A stretch of 64,000 bases of DNA, from contig NZ_CP048387.1 in the NCBI RefSeq assembly GCF_010365785.1, positions 186,001 to 250,000 of the forward strand, written 5' to 3'. The stretch is from Spiroplasma sp. TIUS-1. Lineage in GTDB: Bacteria; Bacillota_I; Bacilli_A; Mycoplasmatales; Mycoplasmataceae. Made by a program: the position numbers and the translations under genes. Within the stretch, counting starts at the first letter, position 1. Every line of letters starts with the position of its first letter. The notes beneath the pieces are model-generated. The model had not been told where the DNA came from. It saw only the letters and a list, made by a program, of their open reading frames with translations, and made no database searches. Shown piece by piece: positions 1 through 64,000 of the stretch.

Positions 1-1
1 C

Positions 2-763
2 AACAGTGATGAAAGAGGAATGGGATCAGCTGCAGTAATTATGGGATCAATTGGTATTTCAGAAGGAGCAATTCCTTTCGCAATCCGTGATCCAAAAAGA
101 GCCATTGCATCTAACGTTGTTGGATCAGCTGTTGCTGGAGCAATAGCAGGTGGATTTATGGTTCAAAATATGGCTGCCCATGGTGGACCAATTGTAGCTA
201 TTTTAGGAGCAGTACCTTATGGTGTTGATACTCTATACTACTTCATTGCAGCCGCAGCAGGTATCGCCACAACAGTTCTTGTTTATGGATTTTGATTAAC
301 AGCAGATAGTGGTGCAATTGCTTCAGTTAAAGAAGCTCACGTTGCAAAATTAGTTGATTTATCAAATGAAAAATCAAGCAAAATTGATGACATTAAAGAA
401 GAAATCAAAGTATTAAAGTTAAGTAAAAATGTTTCAGCAATTGATGTTAAAAAATCAGAAATTGCAAAAGTAAAAGATGCTTATAAAGCCGATGTTGAAA
501 AAGCAAAAGCTGCATATGCAAAAGTTAAACCAGAAGAAAAAGCTTTAATGACTACTAAAAAAGAAGATGTAAAATCATTTACTTCAACTTTAAAAGCCAA
601 TTATACTACAGCTATGGCAAGCATTAAATCTGACACTCTTAAAGGTGACACAAAAACTGATGCAATAGAAAAAGCTAAATTAGAAAAAGCTAATAAATAC
701 CGCGAATTCCAAGAAGGAATCAGAGGTGAGTTAGTTTCTAAATATTTAGCAGCTGCATCTTAA
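2..763 (+). CDS. fruA: Fructose-type PTS permease, EIIC C-terminal part (5' truncated by the window)
   Basis: This is the carboxy end of a sugar PTS membrane permease that moves and phosphorylates a hexose, most likely fructose. The readable part begins inside EIIC: a SEGAIPFAIRDPKRAI segment and an AHGG motif are typical of the fructose family, followed by two hydrophobic helices. An in-frame TGA at about 293 is tryptophan. After the last helix comes an unusual cytoplasmic tail of roughly 150 residues, very rich in Lys, Glu and Ala and predicted to be coiled coil, ending at a TAA. Typical fructose EIIC domains end soon after the last helix, so the tail is an addition. The start and any IIA/IIB domains lie outside the window. 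Confidence 0.85.
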
Positions 764-774
764 AATATATAAAT

Positions 775-842
775 AGTGAGCCCAATATTATGTACAAAGT
801 GTTTAAACAAATACTTCATGCATAATGGGTTTACTTTTATTT
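775..842 (+). terminator. Probable terminator after the fructose PTS gene
   Basis: A long imperfect stem pairs AGTGAGCCCA with TGGGTTTACT, with an inner TATTATG/CATAATG pairing, and is followed by a T-rich run. It lies just after the PTS stop codon. Confidence 0.6.
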
Positions 843-892
843 AAAAATAAAAAAAAGACTAAAAAAGAATTTAAAGAAAAACTGTGAAAACT

Positions 893-917
893 AAAACTAT
901 CTTCTGATAGTTTTTTA
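893..917 (+). terminator. Rho-independent terminator
   Basis: AAACTATC and GATAGTTT form a stem around a short loop and run straight into six T. It lies 36 bases before the tsaB start, so it separates tsaB from the upstream PTS gene. Confidence 0.7.
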
Positions 918-952
918 TTTGTCTGTGTAATACAATATTTAAAAGGACTATT

Positions 953-1501
953 ATGAAATCACTATTTATAGACACAACAAATAACAAAATAGTTTTTATA
1001 TACTTACATGACAATAAGTTGATTGATTCAATTGTTGTTGATGCAAAAAATAAAATTAGTGAAATTTTTGATGATGAATTAAAAATGTTTTTAGCTAAAC
1101 AAAAAACTGAGCTTAATGAAATAAGTGAATTTTATGTAACTAAAGGCCCTGGTACTTTTACTGGAGTAAGAATTGGATTATCAATTGTTAAGACAATTTG
1201 AACAATAAATAAAGATATTAAAGTTTATTCAATTAACACAATGCAACTTATGGCAGGGAAATCGAAAGTTAGCGTTGCAATAGATGCAAGAGGTGGAAAA
1301 CATTTTTTTGCTAGCAACACAAATGGAATAATTGCAAATAATTTAGAAATAGTTTTGAATGAAAAATTACCAAAAGAAAATATAATAACCAACTTAGATA
1401 ATATTGACTATGTAAAAAACTTTTCAGAAGTTAGAGATAAGTTTATTCTTGAAACAGATATCAATAATTTCAATCCAATTTATATTAAAAATGCTATTTA
1501 A
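953..1501 (+). CDS. tsaB: tRNA threonylcarbamoyladenosine biosynthesis protein TsaB (short form)
   Basis: TsaB is the non-catalytic partner of TsaD in making the t6A37 base of ANN-decoding tRNAs. The 182-residue protein is read through a TGA tryptophan at 1199. It shows the ASKHA-type start LFIDTTNN and the diagnostic FYVTKGPGTFTGVRIGLS segment at about residues 62-79. Enterobacterial TsaB is near 230 residues, so this one is shortened at the C-terminus, as often seen in mollicutes. The start has AAAGGA eight bases upstream. It stands alone between two terminators. Confidence 0.85.
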
Positions 1502-1506
1502 AAATA

Positions 1507-1539
1507 AAACATGCACCCGTTAAAGTACATGTTTTTTTT
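1507..1539. terminator. Terminator between convergent genes
   Basis: ACATG and CATGT arms flank a loop and are followed by eight T on the plus strand. The site sits between the stop codons of tsaB and the convergent membrane protein gene. Confidence 0.6.
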
Positions 1540-3541
1540 AAACTGTTACATCATCATTTCTTGAGATAACATCGTCATCAGAATAATTTGGTTTTAGAAC
1601 CTCATCTCGTTCTTTATTTTTAAATCATTTAAATTGACCTTCAAAAGGATATTTTTTTCTTACCTCTAATACAAGATCTTTCATTGGTTCTTTACCAAGA
1701 ACTTTTCAATTATATTTGAATGATTTTCCATTATTACGTTTAGTTCTAAACTCATCAGCCAATTCTGTTTTGCCAAGAGATTGTAAACAATCATAAACTT
1801 GTTTACCTCTATAAGAACCAAAGTACATTTCCTTATCTCTATTTCTTGAAAATATTAATCCAATCGTTATAAGCACTGCCATAAATATTAGAAGTACTCC
1901 AAGTTGTTTAAACATAAATAGTGCATTATCACCATTTGAATAAATAATTGATGTCATACCATGCAATGCATATTTAAATTCAGTTATATAACTTATTGCA
2001 TTAAAGAATCCAAATTGCATGAATGCTGGGAATGTTCCTCAACCACTTGATAGGTTTAATACCATATATACAACTACTAAAAATTTACCAATTGTTTCAT
2101 CTTTCAATGAAAACCATAATGCTTGAATTGTTATAACAAATACGGTTTCAACAACCATTAATCACAGTCATAGTTTTACTAATGCTAATGCGCCAATTAT
2201 TCATCATCCAGCAGCAGTCAAAGCTAAAACTAGTAAACCAACTTGTAACATACCTGTCGTTCACATTAAAAATGTTTTTGATAAGTATCATTGTGTATTT
2301 GTTAATTTTTTTACACGTTTAGCTCTATCATAGACAAATGTTTGCATTAAAGTTCCAACAAACATACCAATCAAAATAAAGAATTCACCAAGTCCAATAC
2401 CATAAATTGCTATTGCGTTATTGCCATTTTTTAGGCCTTGAATTTCAACATCTATTATATTATTTGTTTGGCCACCAAGTCCAACAATATTTATAACATC
2501 TTTAATTAGCTCTTGAATTATTTTTGTCACTTTGGCATCAATTTCTCCACCAACAGATTCAAGTAATGTAATTGCTTCATTTAAAGAATTTGCAATCTTA
2601 GTTCAAATAGGAGCAGTAATTGAATTTTCATTATTTGCCTGTGAAACTGCAAAATCTCTTGCAACTTCTAATTTTGTTTTTAGTTCACCTTTAGAAATTC
2701 CTTCAAGCTTAATGTTATCTACAACTTTTTCTAAAATCAAAGAGGGTATAGCACTTCTAAATGAATTTAGAGTTTTAAGGTAGTAACCAAAAATAAAGTT
2801 ATTTTCAAATGTTGTTCATATTTTTAAATTTTCTTGTTTAGCAGGGTTATCAAATAGTTTACCTTGTAACATTAATCCAATTTTTGTAACTAATCCTGAA
2901 GCTAACCCGTCATCAAATTTCATCTGTAAATAGTATTTAGGATTTTTGTAATTATCTTCAGCTTCTTTACCTTGTAAGTGAGTAATATTTGAAAAGAAAA
3001 TTTCTTCTTCAGATATTGCTTTTTTAGCTTCATATTTATTACCACCTTTGTGGTTTAATAAATTCGCTTCCATCAATGTTCATGTATTAACTGCATAAAC
3101 ATAATTTACATTACTCATATCAATTGTTTTACTTAATGATCCAGTAAAATCGTCTTTAGTAACTTCTTTATTTTCATCTTTCACAATTGCTTCTTTTAAA
3201 GATTCAATATCATCAGTCAACACTCCAATGTGAGGAAGTATAGATAGCTTTGTATTAACTCTGTAAGCTTCAGAAAGTTCACTCTCGTTACTTTCTTTTA
3301 GTAGGTTTTTACCTAGTACTTCAAATTTTTGATTTGTTCCTACATAAACTTTTTGTTCTGTATCTATGATTGCTGTAGGTGCTTTTCCAATTCCAGGGAT
3401 AGGGTTTCAAAATGCAAGTACACAAACTACCGCATACAATATTGGAACAAGTGAAATACCAATAAATTTAATAATTCTTTTTTTAGAAGACCCAATTCGT
3501 GAACCAAATTCAGCTTGCACTCCTAATCATCAATTTTTCAT
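1538..3541 (-). CDS. YhgE/Pip-like (ABC-2 permease-like) membrane protein
   Basis: This 667-residue integral membrane protein is read through many TGA tryptophans. One membrane segment lies near the N-terminus, then a large extracytoplasmic region of about 300 residues, then about five membrane segments in the C-terminal third. The stretch around FVYDRAKRVKKL followed by LSSGWGTFPAFMQ resembles the C-terminal half of YhgE/Pip proteins, which are related to ABC-2 permeases. The start chosen is the ATG of MKNWWLG, with GGAG nine bases upstream. An in-frame ATG 42 bases earlier at 3583 has no ribosome binding site. No ATPase gene lies beside it. The substrate is unknown, and the family assignment rests on motif resemblance. 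Confidence 0.6.
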
Positions 3542-3638
3542 ACCAAATTTCTCCAACAAAAAAATATTACTCTTCTTTATCATTTAAATATAGTATATTC
3601 ATAAATTATTTTTATTATTGTTATAATATTTGAGAGTT

Positions 3639-3727
3639 GGATTGATACTCAAGTTGGTGAAGAGGGCACCCTGCTAAGGTGTTAGGTCGGCAACGGCGCG
3701 AGAGTTCGAGTCTCTCTCAATCCGCCA
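3639..3727 (+). tRNA. tRNA-Ser, anticodon GCU
   Basis: Acceptor arms GGATTGA and TCAATCC pair fully. The anticodon stem-loop GGCACC-CTGCTAA-GGTGTT holds GCT, there is a long class II variable arm, and the T arm is GAGAG-TTCGAGT-CTCTC. The 3' GCCA is encoded. A TATAAT box lies about 12 bases before the 5' end. A terminator follows, so it is a single-gene unit decoding AGC/AGU serine codons. Confidence 0.97.
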
Positions 3728-3738
3728 TTATAGAATTT

Positions 3739-3770
3739 TAAGACCCTTAATTGGGTTTTTTATTTTTTTA
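3739..3770 (+). terminator. Terminator of the tRNA-Ser unit
   Basis: ACCC and GGGT flank a six-base loop, followed by a T-rich run of about 15 bases, directly after the tRNA gene. Confidence 0.75.
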
Positions 3771-3925
3771 TATAGTAGGTCAAAAAATTAAAATGAATTC
3801 CCAATTAATTATTTTAATAAGTTATAGAAAATCTTAGGTTTTATTTAATTTTTTAAAGTATTAGCTTGTTATATTTTGTTAATATTAACTAAAGTAAATT
3901 TGCTAAATATAAAGTAAAGGGAAAA

Positions 3926-5989
3926 ATGAAAGACAACTTTTTTATAAGATATCAAAACGATGAGCACCTTGCTGAATTTAAAGACTTAACAGAAAATACC
4001 AACTTTAATAAAAGTAAAGGTTTTTTCAGTATTTGATTTTTTTATTGAAAAAAACATAGTGTTAAATCAGCTCTTGTTATATTTTTCATTTTACTAGTTT
4101 CACTTCTTTCTGTTTTTAATATTTTTATTGCAAGACAACTTACTTCATTACTTGTAGCTGAAACTATGATGAATTCATTTAATAATCATCAAATGATGAC
4201 AGAAATTGTAGCTGGAATTATTGAACAAAACATATCTGGACAACTTCCACCTGAAATAATTAAAATACTTGAAGATTTTTTATCAAGTCCAAGTTCAACA
4301 GTCAGTCCGGAAGTTATTAACATAATTATCCATTCTTATTATTTTGATTATGTAAGTGTTGGATCTGATGGGATTGCAAGGGCTCATTTTCTATTTTTAG
4401 AGGTTAAGAAAATAGAATGAATTTGAATGTTGCTATCTTGTATTTTTTTAATTGTAATATTTATGTACGTAGCTTACGTATTGTGTGGATCAATAAGTGA
4501 AGATGCCAATACTGATTTAAAAAATAAACTAGTTAAATCTTTACTATATAAAAATATTGAATTTTATAATAGTAATTCACAAAGTTCAATTTCTGAAGCT
4601 ATTGTTAAGGATTGTAAAAATATTGCTGAGCAATTAAAGGTTGCTCCAATCATTATTGTTTTTATTATTTTTTCAACAGTTGGTTCAATTGCTATGTTGA
4701 CTTATATTGACGTTGTTATATCAATGTTGATGTTGGCCTTAATTTTGATTACGCTATTAGTTGCATTAATTGTAGTTTTAGTTATTGCAAAACCAATGAA
4801 GAAAAGTATTGTTGAAAGATCTGAACACGATTCAAGTATCACTGAAAAAATATCTTTAATTAGACTTGTAAAATCAAGTGGTAATTGAGAAAGCGAAGTA
4901 AAAGAAAATAATATAGAGACTGAAAAAAATAACAAGACAAATAAGAAATTAAACTTGGCTATTTCAGTAATTCCTGGGATTATAATTGGGGCAATGGGAT
5001 GTTTAACTTTATCTTCAATGGTATTTGGAGTATTTATTTTTGGGGATAATACTCAAAAATTAATTACAGTTTTTTCATCTTTTACAGCTGGAATATTTGT
5101 AATGGTTACACCAATTTTCCAATTAAATACAATTTTACAAAGTATTAATGTTACTAATAAATCATCACAAAATATTGGTGATATTGTATCTAATGAAAAT
5201 AAGATTAAAAAAATTAAATATCCAAAATTTTTAACAAAAAATGTGATTGAAAAAATTGAATTTAATGATGTATCTTTTGCCTATCCCTCAAGACCAGATG
5301 AACAAGTTATAAAAAATTTAAGTATTGTTTTAGAAAAAGGAAAATCATATGCATTTGTTGGTCCATCTGGATCTGGTAAATCAACAGTTACACGATTACT
5401 TATGAGGTTTTATGAAGATTACAGTGGAAAGATAATAATTAATAATAAATTAGAAGTACGTGACATTTCTTTGAAGAATTGAATGGATAATATTGGGTAT
5501 GTAGATCAAGAACCCCAAATTCTTTCAGCAACTGTTTTTGAAAACTTGAGATATGTTAAAAAAGATGCAACTGATGAAGAAATAATTGAAGCTTGTAAAA
5601 AAGCCAAAATTCATAATTTAATTGAAAATATGGAAAATGGATATGAAACATTCTTAAAAGAACGTGGTAAACAATTATCGGGGGGTCAACAACAAAGGCT
5701 GGTTATTGCTAGAATGTTTTTAAAAAATCCAAGTTTGATAATTTTAGATGAAGCAACATCGGCATTAGATAATTTAGTTGAAAAAGAAATCTCTCTTGAA
5801 TTAGAAAAATTAATTGAAGGAAAGACTACAATCGCAATAGCCCACAGGTTAAGTACAATAAAAAATTATGACAAAATATTTGTTTTAGATACAAACAAAA
5901 AAATTGTTCAAGAAGGTACTTTTAATCAATTGATTAAAGTACCAGGATTATTTAAAGAACTTTATGAAGTTGGTAAGGAGAAAGAATAA
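3926..5989 (+). CDS. ABC transporter, fused membrane and ATPase domains (MsbA/ABCB type)
   Basis: This 687-residue half-transporter would work as a dimer to export a lipid, peptide or drug. Reading passes through several TGA tryptophans. The N-terminal half is an exporter-type membrane domain; an extra loop of about 80 residues lies between the first two membrane segments (around residues 75-165). The ATPase domain starts near residue 440 with FNDVSFAYPSRP, then Walker A GPSGSGKST, signature LSGGQQQR, Walker B LIILDEAT and H-loop AHR. The start is an ATG after AAAGGGAA. The next gene starts two bases after the stop, so the two are probably one operon. No substrate can be named. Confidence 0.88.
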
Positions 5990-5991
5990 CT

Positions 5992-6684
5992 ATGAAACTT
6001 AAATTGGTAGATATGTTTAGTCCTTCAAAGAACTGAAAAACAACATTAATTTTAGTATTTATTGTATCTATTATTACAATAGGTTCATCTCTATTTATGG
6101 GTTTTAGATATTCAAATGACCTTGGTGATGTAGAAAATTTTTGATTAATTGCTAAATATGAACATACATTCAGTTATATTAGATACATATGAAATCACTA
6201 TGAAAATGAAAATAGTTTAGATGTGATTTTTGCGGACACAAAAATTAATAAATCAGCACAAGTATTTGCTTTAGCATCTGACTACCTATTAATTTCTTTA
6301 ATTTGTGGGTTTATAGTTATAATTCCATTTGTAATTAATCATTTTAGATTAGTAAATATTGTTACAAAAAATAGAAGAATTTTAAACTCATCAATTGTGT
6401 TAGTTTCTTCACTTGGACTATTACTGACTACATTTCATTATTGAATAGCCTATTTTCAAACCATACCAATCCTGAATGAAAAAGAGTGAATGGGTACTGG
6501 TAATTGATTTCCAACATGACAAACAATACTTCAGTTAACTGTTATCTTATTTGGTGTAACAATGGTTGTTGCAATGTCTATTTATAATGTTGTTGTTGAA
6601 GCAAAAACAAGATATATAAGCATCTCTCAAAAATATGCATTAGAAAATAAAAAACCAGAACCAGATAACATATTAAGTGAATAA
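5992..6684 (+). CDS. Four-helix membrane protein of unknown function
   Basis: The product is a 230-residue membrane protein with about four hydrophobic segments (near residues 18-38, 97-120, 128-150 and 180-200), read through numerous TGA tryptophans. It begins two bases after the ABC transporter stop, with AAGGAG of its ribosome binding site inside the end of that gene, so it is probably translated with the transporter. I do not recognise a family. A decayed copy of its 3' end lies at about 8376-8494, on the far side of the DUF285 gene. Confidence 0.75.
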
Positions 6685-6722
6685 AAAAAACCAGTAATCA
6701 GTTTAAATTCTGGGTTTTTTTA
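6684..6722 (+). terminator. Terminator of the ABC transporter operon
   Basis: AAAAAACC pairs with GGTTTTTT around a partly paired loop, ending in a T run, directly after the stop codon. Confidence 0.7.
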
Positions 6723-6816
6723 TTCCGCGCCTAATAATTTTTTTGTATTTATTAAAATTTGCAGTAAAATATTATGAGATATGGGTAGTGGTCGGGTTAA
6801 GAAAAAGGAAAAATAT

Positions 6817-8217
6817 ATGATTAAATTATTAAGTTTAATTGGAACTTTAAGTATTGGTTCATTAGCTGTAGTTCCTGTAATAAAATTAACTGAAAATAAT
6901 GTAGAAAGTTTGAATAAAAATATTAATTTAAGTGATTCTGAAAAATTAATATCTGATAGTTCTTCTTTAATAAAAGAACAAAATGTTTTACCAAAGGTAG
7001 ATCAATTAACCATATATGTTGATAGTAATGGTATAGTACATGAAACAGAAATTAAAGATTTTATGTATGTAGATGTTGAAAAAATTATAAAAATGGGTGT
7101 TTGAAGTGACGGAACAACAATAATAAATTGTAGTGTTAATGAAATGCCAAGCACTTTACCAAAAGAAATTACATCTTTATCATATTTATTTAGATATAAC
7201 AAATTTCAAAAAATTGATGGAATTGAAAACTGAAATACTTCTAATATAACAGACATGAGTGATATGTTTTATGCTGCACGTAATTTTAATCAAGATATTA
7301 GTAATTGAAATACATCTAATGTAACAAATATGTCTAGAATGTTTAATTTAGCTTTTGATTTTAATCAAGATATTGGAAATTGAGATACGTCAAGTGTAAC
7401 AGATATGACCTTTATGTTTTGATCTGCTTATAATTTTAATCAAGATATTGGAAATTGAGATGTATCTAATGTAACAAATATGCAAAGTATGTTTGATACA
7501 GCTGAAAGTTTTAATCAAGATATTAGTAATTGAAATACATCTAATGTAACAAATATGTCTAGAATGTTTAATTTAGCTAAAAATTTTAATCAAGATATTG
7601 GAAATTGAGATACGTCAAGTGTAACAGAAATGAGAAGTATGTTTTTTTTAGCTGCTAATTTTAATCAAGATATTGGAAATTGAGATACGTCAAGTGTAAC
7701 AGATATGAGTTCTATGTTTTATTGAGCTACTAATTTTAATAAAGATATTGGAAATTGAGATACATCTAAAGTAAGAAAAATGGATTCAATGTTTAGAGGT
7801 GCTCATAGTTTTAATCAAGATATTGGAAATTGAGATACGTCAAGTGTATGAAATTTAGGTGTTATGTTTTATGATGCAGTTAATTTTAATCAAGATATTG
7901 GAAATTGAGATACATCAGGTGCAACATATATGAGTTATATGTTTTATGGAGCCACTAATTTTAATCAAGATATTGGAAATTGAGATACATCAAATGTAGG
8001 ACATATGTATTATATGTTTTATGGAGCCACTAATTTTAATCAAGATATTGGAAATTGAGATACGTCAAGTGTAACAGATATGAGTTATATGTTTTATGGA
8101 GCTGAAAATTTCAATCAAGATATTTCGAATTGGAATGTAGATAATGTAAGAAAATGAGTTAGTTTTGCAGATTATTCAGGTTTACAAAAAGAATTTATTC
8201 CTGAAAAATTTAGATAA
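6817..8217 (+). CDS. DUF285 (BspA-like) repeat surface protein
   Basis: The product is a 466-residue protein with a hydrophobic N-terminal segment ([21 protein letters not shown]) that acts as signal peptide or anchor. There is no lipobox cysteine. After about 135 residues of non-repeat sequence come twelve 25-residue units of the type [21 protein letters not shown] and one partial unit. This is the DUF285 family, linked in mycoplasmas to PARCEL repeats and usually placed on the cell surface. The Trp of most repeats is TGA. AAGGAA precedes the chosen ATG; a longer in-frame start at 6781 has no such site. The start lies about 130 bases after a terminator, so it has its own promoter. Confidence 0.85.
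7225..8124 (+). repeat. Twelve 75-bp coding repeats (DUF285 units)
   Basis: Twelve tandem in-frame 75-base units each encode 25 residues, with near-identical DNA in several neighbours (the AATTGAGATACGTCAAGTGT core recurs). A thirteenth degenerate unit follows. High DNA identity between units allows copy-number change by recombination without loss of frame. Confidence 0.9.
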
Positions 8218-8258
8218 TATATATTAATTAATGCTAAATTATATAATATAAATATTTC

Positions 8259-8305
8259 GCAAGAGATATGTTAGGAAACTAGCAAATCTCTTGCTTTTTA
8301 TTTTT
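8259..8305 (+). terminator. Strong terminator after the DUF285 gene
   Basis: GCAAGAGAT and ATCTCTTGC pair perfectly across an 18-base loop and are followed by a T-rich run. Confidence 0.8.
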
Positions 8306-8375
8306 CTTGCATATTATGAACAAAAGGAACAAAAAGAAAATAAAATGAGATTTATATAATCAATAATAAATTATA

Positions 8376-8494
8376 TGCAATGACTTTTTCTGTAAATAAG
8401 ACAATCAGTTTTTAAAACAAAAACAATATATAAGCATTTCTTAAAATATGCGTTAGAAAATAAAAGGACAAAACCAAATAACGTATTAAGTAAA
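8376..8494 (+). pseudogene. Decayed 3' fragment of a copy of the 5992-6684 membrane protein gene
   Basis: The end of this stretch reads AAAACAATATATAAGCATTT and continues with TTAGAAAATAAAA and ACGTATTAAGTAAATAA. It closely follows the last 80 or so bases of the gene at 5992-6684 (AAAACAAGATATATAAGCAT, TTAGAAAATAAAA, ACATATTAAGTGAATAA). Frame shifts and a stop prevent translation. The rest of the gap from 8306 to 8577 holds no gene I can recognise. Confidence 0.6.
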
Positions 8495-8577
8495 TAATAA
8501 GTAAATATTGTATATTTAATTGCACCAATTTTTAAGTACTTACTATTTAAGGTTTATTTTATTGAAGTTTGATTATT

Positions 8578-9336
8578 TTAATCGCAATCATCGTGAAACA
8601 TTATAAATTCATCTTTTAAATAATACTTATAATTTTTTGACAAAACAACACCATAACCAATTAATTGTTCTAGAACATTTGACTCAAGAACAAACTCCTC
8701 AAGCTGTTTTGTAAAGTCTTTATTAATATTATTTATATCTTTTAATTCATGTGTAAATGAACTTGATAATTTAATATAACGATTTCACTCTGCTTGAATA
8801 TCAAAAACTTTGTTGCATACATTACATCTATAGATTATTTCGTTATTTACATTGATGTTAGATTCTTTATATTCGTCACTAATTAATTTACTTTTGTAAT
8901 ATTGAGTAATTAACATCTCTTTTTGTCTGAGGATGTTTTTAAATTTATAAACATGTTTTTCTATTTGAGAAGATATCTCCAATCTAGATCTATAAACACT
9001 CTGTTGTAATTCTTCAGTATTTTCTTTTGCTTTTTTTGAAAAATTTGCAATTGCTTTATTTTTAGCAATAGCTGCTTTAAAAGACTCATCAAGGATATGA
9101 ATTGATTCTTTTGATATATCTGAATTTATAGAAAAGATATCATTTTGAAATTGCCTATTCATATCTTCAAGTTTATCTTCTTGTTTAGCCAAATTAGATT
9201 CAATTTCTCTTTTTCTATTTCATTTATTAAATTTAATAACAAAGATACCTGAAACTATTGAAATCATTAAAGTAGCAAGTGCTGAAAATAATGTTATTCA
9301 ATCTGAGGCAGTTAATGCTGTAAAGAGTGGGTTCAT
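8578..9336 (-). CDS. Membrane-anchored coiled-coil protein with a CxxC motif
   Basis: The product is a 252-residue protein. One N-terminal membrane segment (about residues 12-36) is followed by a basic stop-transfer region. A long Lys/Glu-rich helical region to about residue 150 is probably coiled coil, then CNVC at about residue 175. A second pair of cysteines is not obvious, so a zinc site is uncertain. GGAGGAAAGT precedes the ATG. I do not recognise a family. The next gene upstream on the same strand ends 40 bases away but has its own promoter. Confidence 0.65.
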
Positions 9337-9375
9337 ACTTTCCTCCAATTATATATATTGTATATGTAGTAGTTA

Positions 9376-9909
9376 TTATGATTCTATAATTGATCCGTTA
9401 TCTCCAAGGAAAATACGTATTTTCAAGTTCAATATTGATACTCTTGCTTTAATTGCATTGAATTCCGCTTTTTCTTTAACCATTATTCATTGAATTGCTT
9501 CAACACCGATTGGCTCATTTATAGCAACAGTTTTTGACTTATCATCATAAGATCAATCATATACTGTTATATCACTTAAAGTTGAAGGATCAATTCCAAT
9601 GACTGCAATGCTTTTTATATCAGCTTCAGATTCTTCAATTCAACCTCAAAAGTTTTTTCTATTTGAATTATCAAACTCAAGACCAATTGATTCATCATGT
9701 TCTAAATAAGACCAGACAGTGTATTCAGTAGTAATTAAATCTCTAATATTATTTACGGGGTTAATTCCGTTTTCTAAAATAAAAAGAATATTAGAAATGT
9801 CAGTGTAAAATAAATAGCTTTTAACATCATTTTCACTTGTTATTCTTAATACTTTTTTTTCACCTGAATTTCTAAAAAATGATTTTTTGGTTACTTTGTT
9901 TTCTTTCAT
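9376..9909 (-). CDS. Hypothetical protein with a DarT/DUF4433-like N-terminal segment
   Basis: This 177-residue protein carries YLFYTDISNILFILENGINP at about residues 31-50. That recalls the N-terminal NAD-pocket motif of DarT-type ADP-ribosyltransferases (Y-H-I-T-x-I-x-N-L-x-x-I-L-x-x-G). The canonical His of that motif is replaced, and a clear catalytic Glu cannot be assigned, so activity is open. No antitoxin macrodomain gene adjoins it. TATAAT lies exactly six bases before the ATG and no ribosome binding site is seen, so the mRNA is probably leaderless. What is certain is the open frame across TGA tryptophans; the family is a suggestion. Confidence 0.5.
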
Positions 9910-9915
9910 AATGTA

Positions 9916-9921
9916 ATTATA
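9916..9921 (-). promoter_or_regulatory. -10 box of a probable leaderless promoter
   Basis: TATAAT on the minus strand is followed by TACATT and then the ATG of the 9376-9909 gene. Transcription starting about seven bases after the box would begin at the start codon itself. Confidence 0.55.
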
Positions 9922-9991
9922 TCTAATAAAATTGGGGTAAATGTTTTATTAATAAACTATAATATATAAATAGACAAAAGAAGAGGAATTC

Positions 9992-11419
9992 ATGGCATCA
10001 AACAAAATGGATAAAATTACATCTCGTGATGTTGATTTTTCACAATGATATACAGACGTAATTAAAAATTCAAACTTAATTGATTATGGACCAGTGAAAG
10101 GAACAACAATTTACAAGCCTTACGGTTTTGCTGTTTGAGAAAATATCAAAGGACTGTTTGATCTTGAATTTAAAAAATTGGGAGTGGACAATGTTTATTT
10201 TCCATTACTTATTCCAGAATCTTTAATGATTAAAGAAAAAAAACATGTTGAAGGATTTGCTCCAGAACTTTGAACAGTTACTCAAACTGGTAATACTCAG
10301 TTAGCTGAAAAATTATTTATCAGACCAACAAGTGAGGTTATGATTGCAGATCATTGAGCTAAAGAAATAAGATCTCATCGTGATCTACCATTGAAATATA
10401 ACCAATGAGTAAATGTTATGAGAGCAGAAAAAACGACAAGACCATTTTTACGAGGTAGTGAATTTTTATGACAAGAAGGTCATACTGTTCATGCATATGA
10501 AGCAGAAGCTAAAAAAATGACAAAGGATATTTTAGATGTTTATTCTAAAATTTCTCGTGAAAAATTAATGATACCAGTTATTACTGGTGAAAAAACAGAG
10601 AATGAAAGATTTGCAGGAGCAGAAGCAACTTATACTATCGAAGCGATGATGTATGATGGACAAGCACTACAATCTGGAACATCTCATTATTTAGGTCAAA
10701 ATTTTACAAAAGGTTTTGATATTAAATTCCAAAATAAGTCACAAAAAGAAGAACATGCTTATTCAACAAGTTGAGGAGTATCTACAAGAATTATTGGGGC
10801 AATTATTATGTCTCACTCAGATGATTTTGGTTTGGTACTACCAAGTGCTATAGCACCAATTCAAGTAGGAATAATTAAAATTAAAGATACAGACGAAGTT
10901 TTAAAAGCTACAAGTGATATAGTTTCTAAACTATCAAAAACATTAAGAGTAAATATTGATGAGAGTGATAAATCATTTGGATTTAAAATTTCAGAAGCTG
11001 AAATTAAAGGAATCCCGATTAGAATTGAAGTCGGACCACGAGACTTAGAAAATGGTTCAGTAACTATTTCAAGAAGAGATATAAGAAATAAAGTGTCAGT
11101 TAAATTAGCCGATGTTGAAAAATACGTTACTGAACAAATTAATGAATATGATAAAAATATATTTAATGTAGCAAAAGAACACTTAGAAAAAAGAATATAC
11201 ACAGCAGATACATTTGATGAATATCAAAATATAATTAATACAAAATCAGGTTTTGTTCTTGTACCTTTCTGTGGAGAGGTTTCATGTGAAGAAGATATTA
11301 AAAAGAAATCTTCAACAAATTCAAGATGTATTCCTGATGATGTAGAACAAGTTGAATCAAAATGTTTTAACTGTGGCAAATCAAGTAAAAATAAAGTTTA
11401 TTTTGCTCGTGCTTATTAG
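9992..11419 (+). CDS. proS: Prolyl-tRNA synthetase (eukaryote-like, type 3)
   Basis: The product charges tRNA-Pro with proline. The 475-residue sequence begins with [15 protein letters not shown], then class II motif 2 ([25 protein letters not shown]), motif 3 around [18 protein letters not shown], and a cysteine-containing C-terminal part ([12 protein letters not shown]) ending in ARAY. No YbaK insertion domain is present. This is the compact eukaryote/archaeon-like ProS usual in mollicutes. AAGAGGAA lies just before the ATG. The following hydrolase gene starts ten bases after the stop, so the two may share a transcript. Confidence 0.95.
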
Positions 11420-11429
11420 GAGATAAAAA

Positions 11430-12368
11430 ATGAAAGAATTACAAATAAAATCCAGTGATGGTAATTTATTGCACATCTATTTATGAGACAAAGTAGAAAA
11501 TCTAAAGGGTGTTTTGCAAATTGTCCATGGTAGTTGTGAACACTTAGCAAGATATGATGAATTTGCTAACTACTTAAATGATCATGGGTGAATTGTTATT
11601 GGAAATGATCACCGAGGTCACGGTAAGACTGCTGCATTACAAAATCAACCATTAGGTTTTTTTGGGGAAGATCGTGGTTGAGCAAAGTTAGTAGAAGATA
11701 CATTTGTTGTTAATAAATATATTAGTGAAACTTATGCAAATCTACCAATTGCAATGTTAGGTCACTCAATGGGAAGTTTTATCGCTAGAACTTATATAAT
11801 ACTTCATTCTAAAACAATCAAGGCAGTGATCCTTTCAGGAACTGCTTGATATTCAAATATTCAAATTAAAATGGCACGCCGTATGGCAAAAAAACATCAA
11901 AAGAAATTTGGTGCAACTCATATCGATGATTTTATTTATAACTTGTCATATAAGCCATTGAATAAAAAATATAAAAAATCAACAACAGGTGCTGATTGAT
12001 TAAGTGTTGATCAAGATAATGTTGCTAAGTTTGTAGCCGATCCTTTATGCGGATTTACTTTCACTTCTTCTGGATTCAAGGATTTATTTTCTGGACTAAT
12101 CTATAATCAAACAATGTCTAAAATTGAAAATATGGATAAGAATCTGCCAATTATGTTAGTTGCAGGTAAAGAAGATCCAGTTGGTTCATATGGTAAAACT
12201 GTAACTAAGACTTACAAGAAATTTAATAATCAAGGATTAAATGTTGATATGAAACTTTATCCAGGTGTTCGTCACGAAATTCTATTTGATATAACAAAAG
12301 ATAAGGTTATGGAAGATGCTATGGCTTTTATAAATCAAGCAATTGAAAAACCAAAATCTAATACATAA
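11430..12368 (+). CDS. Alpha/beta hydrolase, monoacylglycerol lipase-like
   Basis: This 312-residue cytosolic hydrolase is of the serine aminopeptidase/monoglyceride lipase type (Hydrolase_4). Visible features are the oxyanion-hole segment VHGSCEHLARY, the GNDHRGHGKT motif typical of MGL-like enzymes, the nucleophile elbow GHSMGS at about residue 111, the acid in AGKEDPVG and the catalytic His in GVRHEI. It probably hydrolyses lysophospholipids or monoglycerides taken from the host. AGGAG precedes the ATG, and the gene follows proS by ten bases. The exact substrate is unknown. Confidence 0.85.
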
Positions 12369-12389
12369 AAGGCGTAATGCCTTTTTTTT
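12367..12389 (+). terminator. Terminator of proS-hydrolase unit
   Basis: AAGGC and GCCTT flank GTAAT and are followed by a run of T. The stem begins directly after the stop codon. Confidence 0.75.
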
Positions 12390-12443
12390 GTTTAAGTTAG
12401 GTGTTAATTAAGTTATAATTTATAGGATAGCAAAGGAGTTTAC

Positions 12444-12962
12444 ATGAAGTTAAACACAAAAATCCTTGTGCACGCATATAAACATAACGGTTTGCTGTAT
12501 AGAAGTTGAGCAAAACCAAAGGTATTTCAAGAAACTGATGAATACATAATTTTAAGTAATAATAATATATTAATTACAGAAAAGAATGGTAAAAAGTGAG
12601 TAACTAAAGACCCAGCGTTGTGAATATTATTTAAGGACAAATGATATAACATCATTTGTATGTTTAAAGATAACGGAGTTAACTATTACTGTAATATTGC
12701 TTCTCCTTATATAAATGAGGAAGGGACAATAAAATATATTGATTACGATTTAGATATACGAGTATATGAAGACATGTCATATAGAATCTTAGATTTAAAA
12801 GAATTTAACGATCATCGAATCAAATGAGAATACGGTCCAGAAATAGTCAAAATTGTTTGAGAAACAATTGATGAACTTAAAGAAATGATTAAAAATAAAG
12901 AAGGTTTCTTTGATCAAAAATTAGTCGCTGAATTATATGCTGAAAGTGCACAAAAGAAATAA
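12444..12962 (+). CDS. DUF402 family protein (NtdP-like nucleoside tri-/diphosphatase)
   Basis: This 172-residue protein matches the DUF402 family typified by staphylococcal NtdP and Bacillus YgaC. Seen here are a basic N-terminus with HAYKHNGLLYRSW, the segment VTKDPALWILFKDKWYNIICMF, the central NYYCNIASPYINEEGTIKYIDYDLDIRV core, and DLKEFNDH with conserved acids that bind metal in the family. It probably hydrolyses nucleoside tri- and diphosphates. GGAG precedes the ATG, and the gene lies between two terminators as a single unit. Confidence 0.85.
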
Positions 12963-12963
12963 G

Positions 12964-12996
12964 ACTCAAACTGTTGTTTGAGTTTCTATTTTTTAA
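12964..12996 (+). terminator. Terminator of the DUF402 gene
   Basis: ACTCAAAC and GTTTGAGT pair perfectly around TGTT, followed by a T-rich tail. Confidence 0.8.
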
Positions 12997-13061
12997 ATTT
13001 AAAAAGGCAAAAAATAATTAAGTACACTAATATATTTACCACTTATTAACAAAGTCTCAAG

Positions 13062-13067
13062 TAGAAT
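13062..13067 (+). promoter_or_regulatory. -10-like box six bases before lepA
   Basis: TAGAAT is followed by AAACAT and the lepA ATG. No ribosome binding site lies between, so a leaderless transcript is possible. The box is one base off consensus. Confidence 0.35.
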
Positions 13068-13073
13068 AAACAT

Positions 13074-14879
13074 ATGGAAAAATCACGTATTAGAAATTTT
13101 TCAATTATTGCACACATCGATCACGGTAAGTCTACACTTGCAGATCGAATTTTAGAATTAACTGGAGCAGTTGATAAACGTGAAATGCAACAACAATTAT
13201 TAGATACAATGGATATTGAAAGAGAACGTGGGATTACAATTAAGTTAAATTCAATTCAGTTAAGATATACATCAAAATCTGATGGACAAGAATATGTTTT
13301 CCATTTAATTGATACTCCAGGTCATGTTGACTTTACATATGAAGTATCAAGATCCTTGGCAGCTTGTGAAGGAGCATTACTAGTAGTTGATGCTTCGCAA
13401 GGAATTGAAGCTCAAACTCTTGCTAATGTTTATTTAGCCATTGAAAATAATTTAGAAATTATACCAATTATTAACAAAGTTGATTTACCTGCTGCTGACC
13501 CAGAACGTGTTAAAAAAGAAATAGAAGATGTTATAGGAATTGATTGTTCTGATGCACCAATGATTTCAGCTAAAACTGGTTTAAATGTTGAAGATGTATT
13601 AGAAGCTATTGTTAAAAAAATTCCTGCGCCAAGAGATGCAAAAGATGAAGAACCATTAAAAGCACTTGTGTTTGATTCATACTATGATAAATATCGTGGA
13701 GTAATGGTTTCAGTTAGACTGTTTGCTGGACGTGTAAAAGTTGGAGACAAAGTTAGATTTGTTCAATCTAAAGCAGAATATGAAGTTGTTGAATTAGGAG
13801 TTAAAACTCCTTACGAAGTTAAAAAAGATTTCCTAGAAGCTGGTGAAGTTGGATGAATTGCTGCTTCAATAAAAACAGTAAGGGATGTTCATGTTGGAGA
13901 TACTGTAACTCTGGTCGAAAATCCGACTTTAGAACCGCTACAAGGTTATAAAAAATTAAACCCAATGGTTTATTGTGGAGTATACCCAATTGACACAGCT
14001 AGATATAAAGATTTAAAAGAAGCATTAGAAAAAATTTCTTTATCTGATGCAGCTATTGTTTATGAGCCTGAAACTTCTCAATCATTAGGTTCAGGATTTA
14101 GATGTGGTTTCTTGGGAATGTTGCATATGGATGTTATCCAAGAAAGATTAGAACGTGAATATAATCTAGATTTGATTGCAACAGCTCCTTCAGTTATCTA
14201 TAAGATTACTAAAACAAATGGAGTAGTGTTAGAACTAGATAATCCTGCTCAATTACCTGATCCTTCAACAATTAAAACAATTGAAGAACCATTTGTAAAA
14301 GCTACAATAATGACACCCGAAGCAAGTGTTGGTGATTTAATGCAGTTATGTCAAGAAAAACGTGGAATCTATATTGATATGGAAGTTATTGACGATACAC
14401 GTAGAACATTGATTTATGAGATGCCACTGAATGAAATTGTCTTTGATTTCTTCAATAGACTAAAATCTATTTCAAAAGGTTATGCATCATTTGATTATGA
14501 CTTTATTGGAAATCGAATTTCTAAACTGGTTAAAATGGATATCTTATTAAATGGAGATTTAGTAGATGCACTATCTACAATTGTTCATCGAGATTTTGCT
14601 CAAGGTCGTGGAAGTATTTTAGTGAAGAAACTAAAAGAAATTTTGCCAAGACAAAACTTTGAAATTCCAATTCAAGCTGCAATAGGTTCTAAAATTATTG
14701 CACGTGAGACAATTAAAGCTATGCGTAAAGATGTTACAGGTTATTTATATGGTGGTGACGTTTCTCGTAAGAAAAAACTTTTAGAAAAACAGAAAAAAGG
14801 TAAGAAACGTATGAAACAAATTGGATCTGTCGAAGTACCCCAAGAGGCCTTCATCGCTGTACTTAGAGTAGACGATTAG
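13074..14879 (+). CDS. lepA: Elongation factor 4 (LepA) GTPase
   Basis: LepA is a ribosome-bound GTPase linked to back-translocation and ribosome biogenesis. The 601-residue protein has G1 [10 protein letters not shown]2 around RERGITI, G3 DTPGHVDF, G4 NKVD, G5 SAKTG, then the EF-G-like domains and the LepA-specific C-terminus ([20 protein letters not shown], ending in [15 protein letters not shown]). A TGA tryptophan interrupts the reading at 13854. No ribosome binding site is visible before the ATG, unusual for such a conserved gene; see the -10-like box. Confidence 0.97.
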
Positions 14880-14924
14880 TGTATAATATTTGTAGTTATT
14901 TATTTTAAACTAAAGGAAAAAAAT

Positions 14925-15257
14925 ATGAGCAAAATTAATTTTGAAGAAGTTTCATTTCAAATTATTGCATTTTCTGGAGATGCAAAAGGAGCTGCAATGT
15001 CAGCCATATACCTTGCTAAAGAGGGAAAGTTTAAGGAAGCAGAAGAAAAATTATCAGAAGCTGATGGACATATGAATACAGCTAGTCATACACATATGGA
15101 TATTGTTTCAGCCGAAGCAAGTGGTGAAAAATTCCAAATCCCAGTATTGTTTATGCATGCAGAAGATCAACTATTAAGTACACAAACAATTATGCTTTTA
15201 GCAAAAGAGTTTGTTGAAGTTTATAAAAAAATAGGAAATAAAATCACTAAAAAATAG
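14925..15257 (+). CDS. celC: PTS lactose/cellobiose-family EIIA
   Basis: This 110-residue soluble phosphocarrier receives phosphate from HPr and passes it to EIIB. The sequence VSFQIIAFSGDAKGAAMSAI opens the trimeric helical fold. HTHMD at about residues 47-51 and MHAEDQL with the active-site His at about residue 78 are diagnostic. AAAGGAAA precedes the ATG. A terminator overlaps the stop. The matching EIIB and EIIC lie 1 kb downstream, so a two-gene gap splits this PTS. Confidence 0.85.
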   Translation: MSKINFEEVSFQIIAFSGDAKGAAMSAIYLAKEGKFKEAEEKLSEADGHMNTASHTHMDIVSAEASGEKFQIPVLFMHAEDQLLSTQTIMLLAKEFVEVYKKIGNKITKK

Positions 15258-15269
15258 TGATTTTTTTAT
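15241..15269 (+). terminator. Terminator overlapping the EIIA stop
   Basis: AAATCACTA and TAGTGATTT pair around AAAAA and are followed by T. The last codons of the EIIA gene form the left arm. Confidence 0.75.
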
Positions 15270-15314
15270 TGAAAAATTTGTATGTTAAAATCATAAAAAC
15301 ATTTGAGGTTTACA

Positions 15315-15938
15315 ATGGCAAGAGAAGAATATAAGTCAACAATTACCGATGTAAAACTAATTGAAGAATTTAATGCTGAATTTGAAAGTCTATCCAAACA
15401 ATTTGATAAAAGAATTTATGGATCTGTAACTGAAGAAAGATCTCGAGCAAGTAAATTAATAATTAATCAAAAACTTAAAAAACCTGTTGAAGAAGTATTT
15501 AGTCAATTTTTAATAGATGCAGCTTATAGTATTCATACTAGTTTGAAGGCAGAGGATTTATATGAAGGCGGCTTTTATCGTACAAGTGGTAAAAGTAATA
15601 AGTTAATCACTAAAGTTTCAAAGTTAGAATTAAATAAAGAAATATCAATAATTTGATATGCAAACAATCAACAATTTATTAGATCTATCAAGTTTTACTC
15701 AAACAAAAAAAATACTGTAACTAATATTAAATTCTTTAATTTAGCAACAGGTATGACTTCAGTTGCAGGTTATTTAGAAAGACACTTGAGAACTGTTTAT
15801 GCCAAACGTCAAAAAGTATCATTTGAAGTTCAAATTATGAGAACTCAAATGGCTCTTGGAATAATCCCAAAAGAAAAACATGAAGCTACAAACAAAAAAA
15901 TAGTTAGATACTTAAAATATGCTGAAAATTTATATTAA
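15315..15938 (+). CDS. Hypothetical soluble protein
   Basis: The product is a 207-residue, basic, soluble protein read through one TGA tryptophan at about residue 115. No signal or membrane segment is seen and I do not recognise a family. GAGG lies seven bases before the chosen ATG. It sits between the EIIA and EIIB genes of the cellobiose-type PTS but is cut off from EIIA by a terminator. Its stop codon overlaps that of a convergent small membrane protein by four bases. Confidence 0.6.
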
Positions 15939-16120
15939 AGAACAAATGAAAGAATTGAAAGAACAATTCCACAAATTCCAGATATAACTCCTAAAATAAT
16001 TAAGATTAAACTTTTATGCGGAATTGTATATCGTCATTTGTTTTCTAATATCATTGCTATTAAAATGAATAATAAAAATATAGTTATTGGAATAAAAGTG
16101 AAATAGATTATGGGGTGCAT
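15935..16120 (-). CDS. Small two-helix membrane protein
   Basis: The 61-residue product has two hydrophobic segments (about residues 3-25 and 39-60) joined by a basic loop NKWRYTIPHKS, where the Trp is TGA. AGAGG lies about seven bases before the ATG. The stop codon shares bases with the convergent gene's stop in the sequence ATTAAAG. Function unknown; the start, ribosome binding site and clean frame support a real gene. Confidence 0.5.
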
Positions 16121-16239
16121 ACAATACCTCTTTATAAATGTAATTATATATTGTAAAAGTATATATATTTTAGTAAAGTAATAATGTATAAATAGGTAAA
16201 ATATTTTTTTATATTTAATAAAAAAGGAAAATAAATATT

Positions 16240-16551
16240 ATGAAGAAATTAAGAATCTTATTAGTATGTTCAGCTGGAATGTCTACAAGTATGCTTGTTA
16301 AAAAAATGCAAGACTATTGTCGTAAAAATGGATTGGATTATGAAATACAGGCCATGAGTTCAGCTATGGGTAAACCACAATTAGATCAATGAGATATTTG
16401 TTTAATTGGCCCACAAGTTTCATACATTGCAAACGAATTTAAAAGTGTAACAAAAATTCCTGTTGAAATTATACCTTCACAAATTTACGCGCTTGGAAAA
16501 GGTGACAAGGCAATTGAATTTACACACAAATTATTAGGAATTACAGTTTAA
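16240..16551 (+). CDS. celA: PTS cellobiose-family EIIB
   Basis: This 103-residue soluble phosphotransfer protein has the phosphorylated cysteine in the P-loop-like LLVCSAGMSTSML motif (Cys10). WDICLIGPQVSY and AEF-like helices follow as in the lactose/cellobiose IIB fold. AAAGGAAA precedes the ATG. The EIIC gene starts 36 bases downstream with its own ribosome binding site, so the two form an operon. The sugar is probably a beta-linked disaccharide. Confidence 0.88.
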
Positions 16552-16587
16552 AAAAAGTTAATTTTAGAAAAATTAACGAGGAAATTT

Positions 16588-18771
16588 ATGTCAGATAAAA
16601 TGAACACAAATAACCTAAGACAAGAAAATCCTGAATCTTTTAAACAAAAGTCTAAAAGAGTAATGAATGAAAAAGTTATTCCATTCATGGGTAAACTAGG
16701 AAACCAAAGACACATGGGTGCTATCCGTGATGCATTCGGTACAATGATTCCATTAATTATTGCTGGATCAATTTCTGTGCTAATTAATGCAATTATTTTT
16801 GGTGGAGCTGGTTCAGGATATGTTTCTTTATTAGGTATGATAGCTTGGGCTTTTAATCCAGATTTGGACAAAGAGGGAGTAACTGCGTTACTTGCTGATG
16901 CGACAACTGGTTGAGGACAAACATCAACAATTATGGGACTAGCAATTGGTCATATCAACACAATCACAGTAGGAATGATGTCAATATATACAGCATTCTT
17001 ATTGGGATACTTTATAGCAATTAGTAGAAATCATTCAAATCCAATTGTTGCAGGATTAACATCAATGGCTGGATTTGGATTGTCAACAATGGGAGAAATT
17101 GCTTTCTTTATGGATGCAAAAGGTCTTATTGCAGCCATAATTTTTGGACTCTTATGTTCGGAAATATTTATAAAACTTACTTCAGTAAGAGCGCTTAACA
17201 TTAAACTACCTGATGGTGTACCACCAGCAGTTGGTAAATCATTTGCAGTGTTCTTGCCTGTAGCTATTACATTACTATGTGTAGCGGGGATTAATATTAT
17301 TGTTTTTGCTCCAGCAGTAGTAACAGGTAATTTATATGTACAAGGTGGATCATCTTGAACTATTTCTCTTAGTGGTGATGATGGTCTTAAAGAATTAAAC
17401 TCGTTAATTTTAGGAATAGAAAAAGAGGCATGAGTTGGAAATGAATTAGTTAGTTCTTTCTTAGAAATAGAATTTACTTCTTTTGATCAATTTACTGGAT
17501 ATGTTGATTCTTTATCAGTATCTGAACAATCAGTGATTGGTTCTGTATTGATGACAAGTTCAAATGGTGGGTCGCTTGCATTAGGTAACGCAAAAGGTCA
17601 ATTAGTGGGATTTGATCAATTCACTAAATTGACAGCTATTTTTAAAGATGAACAATTCATTCTTTCAATTAACTATCAAGCAGTTAATCTAGGTTCTTCA
17701 TCATTTGGAATGGCAGCAGCGATATTTCAATTTATATCATCTTGATTCTTAGGATTAGTAACTGGTGATTCAGGTATCTGAGTTGCTATATTATTCGTAA
17801 TGGTTGTTTCATTCTTCTGATTTTTTGGAATACATGGGACAAACGTTATTGCAGGAGTATTTGATCCAATATTTTTAATGGTATTTGGAATTAACTCAGC
17901 GCTAGTCACAAGTTTAAATAGTTATGATGCAGCTTATGCAACAGGCGAAATGGGAATATTTGCTAGAGCATTCTTCGATGGATTTGCTTTCATCGGTGGA
18001 GCAGGAGCAACACTTCCATTATTATTAATGACATTAATGTTTTCAAAACGCCAAGAACTAAAAGAATTAGCAAAATATTCAACTCCTCCTGGCGTATTTA
18101 ATATTAGTGAACCAGTAATATTTGGTTACCCATTAATATTAAATCCAGTATATTTATTTCCATTCATGTTTGCTCCTGTAGTAAATGTTGTGATTGCTTA
18201 TATATTCATGAACATAGGAGCTGTCAAAGTACCATATTTAACAGCTCCGTGAACAGCTCCTTTCTTCTTATCATCTGTATTGATTACACTTGATATTAAG
18301 GCTCTGATTCCAATATTTATAATATTTGCAGTGGATATATTATTGTACTTACCATTTATATTATTAGACAACTTACTGTACTTCAAAAAAATCAGAGTAA
18401 CTGATCCAGAATTGTATAAAGCAGAAATGCTTTACTATGTTGATCCAAATCATAAATTTGCAGTTGACACACAACACAAGTATGATGCTTTAATTAATAA
18501 GGGAGATACGATTGTTGACAATGTTGAAGTAAATACAGTATTTTGAGCAAAACGTATGAAACCAGAAGAACTGGAAAAACGTGTTGAAGAAGAAAAAACA
18601 AAAGCATTAGCTAAACAAAAACATTATGTTGAAAAAGCTGAAGCACTACGTACTAAACGTGATTCAATAGCAGTTGAAAAACACGATGCTTGAGCAATTA
18701 AAGCAAAGAAGAGAAAGGCTAAAAACAAAATGTTTGCAAATGATTTTGGAGATAAAGCAAAAAACTTATAA
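16588..18771 (+). CDS. celB: PTS cellobiose-family EIIC with insertion and coiled-coil tail
   Basis: This membrane permease partners the EIIB just upstream. At 727 residues it is far longer than the usual 430-450. The family core is clear: GAIRDAFGTMIPLIIAGSI near residue 48, multiple membrane segments, FFWFFGIHGTNVIAGV and the substrate-site NISEPVIFGYPLILNP. Two additions stand out. One is an insertion of about 100 polar residues near residues 250-350. The other is a C-terminal cytoplasmic tail of about 125 residues rich in Lys, Glu and Ala, likely coiled coil. Reading crosses many TGA tryptophans. A terminator follows. Confidence 0.88.
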
Positions 18772-18789
18772 ATAAAATAATTAATACTT

Positions 18790-18818
18790 AAATGAACCTT
18801 GGTTCATTTTTAATTTTT
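18790..18818 (+). terminator. Terminator of the EIIB-EIIC operon
   Basis: AATGAACC and GGTTCATT pair around TT, followed by a T-rich run. Confidence 0.75.
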
Positions 18819-18885
18819 TATCACTAATTAAATTTTTATGGTAATTATTTCCAAATATGATATTATATTTTCAAGGAGAACTATA

Positions 18886-20103
18886 ATGAAAAAAATTATG
18901 AGTTTATTAGCCATAACTAGTTTAGCTACTTATGGATCAGCTGCAGTATATTCGTTAAATACCAATTCAATGAATTATGCAAATAATAATTTAATTACAA
19001 ATGTAGAACCTAATGTTAATAGAATCACAGGGTTGAGATCAAATAATATATTAAATTATGCGAAAACTATAATATTGGAAGATGTAGTAGTGCAAACTGA
19101 AACAGAAATTAATCTAAATAAAGTGAAAGACAAATTTGATGATGAACAGTTCGTTACAAAAACAATTTTAATGGAGTTAATGAAGGATAACAAAGGTAAT
19201 AAAGATTTACAAATGATAATTAAATCTGTTAATTCAAACTTTGATGATTGAATAGTTGACTTACCACTACTACCAATAAATGAAGGTGAATCAACAACTG
19301 GCGATTTAACATTAATGTATGTAGGATCAAATAATGAATTTGATGGAGTACTTTTTATTAGTGATATTAAAATGAAAAACGAAAGTTCAATTGTAAAACC
19401 TGACATCAGTGAAGTTCTTGTGAATACACATGTTAGTGACATAGAACTGTTAACAGAAGAAGTATTAATTAATCAAATTTATTTAAATAATTTGGAAACT
19501 GGTTTAAGAAAAGATGATATTAAAATAACTAATATTAATTATGAATTTGCAATAGCAGAAGCCACAAAAGAATCTAGTTATTCAGGTAATGTAAAAATAA
19601 CATTTGATGGCTTGTTTAATAATATATCAAAAATTGAAACTGATTCAAAAAGTGTTGCTGCATATAATTCAACACAATCGGATTTTTCTGAAAAAACATC
19701 AATAATTGATATTTCTTTGGGTAAATCAGAATTCTTAAAAACTTACAAATATATGGACTATAAACTTACAGGAGAATACAAAACAGATCATCACGGTAGT
19801 AAAACATTAGACGTTCAAAAACCTTCTAATAATAATTTTGAGTCATATAAGACTGATATAAATAAGGTTATGGATTATGAAACAATTAAATTGAATGGTG
19901 ATACAAGTATTAATGTTTTTGAATTAAACTATAAAAACGTTAATCAAGAAAGAGCTTTGGGGCATGTTTCTGTTTCATGACTTGATGATTTTAGATTAGA
20001 AATAAAACTAAGGGTTGATGTTTGAGTTTATGCAACAGCATGAAATGCAATGTGAGCTAGAGCTTCAGCAAAAATGACTATGATGGATATAGTATTTAGT
20101 TAA
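18886..20103 (+). CDS. Secreted or membrane-anchored protein in an ABC transporter operon
   Basis: The 405-residue product begins with a basic and hydrophobic N-terminal segment (MKKIMSLLAITSLATYGSAA) that looks like a signal peptide, without a lipobox Cys. The body is polar, acidic and rich in Asn, with no further membrane segment. The last 45 residues are richer in Trp and hydrophobics (VDVWVYATAWNAMWARA). AAGGAGAA precedes the ATG. The stop is one base before the start of the ABC permease gene, so the three genes are one operon. I do not recognise a family. It may be a substrate-binding or processed partner of the transporter. Confidence 0.65.
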
Positions 20104-20104
20104 T

Positions 20105-21757
20105 ATGACAACAAAAAAATATAATTTGCTTTTAAATGTTTATACGTTTAACATGACAAAAATTTTAAAGAGTAAAGTATTTATATCTATATTTACTTTA
20201 TTTTTTGTTTTAAATGTATCATTCATGATTTTCTTTTCTATTTCAAGTTCAAACTATTCTCGACTTGGGATGGGAATGTTTGTCATTATAGCTAATATTG
20301 TTGGAATTGGTTTTATATTTATTTTTAATTTATATAGTTTTATAAAAATGTATCTTGAAGATGAAACTAATGGTATTCATGGATTAGAAAAAAGAATGGG
20401 TGTCTCTAATTTACAGATATACATTATGAGGCTTTTTTCTAATAAAACATTTATCTTTTTTTGGATAGTTATATCATTTGTATTATTTTTAATGATAAAC
20501 TCAATTTTTAGTGAGCAATATTCATCTTATATATTAGAAAACTTAACAATTGGGTTATTTACTCAAGTTATTTTTGACTTTATGATAACTGCATTAATAT
20601 CCTTAACATTATTGGTTAAAAGTGTAAAACTAACTTCCATTTTAGTGTCATCAATTTCAATATTATTTATGTTATTTCCAATAACAGGATCTGTTCAATT
20701 TATAATGACTCCACCTTCAGCATCAGAAATATGAACTAATAATCCACCCGAAGTTTATAAAAAACTTACAAAAAATGAAAATTATTTTATATCTAAATTA
20801 GTAAAAGAATATAAAAGTAATGAAGTCATGTTTATTGTGAATGAGAATGACGGATCTTTGAAATCAAATATATATACAAGAGATATTTACAAAGGTGGGC
20901 TTATATTAAATTATCCAGATGTATTTGAAAAAATTAATAATGAAGGAAAATATCAATATGAATTACATTTTGAAAACTATGAAAATTCACTTACATATAA
21001 GTTTTTCAACTCATTTCAAGAAAAAATCGGAGTTGAAAATTACGGTTCAATTGATAGTAATTTTTTAATAGGGCAAAGAAAAAGTGATTGGTCAGGTAAG
21101 GGCCAACTAAAAGATGTCATTGATATTTTAAAAAATAATAAAAATAATTTCAAAGATATTATTAGTCCAGATGAGGTTGAAAACTTAGCTGAAGCAATTT
21201 CATATACTTATAATTTTTATCCGTCCGTATATTCAAAATTTGGTGCAACAAACTTGATGTCAGGAGTATTTAGAAATATAGACAGTGAATCTATTAACCA
21301 ATATAGGACAGGAAGTGCTGGTATACAATTATTTGCAGCAGTATTGAATATATTAATGTCTGAAGTTTTTCATGAAAATGAATATAGCTACAATGACATG
21401 TTAGAAATCAATAATTTATATAATGAAAGTCAAAAAAATCAATTAAAAATTCAATATTTTTCTAATCCATTTACGCATTTATTATTGACATCAATTCTTT
21501 CAAACTATAAAGCTGATTATTACACAAATAGATTTAACACAACATTATCTCCGTTACCAATTTCAAATAATACAATTGGTGCAAAACCAATTTTTGAAAA
21601 AATTGAAAATGAAAAAGAAATAAAATATAAAATTGTTAATTTAGAATTTCAAAAAAATAAGATAAATGTTGGATTGATATACTTATGATGAATTTTGATT
21701 TCTTCTTTGGTATTCACATTTTCAGCGTATATTTTTCTTAAAAAAATGAATATTTAG
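20105..21757 (+). CDS. ABC-2-type permease with a large extracytoplasmic domain
   Basis: This 550-residue membrane protein has one N-terminal membrane segment, about four more by residue 205, then an extracytoplasmic region of roughly 300 residues and a last membrane segment at the C-terminus. The DETNGIHGLEKRMGVSNLQIYIMRLFSNK segment resembles the cytoplasmic coupling region of ABC-2 permeases. It starts one base after the preceding gene and is followed 12 bases later by its ATPase. The assembly probably exports something to the surface. The substrate is unknown. Confidence 0.7.
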
Positions 21758-21769
21758 GTAGGAGGAAAT

Positions 21770-22519
21770 ATGGAATTTAAATTTAAAAACTTTACAAAGT
21801 TATTCAAAAACGGGAAAGGTATTGAAAATATAAATATAGATGTTAAGAGTGGTGAGATTTTGGGTTTAATTGGAGATAATGGCTCAGGAAAATCGACATT
21901 TATAAAATCTATATTTGGTGAATATACAAGACAAACGGGTGAAATAATAATAGATAACAAAATAATTGACAAAAGCGATTTGGGAACATTTTCTCTTTTT
22001 CCAGACCAAAGTATTTATCCTCAAAATATAAGTATTTTTGAGTTTATAAAATATACATTAAAATTATCAGGAGCAAACAAAAAAACTATTAAGAAATCTG
22101 TAATAGAGGCACTTGAAAATGTTAACCTAATTGACTATAAAAATAAAACATTCAAAGAATTGTCAGCAGGTATGCAAAAAAGGGCATTACTTGCAAACGC
22201 ATTAATTACAAATCCTATCATTTTATTCTTAGATGAACCTACTGCAAACCTAGATGTTAAAACAAGAATTCAATTTTTAGAAATTTTATCCGATTTAGCA
22301 AAGGTTGGTATAGCTATTGTAATCACAAGTCATCTAATCGATGAACTGGCGAATTTAGTTGATAAATTGGCCATATTAGATAATGGGAAATTGACATACT
22401 GTGACTATACAAATAATGACGAAGAAAGCATAAAAGATTTATACATTAAATATAGTGAAAATATAACAGGATCAATTAATGTATCAAAATTTGTAAAAAA
22501 TAAATTTGAAAATGATTAA
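21770..22519 (+). CDS. ABC transporter ATPase subunit
   Basis: The 249-residue ATPase has Walker A GDNGSGKST at about residues 35-43, a signature variant LSAGMQKR near residue 127, Walker B ILFLDEPTANLD and H-loop TSHL. GGAGG precedes the ATG. It is the last gene of the three-gene operon and would energise the permease just upstream. A C-terminal tail of about 30 residues follows the core. Confidence 0.9.
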   Translation: MEFKFKNFTKLFKNGKGIENINIDVKSGEILGLIGDNGSGKSTFIKSIFGEYTRQTGEIIIDNKIIDKSDLGTFSLFPDQSIYPQNISIFEFIKYTLKLSGANKKTIKKSVIEALENVNLIDYKNKTFKELSAGMQKRALLANALITNPIILFLDEPTANLDVKTRIQFLEILSDLAKVGIAIVITSHLIDELANLVDKLAILDNGKLTYCDYTNNDEESIKDLYIKYSENITGSINVSKFVKNKFEND

Positions 22520-22526
22520 TGGGTGT

Positions 22527-22553
22527 AATGAACTTTTGGCTCATTTTTTTATT
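22527..22553 (+). terminator. Terminator of the secreted protein/ABC operon
   Basis: AATGA and TCATT form a short stem with a C-G pair inside, followed by a T run just after the ATPase stop. Confidence 0.6.
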
Positions 22554-22589
22554 TGCCATTAATGATAAAATTAATATAAAGAGGTATTT

Positions 22590-23684
22590 ATGGAAAAGAA
22601 AAAAATAGGAATAAGCATTTATCCTGATAAAGCAAAACTGCAAGATACAAAAGATTATTTAGATCTTGCAAAAAAATACAATTATGAAATTGTATTTGTA
22701 AGTTTTATTCATTTAAAAAAAGATGCAAAAGAAGAGTTAAACACAGTTATTGAAGCAATTAAATATGCCAAGTCACTTGGATTTTATATTTTAGCTGATG
22801 TACACTTCCCATCATTAGAAATGTTGGGTGTACCAATTAATGATTTTAGAAAACTAAAAGATATGGGAGTTGACAGTGTACGCTTTGATTCTCCTGCAAT
22901 GGCAAGTGATTTAGCTGCTTTAACTCACAATGATTACGAATTAGACATTCAATTGAATATGTCAAACAATGATTCATTAATTGATAATGTATTGGACTTC
23001 AAACCAGTACTTACAAGATTGCAAGGGGGTCATAATTTCTATCCACAAAAAAATACTGCAATAAGTTGAGATTTCTTTGTTGAAGCAACAAAAAGATATA
23101 CATCTAAAAACTTATCAACATTAGCCTTTATTGGTTCACACAATGGTAACCAAGGACCAGCTGCTGTAAACAAGGAATTGCCTACACTTGAATTTTGTAG
23201 AGACCTACCAGTTGAGAGCCAAGCAAAAGTATTGTTCTATTCAAATACAATTAATAATGTTTTATTTGGAAATGCATTTGCTAGTGAAGAAGAACTAAAA
23301 AAAGTTTCAGAACTAGATAGAGAAGAAATTACTTTTACTCTTGACTGAGAAAAATCAATTACAAAAGAAGAAAAAGAAATAGCAAATTATAAAGAGCACT
23401 TTAGACGCGGTGACATTACTGAATTCTTTATTAGATCAACAATGTCACGTGTAATATGAGCATCTTCTGATATAAAACCTCGAGACAAAAAGTCTACTTA
23501 TAAAAGGGGAGATGTTGTTATTGTAAATAACAATGGAGCAAGTTATAAAGGTGAACTACACATTATCTTAAAAGATGGTTATGTTGATGAAAACAATCAA
23601 TACAATCAAATTGGAAAAGTGAGAACTGGAGAATTATTCTTGATGAACTTTGTAGAACCTTGATCAAGATTTAGATTAAATTAA
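22590..23684 (+). CDS. mupG: MupG-type 6-phospho-N-acetylmuramidase (DUF871)
   Basis: The 364-residue protein matches the DUF871 family, whose characterised member MupG cleaves MurNAc-6-phosphate-GlcNAc inside the cell. Visible are the TIM-barrel start MEKKKIGISIYPDKAKLQDT, ILADVHFPSLEMLG, GVDSVRFDSP, the conserved LTRLQGGHNFYPQ segment, LAFIGSHNGNQGP and the C-terminal RGDVVIVNNNGASYKGELHI domain ending in EPWSRFRLN. AAGAGG precedes the ATG. The gene stands alone between a terminator and mepB. A murP-murQ operon in the same window supports a muramic sugar role. The enzyme assignment follows the family and is not shown here. Confidence 0.8.
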
Positions 23685-23794
23685 AAAGTTGGTTTATGTT
23701 GTTGATACAAAATAATAAGTATAATTTATTCTTTTTTAAATAACTAACAACAGTTTCCAGTATATACAATTATTTTAATAAAGGAATTTAAATA

Positions 23795-24184
23795 ATGAAT
23801 TATAAAATTTTAGATAATGATTTTAACTTAAAGTATGATGGAAAAATAGTTGAATATAATACAAAATATTATAGATATAGAAAAGCTCGTAAAACCAATA
23901 AAAAGGAAGGGTATTTTGTTGCATTTTGAGAAAAAGAAAACAAAATCAACGTTCCCTTTAATTCAAAAATGGATTATGATGGATTTATTATTTATATTAA
24001 AGACAAAAAACTTGAGGGATTTTTTGTTTTTTCAAAAGACTTTTTAGTTGAAAACGGCTATTTAAAGAGTGAAAAATTTAATGGAAAAATGGGATTTAGA
24101 GTTTATCCAATCCAAACAGACACAATGAATGAAACTGCTATTAAAACTTACAATACCACAAAATCATTTTTTAAAATAATATAA
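23795..24184 (+). CDS. mepB: MepB family protein (short)
   Basis: This 129-residue soluble protein has the MepB core YYRYRKARKTNKKEGYFVAFWEKE, then FVFSKDFLVENGYL and GKMGFRVYPIQT. MepB is encoded with the MepA drug efflux pump in staphylococci, but its function there is unknown. Family members are usually near 160 residues, so the N-terminus is short. AAGGA lies before the ATG. No MepA or MepR gene adjoins it. The stretch from 24185 to 24418 has no recognisable gene and may be decayed coding sequence. Confidence 0.65.
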
Positions 24185-24418
24185 TAAATAATTGAAAAGT
24201 AGCTTTGCCTCACAAATATAATTTGAAAGTTTATAATGAAAATAGAGGTGTCATACAAACTACTAAACCAGAGACAATTATATTGCTTACATTAAAAATT
24301 TAAAAATTGCAGATCAAAATAATGATGTTATGTAAAAGAAAACTTTAAATTATTTTTAATATTTAATTGCATGATGACTATTTATTTGGGATTTAATGAA
24401 CTAATCCAACTTTTTAAT

Positions 24419-24613
24419 TTAAAGAGAAAGTGCAATTGATAATCCCAAAAATAAAATCATTAATAAAAAACAAACTAAAAATGAAAAACCAATAATTTGT
24501 TTTTTGTAATACATTGGTCTTTGTCTTTGCTTATCTAAAAATCTGACAACCATTCAAATAATAAATGGTGCGCAAAAAGAAATTGCTCCTAAAATAATAA
24601 GCACTTGAATCAT
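24419..24613 (-). CDS. Small two-helix membrane protein
   Basis: The 64-residue product has hydrophobic segments at about residues 2-25 and 41-63, joined by a strongly basic loop (RFLDKQRQRPMYYKK). GAGG lies five bases before the ATG. Function unknown. It is transcribed divergently from the YgjP-type protease gene, with about 70 bases between starts. Confidence 0.5.
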
Positions 24614-24672
24614 AAAAACCTCATTAATTAAATTATATCAATGAAAGTCTTTTGTAATCAATTAGTTATAAC

Positions 24673-24678
24673 TATAAT
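24673..24678 (+). promoter_or_regulatory. -10 box of a probable leaderless promoter
   Basis: TATAAT is followed by ATTTAT and the ATG of the metalloprotease gene. No ribosome binding site lies in that interval, and TTTGTA sits about 16 bases upstream as a weak -35. Confidence 0.55.
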
Positions 24679-24684
24679 ATTTAT

Positions 24685-25353
24685 ATGAAATTAAAAAAAC
24701 AACTTAGTTACGGCGGAAAGTTAATCGAATACTTTTTAGAAATTAAAGATCAAAAAAGTATTCGATTAAGAATTGATAATCAAAAGATTATTGTTTCGGC
24801 TCCAGTATATTCACAAGACTGACAAATTGAACAACTGATTTATAAGAATATTAAAAAAATTCTTATGATGGTTGAAAATCAAAAAACAAGATATCCATTT
24901 ATTATTGAAGGAAATATATTAAAGATTAAAATTTTTGGTGAGTATAAAGATTTCGAAATAATTAATACAAATATAACTGCATCAATTAAAAACAAAAATG
25001 TCGTAAAGATGTATGATAATCAAGATGAGTTTATTAGTAATACATATAAAAGGCTATCAATTTTATATTATGATTTTTTTAAAGATAAATTATTATATTG
25101 ATCTAAAAAGAATGAATTAGATATTAAAAACTTATCAGTTAAATTAATGAAATCAAGATGAGGTGTATGTTATCCAGAACTTGATAAAATTATATTGAAT
25201 ACAACTTTAATCCATTATCCAATTGAATGTATGGATTATGTTATTAACCATGAACTAGCACACACAATTCATAAAAATCATTCAAAAGATTTTTGATATT
25301 TAGTAGAAAAAAACTATCAAAACTATAAAGAAGTATCGAAGTTATTAAAATAG
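24685..25353 (+). CDS. YgjP/WLM-like zinc metallopeptidase (M48-type)
   Basis: The 222-residue protein has the YgjP architecture: a beta-rich N-terminal half (KSIRLRIDNQKIIVSAP), then LMKSRWGVCYPE, LNTTLIHYP and the zinc site HELAHTIHKNHSKDFW near residues 189-204, with two His and a Glu in HExxH and a third His downstream. It is cytosolic with no signal peptide. The physiological substrate is not known. It heads a set of three close genes (gaps of 7 and 13 bases). The start has TATAAT six bases upstream and no ribosome binding site. Confidence 0.85.
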
Positions 25354-25360
25354 GAGACAT

Positions 25361-26275
25361 ATGGCATTTTGAAGCAAGTCTAAGACACAAAATTACAGTA
25401 AAACAAACATTGATGAGTATTTTATCGAATGGACTAAAAACGAGTCTGAGAGAGTCATATATGATACGTCTATTGTAAAAGTTATAAATGATTCATATGA
25501 AAAATCTTTAAATGCACTTCTTTCAAAACAAAGAAGCGCATTTATAAATAAATCATTTAGTAAAGAAATTAAAATTATGGGAATCAATGAATCTTTTATT
25601 ACTGTTCCTGGAGCCACTCACTTTTTAAATATTCAAGCTGAACTATATTCAACATATGATGCTTTATTAGCACAACTAACATTGGTTGCCCTTAAAAAGT
25701 ATGGGTACTTATGTATTAAAAAGTTTTATGAAATAGTTGATGATAAATTTGAGAGATTTGATACATCTGAAAGAATGATTCAAAGATATATTGGTATAGC
25801 AACAACTGAGATTATTAATGGGTATGAAAATATTATTAAAAAGTCTACAATCTATATAAATCAAGCAATAGATGAAAATCTAATTTTAGAATTTTTAGAT
25901 TTAGGTTTAAATGATTCGTTTTATTTTTCTCGTGTTTTAAAAGAATCAACTGAACTTACATTGTCAATGGTTGATTATAAAAATGAATATGGACAAGATA
26001 ATACGTTTATTCAAACAATTGGTTTAGAATCTACATTTGAAAACATTGATGATTTTGTTGAAAAGACTCAAACAGTTTATATGGACAATTCAGTTGAAAA
26101 CGCTTTGAAAATGTTTGGACTAACTTCAACTTCTGACTCTAATGAATTAAAACAGGCTTATAGAAAACTTGCAAAACAATATCATCCTGATTTAAATAAA
26201 GATGCTGATGCAAATATAGTTATGCAAAATATCAATATCCACAAAGCAATACTTGATGAGTATTTTGGAGAATAA
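25361..26275 (+). CDS. Protein with C-terminal DnaJ (J) domain
   Basis: This 304-residue soluble protein has about 240 residues of unknown helical sequence followed by a J domain at roughly 250-304 (ALKMFGLTSTSDSNELKQAY, then KLAKQYHPDLNKD with the HPD motif that stimulates Hsp70 ATPase). The domain is at the C-terminus, unlike DnaJ itself, so it is a specialised co-chaperone that would bring DnaK to a partner bound by the N-terminal part. AGGAG precedes the ATG, seven bases after the protease stop. The neighbours may be that partner. Confidence 0.8.
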
Positions 26276-26288
26276 TTAGGAGCGACAC

Positions 26289-27101
26289 ATGGACTTGACA
26301 TATGTAAGAAACAGAGACTTCTGAGAAAAAAGAAGTATAAACATCATTAAAACTGAATTACTATTCTTGCATGCAACTGCAGAGTACAGACATTCGTGAA
26401 TTATAAATTTTACATATGATGCCGTGAACTTTTGAAATGAATCAGATTCTATTGAGCAATTTGAAAATAAACTGACAATTTCATTTAACAACTATGTTTT
26501 AAAAAATGTTGATAACTTTGAAAGAATTACTGAACTTGAAGATACATATTCAAAAATCAAATCAACAACTTCAGTTTTTAGAATGTTCTTAGATGAGTTG
26601 GAAAATTACTTCAACAAAATAAGTTCAGAAAAAGAAGAATTAGTCTTTGATATATTAGCTTCACATTTGGTAACTTTGCATGAGCAAACTAAAGCATACT
26701 TTGGAGCTGTTTCATTAAATCAAGCAGTTGATTCAGAAAGTTTTAGAATGTTAACTTCATTTTATAATAAAGTAGTTCCTCAAACTGATGTAATAGCTGG
26801 AGAACTTGTAGATCTAATGTATGACATATTAAATTGAACAGTTAGTCTTTATGGAGAATTATTAGATTTACAAGCAATGACAAAAAAGCAAGATTATCAT
26901 GCTGAAGTAATTTTAAATTTTGCTAGAGAAACTGGGACAGGAATCTATTTCTTCTTGTACTTTGCTGAAAGTATATTAGATGAATTTGATATTGGTGAAG
27001 AAAGAATTGATGAGTTATTAGAATATGAAAATGAAAAATGAAATGAGATTAGAGGTTCTGAAAATATCGATAACATAAAAACACATTTATTAAATAACTA
27101 A
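26289..27101 (+). CDS. Hypothetical helical protein in the J-domain operon
   Basis: The product is a 270-residue, acidic, mostly helical soluble protein read through several TGA tryptophans. No known motif is recognised. TAGGAG precedes the ATG, and the start is 13 bases after the J-domain gene, so co-transcription is likely. It may be a client or partner of the J-domain protein; that is inference from position only. Confidence 0.6.
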
Positions 27102-27148
27102 TATACAATTATTATTAAATACATTATCAATCAAAACCAGGAGTAAAC

Positions 27149-28969
27149 ATGAAAAAAATTATTAATATTGCAGTTATTGCTCACGTTGATGCAGGAAAAT
27201 CAACTTTAGTAGATGCATTCTTAAAACAATCAGGTGTCTTTAGAGATAACCAAGCAGTTGTTGACCAAGTTATGGATTCAAACGACCAAGAAAGAGAACG
27301 TGGGATTACTATTTATTCAAAAAACTGTGCAATCGAATATAAAGATTACAAAATCAACATAGTTGATACACCCGGCCATGCCGACTTTTCTTCAGAAGTA
27401 GAACGTATTATGAAAACTGTAGATACAGTTATTCTATTAGTAGATTCATCAGAAGGACCAATGCCTCAAACAAGATTTGTACTTTCAAAAGCTCTTGATT
27501 TAGGTTTAAAGCCAATTTTATTAATTAACAAAATTGATAAGCCAGATCAACGTGCAATGGAAGTTGTTGATGAAGTTCTAGAATTATTTATGGAACTTGA
27601 TGCCAATGACGAGCAATTAGAATTTACAACAATGTTTGGAATTGCTAAAAGAGGAATTGTTCAATCATCAATGGAAGAAGAATCAAAAGACTTATCTCCA
27701 TTATTTGAACAAATTATCAATGAAGTCGGAGCTTATCCAGAATCAAAATCTAAAGAAGATACAGCATTACAAGTTTCTTCATTAGGTTATGATTCATTCA
27801 TTGGTAGATTAGGAATCGGTAGATTATTTCAAGGATCTTTAAAAGAAGGCCAAACAGTAAGTATCGCTAAAAATGATGGTACAACTACTCGTGGAAAAAT
27901 TAACAAATTATTTGTTTATCAAGGTATGGCTAGAGTAGCTGTTACTGAAGCACAAGCTGGAGAAATAGTTGTTGTTTCAGGAATTGATGAATTAACAATT
28001 GGAGACGTAATTTGTGCTTCAGATAAATTAGTTAAAATGGCTCCAATTTTGGTTGAAGAACCAACAATGTCAATGAACTTCTTAGTTAACACTTCACCAT
28101 TTGCTGGTAAAGTGGGAAAACTTTTAACAACAAGAAATATTAAAGAAAGATTAGATAAAGAATTAGAAGTTAACGTAGGGTTACGTGTGGACGCTTTATC
28201 TGAATCATCAGCTGATGGTTTTAAAGTATTTGGTAGAGGTGAACTTCACTTATCAGTTTTAATTGAAACAATGAGACGTGAAGGTTTCGAACTAGGAATT
28301 TCTAGACCAGAAGTAGTTTTCCATAAAGATGAAAAAGGTAATAAAACAGAGCCTGTTGAAAGAGTTATTTTAGATGTTCCAACAGAATACCAAGGTACAG
28401 TAATTAATAATTTAAATTTAAGAAAAGGTATCATGATTGATATGGATTCTAATGGTATACGTGACAAAATTACTTTTGAAGTACCTACTCGTGGACTAAT
28501 TGGATTTAAATCAGAATTTGTTAATGAAACTCGTGGTGAAGGTATCATGGTTAAATCATTTAAGGCTTATGAAGAATACAAAGGAAAAATACCTGCTAGA
28601 AAAAATGGAGTTATGATCTCTATGGCTGATGGTGTTACATTACCTTATGCTTTAAGTAACTTAGAAGAACGTGGAACTCTATTCTTAGGACCACAAGTTC
28701 AAGTTTATGAAGGTATGATTGTTGGATTGCATTCAAGAGCAAATGACTTAAATGTTAACCCAACAACTGGTAAAAAACTAACTAATACACGTTCATCAGG
28801 AACTGATGAATCAACTAAATTAACTCCTGCAAGAAAATTTACTCTTGAAGAAGCATTGGAATTTATCGAATGAGATGAATGAGTTGAAGTTACTCCAGTT
28901 GACGTTAGATTAAGAAAACGTTGATTAAAAGAAAACGATAGAAAACAACACAGATACGATATGAAATAA
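27149..28969 (+). CDS. typA: Ribosome-associated GTPase TypA/BipA
   Basis: The product is a translational GTPase that binds the ribosome under stress and aids its assembly. The 606-residue protein has G1 [10 protein letters not shown]2 RERGITI, G3 DTPGHADF, G4 NKID, then domain II and the BipA-specific C-terminal domain ([45 protein letters not shown]) ending in a basic tail. G1 has Ala in place of the usual Gly before K (DAGKST), which also occurs in other factors. GGAG precedes the ATG. A terminator overlaps the stop. Confidence 0.97.
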
Positions 28970-28992
28970 TCTTTATAGATTATTTTTTTATT
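28965..28992 (+). terminator. typA terminator
   Basis: AATAATCT and AGATTATT pair around TTAT and are followed by T; the stop codon lies in the left arm. Confidence 0.75.
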
Positions 28993-29069
28993 TATATAAA
29001 AAAATGATTTGAAGATTTTCTCTTTCTTTAAAATTTATTATATTTTTTCAAATAGTATAAAATTAATAT

Positions 29070-29933
29070 ATGAAAAATTTTATGGAAACAACAAATCAAA
29101 ATAAATGAATTATATTAAAGGACTGAAAATTTTGATTTCAATTATCAATTGCTATTTTAATTCTTGTAGCACTATTAACAGATTATATGGATGGAATGAT
29201 AAACATAGCAACCAAATTTACTGATCCAGATAGCGGTCTAAACATGTGGCAAATTTCAAATGGAAATTTAAATGGTTATGATTATGCTGGATTCACAATA
29301 TTTTATTTTACTTTCTTCACATCTCAATCAAATATTTTTGTAATACTTTGATGTTTAATATCAGTAATAAAATGAAATAAAAAATCTATAACTGACAATG
29401 ATTTGCTAACTTATGCAATCGCAACTTATATAACAATTACTATGTTGATATTTCAAACAATGTTATTTCCCTTATCATTCATAAAAAATAGTGAAGGTGA
29501 AATGGCAATATCATCTTGAAGATTTATAAATTGATTCACTCAAGAATCACTTCATTTAATTGGACCATTAATGTTTATTATTTTTGTTTTAATTGTTAGA
29601 CAAAAATCATCAACTATTGATACAAAAACATTAGTAACTAAAAAAATATGAGTAAGCTTTACATACCCATTGATTTGAGGAATTGGTGAATTAATTCGTG
29701 GTGAATTTTATTATCAATCAAATAGACCAGTAGGTACACAATATCATTACTTCTTTATGAATATTCATTTAAATGGAGGTGAATCGGGTTATCCAATCCC
29801 AGGTTTATCAATCCCTGGAATATTATGATTCATTATTGCAATTTTATTTATACTTGCAATTGCTTTAGGATTCTTCGTTTTATATAACTTTATTGTCAAT
29901 AAAAGAACTCAAAAACAAAATGTTATCGCTTAA
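29070..29933 (+). CDS. Multi-pass membrane protein (Pr6Pr/DUF1600-like)
   Basis: The 287-residue membrane protein has about six hydrophobic segments. FTFFTSQSNIFVILWCL near residue 80 recalls the aromatic-Thr-x-x-SN motif of Pr6Pr/DUF1600 membrane proteins. HLIGPLMF and a GGESGYPIPG loop near the end are other marks. Function unknown. Reading crosses about ten TGA tryptophans. No ribosome binding site precedes the ATG. TAAAAT lies six bases upstream, so the transcript may be leaderless. The family is a tentative match. Confidence 0.6.
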
Positions 29934-29945
29934 GATAACATTTTT
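29917..29945 (+). terminator. Terminator overlapping the membrane protein stop
   Basis: AATGTTATC and GATAACATT pair around GCTTAA and run into T. The stop codon lies in the loop. Confidence 0.75.
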
Positions 29946-29947
29946 AA

Positions 29948-30314
29948 GTTCTCATAAATAGCTAATTTTTTTTACTAATAATTTGAATAAATACTCAAAA
30001 TAGGCACAATTTTGTTTACTTATTGTCTAAAAAGCATTTATTTGTCTAATTACATTTTTTCTAGTTTATAAAAATGTAATGGAAATTGTTTCAAAGGCAG
30101 GTATGAAGGTGGTGTGTATGAAATATTTTAAGCTTAATCAGTGCTTTAGTTTACACATTTGTTTCAAATTTACGTTTAATTTGTGAATGTTATTATAGTT
30201 CTATAGTCTAGTATTAGAGAATTTAATAAGCAAAAGAGCAATCATTTGAAGCCAAATTAAATATTGACTATTGATAAAAACTCAAAAAAATTGCTGTGAC
30301 TATTTTCTTATTTA
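29948..30314. other. Intergenic stretch without a recognisable gene
   Basis: About 370 bases of AT-rich sequence lie between two convergent genes. No frame with a start, ribosome binding site and sensible length is seen on either strand, nor a clear terminator for the minus-strand DUF285 gene. It may be decayed coding sequence. Confidence 0.5.
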
Positions 30315-31382
30315 TTAAAGAGTAAAATTTGGCTTATTTTTATCTTCCCAGTTGTCAGCACCCAAATCGAACATTAAATAGTATTTAACCTTAGAAACGT
30401 TTCAAATACTTAAATCTTGATTAAAAGTAGTTGATGACATAAATATTTGAGACATATCAATCACATTTGATGTATTTCAGTTAGATATATCTTTGTTGAA
30501 GTTAGGTGTATTTAAAAACATGCTACCCATATTTGTTACATTTGATGTATTTCAATTTGCTATTAATCCATTGAAATTTATTGCTCCAAAAAACATACCA
30601 TACATATTTGTTACATTTGATGTATTTCAACTGTCCAGGCTTTGATTGAAAGTCTCGGCTCTAGAAAACATACTACTCATATTTATTACATTTGATGTGT
30701 CTCAATCATCGATTTTTTGGTTAAAATTAGATGCTGCAAAAAACATTTGAGACATGTCTGTTACATTTGATGTATTTCAGTTATTTAGACTTTGGTTGAA
30801 AACTTTAGCATTAGAAAACATGCTGGCCATATTTGTTACATTTGATGTATCTCATTTAGATATGTTATTATTGAAGCTAAATGATGAGTTAAACATTTCT
30901 GCCATATTTGTTACATTTGATGTATTTCAATCACCAATGTCTTGATTAAAGTTTACTGTTGAATTAAACATGTGAGACATATTTGTTATATTTGATGTGT
31001 CTCAATGTTGAATACCCTCTACTTTGTTGCTTTTCAAACTTCTAAATGAACTAGTTAAATCTGTGATTCCTTTTGGGAGATCCCTAGGCACTTTTTTTAC
31101 ATTTTTTGGAAACAAAATAGCTTTACCATTATGATTTCCAATTTTAATAATTTCTTCTGTATTTAAATCTGTTAAATCTAAATCAGTTGTACTTTTTCTA
31201 TTACCGTTTTGGTCAATATAAATTGTTGTCTTTTGTTCTACTTCATTATTTTCAGATATATTAAAACTTTTTGGATTATTGTTTATATTTTGATAATTAA
31301 TATTTTTATTTAAAATTTCAATACTGGTAACAGTTGAACTTGTCAATGTCAAAAATCCTAGTATATATACTAATTTTTTCAT
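30315..31382 (-). CDS. Second DUF285 (BspA-like) repeat surface protein
   Basis: This 355-residue protein is of the same family as the one at 6817. The N-terminal MKKLVYILGFLTLTSSTVTS is a signal-like segment without a lipobox Cys. A linker of about 100 residues follows, with the shared pattern IYIDQNGNRKS and PKNVKKVPRDLPKGITDL. Eight 25-residue units of the type [21 protein letters not shown] end in a degenerate unit. AAAGGAGAT precedes the ATG. It is divergent from pgk. Units are more diverged at protein level than in the first copy. Confidence 0.85.
30405..31004 (-). repeat. Eight 75-bp coding repeats (DUF285 units)
   Basis: Tandem in-frame 75-base units with the recurring DNA core ATATTTGTTACATTTGATGT on the plus strand. 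They encode the WxTSNVTNM repeats of the minus-strand gene. Confidence 0.9.
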
Positions 31383-31614
31383 AATTATTATCTCCTTTAA
31401 TATTTTTATTATATATAAATATAATAATAATTTATCAAATAAATTTATTAGTTGAGAAATTATTATTAAAATAATGATAGAAATATAAATAGTGGATAAA
31501 ATATTATTAAGATAGACAAATAAATTATTAGTATGTAGTTAATAATTTCCAACTTTGGTGAAAGGTTTTTTATTTTAAAGTTATAATTAATCTATTAACA
31601 AAGGAGTTATACAC

Positions 31615-32811
31615 ATGAAAAAAACATTACACGATGTTAAAGTTGAAGGTAAAGTAGTTTTAGTTAGAGTTGATTTTAATGTTCCAATTAAAGATGGAGT
31701 TATTACAGAAGACAACAGAATTAAATCAGCAATTCCAACAATTAAACATTTAATTGAAAAAGGATCAAGAATTGTTTTATTCTCACATTTATCAAGAATA
31801 AAAGAAGAAGCTGATAAGGCTAAAAAATCTTTAGCACCTGTTGCTAAACGTTTGGGAGAATTATTAAAAAAAGAAGTTAAATTCATTTCTCAAACACGTG
31901 GAGCAGAATTAGAAACAGCTATTAAATCATTGAAAGCAGGTGAAATTGTTGTAGTTGAAAATACACGTTTTGAAGATGTTGCCAATGGTGAAGTAGTAAA
32001 ATTTGAATCAAAAAACAATGCTGAATTAGGTAAATATTGAGCTTCATTAGGTGAAGTATTTGTAAATGATGCATTTGGAACAGCACACAGAGCTCACGCT
32101 TCAAATGTAGGTATTGCATCAAATATCTCTGATAGCTGTGTTGGGTTCTTAGTTGAAAAAGAATTATCAGCTTTAGCTGCTGGTATTGATAAACCAGCTA
32201 AACCATTTGTAGCAATTATTGGTGGAGCAAAAGTTTCAGACAAAATTGGTGTAATTGATAACTTATTAAAAAAAGCAGACAAAATCTTAATTGGTGGAGG
32301 AATGGCATATACATTCTTTAAAGCTCAAGGTCACAATATTGGTAAATCATTATGTGAAGAAGATAAAGTTGCATTAGCAAAAGAATACTTAGCAAAAGCA
32401 AATGGAAAAATCATTTTACCAATTGACTCAGCTAACAATACAGATTTTAAAGATTCAAAAGCAACATTCTCAGGAGTAGATCTTCCAGATGATGTAATGG
32501 GACTAGACATTGGTCCTAAATCAATAGAACTATTTAAGAATGAATTAAAAGGTGCAAAAACTGTAGTTTGAAATGGACCAATGGGTGTATTTGAAATGGA
32601 AAACTTTAAAGTTGGAACAGTTGGAGTTTGTGAAGCAATTGCAAACTTAGATGGAGCATTCACACTAATTGGTGGTGGAGATTCTGCAGCAGCTGCAATT
32701 CAATTAGGGTTTGCTGATAAATTTACACACATCTCAACAGGTGGTGGAGCATCATTAGAATATATGGAAGGAAAAGTCCTACCAGGTATTGAAGCTATCA
32801 AAAACAAATAA
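31615..32811 (+). CDS. pgk: Phosphoglycerate kinase
   Basis: The glycolytic enzyme transfers phosphate from 1,3-bisphosphoglycerate to ADP and is a main ATP source in fermenting mollicutes. The 398-residue length is normal. Seen are [54 protein letters not shown] and the nucleotide-site [13 protein letters not shown] with [20 protein letters not shown] precedes the ATG. It is a single-gene unit with its own terminator. Confidence 0.98.
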
Positions 32812-32831
32812 TAATTGAATTTATTATTTAT

Positions 32832-32861
32832 AAAAAAACTTGGTTAACTCCAAGTTTTTTT
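32832..32861 (+). terminator. pgk terminator
   Basis: AAACTTGG and CCAAGTTT flank TTAACT, with A before and T after the stem. Confidence 0.85.
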
Positions 32862-32963
32862 AATTACCTATTGTCATGAGTAATACATATTTAATAAAAT
32901 TGGAGTAAATAATAAAGGTTTAATAGATTAAAATTAATTTATTAATAAAAGGAAAATAAATAT

Positions 32964-33794
32964 ATGAAAAAGCAAACTTGATTTATTACTGGAGCAAGTA
33001 AAGGATTTGGACAAATTCTAGTAAATAAGTTATTAGAAAAAGGAGATAGAGTTGTTGCTACCTCTCGTAATATGAATTCATTTAAAGATATTGATAATGA
33101 TAATTTTTTAGGATTAGAAATTAAAGATCTTACAAACGAAAAAAGTATAATTGAAGCTTTTAAACAAACTATAAATAAATTTGGAACAATTGATGTACTT
33201 GTTAATAATGCTGGTTACGGTATTTTTGGTGCATTTGAAGAAGTAACTGATAAAGAAATTAGAGACTTATTCGATGTAAACGTTTTTGGAACATTTAACA
33301 CAATTAGAAATGTACTACCAATTATGAGAAAAGCAAATAAAGGAAGAATTATAAACATAAGTTCAAGTTATGGATTTGTTGGTGATAAATATTGAGGGGC
33401 ATATAATGCAACAAAATTTGCAATTGATGGACTATCAGAAGCTCTTAGCTTAGAGTTAAATCAATTTAATATTAAATCGACGTCTATAATGCCGGGACCA
33501 TTTAGAACAAACTTTTTAGATAATTCTTCACTTAGCGCAGTTGTAAAAGAAGGCCCATATAAAAAAGAAATAACAAAAATGAATGAACTATGAGCTGAAT
33601 GAAACGGATCACAAGCAGGTGATCCATATAAAGCTATGGATGCATTAATTAAAATTGTAGATGAAAATTTAGATGTTGATCATATATTCTTTGGACAGCA
33701 TGCATATAATACAGCTGAACAAAGAATTGAAAAGTGAAAGCAAGAAATGAAGAATTTTGAACATATTGGTAAAGACCTTGATTATTCAAAATAA
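32964..33794 (+). CDS. Short-chain dehydrogenase/reductase
   Basis: This 276-residue classical SDR has the NAD(P)-binding TGASKGFG at about residues 9-16, NNAGYG near residue 80, the catalytic Ser in NISSSYG and the YNATK active-site Tyr/Lys near residue 147, then the PGPFRTNF segment. It probably reduces a small carbonyl compound with NADPH; TSR after the second strand suggests NADP. The substrate is unknown. AAAGGAAA precedes the ATG. It is a single-gene unit with a terminator behind it. Confidence 0.9.
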
Positions 33795-33811
33795 TTAACT
33801 TTATAATTATA

Positions 33812-33835
33812 AAACTTGATTTATCAAGTTTTTTA
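33812..33835 (+). terminator. SDR gene terminator
   Basis: AAACTTGAT and ATCAAGTTT pair around TT, followed by T. Confidence 0.8.
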
Positions 33836-33870
33836 TTTTGCTAAAATTAGTAATATAAAAATGGAGATTT

Positions 33871-34107
33871 ATGATTAATTACTTAAAAAATATTCCAGAA
33901 ATCTAATTTTTAAAAGATGAAAATAGTAAAGAGTTTTCTGAAAATCCGTGTAGATTTAAAAAACTTTTTAAAAGAGAATTTGAATTTAATTTTGAGTTTA
34001 AATCAAAGTTTGTTTTCAAAGATGGTTATATTATATTTGATTGAAAAAAATGAGAATTTGATATGACTACAGAAGAATTTAATTTTGAATTCCAGAAAAT
34101 TCAAAAT
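33871..34107 (+). pseudogene. Broken small gene
   Basis: An ATG with GGAG seven bases upstream opens MINYLKNIPEI and is cut by a TAA at codon 12 (33904). The same frame then continues for about 67 sense codons, rich in Phe, Lys and Glu, to a second stop at about 34105. Downstream bases to about 34260 hold more coding-like fragments with stops in every frame. This is a decayed gene of unrecognised function, or a very short peptide followed by remnants. Confidence 0.5.
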
Positions 34108-34352
34108 TAAAATTAGAATTGAAACTTCTGAATACTTATGTTTCAAAGATTTTTAAAAAGCACAAGTTATAAACAAATAGACTATAAAAAACTTATTTTA
34201 GAGATTCCATAAAGTTCGATTGTTTACAATAAACTAAACAAAACTGAAAAAAAGGTGAATATTTAATAAAAAATTTTTTTTGTAATCAAATAGAATTTTA
34301 AAAACATTAAATGGACACTATAATATTTCTGTTAATAATCTATATTAATGAA

Positions 34353-34380
34353 AACAACTTTAAGAGTTGTTTTTTTATTT
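34353..34380 (+). terminator. Terminator-like hairpin
   Basis: AACAACT and AGTTGTT flank TTAAG, followed by seven T, between the broken gene and the aldo/keto reductase gene. Confidence 0.7.
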
Positions 34381-34443
34381 GATAGGTTATCCATTAATAA
34401 AGAATATAATAAAGATATGATAACAATTTATTAAGGAGATAAT

Positions 34444-35301
34444 ATGTCAGAAGCAAAAAGTTTAAAAATCAAATTACACAATGGTATAATGATGCCTCAA
34501 GTTGGTTTTGGAACTTACAGAATTCAAGACCAAGCAATTGGTGTAAAAGCTATTGCTCATGCAATTAACAGTGGATATGAACTATTAGATACTGCAGATA
34601 TTTATAGAAATCATCACATTGTAAGAGAGGGTATAAAACAATCTAATAAAAATAGGAATGAATTATTTATTACAACTAAACTATGACCAGTTAGCAAGGA
34701 TATAAAAATTTATAAAGATGATTTTGGAGTATTTTTAAAACAACTTGATACAGATTATATTGATTTATTAATAGTTCATTGACCTTTACCGTTTGGTAAG
34801 GTTGCGTATGAAGCAGCTGAACAACTTTACAAAGAAGGCAAAGTAAGGGCAATTGGGGTATCTAATTACAATAAAAAACAATTAGAAGAATTAATCTCGT
34901 CAGTAGAAATTAAACCAATGGTTAATCAAATTGAATTAAATCCAAACGCAATCAGACAAGACGTAGTTGATTTTGCTAAAGCAAATGATATTGCAATTAC
35001 TAGTTGACAAACAATGATGGAAGGAAAAGTATCTGAATTAGAGCACTTTGTAAAACTTTCTCAAAAATATAAAGTTGATTCTCCAGCTATTGCTTTGAAA
35101 TGAGCAATACAAAAAGGAATTGCAATTATTCCCAAATCAGTAACACCTTCAAGAATTGAAACAAATTTAAATGACTTAGCTCTTTTTAAATTGACAGAAG
35201 AAGAAATAGAAATGATAGATAACTTATCAACTGAAAAAGGAATGAATGTAGATTCAAATAACTATATTTCTCCAACTCCAGCAACTGAACGAGTTTTTTA
35301 A
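34444..35301 (+). CDS. Aldo/keto reductase
   Basis: This 285-residue NADPH-dependent oxidoreductase has the AKR barrel with its catalytic tetrad: Asp in LLDTADIY, Tyr in the same segment, Lys in FITTKLW and His in IVHWPLP. GVSNYNKKQLEEL and the cofactor motif IIPKSVTPSRIETN follow. It likely detoxifies aldehydes such as methylglyoxal. AAGGAGATA precedes the ATG. It is a single-gene unit. Confidence 0.92.
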
Positions 35302-35326
35302 TATTGGAGCAAACAAAATAATCATT

Positions 35327-35356
35327 AAAGATAACTATTAGTTATCTTTTTTATTT
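35327..35356 (+). terminator. Aldo/keto reductase terminator
   Basis: AAAGATAAC and GTTATCTTT pair around TATTA and are followed by T. Confidence 0.8.
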
Positions 35357-35405
35357 ATGAATCAAACTCAAAAAATTTTGAAGTTATAATATTATGAGGT
35401 AAATT

Positions 35406-36641
35406 ATGATTAAGAATTTTTTAGGATATAAATTAACGACTTTACAAACAACAGTCAATGAATTTAAAAATACAAGTAGCTACACATTATTAAAGTTAAA
35501 TGAGACTATCTTTTTTCCAACTATTGCTGGACAAGTTTGTGACTTAGGATTTGTTGTTCACAATGAACAAAAATATGCAATTTTGGATTTACAACTTGTT
35601 GATGATGAGGTCATACATAAAGTTGAATTAATCACAGATTTAGTAGTAGGTGATTCAATTGTATGTGAGTTAAATATTAAACATCGCAATTTTGTAAGTG
35701 CAAACCATACAGCAGCTCATCTATTTTATGACACAGTTATTGAAGATTTCCCTGATAGTCAAGGTCAAGGATATTTTAATAATGAACGTACAATTCGTTT
35801 AGATATGTCTATAAAACAAAAAATTGATAGTAAAGAAGTTGCTAAAATCACAAAGCGAGTAATTGATAAAATTGGTAAAAAGGCTCAAAAGATTGAACTT
35901 TTTACAACCAAACAAATAGCTCAAAATGAATGAGGTTTATCAACTGATTTCAATGAGAAATCATTGGGAGATGACGTTCGTATTGTTAGGTTTGGTGATA
36001 TCTCTACCCAACTTTGCAGTGGTACTCATATTAATAACACTAGTGAAATTGAACTATTTTGTATTTTTTCAATTGAGAAAAAAGGTAATAATATTTATCG
36101 TTTCTATGCAGCTACTACAAAAGAAAATTTAGATAAGGAAGTAAAACTTCAGCAAGCTGAACAACACGCAGAACTTGAAATTTTAATGAATAAATATAAA
36201 ACAGCTAAAATTAAAAGTTCAACTGTTACTAAGTTATTAGAAGAATGTCAGTTGAATTTAAAAGAATATAAAATTATTTTATGAAAAGAAAATCTTTCAA
36301 AATTAAAAATTACAGTAAATGATCTTTTAGTTGAGCATGACAAAAAACGTAGACAACAATTAATTAATAAGTATATTAATGTTAAATTTGAAAATAAAGA
36401 AGATATCAACTATGCATCAATTAATGATGATGAAATTTCTATAAAAGATGCACAGCAAATTGCAGATATTATCTTAAAAAATAATCCTAATAGTGTTATT
36501 GAGTTCATTAATCTTAAAGATAAAACATACTTATGTAAAAGTAACTCGATACGTTCTGCAATAGAAATTATGCAAAAAAAAGAATTTAATGTCAAAGGTG
36601 GAGGAACACCAAAAGTTGCTCAAGGTAAAATTATTAATTAA
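35406..36641 (+). CDS. AlaX-type alanyl-tRNA editing protein with C-Ala-like end
   Basis: The 411-residue protein corresponds to the editing and C-terminal parts of alanyl-tRNA synthetase with no aminoacylation domain. A beta-barrel-like start leads to the editing metal site: NHTAAHLF (HxxxH, near residue 99) and CSGTH (CxxxH, near residue 203). A helical region and a DHHA1-like end follow (GGGTPKVAQGK). Such proteins hydrolyse Ser- or Gly-tRNA-Ala in trans. AlaX with a C-Ala domain is the large type. GAGG precedes the ATG. It is not the cell's AlaRS, which must lie elsewhere. Confidence 0.8.
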
Positions 36642-36680
36642 TAGTGAAACATTAATTTTTATTTCAATTAATAAGAAGAT

Positions 36681-36733
36681 AAATACCTTAATAACTAGAA
36701 TCAGATTGTTTTTGGTTTTAAGGTATTTTTTAT
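36681..36733 (+). terminator. Terminator after the AlaX-type gene
   Basis: AATACCTTAA and TTAAGGTATT form a long stem across about 26 bases, followed by T. Confidence 0.7.
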
Positions 36734-36783
36734 GTCAAAGAACTATTTTTGATAAAATATATACACACAAAGGGGTATAGTTT

Positions 36784-39480
36784 ATGTTTTTTACTAATCA
36801 AGATACTCAACAACTATTAACTGAATTTAAATTCGCAATGCGTGAAGCCCATGAAATTAATTTGATTTATCCTTTCATCTCTAAGAGTATGTTAAACAAA
36901 TTAACAGAAGAATTTGACTACTGCTTGTCAAAAAACATTTTAATAAATATCATTACAACAACTTTTGATCATCAAGCAAAATTTAATGATTTGTATGAAT
37001 TAAAAAAACTTCAACTTAATTATCCAAATATACATATTAAAGTTGAAGATAACTTAGAAAGACATAGCCAGCGAATTCATATAAAAGCTGCTATTTTTAA
37101 AAACTACCAGGAAACTAGTGTCATAATAGGATCTTCTAATTTAACTTACAAAGGGATCATGACGGGTAGGGAGTGAAATATTAAATTAACATCTGAAACA
37201 AACTTTGAACTTGTACAACAAATGTCTACAGAGTTTGAGCGTCTTTGAGAAGAACCGTTAGTTGATTTTAAAGATGATATTGAACGAGAAAAACTATTAA
37301 AGCAACTTCAATTGAACCAAATTAATCAATATAAAAACAGTTCAGTTGATGAATTTGTTCAACCACGTCGATTTTTGTTTAAGTTTCAAAAAGAGATAAT
37401 GCAAAGTTTAGCTTATCGCCGTTTTCAAAACAAACATAAACACTTAATTACTATGGCTACAGGGACAGGTAAAACGACTGTTGCTGCGTTTGATTATAAA
37501 AAATTAACAGAACAAAATCTTAAGCCTGTTAAACTTCTATTTTTAGCCCATCAAAAAGAAATAATTGATCAAGCAATTAATACATATCGTCAGGTTTTAG
37601 AAAACAGACAATTTGGTGATGTTTTATATGACGGTAAAATTCTTAGTGAAAAACCAACTCACTTGTTTGCAACAATCCAATCTTTGGCAAATAAATTGAC
37701 AGAGTTTCAACCAAATGATTTTGATGTAATTGTATTTGATGAGGCGCATCATTTAGCTGCCAATAGTTTTGATAAAGTTTATAATTATTTTAAACCCCAA
37801 GAAATTCTTGGTTTAACAGCAACGCCTGAACGTGAAGATAATCAAGATATTAAAAAGTATTTTGATAATGAAATTGCTTATGAGTTACGCCTGTGAGATG
37901 CAATTCAACAAAAACTACTATCACCATTTGACTATTTTTGTATTGACGATTCTCAAACGAACTTATTGGGAACAAACTTAACTTCGGATCGAGAGGTATT
38001 TAAAAAAATTAATACTACGTCAAGAAACAAATTACTATTTTCAACAATTGAAAAGTATTTAGGTATTTATGCTCGACCAACTTGTTTAATTTTTTGCGCA
38101 ACAGTTGAACATGCAAAAATTGTTGCAAATTACTTACAAACCAAACACTTAAAAGCAACATATCTTACTTCTGAAAATACTTCAGATCGTAAAAGAATTT
38201 TGCATGAGTTTCAAACAGGGCGAATTAATTATTTATGTGTTGTAAATATATTTAATGAAGGAATAGATATTCCAGAAATTGATACCATTATTTTGCTTCG
38301 CCCAACAAATTCAAAAACTGTTTATCTACAACAATTGGGAAGGGGTTTACGTAAAACTGAATTGAAATCAAGATTAGAAGTTTATGATCTAATTTCAAAT
38401 ATTGATCAAAAGTATGATTTAACAATTGGACTAAGAAATTTGTTTGCTCCGAATGTGCAAAAGTTAGAACATGAAAAGCTTGAATTGCAATTGCCATATG
38501 ATTCAACTATTATTCTAGAAAAAAATACACACAAATTAATTTTAAAAAGTTTACAACGTTGATATAAAAGTAAAACTCTTTTAAAACTACAAGTTATTGA
38601 ATATTATGGATTATATAAAAAAGATACGTTAACAAAAATATTAGAAGACAATCATCTAACTTTACATGAGTTTTATAATAGTCTTGATGAATTAATGTTT
38701 AATGTTGCTTATTCAAATTCAAAGTTTAATTCAGCAAATAATCAAACTAACCGTAACAAAAATATTATTAAGCAATTTATATTTTTAAATAATTATCATA
38801 TTATTAATTACTTTTATAATCGTTTAACAGAAAAATTAAAACAAAAAGATATTAATCTTGATTATGACAATTTATTAGTTACTTGTTTTTTATATGAAAT
38901 TACAAGTATGGAAAGATTCTTAAAAATTTATCCCAACTATTTAGATATTCCAGATTTGGTTGATCATTTTATTGGAACACACAAAATGATTGTTAAAGAA
39001 TTAATTATGATATTAAGATATAAACTTGAACATGAGAACTTAATTTTTAGTTCAACTAAAGATTTATTATTAATTGATTGTGTATACACAGTTAAGCAAA
39101 TTTTAGCTGTTGTACAACGAACAAATTTCTTATGATATCGTGATAATTTAAAAATACTTACCTTTCAAGCGGGTTTTTTAACTTTTGATAATTCTAAACA
39201 AATTATTCTTGCTGATGAGGGTGGACAAGAATACGGAAAAATGACTAAATATGATCAAGCAAATAATAAATTTTATTGATCGTTACCAGAAAAAATGACA
39301 ATAAAAAATAAAATAATTAAGGATTTTAACAATCTTGAAATAACTAAATATTTATTTATTCATGATCAACAAAACTATGAGTTGAAACATTTATTTACAA
39401 AGTTATACAAACATGTAGGGGTAGGAACTTTTAGTCAAATGCTTGTTGACAAATATTTAACCGTTGAATTTGATGTTTAG
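36784..39480 (+). CDS. PLD-helicase-DUF3427 protein
   Basis: The 898-residue protein has three parts. Residues 1-165 hold a phospholipase D-like nuclease domain with HIKAAIF near residue 99 and GSSNLTYKG. Residues from about 195 form an SF2 helicase: TMATGTGKTT, DEAHH, GLTATPERED, then FNEGIDIPEID and QQLGRGLRK. The rest, to the end, matches the DUF3427-type C-terminus. Such proteins occur in mobile and defence contexts and probably cut or remodel DNA. It is a single-gene unit here, downstream of a terminator. CGT and CGA arginine codons look more frequent than in neighbours, which would fit transfer. Function is inferred from domains. Confidence 0.8.
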
Positions 39481-39575
39481 GGATGAATTATGTTTCAAAA
39501 TTAATTAACAAAAAATGTGTTAAATATTATTGCTTTTTTCTGCATTTTTGAAATAATTAATAAAAGGGTTTTTTT

Positions 39576-40304
39576 ATGTTTAAAGATAAAATTGAGGCAA
39601 AAAAATATTATTTATCGTTTATTTTAATATTATGAATAATAATAACAATTCTAGGAACAATTCTAATGACAAATGCCAATGAAAAGTTATATATTCCAGG
39701 AGATATTTATCCTAGCGACCAAGCTGCTTTACATTTAAACTTTTTTTCAATCAATAACTTATTTAAATTAAATTATGTAACTGGAGCAGCAAAAATTAAT
39801 ACAGATGGTGTAGCAATTGGTGGGATGATAACAATTATTTCTTTTTCAATATTTACTATTATTTCAAGTTGATTTTATGTTTATTATGTAAAAATAGACA
39901 TAAAAAAATCTTATTTAGTACTTAATGTTGTTCCAATTGCTATAGTAGTTATGCTTTCAATATTTATATCAAGATTAAATAATATGACTACAGCTATTGA
40001 TATAAATGGCATGCAATCATCAGTTGATTTTTTAATAGGTGATATTAATGATGTTCTAATTGTAATTTCAAATGGTAAGGAATATTACTATTGAACTAAT
40101 AGTTTGGTTGGAAATTATGTTTATACATTGGGTCATGCGTCGCCAGCCAAAATTATTATTAACATTATTGGATGTACCAATTGAGTATCATTTATTTTTA
40201 TTGCAATACGAGTTGATAGAGAAAACAAGAAAGATAAAAAAAGAAAAATGGATGAAAATTTAATTGAAATTGCAAAAAATATGCAAGATCAAAATAATCA
40301 GTAA
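39576..40304 (+). CDS. Four-helix membrane protein of unknown function
   Basis: This 242-residue protein has hydrophobic segments near residues 12-32, 85-105, 115-135 and 195-215, with a polar loop of about 55 residues after the first. The C-terminus is a basic tail. The layout resembles the membrane protein at 5992-6684 in size and topology, but I see no clear sequence match. AAAAGGG precedes the ATG. Function unknown. Confidence 0.65.
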
Positions 40305-40310
40305 AATGAA

Positions 40311-40349
40311 TAATAATAAAACCACAATTTAATATTGTGGTTTTATTAT
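40311..40349. terminator. Bidirectional terminator between convergent genes
   Basis: ATAATAAAACCACAAT pairs with ATTGTGGTTTTATTAT around a short loop. It has A on the left and T on the right, so it can work in both directions, and it serves both the 39576 gene and the TauE-family gene. Confidence 0.85.
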
Positions 40350-40365
40350 GTAAATTATTTCTATT

Positions 40366-41178
40366 CTAAAACAAGTCAATAATCATTTTTAGAACTGATA
40401 TTCAAATTAAAGATATTAATATTCATTTAATTATTATTTCATTTTTTATATATTTTTTCACAAACACAACAATTACTGAACCAATAATCACACCAATTGT
40501 CATTGGCAATATATAGTTAATCATTATTTCTGTATTTTGAAACATTGAATAATTAATTATTATATTTACTAAAGATGTACAAGCAATAATGATATGAGAA
40601 ATAGGAGCAGAACCTTTCATTGATAATCCAACTCACAACAAAAGTAGTGGCATTAGTATTGGGCCTCCACCCATACCAGTAATTGCAGTAATAAGAGATC
40701 CAAGAATTATAATGGTAATTAATTTAAACAAGTTAATTGAGCTATCTTTAGTTCTTATTGTGTATCAATTAGAACTAACAACTATATTGTTATCTTTATG
40801 TTTAAACACATACTCAGAAAGTATCAATAGAATAGTTACTATAATTAAAAATATTATTACAATGATTTGAGATATTGTTTCACTAATCAAATCTGATAAA
40901 TAATTTCCTAGTAGAACAAATGGTATTGAAAATACTAGTGAAATTCCGATTACAAGGAAACTTATTTCTTTTCTAATTAACCCAAATATAACGTTAAATA
41001 AAGACCCAACAAATACTAGAACTGTTGAAATAAATTTAATATCAGATCCTTCATTGCTTAACAACATTGTTAATAGTGGTACAAATAATACACCTCCACC
41101 AACTCCAGATATTGAACCAAGTGAAGATATTAATATTGCTCCAAAAAATAATATAGGTATTAAGATAAATAAGCTCAT
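40366..41178 (-). CDS. TauE/SafE family anion exporter
   Basis: The 270-residue membrane protein has two halves of about four helices each, with the family's Gly-rich signatures in both: SISGVGGGVLFVPLL near residue 22 and ITGMGGGPILMPLLLLW near residue 165. Members export sulfite, sulfoacetate or other organic anions. It is the last gene of the MurNAc operon, one base after a small membrane protein gene. MurQ releases D-lactate, so export of lactate is an attractive guess, but nothing in the sequence fixes the substrate. Confidence 0.8.
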
Positions 41179-41179
41179 G

Positions 41180-41377
41180 TTATCTATTTATTCTATTGAA
41201 TACCATTCAAGTGATTGTTGTAGATACAAATAGTAAAACAGAAGTAATCCAAAAGGGTAGTGCTAAATTAATAGTTATTAATCCAAAAATTATAACGCCA
41301 ATAATGAAGAACAATATTGATATTAGAAACATTATTAATACTAAATTACGTTGTCAAAGTTTTAAATCACTTAACAT
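41180..41377 (-). CDS. Small two-helix membrane protein in the MurNAc operon
   Basis: The 65-residue product has two hydrophobic segments (about residues 12-36 and 40-58) after a short basic start MLSDLKLWQRN. Its ATG shares one base with the murQ stop (TAATG), and its stop is one base before the ATG of the TauE-family gene, so translation is coupled on both sides. It could be an accessory subunit of the exporter. No family is recognised. A TGA tryptophan splits the frame. Confidence 0.6.
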
Positions 41378-42279
41378 TAATTTATTACTTTCCTTAATAC
41401 ATTGTCATTACTTTCTAATGCTTTTTTAGCTTCTTCAACTGTAATATTTTTTGATAGTACAACAATTGCTAATTTACAATCTCAGTTACATTCTTCTAAT
41501 GTAGATTTGATTTTAGCTTCATCTTTAATATTTGTTATTTCTTTTACAATACCAATTGTACGAGAAACCAATTTTTCGTTTGTAGCTTTTAAATCAACCA
41601 TTAAGTTATCATATACTTTTCCTAATTTAATCATTAGGGTAGTTGATATCATGTTTACAACCATTTTAGTTGCAGTACCTGACTTCATTCTAGTTGAACC
41701 AGTTACAACTTCAGGACCAGAAACTATTTCAATAATGTGATCTGTATATTGTCTGAATTCTGAATTAGAAGTCATACTTAATCCAATAGGAAGTGCTCCA
41801 ACTGATTTTGCATATTCCAATGCAGAAATACAATAAGGTGTTCTTCCAGAAGCTCCTATAGCAATAACTGAGTCATTTTTATTAAAGTTATAATTCTTTA
41901 GATCATCAATAACTAGTTGCTTATCATCTTCTGCTCCTTCAATAGGTAATCTTAGAGCTTTATCTCCTCCAGCCATTAGACCAAAGATTTTATCACCCAC
42001 ACCATATGTTGGTAGCATTTCAGAAGCGTCAAGTACTCCAATACGCCCTGAAGATCCAGCTCCAACATAAAATAGTCTTCCATTAGTTTTAAATGATTTT
42101 TCAAATATTAAATCTATGATAGTTGCAATTGTATTGATTTCTTTTTCAATTGCAATTGCAATTTTTTTATCTTCACTATTGATAGTTTTTAAAACTTCAA
42201 CAGTTGTTTTTAAATCTAAACCTTTTGAGTTTTGATTTCTTTTTTCAGTGTCAATATTTTTTAAGTTTATTTTATTCAT
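41377..42279 (-). CDS. murQ: N-acetylmuramic acid 6-phosphate etherase
   Basis: MurQ cleaves the D-lactyl ether of MurNAc-6-phosphate to give GlcNAc-6-phosphate and D-lactate. The 300-residue length is normal. Seen are the SIS-domain sugar site GRLFYVGAGSSGRIGVLDASE, AGGDKAL, VIAIGASGRTPY, GALPIGLSM, then the catalytic-loop region EIVSGPEVVTGSTRMKSGTATK and the C-terminal helical domain. No ribosome binding site is clear before the ATG, 17 bases after murP. It is the third gene of the operon. Confidence 0.95.
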
Positions 42280-42296
42280 GTGTATTATTCAAAAAG

Positions 42297-43997
42297 TTAT
42301 TCAACTTTTTGTCCTTTTAATTCTAATTTTTGAGTGTCAGTTAATTTATTTCATCATACAAATCATGAAACAAATATTCCAACGATTGTTAGAAATGCAA
42401 TTGTTCAACCAATTTTTTTACCAATGTTTATATCTGATTTATAAATTTCTTTTGTTTTATTTGAGCCATTAGATGCAATTTTTGAATAAGCAAACATTAC
42501 AAACATAGCTCCTAAGAAGTATGTCAATATTACTGCAGATAAATATACCATTACTCCAACTAAAACATTACCATCAACTGTAGTCATCATAATTGTTGCA
42601 ACTAATCCACCTGGACCAGTAGGAGCGTTCATACCTAATTGAACTCCACCTCATAAACTAATAGCTCCAATGTAGAATCCACCGAAGGCTGCTGTTATAC
42701 AAGAAACTACGAATGGTTTAATTCTTGGAAGTGAAACTCCATAAATCAAGGGTTCACCAATTCCTAAGAAACCAGGAATAATAGCACCTGAAATTTGTTT
42801 TCTTAATAATGAATCTTTTTCTGCCATTATGTATAAACCAATGGCTACTCCAACTTGTGAAGTTCCACCCATTGCTAAGATCGGGAACAATCCATTAACT
42901 CCAGTTTCAGCAATTAATGCAAAGTAGATTGGTAAGAATCCTTGGTGAACTCCAAATACTAGTGCAAATAAGAATATACCTGCAAGTATTGAAGCACCAA
43001 ATGGGTTTGTATATAGGTTGTTAAATAATCAAGTAATACCAGTAAACATATATCCAGCAACAGGAATAATTAAAAACAAGTTAATCATTAGCATTATGAA
43101 TATAACTATTACAGGAGTTAAGATTGTATCTAATGCTCCAGGCATAATTTTTCTAAATTGTTTTTCAACAAAGATAGTTGTACCTACAGCAATCATTGCT
43201 CCAATTAGTCCAGCATGTGGGGCACCTAATGAAGCAACACTTGGGGTAGTAGTTGATCAAGTTATGAATCCAACTGTTAACCAGTTCTTTTCAATATTAT
43301 TTATTGTTATTCCTAAGAAGTTATAAACTCCATCAGTTCCACCAATAAATAATCCTGCCATCGCAGCACCAGCGAAAGGTGTATAGACTGCAGCAATCAT
43401 TGCTCCAATACCAGGATTTCCACCTCATTCTTCTGCCATTCTTCAACCAACAGCAATTATAAATACGTTTGTTAATAAAGTTAACATTATACTTAAAACA
43501 CCGTTTCAGGCTTTTAATGTATCGTGTCCAGTAAAATCTCCGTTAACTGTTGAAGATAAGATACCTGCAATCCCAGTTAATAATCCTGCACCAATAAATG
43601 CTGGAATTAATGGGGTAAATACTTTTGATATTTTTGCTAAGAAAGTTTGTACGCCGCTTTTTCCGCGTAATTTATTTTTAGTCTCAATAGCAACTTCGGC
43701 AGCTGTTTTATTTTGAGATGCATCTAAATTTTCATTTATTGTTTCACTACTTTGAATTGACACAATTTTTGAAAATTCTAATGCAACTTTATTTACAAAA
43801 CCAGGACCAAGTACTATTTGGTATTCTTCACCTGCAACTATTAAACCTAATACTCCATCAACTTTTTTTAAATTTTCTTTTTCAAAGTTGGGTTTAGCTT
43901 TAACACGCAAACGAGTCATGCAATTTGTATAAGAAATAATGTTTTCTTCACCAATTACGTTTTTGATGTCTAATGCGACATCTCTTGCTTTTGCCAT
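42297..43997 (-). CDS. murP: PTS N-acetylmuramate-type EIIBC permease
   Basis: The 566-residue PTS permease takes up and phosphorylates MurNAc or a MurNAc-disaccharide. An N-terminal glucose/sucrose-family EIIB has the phosphorylated Cys in SYTNCMTRLRV near residue 26. A Gln/Thr-rich linker leads to EIIC, with FTPLIPAFIGAGLLTG, GAPHAGLIGAMIAVG, FGVHQGFLPIYFALI and GFLGIGEPLIYG. There is no fused EIIA, so it must use one in trans, as murP-type permeases do. AAGGAG precedes the ATG. murQ follows directly, which supports the substrate; other sugars of this PTS branch (trehalose, sucrose) are possible from sequence alone. Confidence 0.88.
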
Positions 43998-44020
43998 ATG
44001 TATTCTCCTTACAATATCAT

Positions 44021-44037
44021 TTTCATTGATAATGAAA
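44021..44037 (-). promoter_or_regulatory. Candidate RpiR-family operator
   Basis: A perfect 7-3-7 inverted repeat, TTTCATTATCAATGAAA on the minus strand, lies 23 bases before the murP start. It sits between murP and the RpiR-type regulator gene. RpiR proteins bind such palindromes. Binding here is inference. Confidence 0.45.
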
Positions 44038-44038
44038 T

Positions 44039-44060
44039 AAAGACAACAAAATGTTGTCTT
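44039..44060 (-). terminator. Hairpin between the regulator gene and murP
   Basis: AAGACAAC and GTTGTCTT pair around ATTTT. In the minus direction the stem is followed by a moderately T-rich run. It could reduce read-through from the regulator gene into murP. Confidence 0.5.
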
Positions 44061-44091
44061 ATAAAAAATAGTTCCAAAATATGAAACTAAT

Positions 44092-44868
44092 TTAGTAAAT
44101 ATTATTTTTTAATATTGAATTATATTTTTCAATATCACTTGAATATATTAATATTGTTAATTTAAATACAATATAAAACATTGAAGTTCTGGACTTAAAA
44201 GCCATTATCTTTACAACTGAATCAGAACTATCAGTAAATAATTTAATATCACTCAAAGCAGAAAGGGTATTTTCACTTTTTCTAGTAATAGAGGTAATTG
44301 TTACATTTCTTTCTTTTGCAGCTTTTGCAATCTTAATAGTTTCTTTAGTTTCTCCAGAATAACTTAATATTATTAATAAATCATCTTTAGTTGAATTCAC
44401 TAATTTAACATACATTAAATGCGTATCAGTTGAAAAAGAAGTTTTGAAACCAAATCTTTCTAAACGAGTTTGTAATTCATAAGCTACAGAATTGTTTCCA
44501 CCAATTGCATGAATATAAATAGTATTTGCTTTTTTAATTTCTTTTATTAAATCCAAGAATATTTGATCGTCATTTAAAGATGAAGTAACTTGAATTGGTT
44601 TTATCATTATTTCTTCTTCAATTTGTTTTGGAGAAATTTTTGTATCAAATGATTGATCTTCATTTAACAAAATATATTTAAATTCTTTAAAACCATCAAA
44701 ACCATGAGCTGTAAAGAAACGTGTAATTCCTGATTTAGAAATGAAGCTTTCCTTTGCAATTTCATTAATATCTAAACTTTCATGTTTAGATAATTTATTA
44801 TAAATTGTTTGTAACAATATTTCATTTTCTTTATTTTCAATTAAAAATTGATATGCTGATTTTTTCAT
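44092..44868 (-). CDS. murR: RpiR-family transcriptional regulator of the MurNAc operon
   Basis: The 258-residue protein has an N-terminal helix-turn-helix (ISKSGITRFFTAHGFDGFKEFKY near residues 43-65) of the RpiR type. A C-terminal SIS domain follows (IYIHAIGGNNSVAYELQTRLERFG and LLIILSYSGETKETIKIAKAAKERN) that would sense a sugar phosphate, most likely MurNAc-6-phosphate. It lies upstream of murP on the same strand, with a palindrome and a hairpin between. The start is at the ATG after TAGGTACCTA. TATAAT is seen 17 bases upstream. Confidence 0.88.
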   Translation of the reverse strand: MKKSAYQFLIENKENEILLQTIYNKLSKHESLDINEIAKESFISKSGITRFFTAHGFDGFKEFKYILLNEDQSFDTKISPKQIEEEIMIKPIQVTSSLNDDQIFLDLIKEIKKANTIYIHAIGGNNSVAYELQTRLERFGFKTSFSTDTHLMYVKLVNSTKDDLLIILSYSGETKETIKIAKAAKERNVTITSITRKSENTLSALSDIKLFTDSSDSVVKIMAFKSRTSMFYIVFKLTILIYSSDIEKYNSILKNNIY

Positions 44869-44951
44869 TAGGTACCTATTTGTAAATTATATAATAGTTA
44901 ATTTTAATTTACTTGCATACATATATAAATTCTAATTTAATAAATTAAAAG

Positions 44952-44957
44952 TATAAT
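44952..44957 (+). promoter_or_regulatory. -10 box of a probable leaderless promoter
   Basis: TATAAT is followed by TTCAAT and the ATG of the 44964 gene. No ribosome binding site is present. Confidence 0.55.
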
Positions 44958-44963
44958 TTCAAT

Positions 44964-45935
44964 ATGAAAAGATACTTAGCTCACGAAATTCCAAAATGGT
45001 TATTAAAAGAATATATTGATTATTTTTTGAAAAATAAGAAAAATGTTAAAGGGATTTTTTTTGATAATGACACCATCAAAATAAATGACGTAAATAATGA
45101 AACAATAAATTATTGAGCAACAACGGAGGGAATTTATTCAAAATTCCAAATTGATAATGACTCAACTAAATATCTAGAAAAAATTTGATCGGAGATTGAA
45201 AAGTCAATTTATGATATTAATTTCAAATTACTTAATTATCCTAATTATGAGCTTTCTATTAATGAATCGGAATTATTTTTGGCATTTTTTTCAATTATTG
45301 AATACAGAATAAAGTTTGAAAATTTCACAAAGATTAGTTGAAATAAATTTGATAGGGAATTTAAGTATAAATACACATTAAAAAACTCTGATGTTGTAAT
45401 TATAAAAACTGGAATAAGTCCGTCGGCAATTTATTTGAAAAGTGATGAGGTGTACATTGATGAGGGCAAACTTAAATGTATCTGGTTTAATGGGTATTTG
45501 GCAATATTGTTAAAAAAAGGCTTTCATTTAGAAGCAACATTAAGTGGCGAAAAATATAAAATTAATTTCATATCGAAAAAACATTTAGAAGAAAAGACTA
45601 ATTTTTTTTGCGATTCAGAATATTTGGATTCTATTACAACAACAATTGATATTGTAAAAAAAACAACAAAAAAACAACCAGAACAATATTGAGATGAGTT
45701 GCGTGAATCATTTTTAATGTATATTTTTCTAAAACAAAACAGCAATTTTAGAAAAAATATGATGATGGAAAAAAGAACTGGAATTATTTATTCCGAAACT
45801 GAGAATGGTAGCATCGAAGAAATAATTAGAACTAGAGTTGCAAAAGAAAAAATAAATGAAAACAGTCCTATTTCTTTAAGGGCTAATCAAACATTAAATA
45901 AATTAATCCCATTCAATGTATTGAAAAAAAAGTAA
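44964..45935 (+). CDS. Hypothetical protein
   Basis: This 323-residue, basic, soluble protein is read through several TGA tryptophans. I see no signal peptide, membrane segment or known motif. It is Lys-, Ile- and Asn-rich. TATAAT lies exactly six bases before the ATG, so the mRNA is probably leaderless. It is convergent with the HEPN-like gene, 23 bases between stops. The position at the edge of the accessory region hints at a strain-specific role, but nothing shows the function. Confidence 0.6.
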
Positions 45936-45958
45936 AATACATTTTTAAAAAAAGTATT

Positions 45959-46711
45959 CTATTTTTGTAACATCTTAGCATATAAATTTTTGGGCAATTC
46001 CCTTATGGTTAGTTTGTCTCATTTTGAAGTTAATTTAATTAGATAATACAAAACAATATAAATTAAAATCCAAATATGCTCTTTAAAATGAAAATTTGAT
46101 GTTCAAATTTGAGAATAGTTGTCTATTGTAAAAAATATTGTTCTATGTTCAAATATGTTTCTAGCATCTTTTATACCATCATTAAATATTGGATAGTTAA
46201 AATCATCAATAAATTCATTGTATTTTTTTTTGCTAAAACTTATGTTTTTTATCTTATTTTCGATAACTTCCCACTCTGTTTCATTAAACATATCAAATTC
46301 AAATTTATTATATTCTGATAACATAAAATTTAATGTTGTCGCCTTATCTAATAAGGAATAAATAAATAAAATAAATGACTTTATATTATGGTGGAGCGGC
46401 ATATAAAATTTTGTTTCTTGAAAATTATTTAAAATATTATTACTTTGTTTTAAATATTCTTTGATGTATAGAAATGAAAATTTAAATTCAACCATTCATT
46501 TTTTGTTAAAAATTGATTTTTCATCAATAAGTAATCAATCGATAAACTCAAAAAAAACACTTTCCATTTCATTCACCATTTCAACAATTCCTGTTTCCCT
46601 TGAAAATTCTTCTGCTTCTTTTTGAGAACTATTTATACTAGTTCTTGAATTTAATTTTTTTAGATATTCATAGAAATAGTTAACTTTTCTCAAAAATAAA
46701 TCTCTCATCAT
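45959..46711 (-). CDS. HEPN-like helical protein
   Basis: The product is a 250-residue, mostly helical protein. DARNIFEHRT near residue 195 contains RNxxxH, the RX4H signature of HEPN-superfamily RNases, in the expected place near the end of a helical bundle and before a last hydrophobic helix (HIWILIYIVLYYLIKL). The general shape resembles Cthe_2314-type HEPN proteins. Such domains occur in toxins and defence systems. GAGG lies before a double ATG; the first was chosen, and the second, three bases inside, is equally possible. The assignment rests on one motif and predicted helicity. Confidence 0.5.
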
Positions 46712-46811
46712 TTGTACCTCGTTTTTACTATTTTAAATTATTTATTATATAATTTAAAAAGTGATTTTATTTTTAACCTCACGTCAAACAAAATAAATAA
46801 GGAGTAAATTT

Positions 46812-47582
46812 ATGACATTAACAACATTAATTCTTACAGAATTATTTGGTACAGCACTTCTAGTATTACTAGGGAATGCAATTGTTGCCAATGTAGTATT
46901 CAAAAAAACTAATGGTGAAAATTCTGGATGAACTGCTATTTCAATCGGATATGGTTTTGCAGTAGCAGTAGCTGCTTTCATTGCAGCATTATCTGGTGGA
47001 GCAGCTCACTTAAACCCAGCTGTATCTCTTGCAGTTTTAATTGGATCAAACTTTGAACCATTTGCTGGTGGAGAAGCATGATGAATAATCTTAGCTATTG
47101 CAGCTCAATTAGTTGGAGCAGTATTAGGACAAGTTTTATTAAACTTAGTATTCTTAAATTTCATTAAAGCTGCTATGAAATCTGGAGATGAATTCCAAGT
47201 AGCAAACGTACGTGGAATGCACGTTACAGGTATCAATGAAGAAGCAAACAGCAAATTGCCAGCATTACTTGCTGAGTTCTTAGGAACTGCAGTATTAGTT
47301 GCAATCGTTTGTGGATTTGCAGTTTCTGGGACTGCATTCGCAGCAGGAATTGGATCATTCGGACCATTATTAGTAGGACTTGCAATTATGATTGTAGGGT
47401 TTGGATTAGGTGGAACTACAGGTTTCGCATTAAACCCAGCACGTGACTTAATGCCAAGACTAGTTTACCAATTAATGCCAGGAACAAAAGTTAGTGCACA
47501 ATGATCATATTCATGAGTACCAGTTGTAGGACCATTAGCTGCTGGAGCAGTTGTTGGACTAATCTTTAATTTAGCATTTTAA
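46812..47582 (+). CDS. glpF: Glycerol facilitator (aquaporin family)
   Basis: This 256-residue channel for glycerol and water has six membrane segments. The two half-helix motifs are HLNPAVSLAV (near residue 68) and ALNPARDLMPRLVYQ (near residue 208); the Asp after the second NPAR is the mark of glycerol facilitators. AAGGAG precedes the ATG. It feeds glycerol metabolism. A decayed paralogous 3' end lies at 49587-49754, on the far side of the DUF2075 gene. Confidence 0.95.
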
Positions 47583-47612
47583 TAATTAATACTTTAAAAA
47601 CTAAATAATAAC

Positions 47613-47636
47613 AAAAAATCGCTTAGGCGATTTTTT
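47613..47636 (+). terminator. glpF terminator
   Basis: AAAATCGC and GCGATTTT pair around TTAG and are followed by T. Confidence 0.85.
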
Positions 47637-47691
47637 ATATTCATTTCTAGGATACCAATTGATATAATTTAATTAATTAATACGAGATAAT

Positions 47692-49572
47692 ATGATAATT
47701 TACAGAAATACAAAAGAAGGTTTTATTAAAGATATATTAAATGGAAATACGTCAGATATTATTTTAGAAAATTTTAAAAAGCATGGAATAGCCGGTGGTG
47801 GATCAAGTGAATATAGATCTTGAAATAATTCATTAGAACATATGAACACAATAATTTCTAATACCCTAATGCCAAATGATGTAATGGTTTACATTGAGTA
47901 TGGCATTCCATCGCTGAACAAAAGGGTTGACTTTTTAATTTCTGGAAAATCAAAAGATAATAAAAATACAATAATTTTCATTGAATTAAAACAATGACAA
48001 AAAGCAGAAGTAGTTTTAGAAAAACATGGTATTGTTAAAACTGCTTTAGGTGGAGGATTAAGAGAAACAACTCATCCTTCATATCAAGTAACTAGTTATA
48101 TTGATTATATGAAAGACTACTCTAAAATTTTAAGCAATGAAGAAATTAGATTACTTCCTTGTTCGTTCTTACATAACTATAATGAATCAAAAACTGAACC
48201 AATATTAAATGTTATATATAAAGAAATATTGGACAAAGCCCCTGTATTTTTTAGAAACGATAGATTAGAAATGATCAAATTTATTAATGAGAATATTTCA
48301 TTAAGTGACGATAGTAACTTATTTGAAGCAATTGATAAGGAAGATAGAAAACCTTCAAAGTCATTAATTGATTATGCTGGCGGAATGCTTAAAGGTAATA
48401 AAGAGTTTGTTTTATTAGATACTCAAAAAGTTATTTATGAAGAATGTTTGCTATTAAGTAAAAAAACAAATGAACACAAAAAGAAAGTTTTAATTATTAA
48501 GGGTGGACCTGGTACTGGTAAAACTGTATTGGCTTTTAATCTTCTTTCAACTATGCTGCGAGATGGTTTAAATGCAAAGTATGTTTCTAAAAACTCATCA
48601 TTGAGAGATGTTTTTAAAGATAAGGTTGCATCAAATAAAGATATTAAAGAGTTTAATAAAAGCAGAATGAATACCTTATTAATGGGATCTGGTTCATTTA
48701 TTGAAAGTAATTGAAATGAATATGATTGTTTAATTGTGGATGAAGCTCAAAGATTAAATTTGAAATCAGGTATGTTTAAAAATAAAGGTGAAAATCAAAT
48801 TAAGGAAATAATTAATTCATCTAGATTACCAATATTTTTTGTCGATGATAACCAAGTAGTTACAAGTAGTGATATAGGTAGTGTTGATGCCATTGTAAAT
48901 GTTGCAAAAGATATAAATATTTCAGAAGAACAAATAATAATTATGGAATTAGATTCACAGTTTAGATTAAATGGTTCAAATGGATACTTACAATGAATCG
49001 ATAATGCATTATGTATAAAAGAAACTCCGGTAAATATATTAGACAAAAACGAAATAAATTATGATTTCAGAATTTATGATGATGTGTTAAATATGTATCA
49101 AAACGTTTATAAATTAAATTCTAAAAATAATAAATCTCGTGTAATGGCTGGATATTGTTGAGATTGAAAAAGTAAAAACAATAAAACTGTTAATGATATT
49201 GTTATAGGTAATTTTGAAAAACAATGAAACCATAATACAACCTGATCTATAGAAAAAAACTCAATTGATCAAATTGGTTCAATACATACAGCCCAAGGAT
49301 TAGAGTTTGAATATGCCGGAGTAATAGTTGGCGATGATCTAGACGTAGTTAATGGAGCGTTGGTTGCAAACTTTGAAAGCAAGGCAAAAACAGATCAAAC
49401 ACTAAAAGGTTTAAAAGCTCTTATTAAAGAAGGTGACTCAGAAGCTATTAAAAAATCTAGTGATATCATTAAAAATACTTATAGAGTTTTATTGACTAGA
49501 GGTATGAAAGGAACTTTCGTATATTTTACAAATAAGAAAGTTGAGAAATATTTCAAGGAATTGATCAAATAA
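47692..49572 (+). CDS. DUF2075 (Schlafen-like) helicase with PD-(D/E)XK-like N-terminus
   Basis: The 626-residue protein begins with about 250 residues that contain VDFLISG followed, about 12 residues later, by IIFIELKQW, the D...ExK pattern of a PD-(D/E)XK nuclease fold. Then comes a DUF2075 SF1-type helicase: GGPGTGKTV near residue 271, LIVDEAQRL, FVDDNQ, SQFRLNGS and HTAQGLEFEYAGVI, with TRGMKGT near the end. Proteins of this class occur in phage defence and restriction loci. A TATAAT box lies 23 bases upstream. The gene sits between intact glpF and a decayed glpF end. Confidence 0.75.
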
Positions 49573-49586
49573 TTTTAAAAATTAAT

Positions 49587-49754
49587 TTACCAACTACAGG
49601 TTTCCCGGTAAATCCAGTACGTGATTTAATGCCAAGACTTATTTACCAAGTAATGTCTGGAACAAAAGCTAGTGCACAATGATCGTGCGCTTGAGTACCA
49701 GTCGTTGGACCATTAGCTGCTGGAGCAGTTGTTGGAGCATTATTCTTAATTTAA
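49587..49754 (+). pseudogene. Decayed 3' end of a second glpF
   Basis: The frame encodes TTGFPVNPVRDLMPRLIYQ followed by sequence close to the last 55 residues of GlpF, including VPVVGPLAAGAVVG. The second NPA motif is changed to NPV. The 5' four fifths of the gene is missing and no start is present. DNA similarity to 47415-47582 is strong but with many third-position changes, so it is an older paralogue remnant rather than a fresh copy. Confidence 0.85.
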
Positions 49755-49820
49755 TTTTCGCTAGTATTTAATGAATTCTATTTCTGTTAAAATAAAGTTA
49801 ATTAAAAATTGAAGGAATAT

Positions 49821-50978
49821 ATGAATCAAAAAAATAAATATTTAAACTTTAATAACGGTGCTCAAATTTTAATGACTGATGAAAATTTTCAAAGACACCA
49901 ACGTATGCTAAAAAATTCTTTCAAAAATTTATACTTAGGATTTTCGAAAGAATTTAAATTAACTGGAGTTGAATCTTTTATTAGTTTAGATTCTGAATAT
50001 AATTTCGAAAAAACAGATTATATTGAATTTAAAAATGGTGATATTAATCACAGGGTGTATCTTAGGGAAATAAAAAATTCCGGTCAGAAAGATGTACACA
50101 AAAAAAGAATACATATTGAACCAAAAATGTATTGTGAAAATAAAATTGTAAGTGTAATCGGACTTCTTTCTTTGGGTAACGAAACGCTATATTGCGTTAC
50201 TGATTACTTAAATGAATATATCGAAAGTAAATTTATTAAAACTGATAATTCATTAAAAAATAATTCATCACTTTGAATAAATCAAGAAGATATGATGCTT
50301 GTCATTCAAAATAAGGAAGTTGATTTCTTTATAAATTCTCACGGTTCTTTAATGACAAAATCTATAAATATTGCAATCGAATCTTTCAATAAGAATAAGG
50401 AAATGATTGCTCCAAAACGAGTTTCAGCAGATCAAATTAACACTATAAAGGATAAAACTGATAAAAAATTAAAATCAAAAAATGATAATAATGTTGAGAA
50501 AGGGTTTGGGATAGATGATTTGTTTGATTTTATAATTGATGGTTCTTCAATAGTTCCTGATTTTGACTGAGAAAAATCAGTTGATATTGAAAATAATAAT
50601 AAGTTAATTCGAAATAAAAATATTATTCAAGAATTAATTTCTTTAAATAATGAGTGCTTCAATTGCAAAACTAAGACTACATTTGATAGACGTAATGGTA
50701 ATGGTATGCAATACTTTGAATTCCACCACTTCATTCCATATAACTATAGGGTACAAAAGAAATTTAAAAAGACCTTGGATTCAAAATTGAATATAATTGC
50801 TTTATGTGTTTCTTGTCATAAGGGATTACACCTTTCTTCAAGAGAAATTCAAGAAAAAATGATTATGAATATATACAAAAATAAAGTTAATGATGAATTC
50901 ATTAAATACTACCCAAATATAAAAACAGATGAATTACTAAATATTTATTGAGAATTGTTTAATCAGGAGGAAAAATAA
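49821..50978 (+). CDS. HNH endonuclease, first of the restriction-modification module
   Basis: This 385-residue protein has a unique N-terminal region of about 270 residues and a C-terminal HNH domain: ECFNC near residue 279, FEFHHFIPYNY near residue 300, LNIIALCVSCHKGLHLS near residue 325. The two CxxC pairs would hold a structural zinc and the His residues a catalytic metal. The N-terminus may bind DNA or a partner. GAAGGAA precedes the ATG. The gene overlaps the ribosome binding site of the GHKL gene. The HNH domain closely resembles that of the last gene of the module. Confidence 0.8.
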
Positions 50979-50980
50979 AA

Positions 50981-52660
50981 ATGGAAAATAAAAATAGCAA
51001 TTATAAAGCGCTGGATATTAGACCAAAAACCAGCATCTTTGAAACTTATAAAAAATATAACTATAAACCACATTTTGCGTTGGCTGAGTTTGTTGATAAT
51101 TCAACAGCTAGTTTTTTTGATAATAAAGAAACATTAAATGAGTTTTACAGTTCTAAAGGCATTAATGGATTTCAATTAAAAGTTTATATTTTATACATAA
51201 AAAATGAAACTGGTTTAAAAATTCAAATTATTGATAATGCTTTTGGTATGGATAGCGCAAACTTCAGAAGGGCTATTGTTTTAGGGGAAAAACCCAAAAT
51301 CAAAACTGGTAGAAATGAATTTGGCATGGGACTTAAAACTGCAGCAACTTGATTCGCTAATAAGTGATCAATTAAAAGTACTCAATTAGGTTCTAATGAA
51401 GAATACAGTGTTGTTATGGATATTGATAACATTGTCGAAACAGGTGTTGATAGTGTAAATGTGATTACAAACAGTGTAGATGAGAATAAACACTATACAA
51501 TTTTGACTCTTGAAAAGTTAAATAAAACATTACCTAATAGAAATAAAAAAAACTTAATGAATTTATTAACTGGTATTTATAGAAAAGATATTTTAGATCA
51601 AAACATTAGTATTGTTTATGCAGAAAATATGGGTGGTAAATGAGAAGATGTTAATGGAAATAAATATGATAAATTTCAACATATACCACCATTTTCATAT
51701 GAACCTGTAAAACCTAGAATTATTAAAGTTGGAGAATTACCAAATGTTGAGGAAGGAACTGTTTGTGTAAAACAAATTGATGAAACATTAGTGTTTAATG
51801 GGATATCTCACAAAATTACAGGTTTTATTGGTTTAAGGGACAAGGGAAGTAGAGCGCTGGCTGGATTTGCATTATTTAGAAGAGGAAGGGCCATTATTGG
51901 TGGTTTTGAAAATAATTATAGACCCAAAGAAATTTATGGAGATTCTGGTAGTTATACTTATCAAAGATTGTATGGAGATATTAATTTAGATAGTTTTCCA
52001 GTTAACCAAGCTAAAGACGGCTTTAGTTGAGATGACGGTTTAGAGGAGGCATTTATTGAAATGTTGATCCCCATTTGTAAAGAGTATAAATCTATAGCAA
52101 ATAAATTAAGAGTAAATGAAGAATCTGCACATAACAATATTTCAATAGAACAAGCAAATGCTTCTAACCAAATATTGGAAAAAGTTTTAGGTGGAACAAT
52201 TACTTCAATTGACAATTTAAAATCAAGCAATGATATTGCTCCGGAAATATTAGCAATGTATAGCGAAGATATAAAAGAATATAATAATAAACTTTCTTCG
52301 AAACATTTAGATTCAAAAATTGTATTCAAATCAGGTGATAAATTGAATATTGAGATGTTTTTCAAAATAAATACAAATCCAAATCCTAAAGAGTGATTAA
52401 ACATATCTGTCTTAGATGAGGAGTTTAGACAATATAAATTTTCTTTAAATATTGAACATAAGTTCTTTAAACCGTTCTCAGAGAATTCAGAATTTATTAT
52501 TTTCATTAAAGATTTTGCATCTGCGTATGCTGCATCAATAATTAAAAGTAGAGTTGGTTCACCAAGTAATATGGTAGATCCTATAAGTATTACAGATTCA
52601 ATAAATAAATATTTAATTGCATTGGCAGAAGAACAAAACATGCAACAAGTAGAGGAATAG
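50981..52660 (+). CDS. MORC/MutL-type GHKL ATPase of the restriction-modification module
   Basis: The 559-residue protein has the GHKL ATP site: N-box in LAEFVDNSTAS (Glu36, Asn40), the DNAFGM box at residues 85-90, and the glycine-rich FGMGLKTAAT at 114-123. An S5-like second domain follows (GFIGLRDKGSRALAGFALFRRGRAIIGG). It matches the prokaryotic MORC-like ATPases found with Z1 proteins and methylases in restriction loci. AGGAGG precedes the ATG, inside the HNH gene end. It starts two bases after that gene. It probably clamps or remodels DNA on ATP binding. Confidence 0.85.
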
Positions 52661-52661
52661 T

Positions 52662-54782
52662 GTGGGTACATTTTTAAATAAATTCATAGAGATTTATAAC
52701 AATAAAATTGGAACTCAAGGAGTTGAAGAAATTGTTGATAAGTCTAACCAAATATTAGAGGCATCGCTAAAAAGCGATGGGTTTTTCAATAATGAAACTG
52801 GTCTATTGGTTGGTAAAGTTCAGTCTGGTAAAACTTCAAACTTCTTGGGGTTATCTGCAGCAGCCTTTGACAATGATGTAGATGTGATTTTTCTTATTGG
52901 TGGTGTCGACAATACATTATTTAAACAAAACATAAAAAGGGTTAAAGAGGTATTTTCGAATGTAAGAAGCAAATCTGGTATAAGCAGACTTTGTGAAATT
53001 AAATCGTCAAATGAATTAAAAAATTTTCACAGCATTACATTAGAAGGAAATAAAAAATTAATAGTTCCGGTTTTAAAAAATACAGATCATTTTAAATATG
53101 TAGTAAAGTTTTTAGAATATAATAAAGATTTTTTTAAATCTAAAAATGTAATTATAATTGACGACGAAGGCGATCAAGGATCTCTGGATGGTAATGCAGC
53201 TAGTGATAAAAGAACTAATAAAACAAAATGAAATCAATTAATATTAAAAATAAGAAGTAATCTTGAACATCATTTATATTTAACTGTTACGGCAACTCCT
53301 TACGCAAATTTCTTGTTGGACGAAATTGAAGTACTTTCACCAAATTTTATTAAAGTTTCTAAACCAGGAAAAGGATATATGGGACTAAACACATTTCATG
53401 ATGATAATGAAAATATGATTGTTGAAGTTGATGATGATGAAGCTGAAGAATTAGGTATAAAAACAGAAAGCGATATTAATTGAACAAGTCCACCGGAATC
53501 ATTGAGAACTGCAATTTCTTATTTTGTTTGAGCGTCACTTAAAAAGTTTGATATTAATAATGCTAATGAACCATTCGAAATGTTGGTTAATGCAAAAAGA
53601 GACATTGATGATCATAAATATATACGCAATTTAATTAGAGGATTTGTAAATGAACAAATAAAGTTTAGTAAATTAAATTGAACCGATTTAAGGTTTATTG
53701 GTACATTTAAAGATTTTGCTAATCTAGGATTTAAAATGCTATTTGGAAGAAAAATCGATATAAAATTGGATAAAGAACTGCTTGAAAATTTTTGCGAATT
53801 ATTAAATTCTCTAAATATTGAAATGATAAATTCGTCAACTGAAACTGGCGTCAACATAGAATCTATAAAACAAAATTCTGATCTAGTTATTTATGTTGGC
53901 TCTGACTTACTTGGGAGGGGAATTACAATTGATAAGTTAATTGTTACTTATATAACTAGAAGTGCAAAAAGCAAAAACAATGCAGATACAACCTTGCAAA
54001 GAGCTAGGTGATTTGGTTATAGGGAAAAATATAAAGATGTAATTAAAGTTTTTATGACTAGAAAAATAATAAATTTCTTTGAAAGTATAAGCACAATGGA
54101 AGAAGAACTTTGATCGTCTTTAGAATTGGTAGATAATGGAAACATGTCAATTGAAGAATTTTCAGGAAGTTTGTTTTTATCTCTTCCAGAAGATCTGAGA
54201 CCGGCTAGAAGTAATATAGCTAAAACTAAATACGTATCAGTTAGAAAGTGACAAAGACAAAACTCATTCTTTAAAACTTCAAAAGGAGAATTTAGTTTCA
54301 CTGACATTATTAAAACTGGAGATGATTTTGAATATTTTGGACAGAAGAAGTTTTTTGTCAAAGAATTTAAAACGTGAGATGACTTCTCTGAGGTTTCTAA
54401 TATCAATAATATAATTTTAGAAAAAATTAATTTAAAGCTAAGTTTCTTCAAACCTGATAGTAACTTTTTTAACAAAAAAGTTAAAGTAATATTATTTGAA
54501 TCAAGCGACAGCAGACCTTACAAACGTTCTGTTAAAGAACTTGACAACTCAACTTTCTTCACACTGTTCGGTCGAGGTGCGGAAAAAGATCTCGATTTAA
54601 ATAATGAAGATAAATATTTGGGTGATAGCAATTTACATATGTATAATTCTAATAAAGATATGATTCTAATTCAAATTCATAAACTTAATTTTGAGTTTAA
54701 TTCTAAGGAACCTATTCCAGGTGTGGCTTACGCGCTTTATATACCGGGAATAGAAATTAGTGGGTATGAAAAGAGTAACTAA
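52662..54782 (+). CDS. Z1-domain ATPase of the restriction-modification module
   Basis: This 706-residue SF2-like ATPase has Walker A GKVQSGKTS at about residues 51-59, an IIDDEGDQ Walker B near residue 163, TATPYAN near 210, LLGRGITIDK near 419 and the Z1 hallmark QRARWFGYR near 446. Z1 proteins pair with GHKL ATPases and methylases in restriction-modification loci. The start codon is GTG one base after the GHKL stop, the only non-ATG start I assign in this window; the ribosome binding site AGAGG lies inside the GHKL end. Confidence 0.88.
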
Positions 54783-54799
54783 AAAAGGAAATTTCTTAT

Positions 54800-56092
54800 A
54801 TGGGTAAAATTAGGTTTATAGATTTATTCGCAGGAATAGGCGGTTTTCATAAAGCTTTGGAAAAAACTGCTGCTATAACAAAAGATGACATTGAGTGTGT
54901 TTTTGTTAGCGAAATAGATAAAGAGTCAATCAAAACTTATTCTGGAAATTTTAATATCGATAAAGAAAAAATTATTAATATTAGAAATGTTGATTCTGAA
55001 TGTTCTCAGGTACCTGATCATGATTTTTTATTCGCCGGATTTCCATGTCAAACATTTTCAAATGCTGGTAATAAAAAAGGGTTTCTTGATGAAATTAGGG
55101 GTACACTTTTTTTTGATATAGCAAAAATTTTACACAAGAAAAAACCAAAATATATTTTATTAGAAAATGTTAAACACTTAGTTAATCATGACAATGGTAA
55201 AACTTGAAAAATAATTATAGAAAAATTAATTGAAATTGGATATATGGTCCCTGATGTTAATAATCCATTAATTTTATCTCCTCATCAATTTGGAATTCCT
55301 CAAGATAGAAAGAGGGTATTTATACCTGGTTATTATGTGGGGCCAGAGGTGGCAAAAAATGAAAGTTTAGATTTGGATTTTTCAGAATATAATCAGACTT
55401 CATTCAATCTAAACTACAGTGAACCCATGGAAACAAAAAAATATATTTGAGATAATTTTTTAGAAAAAAATGTTAGTGAAGAATATTATCTAAATGAAGG
55501 AAGTTATTTAGTTAAAGTTTTTGATGCTTGAAATGAGTTTTTAAAAAATGTGAAACGAAATTCAGGTAGAACTTTACCGGTGATCTGAGCGAGTGAATTT
55601 GGGAAAAATTATGACATTTCAGATTTACCTAATTGAAGAAAAAAATATATTTCAGATATGAGGGAAATATACAAAAATAATAAAAATTTTATTGATGCTT
55701 GAATTGAAAAATATAATGTTCTTTCTTGAAAAAAAAGAGAACAAAAATTTGAATGACAAGCCGGTGTAGACATGGATGATATTCATGATTCATTCATTCA
55801 GTTGAGACAATCAGGGATTAGATGTAAAAGACCGATAAAATTTCCCACTTTAGTAGCTATGGTTCAAATACCAATTGTTTTTGAAAAAGGAGTAAATAAA
55901 TGAAGATATTTGACACCTGGTGAAGTTGGTAAACTTCAAAGTTTCCCCACTGATTATAAAAATTATGTTGATATAGAAAAAAACTCAAATAATTTTTATG
56001 CCTATAAACAATTTGGAAATTCAGTAAATGTTGAGATAGTATCTATAATTCAGCAAGAACTAATTAAAAAAGTGAGGTTTAAGAATGAGTAA
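54800..56092 (+). CDS. DNA (cytosine-5) methyltransferase
   Basis: The 430-residue enzyme has the C5-methylase motifs in order: I DLFAGIGG (residues 8-15), IV GFPCQTFSNAG near 79 with the catalytic Cys, VI LLENVKHL near 120, VIII QDRKRVF near 168, IX GEVGKLQSFP and X FGNSVNVEI near 404. The target-recognition region between VIII and IX is about 190 residues. It probably protects host sites from the module's nuclease. AAAAGGAAA precedes the ATG, 17 bases after the Z1 gene. Its end overlaps the next gene by eight bases. The recognition sequence cannot be read from the protein. Confidence 0.93.
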
Positions 56093-56927
56093 AAAAGAAA
56101 GAGTTCCTTATTCGAAAAAAGATACCTTAATTTGCATAGAAGCTTTCTTTAAGTTTGTTAATTTTGAAGATTTAGTTAAAGGTTCAATTAAAAAAAGTAT
56201 GAAAAAATATATTTTTGAAAATGTTGATGATTATAAAATAAGAAAAAAAAGTTCTTGAGATACTAAAATAGATGATATCCATTGAGCATTTAGATATATA
56301 ATTGGTTTACCTCCTAAAGGAACTCCTGGTGGCGGAAAGAGTGTTTTGAATGATGTTATGAGGTTTATTGCTAAAACTGAGTTTATAAATGCAAAACCCG
56401 ATAACTTTTCAGAAAAGTGAAATAAAATATCAGTTAATAAAAAAGAAATTCCGGATCCTAGTGATTTTAATGTCAAACTTGATAAAAAATCAGTTACATT
56501 AAAAAATCGTTTAATAAGAAATCAAAAACTTTCAAAGCAATATTTAGACAAAAATAGAGTTTGTGAATTTTGCAAAAAAACTGAAACATTTATAGGTTTA
56601 AAGGGTACTATGTATTTTGAGGTTCATCACTATGTTCCGTATAATTATGAAATACAAAAGGATTATAAATTAAATTTAGATAACTATTATAATTTAATAT
56701 CGCTATGTGCAGAGTGTCATAGAAAAATTCATTTATCAAGAGATAGGGCACTTATGATAACTGATTTATTTAATTACAAATTAAATAAAGATAAAAAATT
56801 TAAAGATATTTTAAATGGCTATGATGTATTTAAAGTTATTGCCGATTATGAAAAAACATATAATTCAAATATAAACTATGAATTTATAAAAATTAATGAA
56901 TTAAAAATAATAGATAATAAAAAATAA
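56085..56927 (+). CDS. HNH endonuclease, last of the restriction-modification module
   Basis: The 280-residue protein has about 155 unique N-terminal residues, with a GLPPKGTPGGGKSV segment, then an HNH domain: VCEFCKKTE near 160, FEVHHYVPYNYEIQ near 180, LISLCAECHRKIHLS near 205. The HNH half strongly resembles that of the first gene (EVHHYVPYNY against EFHHFIPYNY), while the N-terminal half does not. The start overlaps the methylase stop by eight bases, with GAGG upstream. It is probably the cognate restriction enzyme or a subunit of it. Confidence 0.85.
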
Positions 56928-56949
56928 TCCAATATGGATTATTTTTTAT
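56922..56949. terminator. Bidirectional terminator ending the module
   Basis: AATAATCC and GGATTATT flank AATAT, with A before and T after. It lies over the stop codon of the last HNH gene and next to that of the convergent membrane protein. Confidence 0.8.
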
Positions 56950-57860
56950 TATCTATTATTGTTTTGTTGAGCTTCGTATTCTTTTCTTTCATCTAGTTTT
57001 GTATATACTTTGTATTCTAGAGCATCACTGTTTGGAGATGATCAAATACCTTTTAAAGTAGATATACAGATTGTTCAAATAAATTGAACATATCAGAATT
57101 GTAAAAACACCATCATTAAACTTAGGATAAAGATGAAAGCATTATCTCTGTTGTTCACTGCATTGCTAATAGTTTGTAGTAATCTTAATACTGCCAATAA
57201 CATAATTCATACAACAGTAATTGTTGCTATTACTAAAGCTATGATTGAAAATACGATTTGTACTGGATATATTCCAGTTTTGTTTACAAATGATTCTTCA
57301 GAAGATTTTAATCAAAATAGTGGAAGTGAAATTAAACTTACTAATCCAATTCCTCCTAATACATAAAATGTTATTAAAACATTTGAATCATTTAATACGT
57401 TAAATTGTTGTCCATATAATGCAAGTGATCCACCTGTGATAACACTTAACACTAATCCAGCCATTCCATAATGTTTACCAATAACAAATTTAGGGTTCAT
57501 TCTGGCATTGTTATTAGAAGTTTGCATATTTGGTAAGTTACTTAACATGAATGGTGTCATAATACCTTGTATTCCAATTGAGAATACACTTAAGATATAA
57601 CGGTTTGCAATTAATTCATCATCTGATGAATTTTTAACAAAATTTAAAATAATTAATGTGAAGTAAATGTTTGCTGAACACATTGCTATAAGGGCTGTAA
57701 CTATTAATGCAAACTCTGCTGCATTTTCTGGTTCACCCATTGATGTTGCTTGATTCAATGAAGCTAAAATTCCAAAAGTTAAAACAATTGAAAAAATTAA
57801 ACCAACTATATTAAATAGTTTTAACATAGATCTAACTTGGGATAGATTTGTATTATACAT
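56949..57860 (-). CDS. Multi-pass membrane protein of unknown function
   Basis: This 303-residue protein has about seven hydrophobic segments and a hydrophilic charged C-terminus (LDERKEYEAQQNNNR). Reading crosses several TGA tryptophans near the end. AGGAGGACT precedes the ATG. I do not recognise a family. It lies 75 bases downstream of the nitroreductase gene, after that gene's hairpin. Confidence 0.65.
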
Positions 57861-57920
57861 ATTATAGTCCTCCTATGTATGGATAAATTATACACCAAAA
57901 CAAGTTATAAGAAACCAAAC

Positions 57921-57950
57921 TAAAATCCATGATTTTAGTCATGGATTTTA
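57921..57950. terminator. Hairpin over the nitroreductase stop
   Basis: AAAATCCATGA and TCATGGATTTT pair around TTTTAG; the stop codon lies in the loop. T-rich flanks are present on both strands. Confidence 0.7.
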
Positions 57951-58573
57951 GTGAATTCTTTTTTATCTAATCTTATTTTTTTCTTTTTAGGAACATCAAT
58001 ATTACGTTTACCTAATATGACTGATGAACCAAATTTTTCATTTGCTTCAATCAATTTGTTTTCAAATAAATATTCTTTTATTTTCTTTTTATTAACACCA
58101 TCAATTGGACATAAGTCAATTCCTAACTCTTCAGCAACTGCCAAAGAAGCACCCATTGCAATAAAAGCTTCTTTGCTAGTTCAATTAACATAGTAGGGGT
58201 CTACTTTGGCATAATTGATATCACTTAACATTCTTTTTTCATAATTCTTAACACGATCAGAAGTGTTGTCATCCATTAGTGAAACATATTGAGGGATATC
58301 TTTTTCAATTAACTTATCAAATTCAGAAACTATGATTAATACAATCGCACTAGCTTCTGTAACATTTTTTTGATTGTAAAAAAGAGGTAACAATTCTTCT
58401 CTAAATTTAGAACTACGTTTAATAACAAGAGTTCTTCAAGAAAGCAATCCATAAGCAGAAGGGGATAATCTCATTGCTTCAGTTATAGTTAAAATATCTT
58501 CGTTACTAATTATATAATTAGAATCAAATGATCTTGGACTTTCTCTATTAAGTAATAGTTCATTTATTTTCAT
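57935..58573 (-). CDS. Nitroreductase family protein
   Basis: This 212-residue flavin-dependent oxidoreductase starts with NELLLNRESPRSFD, the family's R-x-S-x-R-x-F motif for FMN. AMRLSPSAYGLLSWRTLV follows, the FMN-contact segment with SPSA in place of APS. EAFIAMGASLAVAEELGIDLCPIDG is the second family mark. It probably reduces quinones or nitro compounds. GGAGGA precedes the ATG. Confidence 0.85.
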
Positions 58574-58616
58574 TGTGTCCTCCATATAGAATTAAAATTC
58601 TAAGATTTATTTTATA

Positions 58617-58643
58617 ACAAAAAAAGCATATAAATATGCTTTT
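58617..58643 (-). terminator. Terminator of the amino acid permease gene
   Basis: AAAAGCATA and TATGCTTTT pair around TTTA; on the minus strand a run of seven T follows. Confidence 0.8.
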
Positions 58644-58656
58644 CATTAGTTTGATA

Positions 58657-60225
58657 CTAAACACTAACTTCTTTTGTTTTAATTTTTAGTTTTTCATCTT
58701 CTAAAATTTCAAAAGTAACAAATTGATATTCTTCCATTTGTTTGATTTCTTCACTTGATAGTTTTGACAATATTCTTGGTTTAACAACAAAAAATAATAC
58801 TAATGAAATAATAACCATTGTAATAATGAATACTATTTGGATAAGTGGTGCAACTCATTCTTGAATATTACCTGTGTTGATTCCATTGACAAAGTCTATA
58901 AACATTTGTGCAACTGTATAAATACAAATTGCTCCAAATATAAAAATTGTAATTGCTCATATAATGTATTCAGTAATATTTACTTTAACTTGTTTTTTAA
59001 AACCAAACTTAATTGCTGCTAACATAACCATTATGTATTCAGAAATAAATATTAACGAAGTAACGTTTGCTAATGTTCCATAACCAATTAATGATTCTTC
59101 TCCAGTTATACCTTGAATTAAATCGGGTAGTAATAAGAAAATTGTTGCAAATGTAATATTTAATAAGAAGAAAGCAAAAACCGCTTTTTTATCAATGTGG
59201 TTTTTTAATTCTTTAGAAGAAAAAAGTTTTTTAGAAACATATCCTTCTTTGATTAAAGGCTCTAACACGTTAGAACCATAAAGACTTAATTGAGTCATTG
59301 TATTGAATCTATTTAAAAATGTACAAATAACTACTATGAATCAGCCACCTTTTTGAATAAAGACACTATTGAATCTATTAAACATATTTGCATTCGGGTT
59401 ACCACCAAAATCATTAATCACTGAAGCAATAATTATTGTAGAAAATACCATAAAGAACACTGTTGCTAATGCTATTCCAACAAGTACTATGATGGGCATG
59501 TTTTTCTTACGGTTTTTAATTGCAGATCCAGTACTGATAAATGTTTCAAATCCTGTAAAACTAAAAACTACTAACATGAATACATTTACAAATGAATTAA
59601 GGTTTACAGTACTTACAACGCTACCTGTAGGAGGTTTAACAGCTGCTGAATCAGATGGTGTAAAGATTAACACCAATCCAAATATTAAAATTAATAGTGT
59701 AATTGCTCATGTTGTATAAGCAATTAATGTTGAAGCCATTTTAAATTTATTAATTCCTAAAACAACAATTGTAGCTCCAACAGCACACGCCAAGATACCA
59801 AAAATATCTAAGACTAATTTTGTTCAATTACCAAAAGTGTCTTTTACAACTTGAATATTTTCTAAACTCATTCTAATTGAAGAAACAATCATAATCATAA
59901 CTACGATTGAAATACAAAGAACCGAAATGAAGTTAAAGAACATTCCTCAGAAAGGGCCAAAAGCTGATCTAACAAATTGCCCTCCACCTCCATTAGCACT
60001 GTTATGTATTCTTGTACATTTAATGTAAGCTCATGCTGATGAAAATAAGAAGATTGATACTATTAATATAATTCATACAATGTGATAACCTATAAAGTTT
60101 TTTGGATCTTCATTAAGACCACTAAACATTAAGGTAAATGATATTCCAGCTATTAAACTGAACATCATTCATATTGCACTAACTAAACCAATCTCTTGAG
60201 ATTTGGTTTTATTTTTAATTTTCAT
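58657..60225 (-). CDS. APC-family amino acid permease
   Basis: The 522-residue transporter has about twelve membrane segments. The N-terminal GLVSAIWMMFSLIAGISFTLMF matches the first helix of APC permeases, and FSFTGFETFISTGSAIKNRKKNMP the conserved helix 6 region (F-x-G-x-E). A GGGGQFVRSAFGPFWG loop follows helix 2. Its start overlaps the end of the RNase J gene by 11 bases, so the two are co-transcribed. The amino acid is unknown. Confidence 0.85.
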
Positions 60226-62017
60226 TTTGAGTTTGCTCCTTAGCAACTCCCTTAGTAACTACTTTATTTTCTGGAGTAGTTTTATTTAAAATTACAGGAA
60301 TGATTAAAGGATTTCTTCTCTTAGCTCTAAAGATGTAAGGTGAAATTGACTCTCTAACTGATTGTTTAATTGAATGGAAAGTTACTTTATTTGTTTTTAA
60401 TAAGTCATTAACAGAGTTACCAACAATTCTTATTGATTCATTAATAACATTGAAACTATCTTTTACATAGAAACATCCACGTGAAATTATTTTAGGTGGA
60501 TAAATCATTTTGTTAGTTTTAGAATCAATTGAAATTATTACAATAATTAAACCTTCTTTAGAAAGAGTTGTACGCTCTTTAATTACAGCAGAAGCTTTAC
60601 CTGTTTGATCTTTACCATCAATATAAACTGCTTCAGCTGGAATTCTTTTACCAAGAGTTGCTTTTCCATTTTGCATAACGATTGTGTCACCATTGGCAAT
60701 AACAAATGAGTTATCTCGTGGAACATTAACTTTAGCAGCTGTTTCAGCATGTGTTTTTAACATTCTAAATTCACCATGCATAGGCATAAAGTAGTGAGGT
60801 TTAAATATTGAGAATAATAATTTTTGTTCTTCTTGAGACGCATGTCCTGAAGTATGAATTAAATTTGATGAACTATTTACGATAACTCTAGCTCCAAGTT
60901 TTGTTAAACGGTTAACAATTAATTCAACATCCATTTTGTTTCCTGGAATAGGTGATGAAGAAAAGATAACTGTGTCTCCTGGAATAATTTTCATATATTT
61001 GTGTTCTTGTTTTGCCATCTTTGAAAGGGCAGCCATTGGTTCACCTTGTGAACCAGTACAAATAATCATTACTTGATTTTTAGGAAATTTATCAACTTCT
61101 GTTTGTTTAATAAACATTTTTTCGTCAATATCTAAATGACCCAAGTTTTTAATAACTTTGATCATTCTTTCAAGTGATCAACCTACGATAACTACACGCT
61201 TAGAATATTTTTTTGCAAGTAAAATCATTTCTTGAAATCTATGAACGTTTGATGCAAAAGACGAAATTACAATACGTCCTTTTGCTTGTAAGATATGTGA
61301 ATCAATATTTTTCATTACTGACTTTTCACCAATTGTATATCCTTCAACTTCTGCGTTAGTTGAATCAGCCATTAATAATTCAAGACCTTGTTCACCAAAC
61401 TCAGACATTCTTTGAATATTTGCTGTATGTCCTAATGGTGTTCAATCAAACTTATAATCTCCAGTTGAAAAAATAGCTCCATTAGGTGTTTGAATATGTA
61501 TTCCAAAAGCGTCAGGGATTGAGTGATTAACTGCAGCAAAACGTACAGTCATGTGCTTAGACTTATAAACGTCATCTTCAACATATTCTTTAACTAATGT
61601 TGAGTTTTGAAGTTTAAAGTCTTTTAGTTTTTCTTTTATTAATTCTGCTGCCAATTCAGGTGCATATATTGCAGGAACTTTTACTTTTTGTAAAAGATAT
61701 GGAATTCCACCAATATGGTCTTCGTGCCCGTGAGTAATAAATAAACCTGTAATTTTATGTTCGTTTTCAAGTAAATAAGTATAGTCTGGAACTATAGCTG
61801 AAATCCCTGGTTCATTTTCTGAAGCAAATTTAACTCCAGCATCAATAATCATAATCTCATCATCGTATTCGATTACATAAGTATTTTTACCAATTTCTTC
61901 TAATCCCCCAAGAGCAAATACAAGTGTTGGTTTGTCATTATTTCTTATATTTATTTTTTTAATTAAACTCTCTACTGCAGGGGCTTTAGTAAATTTTAAT
62001 TTGTTATTTGTTTCCAT
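60215..62017 (-). CDS. rnj: Ribonuclease J
   Basis: RNase J is a metallo-beta-lactamase RNase with endo- and 5' exonuclease activity, the main mRNA decay enzyme in Firmicutes and mollicutes. The 600-residue protein has the zinc site HGHEDHIGG near residue 96, NHSIPDAFG, STGDYKFD, the beta-CASP segment TGSQGEPMAALSKMA and LIHTSGHASQEEQ with the late His residues. The C-terminal part is slightly extended by a polar tail. AAGGAG precedes the ATG. Confidence 0.95.
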
Positions 62018-62149
62018 GAAACTCCTTATTGTATAAAAATTGATTGTCCAAAAAATTGTTAATGTTAATGGTTTTTTTTATGAAATATTATTCTAAAAAT
62101 TATTAATTTTTTGTCTCGTTTTTTATGTTGTTTTTATAATAGCACAATA

Positions 62150-62155
62150 TATAAT
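62150..62155 (+). promoter_or_regulatory. -10 box for the cysteine-rich peptide gene
   Basis: TATAAT at 62150, with another at 62135, precedes the peptide gene. From about 62163 the mRNA would begin with GTAC-GAAA-GTAC, a small GNRA-loop hairpin, followed at once by AAGGAG. Confidence 0.45.
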
Positions 62156-62191
62156 TAAAGAGTACGAAAGTACAAGGAGATTTATAAAAAA

Positions 62192-62278
62192 ATGATTAGA
62201 TCAAATTCAAAATGCAAGTGTGAAAATTGCACATGCACTAACTGCACATGTGCAGCACCACAAGAGGGATGTTGTTAG
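62192..62278 (+). CDS. 28-residue cysteine-rich peptide (metallothionein-like)
   Basis: The predicted peptide has eight cysteines in 28 residues, in CxC, CxxC and terminal CC patterns: CKCENCTCTNCTC and GCC at the end. That density is typical of metallothioneins and other metal-thiolate peptides and is hard to explain by chance. AAGGAG lies 12 bases upstream, a long but usable spacing. A promoter precedes and a strong terminator follows. I know of no family. It may store or buffer Zn or Cu, or be a redox peptide; that is inference. Confidence 0.65.
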   Translation: MIRSNSKCKCENCTCTNCTCAAPQEGCC

Positions 62279-62300
62279 TCACTAACAGTTAGATTAAAAA

Positions 62301-62334
62301 AATAAAACTTGCTTAATTGCAAGTTTTATTTTAA
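62301..62334. terminator. Strong bidirectional terminator
   Basis: AATAAAACTTGC and GCAAGTTTTATT pair around TTAATT, between the cysteine-rich peptide gene and the convergent small zinc-ribbon-like gene. Confidence 0.85.
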
Positions 62335-62341
62335 GTATTAA

Positions 62342-62500
62342 TTATTTCTTATGTCTAGCGCAAACGTGGATTTCTCCAGAACCTGAAGCAAATACTTGCT
62401 TCATTTTATTTGCCATAATTTGATGCATACCACCTAAGTTCTCTTTTTCTATTTCATCAATGCATTTAAAGCATTGGTAATCATATGATTTTTCAGCCAT
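62342..62500 (-). CDS. Small CxxC protein (zinc-ribbon-like)
   Basis: The 52-residue product begins MAEKSYDYQCFKCIDE and ends with EIHVCARHKK. One CxxC and a late C-x-x-H could bind zinc together. GGAGTAC lies seven bases before the ATG. No family is recognised; it is too short and too different to call as ribosomal protein L33. It lies upstream of a terminator and is downstream of def on the same strand. Confidence 0.6.
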   Translation of the reverse strand: MAEKSYDYQCFKCIDEIEKENLGGMHQIMANKMKQVFASGSGEIHVCARHKK

Positions 62501-62558
62501 TTTTGTACTCCTAAATATAATAATATTTTAACAAAAATAGGGTTATATATCAAGTCAA

Positions 62559-63143
62559 CTACAGTTCAATTCAGCCGTCTTTGAAATATTTTGGATCATG
62601 TTTATTGATGTGATCATAGTATAGTTTTCCATGCAAATGATCTATTTCATGTTGGAAAACAATTGATCTATAACTTCTTAGAGTAAGTGTTACTTCTTGT
62701 TTTGTTATGTGATCATATCCTTCAACGATAACTTTATATGGACGAGGAACAAATCCAACATGATCTTTTGTAACAGATAGACAACCTTCGCCTTCTTCGA
62801 TAAAAGCAATTTGTGTTGAACGAGCAGTTATTTTAGCATTAACCATTGCATATTCTTCAAACTTATTTTCAGGCAATTGAAATCTAACATAAAACATATT
62901 TTTGTTAACTCCAATTTGAGGAGCTGCTAATCCAACAGCTGGTCTTAAATAGTCCTTACTATCTTCTAAGTTTAATTCTTCATTTTGTGAATAAACCACA
63001 AAATCAATTAGTTTATTCATTGTTTGTTCATCTTCTATTGAAAGAGGAAGTTTGCAGTCATTTGATTTTGCACGAATTACTTCTTTGTCAGTATCATAAG
63101 TAAGTCAAGAATTAGATGGAATTTCATCAGTTAATAGTTTCAT
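62559..63143 (-). CDS. def: Peptide deformylase
   Basis: This zinc or iron hydrolase removes formyl from the N-terminal Met of new proteins. The 194-residue sequence shows all three family motifs: GLAAPQIGVN near residue 71, EEGEGCLSV near 115 and FQHEIDHLHG near 160. A long insertion and N-terminal extension fit type 2 enzymes of Gram-positive bacteria. AAGGAGATTT precedes the ATG. It is divergent from rsmD. Confidence 0.95.
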
Positions 63144-63211
63144 AAATCTCCTTGTTATTCTTGTTTTCATTATATATATAATTTCTTTATAATAAAGTCT
63201 AAGGTGAAATT

Positions 63212-63766
63212 ATGAATGTTATTGCAGGTAAATATAAAGGTAGAAAATTAGTCACATTACAAGGTGACAATACAAGACCAACTTTGACTCGAGTTAAAGA
63301 AGACGTTTTTAATATAATTAATAACTATTTTATTTTTGATAATAAAATAGTTCTTGATTTGTTCGCTGGATCAGGAGCGTTAGGCTTAGAAACAATTTCT
63401 CGAGGAGTAGGTTATGTTGTTTTTAATGACACACATAAAGAAGCTCGTGATGTAATTTCAACAAATTTAATGGGAATTGATCAATCAAGTTATGTAGTTA
63501 TGGATAGGGATTATCTTGATTTATTAAATAACTTTAAAGACAAATGTTTTGATCTTATATTTGTAGATCCACCATATGCTAAAAAAGAATATTATGATTC
63601 AATATTTGAAGCAATTAACAAAACAAATATTTTAAATAACTTTGGAATACTTGTTTGTGAATCTAATTCACTTTTAAACCCAATATTTACTAAAAATTTA
63701 GTATTATTAAAGTATAAAAAATATACGAAGACAAATTTATATATTTGAAGATTAGAAATAGAATAA
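63212..63766 (+). CDS. rsmD: 16S rRNA m2G966 methyltransferase
   Basis: RsmD methylates G966 of 16S rRNA. The 184-residue protein has the start MNVIAGKYKGRKL, the family's RPTLTRVKEDVFNI, the SAM-binding VLDLFAGSGALGLE and the catalytic FVDPPY. A TGA tryptophan lies close to the end. AAGG lies nine bases before the ATG. The guanylate kinase gene starts 14 bases after the stop, a common order in this group. Confidence 0.95.
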
Positions 63767-63780
63767 GGAAAAGAACAATC

Positions 63781-64000
63781 ATGGCACAAAAAGGGAAAAT
63801 AATTATTATTTCAGGTCCATCAGGAGTAGGTAAGGGAGCTATTAATATAGAACTTGCAAAAGATGAATCATTAAACTTACAATATTCAGTATCAGCTACA
63901 ACACGTGCTCCAAGACCAGGAGAAGTTGAAGGTGTTAATTATTTCTTTATGGATGAAAAAACATTTATCGAAAAAGAAAAAAATGGTGAATTCATTGAAA
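63781..64000 (+). CDS. gmk: Guanylate kinase, 5' part
   Basis: Gmk makes GDP from GMP and ATP. The first 73 residues are in the window: MAQKGKIIIISGPSGVGKGA contains the P-loop, followed by the GMP-binding region SVSATTRAPRPGEVEGVNYFFM. AAGGAAAAG precedes the ATG. The gene runs off the end of the window. It is probably in an operon with rsmD. Confidence 0.95.
   Translation, partial: MAQKGKIIIISGPSGVGKGAINIELAKDESLNLQYSVSATTRAPRPGEVEGVNYFFMDEKTFIEKEKNGEFIE

What the first reader, a model, noticed from the sequence alone, without database searches (positions are those of the whole stretch)
49821..56927. Five-gene HNH - GHKL - Z1 - m5C methylase - HNH module
Five same-strand genes with gaps or overlaps of 2, 1, 17 and -8 bases encode an HNH nuclease, a MORC/MutL-type GHKL ATPase, a Z1 ATPase, a C5 methylase and another HNH nuclease. 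GHKL-Z1-methylase sets are known in restriction loci; as I know them, the nuclease is often a PD-(D/E)XK protein. Here two HNH proteins take that place. The system would couple ATP-dependent DNA clamping (GHKL), translocation or remodelling (Z1) and HNH cleavage, with methylation as self-protection.
Basis: partly seen in the sequence, partly recalled or inferred. Interest (0 to 1): 0.85.

Follow-up and report, generated by a model that had tools for sequence, protein, structure and literature searches.

The report
Restriction operon with swapped-in HNH nuclease
A bacterium without a cell wall carries a five-gene DNA-defence operon in which the cutting enzyme usual for this ATP-driven restriction system has been replaced by a different cutter; related genomes show that the ATP-using core is conserved while nucleases are exchanged around it.

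Summary
They encode an HNH protein (R1), a MORC-family GHKL ATPase, a Z1 ATPase, an m5C methylase and a second HNH protein (R2). The canonical relative, found across bacteria and archaea, is m5C methylase-MORC-Z1-PD-(D/E)XK (DUF4420-like): in 74 of 75 loci where a gene directly follows Z1, it is that protein. Six relatives in the same GTDB family, plus one Erysipelotrichaceae locus, carry R1 with MORC-Z1, and no PD-(D/E)XK gene of that family was found in any of those loci. R1's N-terminus is homologous to the MTaX1 domain of R-M systems; in another mollicute family the same N-terminus carries a NOV_C-type nuclease instead of HNH, a catalytic-domain swap. The methylase has moved between MORC-Z1 lineages. 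Best reading: an ATP-dependent restriction-modification system on the MORC-Z1 chassis, with R1 replacing the usual nuclease and R2 a second, exchangeable one. New variant of a known kind. Restriction, target site and the role of R2 are inferred, not shown.

The parts
49821..50978 (+). R1: MTaX1-like N-terminal domain plus C-terminal HNH nuclease (385 aa, table 4)
   Evidence: HNH PF01844; HNH domain like EcoKMcrA 6ghc; N-terminus matches MTaX1 proteins by profile-profile comparison, 90.8%, P 1.2e-6; conserved in 7 related loci
50040..50345 (+). MTaX1-like domain of R1 (about residues 74-175; motif KNSG..KR....NSS.W)
50598..50840 (+). HNH nuclease domain of R1 with zinc cysteines C279, C282, C329, C332 and H302/H303/N324/H333/H337
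   Evidence: invariant in all 8 R1 proteins
50981..52660 (+). MORC-family GHKL-S5 ATPase (559 aa)
   Evidence: HATPase_c_3; S5 motif GFALFRRGRAI fits the MORC motif GhXhhpXXRhl of Iyer 2008
52662..54782 (+). Z1 ATPase, SF2-like helicase motifs plus Z1 domain (706 aa, GTG start)
   Evidence: Z1 PF10593 E 1.7e-36; Walker A GKVQSGKT, DDEGD, and DTTLQRARWFG
54800..56092 (+). m5C DNA methyltransferase (430 aa)
   Evidence: DNA_methylase and dcm profiles; motifs PCQ, ENV, QDRKR, FGNSV; M.HhaI as closest solved structure
56085..56927 (+). R2: second HNH protein (280 aa), overlaps the methylase gene by 8 bases
   Evidence: HNH PF01844 E 5e-7; EcoKMcrA 6ghc E 4e-6; R2 family in L028, L029, L032
56541..56771 (+). 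HNH nuclease domain of R2 (about residues 153-229)
56911..56955 (.). terminator-like hairpin ending the operon
   Evidence: 20-pair stem followed by T-rich tail on both strands

Best explanation
The locus is an ATP-dependent restriction-modification system on the MORC-Z1 chassis in which the usual DUF4420-type PD-(D/E)XK nuclease has been replaced by R1, an MTaX1-like domain joined to an HNH nuclease. Proposed working: the m5C methylase protects host sites. R1 engages an unmodified or wrongly modified site through its MTaX1-like domain. The Z1 ATPase then remodels or translocates DNA from that site, as proposed for the Z1 protein of CglI. The MORC dimer clamps or loops DNA and licenses the R1 HNH domain to cut. 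R2 is an accessory nuclease in an exchangeable slot, perhaps a second cleavage arm governed by the same methylation. Shown here by sequence: gene intactness, catalytic residues, domain homologies, conserved order, mutual exclusion of R1 and the DUF4420-type gene at the loci read, and independent exchange of the methylase. Inferred: complex formation, translocation, cleavage, specificity and defence.
For: Canonical operon methylase-MORC-Z1-PD-(D/E)XK in 74 of 75 loci with a gene directly after Z1. R1 present and that nuclease not found in the 8 R1 loci. R1 full-length only at MORC-Z1 loci in 392 genomes. R1 N-terminus homologous to MTaX1 (90.8%) and to the N-terminus of the NOV_C-fused proteins in the same slot (96.4%), controls near zero apart from the HNH_2 N-termini (22%). 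MTaX1 is proposed to discriminate modified DNA and occurs in several R-M systems (PMC10853773); a MTaX1 protein beside a related operon matches a Type II REase profile. Z1 plus R protein plus m5C methylase is an experimentally shown ATP-dependent R-M system in CglI/NgoAVII (PMC4267653, PMC5737866).
Against: No m5C, restriction, ATPase or cleavage data. R1 divergence does not track the methylase target-recognition region once background is removed (partial r = -0.07, seven loci). Structure models were too poor to use. MTaX1 homology of the window protein rests on profile-profile comparison; Pfam itself detects it only weakly and only in L138 (E 5.5e-4, below cut-off). R2 is unexplained by the core scheme.
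Confidence: 0.6

Rival explanations
1. Two systems side by side: a self-sufficient Type II pair (m5C methylase + R2 HNH) and an ATP-dependent nuclease module (R1-MORC-Z1) that sits next to it and shares its methylation.
For: Methylase and R2 genes overlap by 8 bases. In L192 and L199 a methylase-HNH_2 pair stands beside a MORC-Z1-PD-(D/E)XK set, and in L030, L032 and L033 the methylase and an HNH/HNH_2 gene are neighbours. The methylase tree conflicts with the MORC and Z1 trees.
Against: In L028, L029 and L138 the methylase is at one end and the second nuclease at the other. L031 has no R2-family gene. Most canonical operons have the methylase directly before MORC with no second nuclease, so the methylase serves MORC-Z1 there.
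Confidence: 0.2
2. Type IV-like defence: R1 and R2 cut modified (for example m5C-bearing) foreign DNA, and the methylase has another role or marks DNA for them.
For: Both HNH domains are nearest to EcoKMcrA, a 5-methylcytosine-specific enzyme, and to the PADLOC Type IV profile. MTaX1 is suggested to discriminate modified DNA.
Against: Similarity to McrA is confined to the HNH domain. The gene for an m5C methylase is in every complete R1 locus read, which would be self-destructive for a nuclease that cuts the same mark.
Confidence: 0.1
3. The operon serves mismatch or short-patch repair or epigenetic regulation rather than restriction.
For: GHKL-nuclease-methylase combinations exist in mismatch and very-short-patch repair, and Iyer et al. 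allow occasional recruitment to repair.
Against: Patchy distribution: MORC matches in 37 of 320 genomes of the order, most of them weak; cassette exchange between lineages; copies on viral contigs and plasmids; no Vsr gene among the products.
Confidence: 0.05

Closest known systems
MORC / superfamily-II helicase R-M operons, third type (Iyer, Abhiman and Aravind 2008, PMC2292703)
   Same: MORC with its S5 motif, SF2/Z1 ATPase with the DThhQXuRhFG-type motif, m5C methylase, compact operon
   Different: The RE-fold E-D-ExK nuclease is missing; R1 (MTaX1-like + HNH) and R2 (HNH) are present instead. Iyer et al. report HNH with SWI2/SNF2-type MORC operons and with paraMORC1, not described in their text with this Z1 type
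CglI / NgoAVII ATP-dependent R-M (PMC4267653, PMC5737866)
   Same: m5C methylase, separate R nuclease and DEAD-Z1 ATPase
   Different: Three genes, PLD nuclease with B3 domain, no MORC; here HNH nucleases and a MORC
MZA anti-phage system (PADLOC / NCBIfam MzaB-MzaD)
   Same: GHKL ATPase and Z1 protein are distant homologues of MzaB and MzaC
   Different: Scores far below the curated cut-offs (19.9 vs 850; 112 vs 1500); no MzaD match among the window proteins
MTaX1 (PF20296) proteins of R-M systems
   Same: R1 N-terminal domain by profile-profile comparison
   Different: Typical members carry other C-termini or stand alone; R1 carries HNH
EcoKMcrA (PDB 6ghc)
   Same: Zinc Cys4 HNH nuclease domain in R1 and R2
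   Different: Similarity limited to the HNH domain; N-terminal parts do not match by sequence

Membership tests
MORC-SFII (Z1) R-M operon, Iyer 2008 third type | GHKL protein with MORC motif GhXhhpXXRhl in the S5 domain | tested here: met
   GFALFRRGRAI, G295/L298/R300/R301/R303 invariant in 9 homologues (motif)
MORC-SFII (Z1) R-M operon, Iyer 2008 third type | SF2 helicase with DThhQXuRhFG motif | tested here: met
   DTTLQRARWFG; one position is T where h is given, V or L in several homologues
MORC-SFII (Z1) R-M operon, Iyer 2008 third type | RE-fold nuclease with E-D-ExK motif in the operon | tested here: not met
   Profile of 74 such nucleases finds nothing in R1 or R2; no such gene between 49821 and 56927
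MORC-SFII (Z1) R-M operon, Iyer 2008 third type | DNA methylase in the neighbourhood | tested here: met
   m5C methylase
MZA | MzaB and MzaC at equivalog level | tested here: not met
   19.9 bits vs 850 and 112 bits vs 1500
MZA | MzaD PD-(D/E)XK protein | tested here: not met
   No match in the window proteins
CglI/NgoAVII | DEAD-Z1 ATPase and m5C methylase | tested here: met
   Z1, helicase motifs, methylase
CglI/NgoAVII | PLD-family nuclease with B3 DNA-binding domain | tested here: not met
   No PLD or B3 Pfam match in R1 or R2; HNH instead
MTaX1 (PF20296) proteins | N-terminal MTaX1 domain | tested here: inconclusive
   Profile-profile 90.8%, controls <= 0.3% apart from one 22%; Pfam detects it only in L138 below cut-off
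Restriction-modification system (function) | Methylation protects DNA against the nuclease | not testable with these tools
   Needs methylome and restriction assays

The most novel reading that the evidence does not exclude
MORC-Z1 is a general ATP-driven restriction chassis onto which unrelated nucleases (DUF4420-type, MTaX1-NOV_C, MTaX1-HNH) are plugged, while a methylase, often with its own HNH or HNH_2 nuclease, is exchanged separately. One methylation mark would then control two mechanistically different cleavage arms.
Probability: 0.35. Interest if true: 0.68.

Novelty: new variant of a known kind. Interest (0 to 1): 0.52.

Why it matters
Prokaryotic MORCs are the presumed source of eukaryotic chromatin MORCs (PMC2292703), and I found no biochemical study of a MORC-Z1 restriction system among the papers searched. 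The natural set of nuclease swaps on one ATPase core offers a direct way to ask what MORC and Z1 contribute independently of the cutter, and which subunit reads the site. It also gives a probable role to R1-type proteins, which Pfam annotates only as HNH, and widens the MTaX1 superfamily.

Tried and rejected
Table 11 reading: frames broken by TGA, rejected for table 4. Single-sequence scan of genome contigs with the window MORC: no relative confirmed. Phage records: no MORC homologue. R1 alignment against viral contigs: none confirmed; the L138 R1 against plasmids and phages: mainly HNH-domain matches covering at most 40%. Structure predictions: mean pLDDT 35.6 (R1, two sequences) and 44.9 (R2, single sequence), too poor, so no fold search was run. 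MORC and Z1 profiles: no solved structure by sequence. Alignment A5 held the wrong L138 protein by my mistake and was replaced by A6. HNH_2 proteins sharing the MTaX1-like domain: only weak signal (22-37% with R1-type N-termini, 1.1% with MTaX1 directly), not claimed. Coevolution of R1 with the methylase target-recognition region: none beyond background, few loci. Empty insertion site: in the other species of the genus the flanking 303-aa gene stands next to a different block (a phosphoglycerate-kinase-like and a GAPDH-like gene by their N-terminal sequences, my reading), but that species is too diverged to define insertion ends. Promoter-like sites are not above chance.

Full report
Observation. 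The window belongs to an 811,521-bp single-contig genome whose genes are intact only if TGA is read as tryptophan; under table 4 five genes are intact at 49821-56927 with the stated spacings. A terminator-like hairpin with a 20-pair stem lies at 56911-56955. R1 and R2 carry McrA-like zinc HNH domains. MORC, Z1 and the methylase keep their catalytic motifs. No PADLOC or NCBIfam model names the set as a system; the MZA models are hit far below their cut-offs.

What the normal form is. A profile search of one genome for each of 84,980 species found 423 MORC relatives, of which the best 80 were read, plus 15 loci from viral contigs. The operon is methylase-MORC-Z1-~315-aa protein almost everywhere, from Firmicutes and Bacteroidetes to archaea. 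In 75 loci (viral contigs included) a gene follows Z1 directly; 74 of these genes form one family with an E-D-ExK signature, i.e. a PD-(D/E)XK protein. The Rathayibacter plasmid member of the same slot is DUF4420 by Pfam. This corresponds to the third operon type of Iyer et al. 2008 (PMC2292703). The sample is biased towards MORCs like the window's.

What is different here. The one exception, L138 from an Erysipelotrichaceae metagenome-assembled genome, has methylase-R1-MORC-Z1-HNH_2. Six genomes of the window's own GTDB family have R1-MORC-Z1 too: methylase-R1-MORC-Z1-R2 (L028, L029), HNH_2-methylase-R1-MORC-Z1 (L030), methylase-R1-MORC-Z1 (L031), R2-methylase-(kinase-like gene)-R1-MORC-Z1 (L032), R1-MORC-Z1-methylase-HNH_2 (L033). 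Full-length R1 occurs in 7 of 392 genomes of the phylum, always at these loci. None of the six fetched regions has a match to the PD-(D/E)XK family profile. R1 and that nuclease thus exclude each other at the loci read, and R1 is the likely functional replacement. Whether such genes exist elsewhere in those genomes was not tested.

Domain swap. In three loci of another mollicute family (L195, L196, L198) the gene between methylase and MORC has an R1-like N-terminus fused to a NOV_C domain; its residues (..YDFxIN..IFIDVKGT..) look like a PD-(D/E)XK active site, which is my reading. Profile-profile comparison gives 96.4% between the two N-termini and 90.8% between R1 and MTaX1 proteins. Reversed, shuffled and unrelated controls are at or below 0.3%, except the HNH_2 N-termini at 22%, which are not a clean negative. 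MTaX1 has been proposed to discriminate modified DNA and occurs in several R-M systems (PMC10853773). MTaX1 genes also stand in related operons: alone in L106 and L200, as larger proteins in L073 and L118, with a Type II restriction enzyme profile hit for L073. So the N-terminal domain is constant and the catalytic domain changes.

Second nuclease. The R2 slot is variable: R2-type HNH (window, L028, L029, L032), HNH_2 (L030, L033, L138) or no R2-family gene (L031). Trees show that the window's methylase groups with those of L031, L033, L192 and L199 (65-69% identity, support 0.99), whereas MORC and Z1 of L199 fall elsewhere (33% and 28% identity to the window). The methylase has moved independently of MORC-Z1.

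Mechanism. By analogy with CglI, where the Z1 ATPase is active only with its R-protein on unmethylated sites and translocation is supported (PMC4267653, PMC5737866), R1 should supply recognition and cleavage, Z1 the motor, MORC the clamp or loop proposed by Iyer et al., and the methylase protection. The role of R2 is open. A simple test for co-specificity of R1 and the methylase target-recognition region was negative after correcting for background divergence, with only seven loci. The Type IV alternative rests on HNH similarity to EcoKMcrA, which covers only the nuclease domain.

Verdict. The feature is real and conserved, and it is a new variant of a known kind of ATP-dependent R-M operon. 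Function has not been demonstrated for this locus.

Noticed in passing
window 47692-49572 (+): Intact SLFN-g3/DUF2075-type helicase protein (626 aa) directly upstream, with PADLOC hits to AbiO, Nhi and PDC-S41 (E about 1e-14 to 1e-16); a second possible defence gene next to the operon.
   Followed up: partly
window 49572-49757 (+): Remnant of the 3' end of an aquaporin gene (66% identical to residues 194-256 of the intact gene at 46812-47582), so the helicase gene lies between a whole and a partial aquaporin copy; looks like a recombination scar.
   Followed up: partly
L195, L196, L198 (gene between methylase and MORC): R1-like N-terminal domain fused to a NOV_C domain instead of HNH.
   Followed up: yes
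L192, L199: MORC-Z1-PD-(D/E)XK beside a methylase-HNH_2 pair whose methylase is about 68% identical to the window's.
   Followed up: yes
L193 (G168:C1:156000-170000): MORC, Z1 and methylase each split into two or more open frames, a decaying copy of the canonical operon.
   Followed up: no
L031 781-5634: Two further divergent m5C methylase genes, a weak HNH_2 protein and a NOV_C protein downstream of the R1-MORC-Z1 operon, apparently a restriction cluster.
   Followed up: no
window 44964-45935 (+) and 45959-46711 (-): Two proteins of 323 and 250 aa without any Pfam match, upstream of the aquaporin gene.
   Followed up: no
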